This document shows, piece after piece, positions 1 through 28,455 of a stretch of 28,455 bases of DNA (its first letter is position 1; every line of letters begins with the position of its first letter). Made by a program: the position numbers and the translations under genes. This DNA comes from a virus: positions 1-28,455 of the IMG/VR virus record IMGVR_UViG_3300043775_000956; one strand, given 5' to 3'. The notes under the pieces were generated by a model. That model searched no databases. It saw nothing but the letters and a program-made list of their open reading frames with translations, and was not told the origin of the DNA.

Positions 1-3000
1 AAGCTGAAGCACTTGCTAAACAACAAGCTGAAGATTTAGCTAAATCTTTAGAAGCGGCAAAACAAACAACTGCTGATCTGGCGAACAAATACAATATCAA
101 TCAGATTACATCAGATAATTTAACAGTTGAGAAAAATCCTAATCAAGCAACTGTTGAGCAACAAGGACCTTATACTCCAGAACAGCAGAAAGCTATTGAT
201 GCTAAACAAGCACAAGATGATGCCGCTGCTAAAGTACAAGCAGATAAATTAGCCGCAGAAAATGAAAAAGCACAAGCTGATGCAAAAGCAAAAAATGATG
301 CACAGGTAGCGGCAGCTAAAGCCGCTGCTGATGCTAAAGCTAAAGCGGATCAAGCAGCACAAGATGCAAAAGAAACAGCGGCAGCAAAAATTGCGGCTGA
401 TAAAAAAGCAGCGGCTGATGCTAAAGCTCAACAATTAGCTGAAGCTAAAGCTAAAGCAGAAACCGACAAAGCCGCTAAAGCCGCAGCCGATAAAGCGGCA
501 GCAGAGGCAAAGGCGGAAGCTGCTAAGTCAGCAGCAGCGGCAAAAGTAGCGGCAGATAAAGCCGCATCGGATGCTAAAGCAGAGGCTAAAGCAAAGGCAG
601 CAGCGGATGCTAAAGCAAAAGCGGAAGCAAAAGCTATAGCAGATAAAGCTGCATCAGACGCTAAAGCGGCAGCCGCGCAAGCCGCTAAAGAAAAAGCAGC
701 GGCAGATGCAGAAGCAAAAAAACAAGCAGCAGCAGAGGCAAAGGCTAAAGCTGATGCCGCTAAAGCACAGGCAGCAGCCGCTAAAGCAGAAGCAGAAAAG
801 GCAAAATTAGAAAAAGCACAAGCGGCTGCTATTGAAAAACAAAAGGCATTAGATGAGGCAGCTAAAGCAAATCCAACAATTGAAAATATTGCCGCTAAGT
901 ATGACATCCCTCTTAATGTTGTAAAAGTAGCGCAATTAATGGCAGAAAAAGGATGGAGCCCTGAAGATGCTACAGATTACATGGCGGCAAGAGATCCAAA
1001 CCTTTTGTTTAATGAAAAATCACAAAATGCATTAAATAATCTTTATCCTTTGATGGATGTTTTTAAAACAACAGATTTACCTGCAAATAAAATCCCAACT
1101 ATTAGTGAATTAGCCAAACACTATAATGTTAGTGAGAACGCGATTAAAGGCGCATTAAAATGGAATTCACCAGAGCGCGATGCAGAATTTAACGATTATA
1201 TGGCAAAACATCCTGTTGATACACAACGTGAGTTTTATCATATCCCAGAATTAGCTAATGCAATGCGTATAAAAATTGGCAATATTATCAATACAGCCAA
1301 AGCCGAATCGGATGAGGCAAAAAGATTATCTGATGCATCTAAAGCCGCATCTGATGCTATTAATGGATTAGCTAATACTTCTGGATCTACAGGTTCTACA
1401 GGATCAAGTGGTTCTACGGGAAACACAACACCAAGTACGGTTGTGCCAAATACTTCTGGTGGATTAACCAGCACAACACCAATTACGCAACCAACAACAC
1501 AACCACAAACAGTTGATGCAGTAAAGCAAATTGCGGAGGCGGCAACTCTAGCAAATAAAATTGTTGAACAAACAAAAGATCAGCCAAATCCTATTACACC
1601 AGAAAAAGCTAAAGAAATTGCTATTGAGTTTATTACAATTCCAAAAGAAAAATTAAAGGATTTTACAGAGCAAACATTACTGGATTCACTTGGTAACTTT
1701 GCAAAAATGGTGTTGCCAGGCCCTGCTTATGTATTGGATTCTTTGGGCAATGTAATTCAAGGACAGGCACCAATGAATCCATTGGATTATGCTAGAGATA
1801 TTTATTCAAAAGATGCGTCAATTGATATTAGTGCATTAGTGCCAGATTTTATGAAGAATTGGGCCAATGGTGATACGACACAAAAATCTGATATAGATTT
1901 AAATAACTCACTTAACTCAGGTCATTTGTTGGAAGTAGGGGGAGAAAGTTTAAAATTAGGTCCATTTAAAGATTCTAATGGCAATTTTACAGAGCCATTT
2001 GCAGTCATTAAAGTTCCAGCAACTGATGCTGTTACTGAAAAATTTGCTGATGTTATTACAAATAACATAAATAACCCTGATGCAATTCAAAAATACGCTA
2101 AAGATAATAATCTTGGGGATACTGCATTAACAAAAGCAGTTAATTTTGCAAAAGATAATGCTAATTCTATAAAACAATTTAATGAAGCAGTTAATAAAGC
2201 TGAAATGAACGGATCATTACAAGATGGAAAAATGATTGGCTCAGAATTATTTCCCACAACAAATGCAGGCATTGATGCATTAGTAGAAGGTGTAGTTCCA
2301 TTAAAACTTGGTATCCCATTAGTTGCTGAAATTAAATCTTTATTAAATGGTACAAATTACGATGACGCATTAGCAAACGAATATAATGATTACAATCACT
2401 GGGCAGCAGCAAATCCAACAACCGCAAAGTTATTACAAACACTTGGCGTTCTTGGCGCATCATCCTTTACTGGTGGACTTGGTCCATACGATTCAATCAA
2501 AGTTAGCAATATTTGGAATCAAGATTTAGGCATCAATGCACGTTCAATTGCTGTTAATTTAAATGATACAGGTCCTATTACAGCCACGCCAATTGACTCT
2601 CAAGGCAATGCAATAGGTGAAACAATTACACTTAATCGGGACAGTCTACCAACCAATTTTTTTGATACAATAGGATCACATGTTGCCGATACCTATAATG
2701 ATCTAATTGGCAGTATTGAAGGCACAGTTGGATCTATTGGTGCTTTCTTTACTAATGATCAAGAACAATTGCCTGAAGACTTTACGGGTTCAATTTATTA
2801 TCCATTAGCCAGTGGAAATAATAATTTTGGGTCAACTGGTGGATCTGGAAGCGATACAAGTTTCTTTGATAAAATTTCACAAGGGTTAGATGATTTATAT
2901 GGTAGCGTATCATCTGCATTTGATACTTATAATCCACTACCAGCTAATGTTCACTACGATGCATCTGGTGCGCTTGTTAAAAACAATACTTTTGGTCAAT

Positions 3001-3293
3001 ACAATGTTCCAGGATACGATTCTAATGGATACCCACTGCAACCCGGACAATATCCTGATGGCACCTACGATTCATCAAGTGATTCGTCTTTATGGGGAAG
3101 TTTAGGTGGAATGTTTGATTTTGGTTCAGATGCAGGTGGTGGATCATCATGGTATGATGACTTAGGCGGTATGTTTGATTTTAGCTCATGGGGAGATTCT
3201 AGCAATCAGCCAATGATGAGTGATTTAGCAAAAGGTGGCGCGGTGAGCAAAGAAATTGACAGATTATATAAAAAATACGGTGGAGCAGTGTAA
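1..3293 (+). CDS. Large putative virion/ejection protein with Ala-rich coiled coil (5' partial)
   Basis: The reading frame is open from the left edge (first whole codon at 3) to the stop at 3291-3293, giving at least 1096 residues. The ATG at 939 is internal, because no stop lies between 3 and 939. Roughly codons 60-290 form a TolA-like stretch of Ala, Lys, Asp and Glu that should be a long helical coiled coil. It is flanked by short motifs of the type LAxxYN(I/V): near 72-98, 873-911 and 1095-1136. A Ser/Gly/Thr linker follows near 1380-1430. The C-terminus is Gly/Ser/Asp-rich, carries LGGMFDF twice, and ends with AKGGAV and KKYGGAV. I do not recognise a named family. Position at the end of the late block, size and composition suggest an internal virion or DNA-ejection protein (inference). 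The next gene starts at its stop codon. Confidence 0.8.
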   Translation, partial: AEALAKQQAEDLAKSLEAAKQTTADLANKYNINQITSDNLTVEKNPNQATVEQQGPYTPEQQKAIDAKQAQDDAAAKVQADKLAAENEKAQADAKAKNDAQVAAAKAAADAKAKADQAAQDAKETAAAKIAADKKAAADAKAQQLAEAKAKAETDKAAKAAADKAAAEAKAEAAKSAAAAKVAADKAASDAKAEAKAKAAADAKAKAEAKAIADKAASDAKAAAAQAAKEKAAADAEAKKQAAAEAKAKADAAKAQAAAAKAEAEKAKLEKAQAAAIEKQKALDEAAKANPTIENIAAKYDIPLNVVKVAQLMAEKGWSPEDATDYMAARDPNLLFNEKSQNALNNLYPLMDVFKTTDLPANKIPTISELAKHYNVSENAIKGALKWNSPERDAEFNDYMAKHPVDTQREFYHIPELANAMRIKIGNIINTAKAESDEAKRLSDASKAASDAINGLANTSGSTGSTGSSGSTGNTTPSTVVPNTSGGLTSTTPITQPTTQPQTVDAVKQIAEAATLANKIVEQTKDQPNPITPEKAKEIAIEFITIPKEKLKDFTEQTLLDSLGNFAKMVLPGPAYVLDSLGNVIQGQAPMNPLDYARDIYSKDASIDISALVPDFMKNWANGDTTQKSDIDLNNSLNSGHLLEVGGESLKLGPFKDSNGNFTEPFAVIKVPATDAVTEKFADVITNNINNPDAIQKYAKDNNLGDTALTKAVNFAKDNANSIKQFNEAVNKAEMNGSLQDGKMIGSELFPTTNAGIDALVEGVVPLKLGIPLVAEIKSLLNGTNYDDALANEYNDYNHWAAANPTTAKLLQTLGVLGASSFTGGLGPYDSIKVSNIWNQDLGINARSIAVNLNDTGPITATPIDSQGNAIGETITLNRDSLPTNFFDTIGSHVADTYNDLIGSIEGTVGSIGAFFTNDQEQLPEDFTGSIYYPLASGNNNFGSTGGSGSDTSFFDKISQGLDDLYGSVSSAFDTYNPLPANVHYDASGALVKNNTFGQYNVPGYDSNGYPLQPGQYPDGTYDSSSDSSLWGSLGGMFDFGSDAGGGSSWYDDLGGMFDFSSWGDSSNQPMMSDLAKGGAVSKEIDRLYKKYGGAV

Positions 3294-4525
3294 TGGCAAA
3301 TATTGAAGATTTAGCAGAAAACTATGGTGTCAACGACATCGATATGGAGGATAAACAGCCGACGATTCAAGATTTGGCATCAAATTATTCACTTAATCCA
3401 GACATGCAAAAACAATTGTTCGCTCAATATAGTGAAACACGCAAAACTGCTGAGGCGCAACGTGCATTACTTCGTGATGCACTTGAAAAAAATCTCATCA
3501 ATCAGCAACCCGAAGACAAGTCAGAGATGTACTTTAAGCTGGCAGCAGCTCTTGCAGCACCATCTACCACAAAAGGTTTTGGTGAGCCATTGATGAATGT
3601 TGCTAATGCAATGGCGGAAAGTCGTGCATCAGAGCGTAAGCAACACAATGAGAACATTGCAAAGCAGTTGTCATCACGTCAAGCCATCGCAGAGCTGTAT
3701 GGCGCAGACGAGAAAAGTTTAGGGTCGATGCTTGCGCGTTATAATGTTGCTCCAAAAAAATCTCAAGCTGAATTATTTGCAGATGCAATAGCAGGTGCAT
3801 CGCCAGAAAAAGCGGCAAGAATGCGTGAATATTTAACAAGCACACGCAATCCACCACAACCATCATTAAAAGAAGTGATGGGGCCAAATGGACCGCAATT
3901 TGTTGATGCTTCAAGCGCAATAGGACAACCACCTTTTCATCCAGAGTCAGAATCAGCACCCGTTGCTATTATAGATCGTAATACTGGCGAAGCTGTATTA
4001 GTAAAAAAATCAGAAGCATTTGGACAAAAACCCGCCAGTGCTAATCAAGAAAAACCATTGACTGAGGATCAATCAAAAGCAAATATATTTGCACAACGTA
4101 TGATTAGATCACATGATATTGTTGACAAAATAGGTGATTATTCTCCAATGGGTATAAAAGCACAACGTGCAACAGAAGGTGTTCCTATTATTGGGGATAT
4201 TGTAAACAGTCAATTAAGCAGCAATACTCAACAAATTAGCAATGCACAACGCGATTTTATAACGGCTGTAAATAGAAAAGAATCTGGTGCTGTTATTTCA
4301 CCATTTGAAATTACGGAAGCTAATCGTCTGTATTTTCCACAACCTGGTGATAGTGACGAAGTTATAAAGCAAAAAATTGGAAACAGAGTTACAGCTATTA
4401 AAGGCATGACAGAAGTTGTTCCAGAAAAACATCGTCCTAAATTTAGCGAAAATTTAAATACAGATAAAAATGCTGATAAAAATGATCGTCTTGAGCAGTT
4501 AAGAAAATTGCACGGAGGTAATTAA
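3293..4525 (+). CDS. Hypothetical late protein, putative ejection protein
   Basis: This 410-residue protein starts with an ATG that overlaps the upstream stop (TAATG), so the genes are translationally coupled. The N-terminus has two copies of the DLAxxY motif (EDLAENYGV and QDLASNYSL) also found in the preceding protein and at the start of the 1749-residue protein. Residues about 45-145 are helical and rich in Ala, Glu, Gln and Arg. The rest is mixed and hydrophilic, with no transmembrane segment or catalytic motif that I can see. The segment around KSEMYFKLAAALAAPS resembles uncharacterised proteins I associate with aquatic phage structural modules (recall, not checked). A role as a minor virion or ejected protein is inferred from neighbours. 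Function is unknown. Confidence 0.82.
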   Translation: MANIEDLAENYGVNDIDMEDKQPTIQDLASNYSLNPDMQKQLFAQYSETRKTAEAQRALLRDALEKNLINQQPEDKSEMYFKLAAALAAPSTTKGFGEPLMNVANAMAESRASERKQHNENIAKQLSSRQAIAELYGADEKSLGSMLARYNVAPKKSQAELFADAIAGASPEKAARMREYLTSTRNPPQPSLKEVMGPNGPQFVDASSAIGQPPFHPESESAPVAIIDRNTGEAVLVKKSEAFGQKPASANQEKPLTEDQSKANIFAQRMIRSHDIVDKIGDYSPMGIKAQRATEGVPIIGDIVNSQLSSNTQQISNAQRDFITAVNRKESGAVISPFEITEANRLYFPQPGDSDEVIKQKIGNRVTAIKGMTEVVPEKHRPKFSENLNTDKNADKNDRLEQLRKLHGGN

Positions 4526-4527
4526 CT

Positions 4528-6198
4528 ATGAGCCAAATTGATGATTTAGTTAACGATGCTGAAGAAGCATATAATCTTGGCGATAAAGGACTATCATTAA
4601 AGATTTATGAAAAAGTTGATAAGCTAAAAGGCGAAATGGAAAAAGACCAAAATCGTAAATGGTCTGATGTTCCAAGAGAGGCGTTAGGAAATTTACCTAT
4701 GGATGTGATAGATGTTGCAAAGTCATCTGTTGAACCATTGTTGCATCCAATTGAATCAACACAAGCCGCATTAGATTTAGGCAATGCGGCAGTTCAAAAA
4801 GTATTGCCACAACCGGTGATTGATGTGATGTATAAACTCAATCCAGAAACCGCTAAAAATCCTGAAAAACTGCAAGCCGTATTTCAAGCAATAACCGATG
4901 AATATGGCAGCATGGATAATTTTAAGAAAACATTGGCTACGCATCCTGCAAGAGTCGCTGCGGATTTAGCAACATTTATTCAACCAGCACGCCTGCTTAC
5001 AAAAAATAAAGCATTAAGCGCATTGTCCAATTTAGATCCAAGTGTTGCACCATTTGCAGCGGTAGGAAAACTAAAAGAGCCTATTAGCAATTTAACTGCA
5101 TCAGCATTAGGAACGCACACCGGTGTAGGTGATGTGCCTATTCGCGAGGCATACCAAGCTGGTTATGGTGGTGGCGATCCATTAGATGCATTAATGCGAC
5201 ACATGCGCAAAGAAGAAGGCACGTCGCTTACTGAGCCGGTTGATATTTTGGAACAATCTCTTAAAAATATGCGAGGTAAGACATCAAAAGATTACCAGGC
5301 TGGGATGCAAGATATTCGCCAAAATGAATCATTACAGCGTTTATTTAATCGATATAATCCACTTGATTTTGTTCCTGTTGAACAAGCTGCGCGTGGTGCA
5401 TTAAATATGAAAAAATATGATGGATTTGATAAGAATCCTAATTTACAAACGCAACGCAATGCTATTATGGATGCAATGCAGCGTTGGAAAGATGAGCAAC
5501 AGCCAACAGCAATGCAGAGATTGCTAGGCGTTCCTCGTGGAAAAGATTTTAGAAATGTAGCAGGTTTTGATGCATTAAAACAAGGTATTCATGAGCTTGG
5601 AGATTGGAACAATCCAAGAGATCCATCCACTATGATGGCATCAAACGTATCAAACGCTATTAAAGATGAAATATCAAAACAGTCTAATTCGTATGCAGGA
5701 CTTATGCGCGATCAAGCACGCAGAATCAGAGAAGCCGATGACATTGAAAAAACATTTAATCTAAAACCTAATACAAAAGATGAAACACAATTAACCAAGG
5801 CGCAAGGATTAACACGCAACAACGTTAATACTTCGTATGGATTACGCATGGATAAATTGCGAGAACTTGAGCCGTATGGCGCAGAAAACGTACTGCCCAT
5901 GCTATCAGGTCAAGCGTTATCTCCTTATGCTCCAAGAGGTCTTGCTAGAGCAGGAGCAACATCTGTAGGCGCATATTTAGCTGGTGGTGTACCATTAACA
6001 ATAGCAGACTTAATGTTATCATCGCCAAGACTTGTAGGTGAAGCTGCGGTTGCAACTGGAAAAGCTGCACGGTATGGTGAAAAAGGATTGAATGCTTATA
6101 AAAATGCATTAGATGCGGCTGGAATAGATCAAAAGTATTTAAACAACATGATGTATCAACTGCAAAGCGCACAAGATGCATACGAAGAAGAAGAATAA
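4528..6198 (+). CDS. Hypothetical late protein, putative ejection protein
   Basis: This 556-residue protein begins two bases after the previous stop, with AGGT in GGAGGTAATTAACT as ribosome binding site. It is largely helical. Residues about 1-40 are a charged helix (DDLVNDAEEAYNLGDKG), and a long middle part is rich in Arg, Gln and Asn. A more hydrophobic Ala/Gly-rich stretch near residues 465-510 (GATSVGAYLAGGVPLTIADL) could insert into a membrane. The C-terminus is acidic (DAYEEEE). The hydrophobic segment fits proteins that leave the capsid with the DNA and form a conduit, but that role is inference. It is the last gene of the rightward late block and is followed at once by a bidirectional terminator. 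Confidence 0.82.
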   Translation: MSQIDDLVNDAEEAYNLGDKGLSLKIYEKVDKLKGEMEKDQNRKWSDVPREALGNLPMDVIDVAKSSVEPLLHPIESTQAALDLGNAAVQKVLPQPVIDVMYKLNPETAKNPEKLQAVFQAITDEYGSMDNFKKTLATHPARVAADLATFIQPARLLTKNKALSALSNLDPSVAPFAAVGKLKEPISNLTASALGTHTGVGDVPIREAYQAGYGGGDPLDALMRHMRKEEGTSLTEPVDILEQSLKNMRGKTSKDYQAGMQDIRQNESLQRLFNRYNPLDFVPVEQAARGALNMKKYDGFDKNPNLQTQRNAIMDAMQRWKDEQQPTAMQRLLGVPRGKDFRNVAGFDALKQGIHELGDWNNPRDPSTMMASNVSNAIKDEISKQSNSYAGLMRDQARRIREADDIEKTFNLKPNTKDETQLTKAQGLTRNNVNTSYGLRMDKLRELEPYGAENVLPMLSGQALSPYAPRGLARAGATSVGAYLAGGVPLTIADLMLSSPRLVGEAAVATGKAARYGEKGLNAYKNALDAAGIDQKYLNNMMYQLQSAQDAYEEEE

Positions 6199-6201
6199 AA
6201 A

Positions 6202-6225
6202 AAGCCGCTGAAAGGCGGCTTCTTT
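6202..6225. terminator. Bidirectional intrinsic terminator between convergent operons
   Basis: A perfect 7-bp stem (AAGCCGC at 6202-6208, GCGGCTT at 6215-6221) has a 6-base loop. Read rightward it is followed by TCTTTATTT. Read leftward it is followed by an uninterrupted T run, because 6197-6203 is all A. It sits between the rightward late genes (stop at 6198) and the end of the leftward early operon (stop at 6247), so it can stop both transcripts. The leftward U tract is the stronger. Confidence 0.85.
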
Positions 6226-6246
6226 ATTTACATGTCACGCAACATC

Positions 6247-6411
6247 TTAGCAAGAATTGTTAATGCTTCTAATGCTTTCAAAATCTCTTATGCCATCATT
6301 TAATGCCATCCATTTGTTATAGGCTGCCTCTGGTGAATCACCACAGGCAACTACTGAAAAGTTGGTATAGCAAAGCCATTTATTGCCTACCTTTTTAATT
6401 TTTGGTTTCAT
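6247..6411 (-). CDS. Small phage protein, 54 aa
   Basis: Reading leftward, an ATG at 6411 is preceded by GAGAG and opens a 54-codon frame ending at TAA (6249-6247). The start overlaps the stop of the next upstream gene as ATGA. The product begins MKPKIKKVGNKWLC and has a central GDSPEAAYNKW. The pattern K-x(2)-W-L-C ... S-P-x-x-A-Y-x-x-W resembles a widespread family of tiny, uncharacterised phage proteins (recall). Coupling, binding site and the recognisable pattern support a real gene. It is the last gene of the leftward early operon. Function is unknown. Confidence 0.72.
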   Translation of the reverse strand: MKPKIKKVGNKWLCYTNFSVVACGDSPEAAYNKWMALNDGIRDFESIRSINNSC

Positions 6412-6566
6412 CTCTCTCGCCTGCTTAATACCAAATTGCTTACGCTAATTGGATCCATTGGATTGTCATCAAGCCATTTTAACAAATCCATGTACTTGGC
6501 GCATTGCTCCTTGTTAAGCGTTAATATGGTCGTTTCTGGATGATCTTTTGAAAGCCACTCATTCAT
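6408..6566 (-). CDS. Small hypothetical protein, 52 aa
   Basis: A 52-codon frame runs leftward from ATG 6566 to TGA 6408. Its start shares one base with the stop of the DUF3310 gene (TAATG) and its stop overlaps the next start (ATGA), so it is locked into a coupled chain. The product (MNEWLSKDHPETTILTLNKE...) is mostly helical, contains one Cys, and ends in a basic ERR-type tail. No domain is recognised. Support comes from the exact coupling on both sides rather than homology. Confidence 0.62.
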   Translation of the reverse strand: MNEWLSKDHPETTILTLNKEQCAKYMDLLKWLDDNPMDPISVSNLVLSRRER

Positions 6567-6838
6567 TAAAAATTCTCAAACTTAATTAAGCGATCCAGAT
6601 ACCAATTGGCTTTGCGCAGATCCTCGATGCCATTTTTATCTTTGTATCGCCACATGTACTTGAAAATGTTTCCGCGCAAGAATCCACGAAACTCGTCATG
6701 GCCTAGCATTTTCTCCATCGCCAAAATACATTCGTCGCCTTGGTAGTGCTTTGGACCATGCACCGTTTCTACCGTTGATGTATGAACTGAGTCGCCTGTG
6801 AATCCATAATACATCTGCTTTTCTTGTTGTGTAATCAT
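6566..6838 (-). CDS. DUF3310 family protein
   Basis: This 90-residue protein contains the signature of DUF3310 (SaV-like): an N-terminal GPKHYQGDECILAME, then FLRGNIFKYMWRYKDKNG and DLRKANWYLDRLI. The family is common in phages next to nucleotide-metabolism genes; its biochemical role is not settled. A longer frame could begin at a GTG (6898). I choose ATG 6838 because it overlaps the upstream stop as ATGA and has GGAAG upstream, encoded inside the last codons of the preceding gene. Thymidylate synthase lies two genes upstream, which fits a nucleotide-pool setting (inference). Confidence 0.85.
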   Translation of the reverse strand: MITQQEKQMYYGFTGDSVHTSTVETVHGPKHYQGDECILAMEKMLGHDEFRGFLRGNIFKYMWRYKDKNGIEDLRKANWYLDRLIKFENF

Positions 6839-7059
6839 AATAGTGTCATCTTCCAACCTTTCGGCATGATTGTGTGTTGTTGTAAAAACTTTTTGCACAT
6901 TTTGTTGTTTATCTTTGATGTTGATACACGTTTTTTACGCATATTTGTTTCTTGCACGCCAATCGATATATTGCAGACTTTGCAAATACCGCTACCGCGT
7001 GCAAAAAGTAACACCGGTTTTTCTAAATGGCAGATCTCGCAAAGTCTACTGTTAGCCAT
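6835..7059 (-). CDS. Small four-cysteine zinc-ribbon-like protein
   Basis: This 74-residue product has two CxxC pairs near the N-terminus (CEIC and CKVC, 15 residues apart), which suggests one bound zinc. A basic segment (MRKKRVSTSKINNK) and the tail KKFLQQHTIMPKGWKMTLL follow. The ATG at 7059 overlaps the thyA stop as TAATG, with no clear Shine-Dalgarno site, so it probably depends on coupled re-initiation. The tail closely resembles the last residues of the HNH-like protein at 10119-10688. A nucleic-acid-binding role is likely but unproven. Confidence 0.72.
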   Translation of the reverse strand: MANSRLCEICHLEKPVLLFARGSGICKVCNISIGVQETNMRKKRVSTSKINNKMCKKFLQQHTIMPKGWKMTLL

Positions 7060-7892
7060 TAAAGCAATTTAGGTCGCGTGGTAACAATCGGATCTGGTAT
7101 GTCACCAACAATGGTAAAGTCTGATGCTTTAAATTCTTCACTGGTTGGCGTGTAAACCATTTTTACTTCATCCATTCCGGTGTAAAAACTTATCATAGTT
7201 TCTGCTGTATCAATATGCGACTGCTCATTATAAATATGCGCATCTCCCCACATCCATGTCATGGATCCAACTTTAAGTCCAGCATGATGTGCAAACCACA
7301 GAAGCATCGCCCAGGATTGAATCCAGTTGTGTGGTACGCCAAGGAGCATATCTGCGCTACGTTGATATGACTTCATGCTCAAACGTCCGTTACGCACGAA
7401 GAATTGCACGATTATGCTATGGCAACACGTCGGTGTGTTGGTATTGTTGTTTGCTTTGGTAATATTTGCCATTTCACCAGGATTCCATGTTGTCATCACA
7501 AGCCTGCGGCTATTTGGATTGTTTTTTAGAGCATCTTGAATGAATTTTACTTGATCGAAATTATCGTGTTCATAATATTCTGAGTTAAAAAAGATGCTGT
7601 GTCTAAGTTGCTGACCATAACCATTAAGCAAAAGGTTTTCAACATCCAGTTGACCATCCCACCAATCAAGCAACTCATCTGGGCAAGTAGCTTTGCCCGA
7701 CAAAAACCACTCCATCTCGCGCAACGCTTTTTTCCATGCTGTCTTGCGCAGTGTAACTAATGGTGTTGTCGTAAACGTCACATTGGGCAGATTCACATGC
7801 GAGTACACTTCATGGTTTCGTGTTGTAACCACATCACCAGCGTTTATGATCTCTTTTAAAATGCACACATACTTTTTATTTGCTTGGCTCAT
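7059..7892 (-). CDS. thyA: Thymidylate synthase (ThyA family)
   Basis: ThyA converts dUMP to dTMP using methylene-tetrahydrofolate. The 277-residue product shows the family motifs in order: RRLVMTTWNP (129-138), a catalytic Cys-His (C157-H158), YQRSADMLLGVPHN (176-189) and GDAHIYNEQ (216-224). The residue before the nucleophile, usually Pro (PCH), is Cys here (CCH). N189 of the GVPHN motif matches the Asn that selects uracil over cytosine; dCMP hydroxymethylases carry Asp there. A dUMP hydroxymethylase is therefore the main alternative, but no base-modification partners are seen. The C-terminal end is divergent from the cellular enzyme. The start has GAGGTG six bases upstream. dUTPase lies three genes upstream in the same operon and would supply dUMP. 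Confidence 0.9.
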   Translation of the reverse strand: MSQANKKYVCILKEIINAGDVVTTRNHEVYSHVNLPNVTFTTTPLVTLRKTAWKKALREMEWFLSGKATCPDELLDWWDGQLDVENLLLNGYGQQLRHSIFFNSEYYEHDNFDQVKFIQDALKNNPNSRRLVMTTWNPGEMANITKANNNTNTPTCCHSIIVQFFVRNGRLSMKSYQRSADMLLGVPHNWIQSWAMLLWFAHHAGLKVGSMTWMWGDAHIYNEQSHIDTAETMISFYTGMDEVKMVYTPTSEEFKASDFTIVGDIPDPIVTTRPKLL

Positions 7893-8088
7893 GTTTCACC
7901 TCGCTGAGTTGATAAGGGTGACAGGTTAAATTCCATCTACCTGCAAACTGCAAATTTTTAAATGCAAAATCCTGTCTAACTGCCGCTGATTCGCATGATG
8001 CCTTGTCTGCAAATTCGATTGTTGATTGTGTAAGCTCACCGTGAGTGGTTACAGCGATAATTAAAATATAGGCTGTTGTTGTTAACAT
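7876..8088 (-). CDS. Small exported-type protein with two cysteines
   Basis: I place the start at ATG 8088 (70 aa) because AGAGGA lies 8 bases upstream. A longer frame to 8145 has no comparable site and would overlap the microprotein gene at 8082-8171. The N-terminus ([18 protein letters not shown]) is hydrophobic like a signal peptide. The remaining ~50 residues contain two Cys (ASCES and LTCHPY) that could form a disulfide. Its 3' end overlaps the thyA start by 17 bases. Its build resembles the protein at 11538-11786. An envelope or periplasmic role is possible. Function is unknown. Confidence 0.62.
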   Translation of the reverse strand: MLTTTAYILIIAVTTHGELTQSTIEFADKASCESAAVRQDFAFKNLQFAGRWNLTCHPYQLSEVKHEPSK

Positions 8089-8171
8089 GCGGGTAATCCT
8101 CTGTATGCGAGTGCTGCAAAAATTATAATAGCGAATAAGATACATAACATAGCTTGCTTTAGTTCACTCAT
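8082..8171 (-). CDS. 29-residue single-pass membrane microprotein
   Basis: ATG at 8171 overlaps the dUTPase stop (ATGA). The frame ends at TAA 8084-8082, just past the next gene's ATG at 8088. The product is a short polar N-terminus followed by one hydrophobic helix ([15 protein letters not shown]) and a short tail. The tight coupling at both ends and the clean membrane segment support translation, but there is no homology evidence. It could act with the two-cysteine exported-type protein that follows (inference). Confidence 0.5.
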
Positions 8172-8608
8172 ATTCCCGTACTCCCAAAACCACCCTCGCC
8201 ACGTTCAGTCACCGTGCTGAACTCCTCTACCTCTATAAACTCTGCTCGCACTATTGGAATAAACTTCATTTGAGCAATACGATCTTGTGGATTAATCTTG
8301 TACACACCACTGCCAGTGTTTTTTACAGATACTTTCAGCTCGCCAGTGTAATCGCTATCAATTAAACCGACACTATTGCCGAGTTTGATCCCGTGATTAT
8401 GCCCAAGACCACTGCGCGGTAAGATGACAGCAGCAACATTGTCGTCATTGATGTTGATGGCAATGCCTGTTGGAATTAATGCCGTTTCACCTAAGTCCAG
8501 CTTGATTGCTTTAGTGATGTTAGCGCGTAAATCCACAGCCGCTGCGCCTGCTGTTTCGTAAGCAGGTAGAATTACTTTTGGGTCTAACTTCTTAATTTCA
8601 ATTTTCAT
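8168..8608 (-). CDS. dut: dUTPase
   Basis: This is a trimeric-type dUTP pyrophosphatase: it hydrolyses dUTP to dUMP and pyrophosphate, keeping uracil out of DNA and feeding thymidylate synthase. All five motifs are visible in the 146-residue product: [10 protein letters not shown] (20-29), PRSGLG (64-69), [11 protein letters not shown] (81-91) with the catalytic Asp, DRIAQ (109-113), and the flexible C-terminal [10 protein letters not shown] (136-145). Length is typical. Start and stop are each ATGA-coupled to neighbours (8605-8608 and 8168-8171). It lies in the same operon as thyA, so the pair forms a dUTP-to-dTMP route. Confidence 0.96.
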
Positions 8609-8856
8609 TTTGTTTCCTTGCTTTTAGTATCATTTTTCTGAAATAAGCCATTATTGTGTTTGTGCGGATTGGTGTATTCAGCTCCGCTGTATTTACTCGC
8701 TGTTTTAATTGGCTTATCCAGCACAATATCAGTTAGCTCATTAATAATCGTAATCAGCTCATCGCTATGATAATCGGGCACGTCACTTTGCATAAAAACG
8801 TACATCTCTAAGCCAGATAATAATTTTAGGATGCGGAGTGCTTGTTCTTTACTCAT
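8605..8856 (-). CDS. Hypothetical protein, 83 aa
   Basis: This 83-residue protein is coupled by ATGA to dut downstream and to the small basic protein gene upstream. The first 50 residues look helical ([20 protein letters not shown] ... [11 protein letters not shown]); the last 30 are polar and probably disordered. No cysteine pairs or known motif are visible. Its position in front of dut does not by itself indicate function. Confidence 0.7.
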
Positions 8857-9008
8857 CTGTAATCTCTGTAGTCATATCTGTTTAAAATAAAGTCCACATT
8901 AGCTGGACGACAATTTCTCAGTTTTAACAATGGGCTATCTAATTGCCTTTGAAATCTAGTTTTTAAACGCTTTTTAACTTTAGTTTTTTCATATCTCGGA
9001 ATGCTCAT
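8853..9008 (-). CDS. Small basic protein, 51 aa
   Basis: A longer frame to 9095 exists, but ATG 9008 is the better start because GGAGG lies six bases upstream. The longer version would fully overlap the gene at 8989-9180. The product is strongly basic (MSIPRYEKTKVKKRLKTRF...) with a CRPANVDFI segment and a Tyr/Arg/Asp tail. A small nucleic-acid-binding protein is conceivable. It overlaps the upstream gene by 20 bases and the downstream gene by ATGA. Confidence 0.58.
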   Translation of the reverse strand: MSIPRYEKTKVKKRLKTRFQRQLDSPLLKLRNCRPANVDFILNRYDYRDYR

Positions 9009-9180
9009 CGTCTTCCTCCTCATACTTTTCCAAAACATTATCAGCATCTTCGATTCTCGAATAGCATAAATCGTAGTCATCATTGTAATACGCATTACAG
9101 ATACCTCTTAAAACTGTAACCAGTTCATTGCGCTGACCAATCACTTTTCCTAATTCTTCTTCGTATAAATCATTTACCAT
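8989..9180 (-). CDS. Small acidic protein, 63 aa
   Basis: This 63-residue product starts at ATG 9180 with AGGAG upstream. It is predicted helical and strongly acidic at the end (YEEEDDEHSE), with two Cys. The acidic tail is encoded by the same bases that provide the GGAGG site for the next gene. Function is unknown. It overlaps the upstream 53-residue gene by 7 bases. Confidence 0.65.
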   Translation of the reverse strand: MVNDLYEEELGKVIGQRNELVTVLRGICNAYYNDDYDLCYSRIEDADNVLEKYEEEDDEHSEI

Positions 9181-9335
9181 TTTATTGCTCCTATTCTTTT
9201 TAGCACAGCATGGACTTTATGAGGGCGTTCTTTTATAAATATGTGCGTCATATTAATATCTCTAATAAACATCGCGTATTGAAAGCTGCGCCATTTCTCA
9301 TCGTTTCGATTGAATCCTTTTTGGCGTACTCTCAT
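9174..9335 (-). CDS. Small hypothetical protein, 53 aa
   Basis: ATG at 9335 with AGAGGA six bases upstream opens a 53-codon frame ending at 9174, overlapping the next start by 7 bases. The product (MRVRQKGFNRNDEKWRSF...) is basic and aromatic, with an amphipathic C-terminal half (FIKERPHKVHAVLKRIGAIKW). No domain is recognised. Strong binding site and operon packing are the support. Confidence 0.6.
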   Translation of the reverse strand: MRVRQKGFNRNDEKWRSFQYAMFIRDINMTHIFIKERPHKVHAVLKRIGAIKW

Positions 9336-9338
9336 AAA

Positions 9339-9494
9339 TCATCCTCTATCTTTAGGTAGCATTTGTCGTGCTTTATCATAAATTTGTTTAGCTTCCTCTA
9401 TTGACTCACCAGCTTGCCACGAATCCAAGACTTCTTCAAAGATATTCACCAACTCGTCAATATAATTCTGATATAAATATGATTCAAGACTCAT
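9339..9494 (-). CDS. Small acidic helical protein, 51 aa
   Basis: ATG at 9494 is preceded by GAGAGGTGG, and the 51-codon frame ends at TGA 9341-9339, four bases before the next start. The product (MSLESYLYQNYIDELVNIFEE...) is acidic in its first half and looks like two amphipathic helices. Function is unknown. Confidence 0.62.
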   Translation of the reverse strand: MSLESYLYQNYIDELVNIFEEVLDSWQAGESIEEAKQIYDKARQMLPKDRG

Positions 9495-9504
9495 AATCCA
9501 CCTC

Positions 9505-10125
9505 TCAATTGCATTTAGAGCTGCCGCAACATAAACAGACTTTGCAGTTGTCCATCATTACTGTAGCTTTCGTATTACACTCAACACACATGGTTGCATT
9601 AGCAGGGTACCCAGTTTCTTCACTGCCCATTACTTCTTCACGCTTTGCTTTGATAAACTTTTCCATGTGTTCGTCCACTTCAACTTTAATAACACCAGTT
9701 GCTATTAAATGTTGCTCAATCACACTCCCAATCTCAGCGACAAGCGATGGCATATACACACCACCACGTTTATAGTAGCCACCCTTTGGGTCAAACACAT
9801 TCTTGAGTTCTTCCACAAGAAACGTAGAATCACCACCTTTGCGCCATACAGCAGACACTAACCGAGTCATTGCCAAAACCCATTGGAAATGATCCATGTT
9901 CTTCGAGTTAATAAACATTTCGTAGGGATGGTGAACGCCATCAAGCACCATATCATTGATGGTTATGTAAAGCGCATGATCGGATTGTGGCGTTTTAATT
10001 TTATAAGTTGTACCAGTCAAGCAGTTTGGTCGCACTAAGTTTTCGTGCATGGTTTGTATGATTGCTGGCACGTCTTCTTTATCAACTACCTTGTAACTAA
10101 CAATTTTTTTATCTATTTTTAACAC
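9505..10125 (-). CDS. Stand-alone TSCPD domain, class II ribonucleotide reductase C-terminus-like
   Basis: The product matches the C-terminal part of B12-dependent (class II, NrdJ/NrdZ-type) ribonucleotide reductases. It has the TSCPD-type block with TYKIKTPQSDHALYITIND, HPYEMFINSKNMDHFQW, AVWRKGGDSTFLVEELKNVF and YMPSLVAEIGSVIEQH, then the C-terminal Cys-rich tail GYPANATMCVECNTKA ... CKVCLCCGSSKC. The roughly 600-residue catalytic barrel is absent, so it cannot reduce nucleotides alone. I prefer the GTG start at 10125, which has GGGAGA 8 bases upstream. ATG at 10140 gives 211 residues but has no visible binding site. It may assist a host or phage reductase in trans, because the tail cysteines of such enzymes normally recycle the active-site disulfide (family knowledge); the trans role is inference. 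Confidence 0.82.
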   Translation of the reverse strand: MLKIDKKIVSYKVVDKEDVPAIIQTMHENLVRPNCLTGTTYKIKTPQSDHALYITINDMVLDGVHHPYEMFINSKNMDHFQWVLAMTRLVSAVWRKGGDSTFLVEELKNVFDPKGGYYKRGGVYMPSLVAEIGSVIEQHLIATGVIKVEVDEHMEKFIKAKREEVMGSEETGYPANATMCVECNTKATVMMDNCKVCLCCGSSKCN

Positions 10126-10688
10126 AAAGTCATCTCCCATCTGGTTGGCATCAAAATGTGCCGGCTTAAAAATTCTCTGAAGTGCTGATTTTTACGTCTG
10201 CCCATGCCAGGCTTTTTTACTTGTTCAAAATTAATTTGCTTTAAATCCTTACACTGGTGTGCAAAGTCTGCTTTTTTGTAAAACCAATACGACATACCAC
10301 CAACGCTTCTTCGGATCCTTTTTTCTTTACGCATCTTTATGGATACATGACGATACTCAAGCTGGTTATCAATACAGTAATCCATCACAGTGGTTTCATC
10401 ATCACCAAAATGAATCACGCGCAGATTGTTTAGGCTTAAGTTTTTTGCATCGCCATCAACGTATTCACAAGTATCACCCTCGTCTGGCCAATATCCATGT
10501 GACATATAAATAGCGATCTTCCATGCCGAGTACATATTATGAAAATCAGCTTTACGAAGTGCTATCAATGCATGCTTGTTTTTAGTCACTAACTTTGCCG
10601 GTGAATCCGATTCGTTACGATAAAAATTTCCTGTTTTAGCACTGTACTTCACAATGCCTTTAATCGCTGTCAGTTCTTTGTTGTCCAT
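10119..10688 (-). CDS. Degenerate HNH/NUMOD-type protein
   Basis: The 189-residue product (start ATG 10688, GTGGAG six bases upstream; a GTG at 10700 is a weaker alternative) resembles phage HNH homing-type endonucleases. It has AWKIAIYMSHGYWP (55-68), then CEYVDGD (74-80) and NLSLNNLRV, the layout of the usual W-x-H-Y-G ... I-D-H-I-N-G-D ... N-N-x-x-N-L-R. The His of the HNH core (DH) appears replaced by Tyr (EY), so catalytic activity is doubtful and DNA binding is more likely. The C-terminus is basic and ends FLSRHILMPTRWEMTLC, similar to the end of the zinc-ribbon protein at 6835-7059. Its last codons overlap the next gene's start and contain its ribosome binding site. Confidence 0.7.
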   Translation of the reverse strand: MDNKELTAIKGIVKYSAKTGNFYRNESDSPAKLVTKNKHALIALRKADFHNMYSAWKIAIYMSHGYWPDEGDTCEYVDGDAKNLSLNNLRVIHFGDDETTVMDYCIDNQLEYRHVSIKMRKEKRIRRSVGGMSYWFYKKADFAHQCKDLKQINFEQVKKPGMGRRKNQHFREFLSRHILMPTRWEMTLC

Positions 10689-10920
10689 CAAAAACTCCAC
10701 TTACCACATCAAAAAAACGTATTCTGTCTGTTGCACTGAGCCTAGCTAGTGCCTTGTATAACTTTCTGGTTTCACCATTGTGCTGGCGCATGAGTCGTTT
10801 GCAATGTGCTTCAAAACGCTTATGGTTTAACTCATGCACCAGACCTAAAGTAAAAACTTCACTCGTAAACCTGTCGCGTAGGAATGGCGACAGGTTGATA
10901 AATATTTGACTAATGTTCAT
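10660..10920 (-). CDS. Hypothetical protein, 86 aa
   Basis: This 86-residue product begins at ATG 10920, overlapping the upstream stop as ATGA; the Shine-Dalgarno match is weak, so coupling probably matters. It is basic and helical (KRFEAHCKRLMRQHNGETRKLYKALARL), with one Cys. It could bind nucleic acid, but no family is recognised. It overlaps the HNH-like gene by 29 bases. Confidence 0.65.
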   Translation of the reverse strand: MNISQIFINLSPFLRDRFTSEVFTLGLVHELNHKRFEAHCKRLMRQHNGETRKLYKALARLSATDRIRFFDVVSGVFDGQQRTDSD

Positions 10921-11075
10921 CTTTGATGCTTCACTACATTAAAAATTGGTCGTTGTAGTTTGCACTTGTCGCATTCTCTATAACCGCGACTTTGATAAAT
11001 ACGCCAGTGATCGTGCTTGCATTCACTCTGTACTGGCGTTAACGCTTCAACTGGTTTTACTAATGGCACATCCAT
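10917..11075 (-). CDS. Small zinc-finger-like protein, 52 aa
   Basis: ATG at 11075 (GGTGGG upstream) opens a 52-codon frame ending in an ATGA overlap with the next gene. The product has a Cys/His cluster: ECKHDHW ... YRECDKCKLQRPIF. A CxHxxW-type knuckle followed by CxxC is a common layout in tiny phage zinc-finger proteins (recall). DNA or RNA binding is plausible. Confidence 0.65.
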   Translation of the reverse strand: MDVPLVKPVEALTPVQSECKHDHWRIYQSRGYRECDKCKLQRPIFNVVKHQR

Positions 11076-11137
11076 AAACCCACCAAAAATAAACATCCAA
11101 CATAAAAAAACAAAGCCGCCATATCATCAATCTCCAT
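11060..11137 (-). CDS. 25-residue single-pass membrane microprotein
   Basis: ATG at 11137 has GGTGGAG seven bases upstream. The 25-codon frame ends at TAG 11062-11060 and overlaps the next start by 16 bases. After MEIDDM, the product is one hydrophobic helix (AALFFYVGCLFLVGLWM). Such a short frame could be chance, but its binding site and its place between two coupled frames argue for translation. Confidence 0.42.
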   Translation of the reverse strand: MEIDDMAALFFYVGCLFLVGLWMCH

Positions 11138-11204
11138 CAGCGTACTCCACCAGAAAACAGACGATCATAACCACAATGCCTGTCCAAAAAATCAATTCGC
11201 CCAT
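11127..11204 (-). CDS. 25-residue single-pass membrane microprotein
   Basis: ATG at 11204 has a very strong GAGGAGGAGG just upstream. The 25-codon frame encodes MGEL followed by a hydrophobic helix (IFWTGIVVMIVCFLV) and an acidic end (EYADGD). It overlaps the upstream gene by 13 bases and the next by 11. The strong binding site makes this the better supported of the two adjacent microproteins. Function is unknown; a membrane regulator or holin-like role is speculation. Confidence 0.48.
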   Translation of the reverse strand: MGELIFWTGIVVMIVCFLVEYADGD

Positions 11205-11341
11205 TGTTCCTCCTCCTCTAATGCACGAAGCATTAATTTTAATTGCTGGATCTCTTTTAAAAGATCTAATTTAACCTTTTTGAGTTCCTTTTTGTTTTTC
11301 TGTGCCATTTGCAGGCGACTATAAACTTCATCTTTGGTCAT
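11192..11341 (-). CDS. Small coiled-coil protein, 49 aa
   Basis: ATG at 11341 overlaps the stop of the upstream membrane protein gene as ATGA; GGGGAG lies further upstream. The 49-residue product is one long charged helix (LKKVKLDLLKEIQQLKLMLRAL) ending in EEEEQWAN, a probable short coiled coil. The Glu run is the coding side of the strong binding site of the next gene. Function is unknown. Confidence 0.6.
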   Translation of the reverse strand: MTKDEVYSRLQMAQKNKKELKKVKLDLLKEIQQLKLMLRALEEEEQWAN

Positions 11342-11541
11342 CGCGTCACCATCTCCCCACGAACATTACGTTCCATTTCATACACGGAGTAAATCTTGTT
11401 GTCATGAATGATAAATTCACCAATACTGGTTTTAATTACTTCATAGTAATGGCGATGCATAGTTGCTACTGCTACAAATCCAACCAAGCCACCGGCTACA
11501 AATGATGCAATTAAGCACCAAATTATTGCGTTGTCTTTCAT
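11338..11541 (-). CDS. Small membrane-anchored protein, 67 aa
   Basis: The 67-residue product has a short charged start, one N-terminal transmembrane helix (IIWCLIASFVAGGLVGFVAVATM) with a Gly-rich core, then about 35 polar residues containing HRHYY and a beta-like FIIHDNKIYSVYE. ATG 11541 overlaps the upstream stop (ATGA) with GGAGTGG upstream. A membrane accessory such as a lysis or superinfection factor is possible, but nothing specific shows it. Confidence 0.68.
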   Translation of the reverse strand: MKDNAIIWCLIASFVAGGLVGFVAVATMHRHYYEVIKTSIGEFIIHDNKIYSVYEMERNVRGEMVTR

Positions 11542-11786
11542 TCTACCACTCCCGTTGCGTTGTCATTGCAGATAGCAGTAATGATTCTTGTCGGTCTTTT
11601 GCTCATTTGATATGCACCAACAGCAAACTGCCATTCCTGTTGCGCATTAGCACATGCCTGGCGGCTATCGTAAGGTATTGTTGTTGTTGTATAGGCAATG
11701 CGTTCAACTTGCGTTGTATGGCCTTTTTTGTCGATTGTGGTATCGACTGTTAAAAATGATAAAGTTAGTAAAAGAGTTGCGCTCAT
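11538..11786 (-). CDS. Small exported-type protein with two cysteines
   Basis: The 82-residue product starts with a hydrophobic segment (SATLLLTLSFLTV) like a signal peptide. A polar Thr-rich part and two Cys (QACANAQ and TAICNDN) about 37 residues apart follow. This build echoes the protein at 7876-8088. ATG at 11786 lies two bases after the previous stop (11789), and its stop is ATGA-coupled to the membrane protein that follows. An envelope location is inferred; function is unknown. Confidence 0.66.
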   Translation of the reverse strand: MSATLLLTLSFLTVDTTIDKKGHTTQVERIAYTTTTIPYDSRQACANAQQEWQFAVGAYQMSKRPTRIITAICNDNATGVVE

Positions 11787-11788
11787 GA

Positions 11789-12010
11789 CTATGCCTCAAA
11801 TTGTGATGTTGATTGATTAAGAATTTCCAGCTCTGCATGAATCTGTTTGCTGACTGTTTCAATAAACGCTTCCTGCTCATCCTTATCTGGAATGGCATGG
11901 GCAATGAAGCTAAGTCCACGCACAATCTCTGTGCAAACCAACGCCACATTGTGCGCTGGATCTTGTGAGTTGATTGCTTCTGCAATCATTTGGTTTATTG
12001 GGTTCATCAT
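11789..12010 (-). CDS. Hypothetical protein, 73 aa
   Basis: The 73-residue product begins at tandem ATGs (12010 and 12007), the first overlapping the upstream stop as ATGA, which makes it the likely start. It looks all-helical and mildly acidic (NQMIAEAINSQDPAHNVALV ... DKDEQEAFIETVSKQIHAEL). No motif is recognised. Confidence 0.68.
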   Translation of the reverse strand: MMNPINQMIAEAINSQDPAHNVALVCTEIVRGLSFIAHAIPDKDEQEAFIETVSKQIHAELEILNQSTSQFEA

Positions 12011-12153
12011 CTCATTGCCTTCTTTAAAATTTTACGGAGCCTGGTGTTTTCTTCCATTGCTTTGGAATGGAGTTTTGCCATCGCTAAAAAAAGCGCAAGC
12101 ATAATCAAATAGGCAACATTGCTGTCGTCTAGGAACTTTATAAATTCAATCAT
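12007..12153 (-). CDS. Small single-pass membrane protein, 48 aa
   Basis: ATG at 12153 opens a 48-codon frame ending in an ATGA overlap with the next gene. The product has a short amphipathic start, one transmembrane helix (VAYLIMLALFLAMA) and a basic coiled-coil-like tail (EENTRLRKILKKAMR). It is the first gene after the internal terminator at 12165-12189, and its own ribosome binding site is weak. Confidence 0.58.
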   Translation of the reverse strand: MIEFIKFLDDSNVAYLIMLALFLAMAKLHSKAMEENTRLRKILKKAMR

Positions 12154-12164
12154 CTTAGTATCTC

Positions 12165-12189
12165 AAAAAAAGCCACTCGTCTTAGCGGC
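12165..12189 (-). terminator. Intrinsic terminator inside the leftward early operon
   Basis: Read leftward, GCCGCT and AGTGGC form a 6-bp stem (one G-U pair) with a 6-base loop, followed by seven T. It lies between the 101-residue gene (stop at 12207) and the 48-residue gene, so it should reduce or gate expression of the downstream ~25 genes unless read through. Confidence 0.72.
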
Positions 12190-12206
12190 AGAGGTAGGAG
12201 TATTCG

Positions 12207-12512
12207 TTAAATCAGATCACGCAATTTGTAATCTGAGTGGAAATTGTCAATGGTGGTAGCACCATTATATATTTCAATAAAATTGTCATCGATATGCTCT
12301 GCGACAATGTCGAGCAGTCTTTCTGATGGCTTATTAACTGGATCGCCATCTTCATCAAAGATGGCAATGTTTTCAATATCGATTTCTCTTTCATCTTCTG
12401 CTTCGTGATGAAATGTAGCTTCTCTAAAGCTACCAGTTATTAACACTTTGACCTCAGCGGTCAATTCATAATTGTCATGCGTGACAATTTGGAAAGTGAT
12501 TTGTTCATACAT
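12207..12512 (-). CDS. Hypothetical acidic protein, 101 aa
   Basis: The 101-residue product starts at ATG 12512 with an excellent GGAGGTG. It is acidic and looks like a mixed alpha/beta fold: two N-terminal strands (EQITFQIVTHDNYELTAEV), an acidic middle (EDEREIDIENIAIFDEDGD) and a C-terminal helix (SERLLDIVAEHIDDNF). No known motif is seen. The strong binding site suggests high expression early. Confidence 0.72.
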   Translation of the reverse strand: MYEQITFQIVTHDNYELTAEVKVLITGSFREATFHHEAEDEREIDIENIAIFDEDGDPVNKPSERLLDIVAEHIDDNFIEIYNGATTIDNFHSDYKLRDLI

Positions 12513-12520
12513 AACACCTC

Positions 12521-12703
12521 CTACACAATAGCAGCAAGCATCACTGATGCTTTGCGTGGAAAGTGATGCCCATCGCGTTTGATGGTGTTAACAGTCGCAA
12601 CTGCACCAGATGCAATTGCTTGAGCGTGGGTGCGGAATGCAACCCACTGAAAAGATCCGTTTTGGTTAACGAATCCGCATACTGTTGTGTGTTTTTTGTT
12701 CAT
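12521..12703 (-). CDS. Hypothetical small protein, 60 aa
   Basis: The 60-residue product begins at ATG 12703 with AGGAG upstream. It is compact and Ala/Val-rich (THAQAIASGAVATVNTIKRDG) with a basic His/Pro segment. No family is recognised. The 5' leader contains a strong hairpin (12730-12755) that may matter for its expression. Confidence 0.62.
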   Translation of the reverse strand: MNKKHTTVCGFVNQNGSFQWVAFRTHAQAIASGAVATVNTIKRDGHHFPRKASVMLAAIV

Positions 12704-12729
12704 GTTGTTTACTCCTAAAAAGTTGGGCG

Positions 12730-12761
12730 AACTGGGCGCATGTTTACGCCCAGTTTTTTTT
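12730..12761 (+). terminator. Strong hairpin with T run on the + strand, opposite to the genes
   Basis: AACTGGGCG (12730-12738) and CGCCCAGTT (12747-12755) form a perfect 9-bp stem followed by eight T (12754-12761) on the + strand. It is therefore a rightward intrinsic terminator, yet all genes here run leftward. A second GTTGGGCG copy (12722-12729) could compete for the same partner in the leftward RNA. Confidence 0.7.
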
Positions 12762-12765
12762 GTTA

Positions 12766-12897
12766 TTAGATTAGTTTAAATGAAACCAATCTTTGTTCTT
12801 TAGCAAGCATTTCAAGAACACTTGAAATTTGGTTTATTGCAATTTCGCAAATTTCAATTTTTCCGCTTTTGTATTCAATTCTTACGTTTACTTTCAT
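12766..12897 (-). CDS. First gene of the leftward early operon, 43 aa
   Basis: ATG at 12897 (GGAG nine bases upstream) opens a 43-codon frame to TAA 12768-12766. The product (MKVNVRIEYKSGKIEICEIA...) looks like a beta hairpin followed by a helix (NQISSVLEMLAKEQ). It lies about 50 bases downstream of the promoter at 12957-12984. Promoter, binding site and position support it; function is unknown. Confidence 0.62.
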   Translation of the reverse strand: MKVNVRIEYKSGKIEICEIAINQISSVLEMLAKEQRLVSFKLI

Positions 12898-12956
12898 GAT
12901 TATTACTCCGATTTAGTTATTTTATTATTGTTTCGCCTTCTTGAAAGCGTGGTTAA

Positions 12957-12984
12957 ATAATAGCATACCTGTTCACGAAGTAAA
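12957..12984 (-). promoter_or_regulatory. Leftward early promoter 1
   Basis: Read leftward, -35 TTTACT (12984-12979), a 16-base spacer and -10 TATTAT (12962-12957) form a sigma70-type promoter driving 12897 to 6247. An AT tract containing seven consecutive A (read leftward) lies just upstream, like an UP element. Confidence 0.72.
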
Positions 12985-12998
12985 CATATTTTTTTATA
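12970..12998. promoter_or_regulatory. Operator-like element, copy 1
   Basis: The + strand holds a 17-bp imperfect dyad with outer arms TGTT and AACA (12970-12986), followed by TATTTTTTTATA (12987-12998). The 29 bases match 17403-17431 at 24 positions. The element overlaps the -35 box of the leftward promoter in the same register as copy 2. It is a likely repressor or activator site (inference). Confidence 0.68.
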
Positions 12999-13000
12999 TT

Positions 13001-13399
13001 TTAAACAATAGAATCTAGGAATGCGCTGTAAGCCGCGTCATATCCCAGTGCAACACAAACAAACGCACCGGCATCGTGTGCGGTTTTTAGATATTCAAGT
13101 TGCATCGGTTGCCACTTTGACTTGGTGTGATCCTGCCGTTTCATCTCGCAAACAAACGCTCTGCGGGTTGGAATAATAATGTCTGGTGCGCCTTTGGTCA
13201 TCCCTTCGGCTTTCTGTCGTGCTACCTGCTCCCAGGATCGCTTGCCTTCGTTTCTGATGTGCGTTGCAATTACTCCATAGGTGTCTGGGTATTCACGTCG
13301 CAATTGTGCAAAAAACGTAATTGCTTCGAGCGTTTCGCTTGGACAGTCACCACGATAAGCTGTGTTGCCATATACTTTAAGCCAAGGGGGGAATTTCAT
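13001..13399 (-). CDS. VRR-NUC domain nuclease
   Basis: The 132-residue product fits the VRR-NUC branch of the PD-(D/E)xK nucleases. The core is ATHIRNEGKRSW (45-56), GAPDIII with D73, FVCEMKR with E85 and K87, and the following WQPMQLEYL with Q100. In phages such stand-alone nucleases are thought to cut branched DNA (family knowledge). The start is ATG 13399, with only a weak upstream AGGA. It overlaps the helicase gene by 23 bases. It closes the recombination operon. Confidence 0.9.
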   Translation of the reverse strand: MKFPPWLKVYGNTAYRGDCPSETLEAITFFAQLRREYPDTYGVIATHIRNEGKRSWEQVARQKAEGMTKGAPDIIIPTRRAFVCEMKRQDHTKSKWQPMQLEYLKTAHDAGAFVCVALGYDAAYSAFLDSIV

Positions 13400-15146
13400 C
13401 TTTTCTAAATCCTAAGTTGTAATTGTATATTTTGTAGAAGTCGCCCACTTTTTGATAAGTGACTGTGGCTGGCTTTACTTTGCCATTAAGCGTAACAGCA
13501 ATAAAACTGTTGTAGTCGCGCGTAATTTTTGGCGTAAAAAAAACGGTAAACGTTCGCCATGCAGTCGTAAATTCAACTCGCAAACACTCGTTACCTGCTT
13601 TGCTAATGGTTGGCTTAACTTTCATATCAAGCACTTCATCGGTATGTGATTGATATGGATCACTCTTTCGTTTACGATATTCACGCACTAACTTTTCATT
13701 GGGATCAATCAACTCCTCTTTGCACGATCTGCAATACCGTGCCGTGATGTCGTTACCTTCACCACATTCATGACATGGTTTGCAACTCCATTTATAGTCG
13801 CAGTAATCTGACTGGCAAGCTCTGCCGTAATGCGCAGGAAAAAATCCATACTCCGTTACAATTCGATTGCCTTGCAAATCGACAAAATAGCCGTTGTCAT
13901 CTATGCCAAAACCAGCGTCGTTATCTCTGGGTTTAAACTCATTTAGTGTTCCGCATTTCTCACAACGCGCAATCAGATATTCACCGTCAAACTCCACGCT
14001 GTTAATTGTTTTTATGTTTGGATTAAAAACGTCACCGTCGGGTGAATGACGATCAACATTTTCTGCGTAGTCTAAGACTAAGCAATCTTCTTTTCCGTCG
14101 CTTAGACGCAAACCTCGTCCAATCATTTGCTGTAGAAGTGCGGCTGACTCGGTAGCGCGTAGAAGTGCAATCACGTCACAGTGTGGTGCGTCAAAACCTG
14201 TGGTAAGCACAGCGACGTTTACCAGGTATTTAATAATCTTGGCTTTGAACTTGAGCAAAATAACTTCACGCAAACCAGCAGGTGTGGATCCAGTGACAAT
14301 CTCAGACAATTCTGGTGGTAGTGACTGCATGATCTCACCAGCGTGTTGTACTGTCGCTGCAAAAATAATCACACCTTCTCGGTTTTTTGATTGTGCAATC
14401 ACATCCGCCACAATCTTTGAAGTCAATCTACCTTTGCCGTGATATGCACGATCAACGTCTTCCTTTGAAAACTTACCCATGCCGTTTAGTTGCATGTCGC
14501 GCGTTTCATAATGTTCGCTGTGGATCTCTCCCACAACAGGTGGACACAAATAACCTTGGCTTATCAAGTCGCGTGCTGTGACCTTGTAAATCAATTTATG
14601 AAAGTACGGCTCACGACTCTTGTTTTCGTTCAAGGCCACATTACGCTCGTCATACTTGTAAATGTAGCCGGTATTCATACGATACGGTGTCGCTGACAAG
14701 CCAATGACACGCAGACGCTCATTGAATACCTGTAGCTGTTCAATGATATGTATGACGGTTGGCGTGATCCGATGGCATTCATCAATAATGACTGTACAAA
14801 ATTGACTGCCAAAGCGTTCGATTTGATTCTTGATGCTGACAGGCGTTCCAACTACTAATGGATGTTTGAGGCACGTTTCACCAACACTTGCAGAAAACAA
14901 CGACACTTCATTTCCTGTGGCGCGGATCTTTTCAGCATTTTGTTCAAGCAATTCCTTGCTCGGAACAATGCACAGCACATGTTTGCCTTTGCTTACCTGG
15001 TGCAATGTGTTGGCAATCTCAGCAACAATAATGGATTTTCCTGCGCCTGTCGGTAGTTCAAGAACGCAGGATTCCACATTTTTGCGTACCCATGCAATCG
15101 CTTTATCGTGCGCATGCTGTTGGTATGGGCGCATTTTTTGTTTCAT
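13377..15146 (-). CDS. Superfamily 2 DEAD/DEAH-type helicase with zinc-binding region
   Basis: The 589-residue product has Walker A PTGAGKS (32-38), DECH (122-125), SATPYR (151-156), TTGFDAP (315-321) and motif VI QMIGRGLRLSDG (340-351), typical of SF2 translocases of the RecG/UvsW/SSL2-like type. The C-terminal part carries Cys-rich zinc segments (CEKCG, then CHECGEG ... YCRSCKEEL). It probably remodels forks or recombination intermediates. I start at ATG 15146, which overlaps the exonuclease stop (ATGA) and has GGAAG upstream; a TTG at 15158 is unlikely. It sits between exonuclease and VRR-NUC genes, as in other phage recombination cassettes. Confidence 0.93.
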   Translation of the reverse strand: MKQKMRPYQQHAHDKAIAWVRKNVESCVLELPTGAGKSIIVAEIANTLHQVSKGKHVLCIVPSKELLEQNAEKIRATGNEVSLFSASVGETCLKHPLVVGTPVSIKNQIERFGSQFCTVIIDECHRITPTVIHIIEQLQVFNERLRVIGLSATPYRMNTGYIYKYDERNVALNENKSREPYFHKLIYKVTARDLISQGYLCPPVVGEIHSEHYETRDMQLNGMGKFSKEDVDRAYHGKGRLTSKIVADVIAQSKNREGVIIFAATVQHAGEIMQSLPPELSEIVTGSTPAGLREVILLKFKAKIIKYLVNVAVLTTGFDAPHCDVIALLRATESAALLQQMIGRGLRLSDGKEDCLVLDYAENVDRHSPDGDVFNPNIKTINSVEFDGEYLIARCEKCGTLNEFKPRDNDAGFGIDDNGYFVDLQGNRIVTEYGFFPAHYGRACQSDYCDYKWSCKPCHECGEGNDITARYCRSCKEELIDPNEKLVREYRKRKSDPYQSHTDEVLDMKVKPTISKAGNECLRVEFTTAWRTFTVFFTPKITRDYNSFIAVTLNGKVKPATVTYQKVGDFYKIYNYNLGFRKDEIPPLA

Positions 15147-16003
15147 GACAACTTCCAATACTCTGTTGGTTCACCGGTAAAAGCTGTGAGATCTGCATTC
15201 GGCAATAATTCTTTGATGGCTTTAGCATAGCTAACAGATCCCTTCTTAACCACTTTGGTTAATTTGTGACCATCAATCTCACTGTCTTTATTATCACAGC
15301 CATTCACGATTTCTTGCAATGTTGTTTTGGCTAATTCTTCAAGCGACGCGATCTGCGCCTTGAGTTCAAAATAATATTTAACCTTGTCGTCCAAGCCATC
15401 AACCGTTGCATGTTTTGGTGCAAGATGCACAGCAGAATTGTTGTAACGCTCTGTTAAGTATTCTTCGTAGAATGCCAAAAGTTTTGGCAGGTTTTCTTTA
15501 ATCCATATGTCATCGTAATCAACCATTTCAGTTGATGATGTAAACGGACTCCATTGGTAAAAGATGCACGTTTTTCTGCGCGTTACAAACAATTGGATTT
15601 GAATCTGCGCATAGTAATGCGGTTGCTCTGCAATTGTTTTAAAAGCAGGTTCCGTCGCATTGCGCAAACTAAATGGGCATTTAATCTCAATCAAGTGATC
15701 GCCAACAAATCCATCGGGTGATGCGCCTAGCCACACATCAAATGGATGAAATCCAGTATCCTCAATCGTGCTACCAGTTTCCATTTGAAAATCTAGTTTT
15801 GCCATGTCTTCATGAAAAGTGCCGTACTCAGTAGCACTGTTTCCTTTAAACTCTTTTTCCGCATTGTGCCATTCACGCACCATTGCACGCATCACATCTT
15901 TGCGTTTTTGGTTTGGTGATAAGTTAAGGATTGCACCCACTGATGATGCTGTTACACGTCCACGTCTTAACGCAAACCATTCTTCTGTTCTTTGTTCAAT
16001 CAT
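15143..16003 (-). CDS. YqaJ/lambda-type exonuclease
   Basis: The 286-residue product matches YqaJ-like viral recombinases, PD-(D/E)xK exonucleases that resect double-stranded ends for strand annealing. Visible motifs are QRTEEWFALRRGRVTASS (4-21), GTFHEDMA with E65, GASPDGFVG with D97, IEIKCP with E106 and K108, and PHYYAQIQIQL (128-138). The N- and C-termini are complete. It is preceded by an ssDNA-binding-like gene and a RecA-like ATPase, the expected partners. The start has AAGG about 9 bases upstream. Confidence 0.93.
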   Translation of the reverse strand: MIEQRTEEWFALRRGRVTASSVGAILNLSPNQKRKDVMRAMVREWHNAEKEFKGNSATEYGTFHEDMAKLDFQMETGSTIEDTGFHPFDVWLGASPDGFVGDHLIEIKCPFSLRNATEPAFKTIAEQPHYYAQIQIQLFVTRRKTCIFYQWSPFTSSTEMVDYDDIWIKENLPKLLAFYEEYLTERYNNSAVHLAPKHATVDGLDDKVKYYFELKAQIASLEELAKTTLQEIVNGCDNKDSEIDGHKLTKVVKKGSVSYAKAIKELLPNADLTAFTGEPTEYWKLS

Positions 16004-16052
16004 TGTTGATTACCTTTGGTGGTTGCACGTCCCTGTGCGTTAAATTGGTTAA

Positions 16053-16577
16053 TTAAAAAGGAACGTCCGAATCGTCAAACACGTCATCAACTGGTGCTGC
16101 TACAACTTTAGGTGCAGGAGCTGGTGCAGGTTCTTCTGTTGTGCGTGGTGATACTGCGCCAATGTAATTGCCCGTCTTGTCATCAATACTCCAGATAAGA
16201 ATCTTAATCAGCATGGTTTTACCAGTTAACACTTGAAGTGTTTCATTGGTTGGATCTTTATCCAGTTTTGCCAACTTACCGCCAGCGTTCTTGTCGATGT
16301 TTGCAAGCATCGATTTTGCTTTGTCTGCTTTTTTTGGATTGTTATCCCAAACGCGCACTTTTTGAAATATTTTGCGATTTTTAAATGCGTCGGGTTTAAC
16401 AATAGTCCACTCGACATTGATGTACTCATCACCTTGAAACTGCTCAATTGATGGTTTAGTAATGATTGCCATCGCTGTTGTGCCATCTGGAATAAGCTCA
16501 TAGCTTGATGATGCCTCAAATTTTCCAGTTGCTTCTGTTGCCGCTGACTTGCCTTCGCTTGTTGTCCAAAAACTCAT
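16053..16577 (-). CDS. ssDNA-binding-like protein (DUF669-type)
   Basis: The 174-residue product has an N-terminal beta-rich domain (FEASSSYELIPDGTTAMAII ... INVEWTIVKPDAFKNRKIFQKV), a Pro/Ala linker (EEPAPAPAPKVVAAPV) and an acidic tail ending DDSDVPF. That tail copies the DDDIPF-like end with which bacterial SSB recruits partners. The core resembles phage DUF669 proteins, found beside Sak4-like ATPases (recall). A role coating ssDNA for annealing and recruiting nuclease, helicase or ATPase is likely but inferred. It lies directly between the ATPase and exonuclease genes. Confidence 0.78.
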   Translation of the reverse strand: MSFWTTSEGKSAATEATGKFEASSSYELIPDGTTAMAIITKPSIEQFQGDEYINVEWTIVKPDAFKNRKIFQKVRVWDNNPKKADKAKSMLANIDKNAGGKLAKLDKDPTNETLQVLTGKTMLIKILIWSIDDKTGNYIGAVSPRTTEEPAPAPAPKVVAAPVDDVFDDSDVPF

Positions 16578-16579
16578 TG

Positions 16580-17338
16580 TTATACTCCTGCTTGATTAAT
16601 AAATTGCGCTAAAGGATTAACGCCATACTGTACAAAAATGTCATCAACTAAACCCATACGGTTTTTGCTAACAGATGACGCTTGGCTTGTGCATTGGATA
16701 ATGCGCTCACCGCTACTTGTTGCCTTTGTTTTTTTCTTTTCATCGGTCATAACAAAAGTTTCAAGACGCAGATAGCCAACAAAGTCCACATCATCGATGT
16801 AATGACTTTGCGATTTTTTTTCCATTTTCATACCAAATTGCTGATATTGATCCGCATCTGGTAGACTTATTGTGTTAAGTTCAGCGTGTGACAAAAACAC
16901 AATGTTCATGTCTTTTTTGTCCGTTAAAACTTGGCAGGCTTTACGCACACGTCCGTGCATAGAGCCAAGAGCTTGATAACCAGCACCATAACCACCTAAT
17001 GCTGTGGCAAGTGCTTTAGCGTTGTTGTCGCCTTTTGTAATGTCATCAATAAACAAACGATCCAGTTTGCTTACTGAGTCAATTACCAATGTTTTGTATT
17101 GGTGATCTTCTTTAATCAACGCTAAAAGTTGATTGTAAATGTCGCTTCCAGTTTCTAAGATTGGAAATGCGTCTGGCATTGCATCAGCAGGAATTGAAGA
17201 CAAGCCATCTTCAGCTCTAATAAAAATTGGCGCAGGAAACGTATTAGCCAAAGACGTTTTGCCTGTGCCAGCACCGCCATAAATAGTAAACAAACGATAT
17301 TTGTTTACGGGTTTTGTAATGCTATTAAGTAAGCTCAT
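16580..17338 (-). CDS. RecA-like ATPase, AAA_24/Sak4-type
   Basis: The 252-residue product has Walker A GGAGTGKT (21-28), Walker B KTLVIDS with D87, and a sensor-like NIVFLSHAE near 145-153. The size and RecA-like core without a second domain match AAA_24/Sak4 phage proteins, which are single-strand annealing recombinases. It is the first gene behind leftward early promoter 2, with GGAG 8 bases before ATG 17338. Its neighbours (SSB-like, YqaJ exonuclease) make a recombination role very likely. Confidence 0.88.
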   Translation of the reverse strand: MSLLNSITKPVNKYRLFTIYGGAGTGKTSLANTFPAPIFIRAEDGLSSIPADAMPDAFPILETGSDIYNQLLALIKEDHQYKTLVIDSVSKLDRLFIDDITKGDNNAKALATALGGYGAGYQALGSMHGRVRKACQVLTDKKDMNIVFLSHAELNTISLPDADQYQQFGMKMEKKSQSHYIDDVDFVGYLRLETFVMTDEKKKTKATSSGERIIQCTSQASSVSKNRMGLVDDIFVQYGVNPLAQFINQAGV

Positions 17339-17384
17339 TGTTGTATCTCCACATTGGGAATTAAAAAAAATATCTTTACCGAGG

Positions 17385-17412
17385 TTGCTATTATCCGCAC
17401 GCTGTTTATAAT
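17385..17412 (+). promoter_or_regulatory. Rightward promoter for HTH/primase operon
   Basis: On the + strand TTGCTA (17385-17390), a 16-base spacer and a perfect -10 TATAAT (17407-17412) form a good sigma70 promoter, about 40 bases before the ATG at 17454. It overlaps almost completely with the leftward promoter at 17390-17417. Confidence 0.75.
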
Positions 17413-17417
17413 GTCAA
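17390..17417 (-). promoter_or_regulatory. Leftward early promoter 2
   Basis: Read leftward, perfect -35 TTGACA (17417-17412), a 16-base spacer and -10 GATAAT (17395-17390) drive the recombination operon (17338 to 13001). Upstream lies the same seven-A tract as at leftward promoter 1. Its -35 shares bases with the -10 of the rightward promoter. Confidence 0.82.
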
Positions 17418-17431
17418 CATATTTTTTTATA
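17403..17431. promoter_or_regulatory. Operator-like element, copy 2
   Basis: A 17-bp imperfect dyad (TGTT ... AACA, 17403-17419) is followed by TATTTTTTTATA (17420-17431), matching 12970-12998 at 24 of 29 bases. It covers the -35 of the leftward promoter and the -10 of the rightward promoter, so a bound protein could affect both. Confidence 0.68.
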
Positions 17432-17453
17432 ACTTGAACAAAAGGAAATGACA

Positions 17454-17624
17454 ATGCTTACACCAGACGAGATTAAAAACAAACTAAAACCCATGAATGT
17501 GAGTGAAGTTGCACGCTCAACCGACATATCGCGTTTGACGCTACATCGCTTTATCCATGACATTGAAAAGCGTACTACTTACGACATGATCAAAAAACTT
17601 TCAGACTACTTGGAATCGTTATGA
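17454..17624 (+). CDS. Small helix-turn-helix regulator, 56 aa
   Basis: ATG 17454 (AAGGAAA upstream) opens a 56-codon frame whose TGA overlaps the primase start (ATGA). The product contains a Cro/XRE-like helix-turn-helix: VSEVARSTDISRLTLHRFI, followed by TYDMIKKLSDYLESL as in small repressors. At 56 residues it is a minimal DNA-binding domain, probably a dimer. It lies next to the divergent promoters, the classic place for an autoregulated switch protein, and is the best candidate to bind the two operator-like elements (inference). Confidence 0.82.
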   Translation: MLTPDEIKNKLKPMNVSEVARSTDISRLTLHRFIHDIEKRTTYDMIKKLSDYLESL

Positions 17625-19483
17625 GTCAAGAATTACTCGATGCAATCCGTGCGGTTGGATTTAATCCTCCGCCATATATAAAGAACTCAGCCATCACAAG
17701 ATTCCAGACGACTGGCAAGGACAAGTCGGGATGGGTATCCATGTTCGCTGATGGTAAAGGCGCAGCATTTGGCGATTGGAAATCGGGTGAGGTTCACTAT
17801 TGGTTTTTAAACGGTCAAGCATCAGCGAGCGATTATGATCGCGAAGAAGCACTAAAGAAAGCCAAGGAGGAGCGTGACTTTGCTTACGCATCTGCGGCTT
17901 TTAATGCACAAGAGCTTTACGCCAAGTTACCCGCACTTGAAAGCCATGATTACTTAACACGCAAGAACATCAAGGTTGATTCTGGTTTGCGTTTGTATGC
18001 AGATCGTCTTGTTGTACCTGTATATGGCGCAGACGAGCAGATCCAATCATTGCAATTTATTGCAGCAGACGGTGAAAAGCGTTTTTATACCGGTGGAAAG
18101 ATGCAGGGTGGTTACTATGTCATTGGAAATCTGGGCGACACCGTTTTGATCGCAGAAGGTTTTGCAACAGGTATGACACTGCATGAAGCAACCGGTCACT
18201 GCGTAGTCGTTGCGTTCAATGCCGGAAATCTCAAACCAGTGTGCGACATGATCCGAAAAGAATATAAAGGTCGGGTGATTATCTGCGCTGACAATGATGT
18301 GTCGGGTGTTGGCGTTGAGAAAGCCAAGAAGTGTGGGGTTGACGTGCTGTATCCACCAGTCGTGGGTGAAGACTTCAACGACATGGCAATTAACAATGGC
18401 TTGGACTCGGTACACAAGCTGATATGTGGACGCAAACAAGAGTTGTTTGTGTCTGTGCAGGAATTAATGGCTAAGATGAAGCCAGCCGATTGGGTGATAA
18501 AGGATGTGCTGGAACGAGGATCCAGCACACTCTTGTTTGGGGAATCTGGCGCGTGTAAATCTTTAGTTGCTTTAGACTGGGCGTTTTGTATTGGCACAGG
18601 CATATCTTGGCACGGACGAATGACGAAGAAGGGTCTAGTCATCTACATCGCGGGTGAAGGTCATCGTGGTTTAGCTATGCGTATGCAAGCACTAAAACAG
18701 AAATACAGTCGTGATCCAGATAACATCTATTTTAGCACAAAATCCGTGAACATGTTGAGTGCAGATGCGGTGCAACAAATCATCCAGATCATTGCCGAGA
18801 TTACCGATCAAGAACCCTACGCCATTTTTATTGATACATTGCACAGAAACATGCATGGTGACGAGAACTCCAGTGAAGACATGGCAATGTATTTATCCAA
18901 CATCGAAATGCTCACAAAGAAGTACGCCAGCGCAATTGTGACAGTTCACCATAGTGGTCATGGCGATAAAGGTCGTGCGCGTGGTAGCAGTGCAATTAAA
19001 GCCGGTATGGATGCAGAGTTTTGCATGACAAAGAAATCCAAGATGGAAGTGACGTTCTCCTGCACCAAGTCGAAAGACTTTGCGGCAGGTAGCAATATGG
19101 AATTTGGTTTGAAGATTGTGCCGCTGGAAGGGGAATGTTTTTATGATGATTACTTGCAAGAGCAAATTGATGGTGTTTATTTAGAATATGTTGGTGTCGC
19201 CCAAGAAGAAACCACATTGAAACCATCGTCCCAAAAATGTTTGGACGGTCTAAAAAAAGCTATTTCTGCAACGCAAAAACTGGGTGATGGGCGCACACTT
19301 TTGGGTGAGAGGGAATATGTGGTGTCAATTGATGAGTGGCGACCATTTGCTTATGAGGAAATCAAAGGGAATAACAGCAAGTCAAACTCCAATCGCTTCA
19401 ACGAAGGACTAAAAGACCTTGTAAAACAAGAGCTTGTACGACATGATGCTGGGTATTATTGGTTAAACAAAGATGTCCCGTGA
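17621..19483 (+). CDS. Toprim primase / RepA-like replicative helicase
   Basis: The 620-residue protein joins two replication activities. The N-terminal half has a primase-like region (ADGKGAAFGDWKSGE) and a Toprim domain with IAEGFATG (E179) and ICADNDVSG (D224, D226). The C-terminal half is a RepA/AAA_25-type hexameric helicase: a P-loop at 307-314 reading GESGACKS, Walker B YAIFIDTLHRN (D405), and VTVHHSGHGDKGRARGSSAI. The Gly just before the P-loop Lys is Cys (C312), which is unusual. The last ~90 residues (after about 530) are polar and may bind partners. ATG 17621 overlaps the regulator's stop. It is the main DNA replication gene visible; no phage DNA polymerase is in the window. Confidence 0.92.
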   Translation: MSQELLDAIRAVGFNPPPYIKNSAITRFQTTGKDKSGWVSMFADGKGAAFGDWKSGEVHYWFLNGQASASDYDREEALKKAKEERDFAYASAAFNAQELYAKLPALESHDYLTRKNIKVDSGLRLYADRLVVPVYGADEQIQSLQFIAADGEKRFYTGGKMQGGYYVIGNLGDTVLIAEGFATGMTLHEATGHCVVVAFNAGNLKPVCDMIRKEYKGRVIICADNDVSGVGVEKAKKCGVDVLYPPVVGEDFNDMAINNGLDSVHKLICGRKQELFVSVQELMAKMKPADWVIKDVLERGSSTLLFGESGACKSLVALDWAFCIGTGISWHGRMTKKGLVIYIAGEGHRGLAMRMQALKQKYSRDPDNIYFSTKSVNMLSADAVQQIIQIIAEITDQEPYAIFIDTLHRNMHGDENSSEDMAMYLSNIEMLTKKYASAIVTVHHSGHGDKGRARGSSAIKAGMDAEFCMTKKSKMEVTFSCTKSKDFAAGSNMEFGLKIVPLEGECFYDDYLQEQIDGVYLEYVGVAQEETTLKPSSQKCLDGLKKAISATQKLGDGRTLLGEREYVVSIDEWRPFAYEEIKGNNSKSNSNRFNEGLKDLVKQELVRHDAGYYWLNKDVP

Positions 19484-19484
19484 T

Positions 19485-19602
19485 TCCCGACTCGTCCCAA
19501 ACGGGATTCGGGACAGTCGCCCATTATAGTCCCGCCCGTCCCACACTCCCTTTAGGGAGTGGGAGGACGGGAACGGGAATGGGAAGGGAATGTAGATGGG
19601 AA
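19485..19602. repeat. GC-rich hairpins and GGGAA repeats after the primase gene
   Basis: This block follows the primase stop. TCCCGA (19485-19490) pairs with TCGGGA (19508-19513). CCCGTCC (19535-19541) and CACTCCC (19544-19550) pair with GGGAGTG (19555-19561) and GGACGGG (19565-19571), making a strong hairpin with a TTTA loop. A purine tract with GGGAA repeated (about 19570-19602) follows. There is no T run, so it is not a standard terminator. A replication origin or RNA-level element is possible but unproven. Confidence 0.5.
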
Positions 19603-19617
19603 CATTTTTTCTGTTTG

Positions 19618-19626
19618 TGATATAAT
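19618..19626 (+). promoter_or_regulatory. Extended -10 promoter
   Basis: TGATATAAT on the + strand is a perfect extended -10. No good -35 is seen upstream (purine repeats lie there). Transcription would start near 19632-19635, just at the first hairpin of the structured leader. Confidence 0.6.
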
Positions 19627-19633
19627 TTTTTCT

Positions 19634-19743
19634 AGGTTGTGAAAGACCTGCTAAAAGATGAATGATTAAACAAAACCGAATTTATAATCTGAGCCGCTAT
19701 CATTCACGGCAACTTTCACCAGATTAGAAAGACGGTTTTTTTT
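19634..19743 (+). ncRNA. Structured leader RNA with terminator-like 3' hairpin
   Basis: Nested helices are visible: AAAACCG/CGGTTTT (19672-19678 with 19733-19739), TAATCTG/CAGATTA (19685-19691 with 19720-19726) and GCCG/CGGC (19693-19696 with 19707-19710), followed by eight T (19736-19743). A small 5' hairpin (AGGT/ACCT, 19634-19649) exposes GTGAAAG, complementary to CTTTCAC at 19713-19719. TGAATGAT (19659-19666) is complementary to ATCATTCA in the inner loop (19699-19706). It could be an attenuator for the 52-residue gene or a small RNA. Confidence 0.6.
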
Positions 19744-19756
19744 ATGGGGAAAGATA

Positions 19757-19915
19757 ATGGATCTAAGAGATATTTTTGCGGCACATGCGATGGAAGGATT
19801 ATTGGCAGGTAGGGAATATGTGGCGATTGAAAGCGTTTCAAATCTTGCATATATTATTGCAGATAGTATGATTGCTCAAAGAGTAGCACCAGAGCATCCC
19901 GAAGACGAAGAATAA
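19757..19915 (+). CDS. Small conserved phage protein, 52 aa
   Basis: ATG 19757 is preceded by GGGGA six bases upstream. The 52-residue product (MDLRDIFAAHAMEGLLAG ... AYIIADSMIAQRVAPEHPEDEE) matches a pattern I recall from many phage and prophage hypothetical proteins: L-R-D-x-F-A-x-x-A-M-x-G-L-L, then A-Y-x-x-A-D-x-M-x-x-x-R. The function of that family is not known. It stands alone between the structured leader and the large structured RNA, so its level may depend on the terminator-like hairpin just upstream. Confidence 0.75.
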   Translation: MDLRDIFAAHAMEGLLAGREYVAIESVSNLAYIIADSMIAQRVAPEHPEDEE

Positions 19916-20640
19916 GTTTATGCCCACCACAAGCCAGTATTTTTATTTTTGGCGATTTATCAATGGCTGGTTTGTGGCTTGGGTTTAATTATGTTGACAG
20001 CTTGGAAAGACAAGCACTATCAATAAAACAATATGGTTTTGTCACGATGATAACGTGCGCTAAGAGAGTCTAATCAGCTACACCATGTTGTTTTATTGAT
20101 AGTTAATGTGCAGGCTGATGCACAGCGGTAATGGCACGTCGGTGCAAATAGGAAACTTGGGAGTGGTTGAAAGTACACCACCAAATAACACTAAGCCGGA
20201 GTTCAGCACCGGCAACTATCAGATCCTTGTTTAGTCGCCCGCTTAATCAATCTTGTACCGTAGGAAGTTTGGAATTGATTAAATGGGAGTTTTTACACCA
20301 CGTTGTTTGCATCAATGACGTGGTGGTTTTTGCTATCACTAAAAGCATTGCTTGTAGCGTACCGCAATTCGCAACCTTGCAGCCTTTAAAGTGGATAAGT
20401 CGCACTAGCTACGCGATCCACACGGGTTACGGCTACTGGTAACGGTAGTCTACTAATGACATAGGGCAGATTAGAACTGATTGTCATGGGGTAGTAAACA
20501 GTGCTTTTAGTGATAGTGTGGAAACTATCAATCGGTTAGTTGCATTTCCGAGTTACTCCACGACGTACATAGCTGCACACTGTGTACGTCACCTAACTTT
20601 ATAAGTTAAGCGTCCTTTTGAATTTTAGGGTGCTTTACTT
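19916..20640 (+). ncRNA. Large structured non-coding RNA candidate (~700 nt)
   Basis: No supportable protein gene lies here, but the block is packed with complementary arms. Helices seen (5' arm / 3' arm): 19923-19937/19967-19983 with a 2-base bulge; 20000-20004/20011-20015; 20016-20036/20083-20103 (21 bp, one G-U); 20107-20112/20119-20124; 20134-20137/20142-20145; 20157-20167/20177-20184; 20195-20199/20209-20213; 20243-20251/20274-20282; 20296-20303/20318-20325; long-range 20333-20350/20499-20516 (18 bp, one G-U); 20391-20396/20416-20421; 20426-20430/20439-20443; 20450-20461/20482-20494; 20562-20569/20583-20590; 20594-20599/20603-20608. A possible -35 (TTGACA, 19994-19999) with a weak -10 near 20018 could start it separately. 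Size, ornateness, phage setting and place before terS recall the GOLLD/ROOL type of large phage RNAs. I cannot assign it to either. Confidence 0.68.
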
Positions 20641-20675
20641 ATGGATTTATTTTTAGTGCAATCGAGAGGTGGCAG

Positions 20676-21185
20676 ATGGCAAAAAGGGCAACTATAGAGG
20701 ACTGGAGCAAAGCGCAGGTGCTTTTTGAGATCGGCAAGAGCTTAACCGAAATTCAAAATGAGCTGGGTATTGATCGTGCGACAATCTCAAAAAGAGCAAA
20801 GGCAGAAGGATGGGAAAAACAAAAACTTCAACACCTTGTGATAGATTCTGTGCGGGTTCAGTCAGAAATTTCAACTTTAACTTCAACAGCAAAAGACATT
20901 GTTGAACATGAAATTGATGATAGGCTTAAGCATTTAGAGTTCTTCAAGCGTTCAACGATGAAAAACTTATCAACAATGATGCGAAAAGTGGATGAAACTT
21001 TGACCATTCAAGAGCATAGCGCAGCACAAACTGCACTGCAAAAAGGAAAGGAAACGATTCTCGGCAAAGATATTGATACCGCCATTCAGATCAACAACAC
21101 GCAACAAACCGCTGGTGACTTTAAAGGGTTGAGCGATGATGAACTGGATACGATGCATGCGCTACTTCAAAAGGCGAGTGCGTGA
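20676..21185 (+). CDS. terS: Terminase small subunit
   Basis: The 169-residue product has an N-terminal helix-turn-helix of small terminases (WSKAQVLFEIGKSLTEIQNE, then LGIDRATISKRAKAEGW), a long helical oligomerisation region (about 55-120) and a C-terminal acidic segment (GLSDDELDTMHALL) that commonly contacts the large subunit. It recognises phage DNA for packaging. ATG 20676 has GAGAGGTGG upstream. Its stop overlaps the GTG start of terL (GTGA), the usual coupled pair. It is the first late gene after the structured RNA block. Confidence 0.85.
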   Translation: MAKRATIEDWSKAQVLFEIGKSLTEIQNELGIDRATISKRAKAEGWEKQKLQHLVIDSVRVQSEISTLTSTAKDIVEHEIDDRLKHLEFFKRSTMKNLSTMMRKVDETLTIQEHSAAQTALQKGKETILGKDIDTAIQINNTQQTAGDFKGLSDDELDTMHALLQKASA

Positions 21186-22732
21186 CACTGCTCGAAAAGG
21201 TTAAGGCTGAGAAGGCACGACGCGCGGCTTCGGCATCTTTATACGAATTTGTTAAACAGTCATGGCATGTGGTTGAGCCTGGCATTCCGTTTATGGAGTC
21301 ATGGCACATCGAGGAGATCTGCGAGCATCTTGAAGCAGTCAGTGCTGGCGAGATACATCGACTGCTAATCAACATTCCTCCGCGTCATTCTAAATCAACG
21401 ATTGTGTCAGTGATGTGGCCTGCATGGGAGTGGATCACAGATCCTGCGCAGAAGTTCCTATGCGCGTCATACTCTGGCACGCTGTCAACACGCGACAACT
21501 TGAAGACACGACGATTGCTACAGTCACCCTGGTATCAAGAACGCTGGGGCCATATGTTCAAGTTTGCTGGCGATCAGAACGCCAAGCAACGCTTTGAGAA
21601 TGACAAGACAGGTTATCGACTCGCAACGTCTGTTGGTGGTACAGCTACTGGTGAGGGTGGTTCGCGGTTGATACTGGATGATCCTCACGGTGCGCAGGCA
21701 GCTCAGTCTGAGGCGATGCGCGAGTCTGATCTCGAATGGTTCGACATGGTGTGGTCAACACGTCTTAATAATCCAAAAACCGATGCGATGGTGACGGTCA
21801 TGCAACGTCTGCACGAGCGTGACATCAGCGGTCATATCTTAAATGACATCAAAGGGTGGGAGCATATCTGTATTCCTGCTGAGTACGATGGCAAGCGACG
21901 CAAGACCATCCTTGGTGAATATGATCCACGCACAAAGAAAGGGGACTTGATTTGTCCTGATCGGTTTGGCGTAAAAGAAATCACCATGCTTAAGCAATTG
22001 CTCGGCACTTATGGTACAGCAGGACAACTTCAACAGGATCCTGCGCCAGTGTCTGGTGGTATCCTCAAGACCAAACACTTTGGCTTATGGTCAGCCGATG
22101 ATGGTCTGCCTCCTTTCGAGTACATCCTACAATCATACGACTGCGCTTTCACAGAGAAGACAACAGGCGATCCTACTGCTTGCACTGTGTGGGCAATTTT
22201 TACGCACGAAGGGTTGCACAACGCGATGCTCATTGATGCATGGGATGAACATCTCAGCTACCCAGATTTGCGTGCTAAAGCCATCAAAGATTGGGGTACA
22301 GAGTACGGTGGGATGTCAAAGGAGTCACCGCATTCACGCGCACGTCGTCCTGATCGTATCTTGGTCGAAGCGAAGGCAAGTGGTCAGTCACTCTTGCAGG
22401 ATCTGCGATTGGCGAAAGTTCCTGCTGTGGGTTATAATCCTGACAGAGCAGACAAGATTTCACGCGCACACCAAGCTGCACCTACACTTGAGCTAGGATT
22501 GTTGTGGATACCAGAGTCGAAGAAGAATCGTGGTCAACCCGTTAGTTGGGCGGCTGCATTTTTAAAACAACTCGCTAAGTTTCCCGTTGCCGAGCATGAC
22601 GACTATGTTGATACCTTCACGCAAGCCATCATCTATTTCAAGAACGATAGATGGTTTGAGCTACCTGAAGCCAAAGACTATGACGATGTGCCAAGCAAAG
22701 CGAAACCGAGAATCAATCCTTACGCGGTGTAG
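21182..22732 (+). CDS. terL: Terminase large subunit
   Basis: The 516-residue product is the packaging motor: an N-terminal ATPase with Walker A-like PPRHSKST (66-73), Walker B LILDD (163-167) and MQRLHERDISGHIL (207-220), then an RNase H-like nuclease with SYDCAF (D320), RILVEAKASG (E395) and EHDDYVDTFTQA (471-481). This is the Terminase_6C type. The start is GTG at 21182, overlapping the terS stop, with AAGG and GGCGAG upstream. Length is normal and no key residue is missing. Confidence 0.95.
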   Translation: MTLLEKVKAEKARRAASASLYEFVKQSWHVVEPGIPFMESWHIEEICEHLEAVSAGEIHRLLINIPPRHSKSTIVSVMWPAWEWITDPAQKFLCASYSGTLSTRDNLKTRRLLQSPWYQERWGHMFKFAGDQNAKQRFENDKTGYRLATSVGGTATGEGGSRLILDDPHGAQAAQSEAMRESDLEWFDMVWSTRLNNPKTDAMVTVMQRLHERDISGHILNDIKGWEHICIPAEYDGKRRKTILGEYDPRTKKGDLICPDRFGVKEITMLKQLLGTYGTAGQLQQDPAPVSGGILKTKHFGLWSADDGLPPFEYILQSYDCAFTEKTTGDPTACTVWAIFTHEGLHNAMLIDAWDEHLSYPDLRAKAIKDWGTEYGGMSKESPHSRARRPDRILVEAKASGQSLLQDLRLAKVPAVGYNPDRADKISRAHQAAPTLELGLLWIPESKKNRGQPVSWAAAFLKQLAKFPVAEHDDYVDTFTQAIIYFKNDRWFELPEAKDYDDVPSKAKPRINPYAV

Positions 22733-22734
22733 AC

Positions 22735-25700
22735 ATGGCAGACTTAAAAGATTTAGCAAGCAGATATGGTGTAATGAAAGCACAAGACCAAAACGAGAAC
22801 CTTGGCAAACTTGCCGAGATGCTCGGCAGTGCGCGTGACATTGGCAATGAATACAAAGTACCAAGTTGGGTGCCACTAGCCGGTGGCGTAGGTGCTGGTG
22901 ATTTACTCATGGGCAAAACACCAGAGGAGATTGAAAACTGGTCTTATGGCAATGCACCAATGCAGATACCAGAGATGAGCAACGTACCACAGTTTAAACG
23001 TGGTCGTGCGCAGTCACTTGCTGATGCACTGACAACATTGGCACCAGGTGTTAAGGCAACGGAAGGTTTGCCAGCAGGATTATCATTCATTGGACCTAAA
23101 TCAAGAAACTGGGACAAAGTAGCTGCTGAATTAGCCGCTAAGAAATTAGATGAAGGCGCAGATCCAGCAGAAGTGTGGCGCGAGCATTTGATTGGTCGTA
23201 TGCCGGATAAAACTTTGTTTAGTGAGATTAGTGATAAGGATGCGCAAGCCATACCAAAAGATAAATGGTCATGGGCAAATTCTGAAGATTTGCGACGAGG
23301 TGAAAGAATAATGGATCCAGTATCAGCATTTTTATCTCATCCAGAATTACATAATGCGTATCATGGCATGATTGATTTTGGTGATAACAATCGTCGCCTT
23401 ATGATGAATGTATCGCCAGAAAGAAAAGGTGGTTTTTTTGGAGATGATATTATTGGCGTTGGTATGGTTGATGATGCTATTGATAAATCAACAGCTATGC
23501 ACGAATTGCAACACGCCATTCAAGATAAAGAAGGATGGGGTCAAGGTGGTGATTTAGGATCTGCTGCATCTTTTTACATTGAAAACCATTTATCGCCAAA
23601 ATTAAAAGCGTTAAATACTTCACTTACTGAAAATGGAAAATTGCGTGACACAATTACCAATGAAGACGAGTATGCGGCAAATGTTTTGCGCCATAAACAA
23701 ATTGTTGCAGAGCGTGACAAACTTAATGATGAAATCAGCAATATTGAAAATAATCAAGCACCAAAACTTAGGTTATATAATCGTCTAACAGGCGAAGCAC
23801 AAGCAAGAGCAACACAAGATCGTCTTGATATGGACATGGCGCAACGTCGTGAAAACTATCCACTTGCTGGTGGCAAACTGTCTGATATTCCATTAGAGGA
23901 CTTGATTTATAAGTATGAGGGTAATGGGCCGTCATTAGCAATCAAAGGCTATCACGGATCACCGCACAAGTTTAAAGAGTTTGACACAGCACACATGGGA
24001 ACGGGTGAAGGTGGGCAGGCTTATGGTTGGGGTAACTACATTACCGAAGATCCTTATGTCGCCACTACTTATTCACCACAAGATGACTGGATGGATGAGC
24101 AATTGATGAATTTGTACAGTCAAGCAGAGCGTCGCCAAGATTATCCGTCAATGGAAGTGTATGAACGCTACATGATGCACGAGCGTCCAAATGAAGTTGC
24201 AGACTATCTTAAAGAATCGTATGCGGATTATCCAGAAGACTTGCCAAAACGATTGCCAGCGCAAAAGATTGGCGAAAACTTATACAAAAAGCAAAAAGGC
24301 TCACACTTGTATGAAGTGTCAATGGAGTTTCCAAAAGAGCGCGAAGCAGTTGATCCTATGTCAATCGAGCATTTTCTTGATTACGACAAACCACTTTCTG
24401 AGCAAAGTGATTACGTCAGAAACATTCTGCAAAGCCATGATCCAGACATCTATCATCCAGAAGGTTTAGATTATGATCCTGTTGAAAAAGGCAGCTCTAT
24501 TTTGCAACGATTTGGCTATGGTAAAGAAGGCGCACAAAAACTTTATGAGTTAGGAATACCAGGCACAACTTACATGGGTGAAAAAGCAAAGGTTGCTGAT
24601 CCAGAAGGCGTGCGTAACTTTGTGACGTACAGTGATGAAGTGCCGCGTGTTGTTACGCGCAACATGAACAAAGTAAAACCACTTACTAATGAAGATCGTT
24701 TGAATGATCTTGAAAAGCAAATGAGTGCGTACATGAAAACCAAGCGCATGCCTAAAGGCGTAGACTTCAAAACTGGAAGTGATTGGTATGATTGGGCGTA
24801 TGATAAACGTGAAGCATTGCGTCAGAAATTATCTAATGATGATCAAGGCTACGCACAAGGCGGCAGAGTAGACAAAGACAGCATGGAATTAAACAAACCA
24901 CAACGCACGCCAAACCATCCAACCAAGTCACACATTGTGAAAACAATGGTTGATGGCAAAGAGAATATCATTCGCTTTGGTGAGCAAGGTGCTGAAACAG
25001 CAGGCAAGCCAAAAGAAGGTGAGTCAGATCGCATGACAGCAAAGCGTGAATCATTCAAGGCACGTCATGCAAAGAACATTGCAAAAGGTAAGAGCAGTGC
25101 CGCGTACTGGGCAGACAAGGTTAAGTGGGCAGAAGGAGGGGAAGTGGATTTATCAGATGATAGCATTATGTCTAAACTGGATGAGTTGGCTGGCGGTGGC
25201 GATTATGCAGCAGACTTAGAGCAACTAAAGCGTGCTTATCCAAATGCAACTAAGTTTTTTGATGCAACAAAAACTGCATTAGAAGACACCGTGCCAACAA
25301 TCGAACAAATGCGCGATCCAGATTATTTGATTGAACATTTAAATCCAATGGCATTATCTATAGGCGCACCAGAAAAAACTGTCAACGCTTATAAATTATT
25401 TAGAACAAAAGAAAATGATCCAAATACGCTTTACCCATTGTTTGTAAATGCAGATAAACCTGTGCCAATGAATGAATGGGTTGCGGCTGAAGCAGGCGCA
25501 CCGGCAACTCAAAATGCATATAAAGTTAAATCAATACTTGGACCTTTAGCGTATAGACCTGGTTGGCATGCTGGTGATGTTCCTATTGCAACACATATTG
25601 GTAAAGGCGGAAAACCTCCTGTATATAGACCATTTGAGCATCAATGGGCAGAAGTTGAATTTCCAGCAGATGTGGATTGGCAAACGCTAGCTAATGAGCG

Positions 25701-27984
25701 TGGTATAAATAAAAAAGGCATATTAATTCCTAAAGAAGCACATATTACAGATCAAATACCGTTTGGTGGTTTTTATCGATACAAGACTAGTCCAAACATG
25801 ACGGGTGAGTGGTTAATTAGTGGTGATATGAAAGTTAATAAACCTATATCTGATGCAGAAGTAAAGGCAGCCAACTTTTCATCGGGTCTTGGGATTGAAG
25901 ACTTGCCAAGATTTCATGAATATTTAAGTCGTAATGTTGACAATCCAGAAGAATTAGCACGAGTAATTAACAGCACCGCTGGTAAGAATGAATACTTTCA
26001 CATGTTAAAAAGTGCTAAAGATAGAGAGCTTGATGATTTGTTAAAACAATACGAACAGTTTACTGATGCTAAAGCATTAAAAGCACTTGATGCACGATAC
26101 AACAAGTATTTAAAAAAAGGTTACGCTGAAGGTGGTGAAGTTGACGCGCAGGATGATGAAGGTTATGCAGACGACTTAGCTAGACTAAAAAAAGCATACG
26201 AACGTAGTAACTTCGGACCAAACGATTCTGTCATTGCATCAACAATACATCATCCAATTGAAGCGGCAAAGCGTTACGGGCAACATTTAAACGATATGTA
26301 TGCAATTGCAACAGACCAGCTAACAGATGCAGAACTTGCAGCCGCTAAAGATGCTGGTTATGACGAAGAAAGTTATCCGCTATACGCAATGGAGCATCCA
26401 ATATTCAGAACTGATGCACAAAAAGCTGAAGCAGGTATGGAGTTTGCCGGTCTAGCGCAGACAGGTGCCATGCCGTTTGCGCCAGAGTCTGCGGGTGGTG
26501 TGCTTGGTACAATTCATAAATTACGAATTGGTGATTTAGGTTATGACTTGCGTTTTGATGATAGAAAATTAGAGCAAGAAAAACTGCAAAACATGATGTT
26601 GCAGTTGTCACGTCCAGAAAATGAAAAACGCATTATTAGTCTTGCAAATTATGAAGGCTATCCGTTTGTAACTTCTATGTCAGATCGTACTAATGTTGGA
26701 AAGCTACATTACATTAATGATCGTCCAGTTGATGTTGATTTACAAGGCGGTCAAGATTATATGTTTAATAATCCAGGCCAAGTATGGGCATCAGGGAAAG
26801 ATCCAGTTAACGCCATTATGAAATATGGCAAAGAATTAAGCGCAAGAACGGGCGGTCTTGATCCACTTTATATGCCTTGGCGAATGGCTCCAACGGGCGG
26901 AGATTATGCGAACATGACAGGCGAAACAATGCTTAAGTACATGAACGCTAATATGAACAAGAAAGAGAAACGTGCCGTTAATAAAAGCATTAAAGATTTT
27001 ATTCCAGACTTTAAAGGGATTGAATCTGAAGAAGGTATAGATCAATTTAGAAATACACCCGATAAAGTTAGAAAAGAATTAAAAAATCATCTTGATACAA
27101 AATACAGAAACGCTGGTGGGATTAGCATTGGCGAAGCTAGACTTGCTGTTGCTGATCCTAGCCAACTTTTAGCACCCGATACCGGTTTACAAAATGTTGG
27201 TCAAATATTTGTTGGCAATCCTATTATTCAAGAGTCTGGACATCGTGCATATCCTAAAGGTGTTCCCGGTCAAGGATTAGGTATGCTTGATAGAGATATA
27301 AGTGCATATGAACTAATGCCAGATATTGCAGAGTATCGTGGTTTAATGGATTTAAAAAATCCAAGAACAAGAGATATTCGCGCATTACAAATGAAACCTT
27401 ATGGCGGAATTATTACCGATAAGGTACTTAGAAATCTTGGCTATGCAAAAGGCGGTGAAGTTAAAGCATTGCACGACAAGTACGAAGAAAGTGACTATGG
27501 CTATGGCAACAGACCAGACAAAACAAAGAAAGGTCTTGGCTATTTCGGAGAGCTTGAACGTCCAGACGGTACAGGCGTGATGACTGAATACTCAATTGGT
27601 GTGCCTATCAATGGTGAAGAAATGGACGTACCAACGCTGGTGCCTACGCTAACACCTGACGAGATTCGTCTTATTCTTCATTTGCAAGAAGGTGAAGACA
27701 TGCCACGCAGTATTGTGCATAAAGCCATTGACCATGCACATCAACGCTTATCAGAAGGCAAACCCATCTTTGCAACAGAAGAAGACTTATACGCACACGG
27801 TGGTATTGTTGACGTGCTTCATAACGATGCGATTGAGCAAATCATGAAAGCATTTATGGACAGCATGGAGGATGAGCAAGAAGAAGAAGAACCGGCTGCT
27901 GTGTCTATCCAGATAACCACACATTCGCAACCACTAAAAAGTGGTAAGATACCCACATCAATAAGAGAGGCAAAGCATGGCTAA
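22735..27984 (+). CDS. Large polyvalent protein with zincin-like and ADP-ribosyltransferase-like domains
   Basis: This 1749-residue protein is probably delivered with the genome. The start DLKDLASRYGV repeats a motif of other late proteins. A zincin-like segment carries MHELQH (H256-E-x-x-H260) in the style of LPD23-like domains. Next comes an ART-PolyVal-type fold: GYHGSPHKF (405-413), TGEGGQAYGWGNYITEDP and RNFVTYSDE. Later blocks include PLFVNADKPVPMNEWV through GWLIxGDMKVNKP-like sequence (about 880-1050) and YFGELERPDGTGVMTEYSIG (about 1600), both recurrent in phage polyvalent proteins as I recall. Short A-x-GG-x-V motifs near residues 705, 798, 1129, 1569 and 1686 divide the chain. It lies between terL and portal, two bases after the terL stop, and overlaps the portal start by 8 bases. 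Such proteins may modify host targets on entry (family knowledge plus inference). Confidence 0.85.
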   Translation: MADLKDLASRYGVMKAQDQNENLGKLAEMLGSARDIGNEYKVPSWVPLAGGVGAGDLLMGKTPEEIENWSYGNAPMQIPEMSNVPQFKRGRAQSLADALTTLAPGVKATEGLPAGLSFIGPKSRNWDKVAAELAAKKLDEGADPAEVWREHLIGRMPDKTLFSEISDKDAQAIPKDKWSWANSEDLRRGERIMDPVSAFLSHPELHNAYHGMIDFGDNNRRLMMNVSPERKGGFFGDDIIGVGMVDDAIDKSTAMHELQHAIQDKEGWGQGGDLGSAASFYIENHLSPKLKALNTSLTENGKLRDTITNEDEYAANVLRHKQIVAERDKLNDEISNIENNQAPKLRLYNRLTGEAQARATQDRLDMDMAQRRENYPLAGGKLSDIPLEDLIYKYEGNGPSLAIKGYHGSPHKFKEFDTAHMGTGEGGQAYGWGNYITEDPYVATTYSPQDDWMDEQLMNLYSQAERRQDYPSMEVYERYMMHERPNEVADYLKESYADYPEDLPKRLPAQKIGENLYKKQKGSHLYEVSMEFPKEREAVDPMSIEHFLDYDKPLSEQSDYVRNILQSHDPDIYHPEGLDYDPVEKGSSILQRFGYGKEGAQKLYELGIPGTTYMGEKAKVADPEGVRNFVTYSDEVPRVVTRNMNKVKPLTNEDRLNDLEKQMSAYMKTKRMPKGVDFKTGSDWYDWAYDKREALRQKLSNDDQGYAQGGRVDKDSMELNKPQRTPNHPTKSHIVKTMVDGKENIIRFGEQGAETAGKPKEGESDRMTAKRESFKARHAKNIAKGKSSAAYWADKVKWAEGGEVDLSDDSIMSKLDELAGGGDYAADLEQLKRAYPNATKFFDATKTALEDTVPTIEQMRDPDYLIEHLNPMALSIGAPEKTVNAYKLFRTKENDPNTLYPLFVNADKPVPMNEWVAAEAGAPATQNAYKVKSILGPLAYRPGWHAGDVPIATHIGKGGKPPVYRPFEHQWAEVEFPADVDWQTLANERGINKKGILIPKEAHITDQIPFGGFYRYKTSPNMTGEWLISGDMKVNKPISDAEVKAANFSSGLGIEDLPRFHEYLSRNVDNPEELARVINSTAGKNEYFHMLKSAKDRELDDLLKQYEQFTDAKALKALDARYNKYLKKGYAEGGEVDAQDDEGYADDLARLKKAYERSNFGPNDSVIASTIHHPIEAAKRYGQHLNDMYAIATDQLTDAELAAAKDAGYDEESYPLYAMEHPIFRTDAQKAEAGMEFAGLAQTGAMPFAPESAGGVLGTIHKLRIGDLGYDLRFDDRKLEQEKLQNMMLQLSRPENEKRIISLANYEGYPFVTSMSDRTNVGKLHYINDRPVDVDLQGGQDYMFNNPGQVWASGKDPVNAIMKYGKELSARTGGLDPLYMPWRMAPTGGDYANMTGETMLKYMNANMNKKEKRAVNKSIKDFIPDFKGIESEEGIDQFRNTPDKVRKELKNHLDTKYRNAGGISIGEARLAVADPSQLLAPDTGLQNVGQIFVGNPIIQESGHRAYPKGVPGQGLGMLDRDISAYELMPDIAEYRGLMDLKNPRTRDIRALQMKPYGGIITDKVLRNLGYAKGGEVKALHDKYEESDYGYGNRPDKTKKGLGYFGELERPDGTGVMTEYSIGVPINGEEMDVPTLVPTLTPDEIRLILHLQEGEDMPRSIVHKAIDHAHQRLSEGKPIFATEEDLYAHGGIVDVLHNDAIEQIMKAFMDSMEDEQEEEEPAAVSIQITTHSQPLKSGKIPTSIREAKHG

Positions 27985-28455
27985 AAAAATTGAAGACGAT
28001 TACATTGATGATGAAGACGAGTTGGAAGGTGAAGACGTAGAGTTTGATCCTGACGAAGAATCTGACGTTGAAGACACAGAGGATGGCGGTGCTATCCTTA
28101 AACTCAAAAACGAAAAAGACGAAAAAGAACAGTCAGCGCATTTTGCTAACATCATCGATGAAGTAGATCAGTCAGACTTGTCTGACATGATTGAGGATCT
28201 GCTAGAAAAGATTGATCGCGATAAAGAAGCACGCGAAAAACGCGACAAGCAATACGAAGAAGGTTTGCGCAGAACAGGTCTTGGCGATGATGCACCTGGT
28301 GGCGCACAGTTCACCGGTGCAAACAAAGTAGTACATCCAATGCTGGTTGAAGCATGCGTGGATTTTTCTGCGCGTGTGATGAAAGAGATCTTCCCAGCTA
28401 ACGGTCCTGTCAAAACAAAGATACTAGGCGAGCAGGAAAAAGAAAAACTTGCAAA
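27977..28455 (+). CDS. Portal protein (3' partial)
   Basis: The frame starts at ATG 27977 (GAGAGG six bases upstream), overlaps the polyvalent gene by 8 bases and runs off the right edge, leaving 159 codons. The first ~45 residues are very acidic (DDYIDDEDELEGEDVEF). A helical stretch follows, then a motif of podovirus-type portals I recognise: GGAQFTGANKVVHPMLVEAC, DFSARVMKEIFPANGPVK. The portal forms the dodecameric DNA channel at one capsid vertex. Order after terS-terL agrees. Confidence 0.85.
   Translation, partial: MAKKIEDDYIDDEDELEGEDVEFDPDEESDVEDTEDGGAILKLKNEKDEKEQSAHFANIIDEVDQSDLSDMIEDLLEKIDRDKEAREKRDKQYEEGLRRTGLGDDAPGGAQFTGANKVVHPMLVEACVDFSARVMKEIFPANGPVKTKILGEQEKEKLA

Follow-up and report, generated by a model that had tools for sequence, protein, structure and literature searches.

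What is the role of the short structured segment at positions 19634–19743, which lies between a primase/helicase gene (17621–19483) and an open reading frame (ORF) of 52 amino acids (19757–19915) in this virus? The window, that is, the whole stretch of DNA analyzed here, comprises 28,455 nucleotides of the 28.5-kb IMG/VR virus record IMGVR_UViG_3300043775_000956. The initial annotation had described the segment as a leader RNA with two loop-to-loop complementarities and a terminator hairpin, and had offered an attenuator, a riboswitch-like sensor and a free small RNA as possible functions. Inspection of the sequence located every part that it had named, all of them on the plus strand.

The extended −10 promoter, TGATATAAT, occupies 19618–19626; the first RNA base should therefore coincide with or adjoin the first base of the 5′-end hairpin, P1, and transcription is expected to start at about 19633–19634. 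P1 (19634–19649) consists of an AGGT/ACCT stem (19634–37/19646–49) exposing the loop GTGAAAG (19639–19645), which is the 5′ strand of the pairing that we call PK1. The exact complement of this loop, CTTTCAC (19713–19719), does sit within the later terminator-like stem, in an asymmetric bulge between the hairpin P3 and the terminator stem P2. The second, 8-base complementarity (PK2) is also exact and joins TGAATGAT (19659–19666) to ATCATTCA (19699–19706), the loop of the innermost hairpin P3 (GCCG/CGGC; 19693–19710). P2 (19672–19739) has outer arms AAAACCG/CGGTTTT (19672–78/19733–39) and inner arms AATCTG/CAGATT (19686–91/19720–25), and is reached from PK2 through the linker TTAAACAAAA (19666–19675), whose columns are near-invariant in alignments A1 and A2 and whose residues A72–A75 could base-pair with the four U at the start of the T-run. 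The eight T that had been noticed just before the 52-residue gene form a T8 tract at 19736–19743, the predicted 3′ end of the terminated RNA, and the ORF starts after a 13-nt Shine–Dalgarno-like spacer, ATGGGGAAAGATA (19744–19756). The product of this ORF weakly matches the C-terminal part of PHROG 2201 (unknown function) and has no match in Pfam. In this single sequence, complementarities like PK1 and PK2 would arise by chance in about 0.5% and 0.2% of shuffles, respectively, and the nested fold of the leader beats most shuffled sequences (z = −2.0).

Starting from IMG/VR relatives of the window terminase and primase, with further members added by pattern scans, we found homologues of the leader in many IMG/VR loci, comprising 45 distinct units and 34 distinct RNAs. 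The 5′ hairpin, both loop complementarities, the terminator and the T-run are all present in about 34 distinct relatives, a T7–T8 tract being kept in all members, and the relatives are predicted to adopt the same nested fold. We applied the refuting test that the initial annotation had proposed, a loss of both complementarities in homologous leaders, and its reading withstood this test strongly; the first alignment already displayed both loop pairings kept through complementary changes. In a hand-made table of 21 members, in which cell counts are inflated by the relatedness of the members, 147 of 147 PK1 cells and 162 of 168 PK2 cells were paired, and the pairing strands took the form of 11 distinct 7-mers and 17 distinct 8-mers, a diversity that is difficult to account for unless pairing is under selection. 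In an unfitted MAFFT alignment (A3), which covered 12 close members, 97% of cells were paired, with 55 double-change cells against 18 after shuffling; in these relatives, PK1 was paired in 100% of cells, with double changes at four of its seven pairs, and PK2 in 96.9%, with double changes at six of eight. An alignment of 27 members to a covariance model (A5), which is biased towards the nested helices and not towards the pseudoknots because the latter are absent from the model, gave 96.1% paired cells and 148 double-change cells versus 39 after shuffling. Among the nested helices of these 27 relatives, P1 had changed on both sides at all four pairs, and double changes were found at all four pairs of P3, at 6/6 pairs of inner P2 and at 3/7 pairs of outer P2. 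Beyond the linker, hardly any unpaired position is conserved, and the loops vary freely. Together, these results confirm that 19634–19743 belongs to a conserved phage RNA family with two covarying pseudoknots.

The own duplexes of PK1 and PK2 average −7.9 and −5.7 kcal/mol, versus −1.7 and −0.9 kcal/mol for swapped partners, indicating that the pairings of different alleles are largely mutually orthogonal. A scan of 2.0 Mb of loci for the architecture (TATAAT, P1, PK1, P3, PK2, P2 and T-run) returned 30 distinct instances, all of them family members, and none in a reversed-sequence control; since these loci are family-enriched by construction, the scan is a test of specificity only. Several pattern matches were set aside because the architecture was absent (L148/L156, L178, L180–L182, L183, L186–L188, L191 and L192), as were antisense covariance-model matches at the same sites, which reflect the palindromic terminator. 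At the curated gathering score, Rfam 15 had no match in the window, and below that score nothing credible covered the leader; nor did Rfam match the RNAs of 10 type I loci, as we call the window-like members, where a tRNA was the only match, or in nine loci of the type II subfamily described below. As far as the open-licence literature and Rfam reach, the family is previously undescribed.

A second subfamily emerged when we searched for the 3′ signature common to the units (T-run, ATGGGTAAA, ATG) and subsequently for the architecture, which led to loci L225 and L255; a targeted scan raised the number of type II loci to 11 (L225, L255, L324 and L328–L335). In these RNAs, the P1 loop is, for example, TTGGTCG and pairs with CGACCAA, PK2 measures 5–7 bp, the terminator stem is GC-rich, almost invariant and 17 bp long, an extra small hairpin is present, and the TTAAACAAAA linker is missing. 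All 333 cells were paired, and double changes occurred at 13 pairs, a value that no shuffle reached. Types I and II thus share the same double-pseudoknot topology with almost no sequence in common, and common descent appears plausible. Type II units precede HNH endonuclease or replication genes; among their downstream products are an HNH endonuclease and also a DUF1376 protein. In locus L200, at about 6713–6830, we also observed another structured leader, in which a TATAAT is combined with a long terminator and the start codon is preceded by T7-ATGGGTAAA; the two pseudoknots are absent from it, and it is perhaps another leader type sharing the 3′ module.

The arrangement of the units bears on the function of the RNA. 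An exact TATAAT lies 5–8 nt 5′ of P1 in 43 of the 45 distinct units, and an ORF of 25 codons or more opens with an ATG 9–17 nt past the T-run in 39 of 43, versus 7% expected from spacer shuffling; the consensus following the T-run is AT(G/T)(G/A)GTAAA-n-ATG. An upstream micro-ORF and translational coupling were considered and dropped because the reading frame that begins at this ATG varies among loci. Promoter, structured 5′ leader, U-tract terminator and a gene in the same direction thus follow one another as in an attenuator leader, and the fixed spacing from promoter through RNA and terminator to start codon favors this part of the earlier proposal; its alternative of a metabolite sensor is unsupported, as discussed below. 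The tie that had been drawn to a single 52-residue family did not generalize, since the RNA precedes many unrelated genes. Downstream of type I units, we found the 52-aa family (the weak PHROG 2201 match), a family of 104–109 aa that matches nothing in Pfam or PHROG, three HNH endonucleases, one GIY-YIG endonuclease, one AP2/HNH fragment, two Rha proteins, an AntA/AntB antirepressor, a ParB/MT-A70 protein and several small ORFs. These downstream genes are unrelated accessory genes without a common pathway.

We therefore favor, with a probability of roughly 0.6, the interpretation that the element is a cis-acting transcription-attenuator leader of a phage accessory gene, with the terminator stem at the core of a double-pseudoknot fold; such a leader probably limits or controls the switching-on of the gene behind it. 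Host RNA polymerase would start at the TATAAT promoter, at or beside the first base of P1. P1 would fold first and P3 second, whereupon the P3 loop would pair with the upstream strand to give PK2; the P1 loop would next pair with the strand immediately 3′ of P3 to give PK1, and the arms of P2 would close over the T8 run. Because PK1 adjoins the 3′ arm of P2 and PK2 adjoins the 3′ arm of P3, two coaxial stacks, P2-PK1-P1 and P3-PK2, would be natural, and the layout suggests that the A-rich linker joins them, running from PK2 across to the foot of P2. Termination at 19743 would release the majority of transcripts as a compact RNA of about 110 nt, which is probably abundant, and read-through would yield an mRNA whose start codon lies 13 nt further on, the fold presumably setting or gating this read-through. 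Folding of partial transcripts found no antiterminator helix common to the family, which suggests that termination is probably the default state, and the stem stops before the Shine–Dalgarno-like spacer, so that control should be on transcription. A plain hairpin would suffice for constitutive attenuation, and the elaborate fold therefore hints at a further function. An RNA family new to Rfam that fuses two independently covarying pseudoknots to a transcription terminator, and that aquatic phages have reused, would represent a compact genetic switch of new topology if the fold gates termination, and it may make it possible to study how phages take up accessory genes and insulate them.

Some copies count against attenuation, and they also lend weight to its main rival, a free trans-acting small RNA. 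According to this explanation, promoter, RNA and terminator constitute a gene of their own, the compact product binds a protein or an RNA of phage or host, and the ORF is a passenger. At least two type I copies have no co-oriented gene at the usual place: L197 is solitary and convergent with a lysozyme gene, and in L173 the RNA is followed by a tRNA gene; in L087/L090, merely a tiny ORF lies behind the RNA. A product of about 110 nt that is bounded 5′ by its own promoter and 3′ by a T8 terminator, and a fold kept while the sequence varies, would also be expected of such a gene. The A-rich linker together with U8 raised the idea of an RNase- or Hfq-type small RNA. However, a free RNA gene would not need the ATG that is so regularly placed behind the T-run, and freely varying loops leave no conserved single-stranded seed. 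Moreover, three copies are present in one 41-kb phage and two in each of two others, numbers that are lower bounds because IMG/VR contigs are fragmentary, and the alleles differ within each of these genomes, arguing against a common target sequence for the loops. We consider a free small RNA possible but unlikely.

The behavior of the RNA in closely related phages adds a further consideration. Between L098 and L101, the upstream sequence is 95% identical, the promoter 100% and the downstream sequence 100%, versus 75% for the RNA; between the window and L088, the corresponding values are 93% upstream, 80% downstream and 50% in the RNA. Conversely, the RNAs of L105 and L004 are 100% identical in flanks that share 27% (upstream) and 36% (downstream) identity. 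These contrasts indicate that phages exchange and pass on the RNA as one unit, decoupled from the gene. L179 combines the PK1 of the window with the PK2 of L085, showing that PK1 and PK2 alleles recombine as well. The replacement of the RNA alone in L098/L101 is again compatible with a free small RNA, and the free exchange of alleles at one site could be a sign of a trans-acting specificity role, which would count against a purely cis-acting attenuator. In one speculative scenario, to which we assign a low probability, types I and II would make up one broad class of phage RNAs whose PK1 and PK2 are an exchangeable, mutually orthogonal specificity code, and the terminated RNA would act in trans on the same-allele leader of a co-infecting phage by partner swapping, leading to allele-specific exclusion or to self-limitation of the accessory gene. 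Such a code would account for different RNA alleles in identical flanks of near-identical phages, and the allele swapping thereby poses a testable question of RNA-based specificity among co-infecting phages.

The same exchanges, above all the identical RNA in the unrelated flanks of L105/L004, and the many different genes found behind the RNA would also be expected if the unit were a mobile promoter–terminator cassette that aids accessory-gene shuffling, with the fold merely a robust terminator; in L160, L168, L169 and L196, the unit is embedded in antisense orientation between late structural genes. The PeSL elements of T4-type phages, in which a composite promoter and a terminator stem-loop accompany accessory-gene shuffling (Arbiol 2010 and Comeau 2014, as cited in PMC4503421), resemble the present units in all three features as far as the citing passage describes them, although the phages here are not T4-type. 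That passage of PMC4503421 makes no mention of pseudoknots, whereas the RNA here carries a covarying double pseudoknot. Neither shuffling nor termination requires two pseudoknots with compensatory changes in two subfamilies, making this explanation rather improbable.

A ligand-sensing riboswitch, in which an aptamer is merged with the terminator, would fit a pseudoknotted fold joined to a terminator ahead of a gene. It is very improbable in our estimation: few unpaired bases are conserved besides the linker, which type II lacks, and the absence of both a conserved antiterminator and a pathway common to the downstream genes leaves a metabolite sensor unsupported. An RNA antitoxin binding the downstream-encoded protein, as in type III toxin–antitoxin or AbiF systems, where promoter, structured RNA, terminator and protein gene follow in the same order (PMC12373285), is the least credible explanation because the downstream proteins are unrelated and, in Pfam and PADLOC scans, include no ToxN/AbiQ/CptN/TenpN or Abi_2 toxin, because one RNA allele is found with different proteins, and because the RNA contains no tandem repeat (none of about 33–36 nt in window positions 19600–19760). 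The RCd22-AbiF leader of the C. difficile phage phi027, a structured RNA of 98–132 nt that has its own promoter and a Rho-independent terminator, which is rarely read through into the gene (PMC12373285), is nevertheless the nearest tested analogue in operation, with promoter, structured RNA, terminator and gene in common. RCd22-AbiF and type III RNAs have repeated motifs and one cognate toxin family, whereas the RNA here has another fold, no repeats and unrelated downstream proteins. Without repeats and a cognate toxin family, membership in the RCd22-AbiF/type III group fails.

The lambda pR′ leader (6S RNA) and the c4 RNA of P1/P7 are short phage leader transcripts that end before downstream genes, and c4 RNA acts through antisense pairing; we know of no double-pseudoknot fold in either that is equivalent to the present one. 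No Rfam match to c4 (RF01695; c4 is listed in PMC2864571) was obtained, and the complementarities of the window lie within the RNA and are not directed to an outside target. The put RNA of HK022, a phage leader of about 70 nt with two stem-loops, acts in cis on RNA polymerase and suppresses termination (PMC9378689); by its published description, it is without the two loop pairings, and the element here ends in a terminator. T4 homing endonuclease genes are held down by 5′ RNA structures that mostly hide the ribosome binding site (PMC2988022), whereas the stem here ends before the Shine–Dalgarno region. The SAS/ESAS elements of cluster K mycobacteriophages, a 13-bp repeat that in some cases has 17-bp inverted repeats upstream (PMC3203893), also recur as conserved elements immediately ahead of assorted phage gene starts, but they are sequence repeats and not units of promoter and T-run, in contrast to the sequence-variable fold described here.

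We also searched for the host and for relatives of the phage. BLASTN of the region, the L184 contig and a stretch of L158 against 50,697 annotated phages returned nothing, and no cultured relative is therefore known. When 84,980 species genomes of bacteria and archaea were scanned for the pattern, five matches were obtained, only one of which was real: L179 (CAKZJE010000053.1, 54.6 kb), a phage-like contig binned in a Methylomonas MAG, carries the RNA, and its primase and terminase are homologous to those of the window. In 670 draws of genomes from the order and class of that MAG, a covariance search yielded the L179 copy and one false match only. This single contig provides no more than a lead towards a methanotroph host.

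Several other features of the neighboring sequence were observed. To the right of the 52-aa gene, about 750 nt without long ORFs (19916–20660) precede a small-terminase-like gene (from 20676), beyond which lies the large terminase gene (from 21182). Since pieces of 19916–20660 recur in other phages with their order and number changed, the stretch looks like several structured modules and not one fixed RNA. It includes a segment of about 200 nt (20335–20535) closed by the long stem CTATCACTAAAAGCA ... TGCTTTTAGTGATAG, whose identity reaches 100% in some relatives and which others lack, and a 22-nt inverted repeat with 95% identity (20016–20037/20082–20103) that forms hairpin arms. A possible 22-aa hydrophobic peptide, MPTTSQYFYFWRFINGWFVAWV, is encoded at 19919–19987, and in L087 and L090, sequence near-identical to this region lies directly 3′ of the leader T-run, replacing the 52-aa gene. 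On the other side, between the primase stop and the promoter, the sequence at 19500–19600 is rich in GGGA/TCCC and contains the hairpin ACTCCCTTTAGGGAGT and short GGGAAC/GGGAAT repeats.
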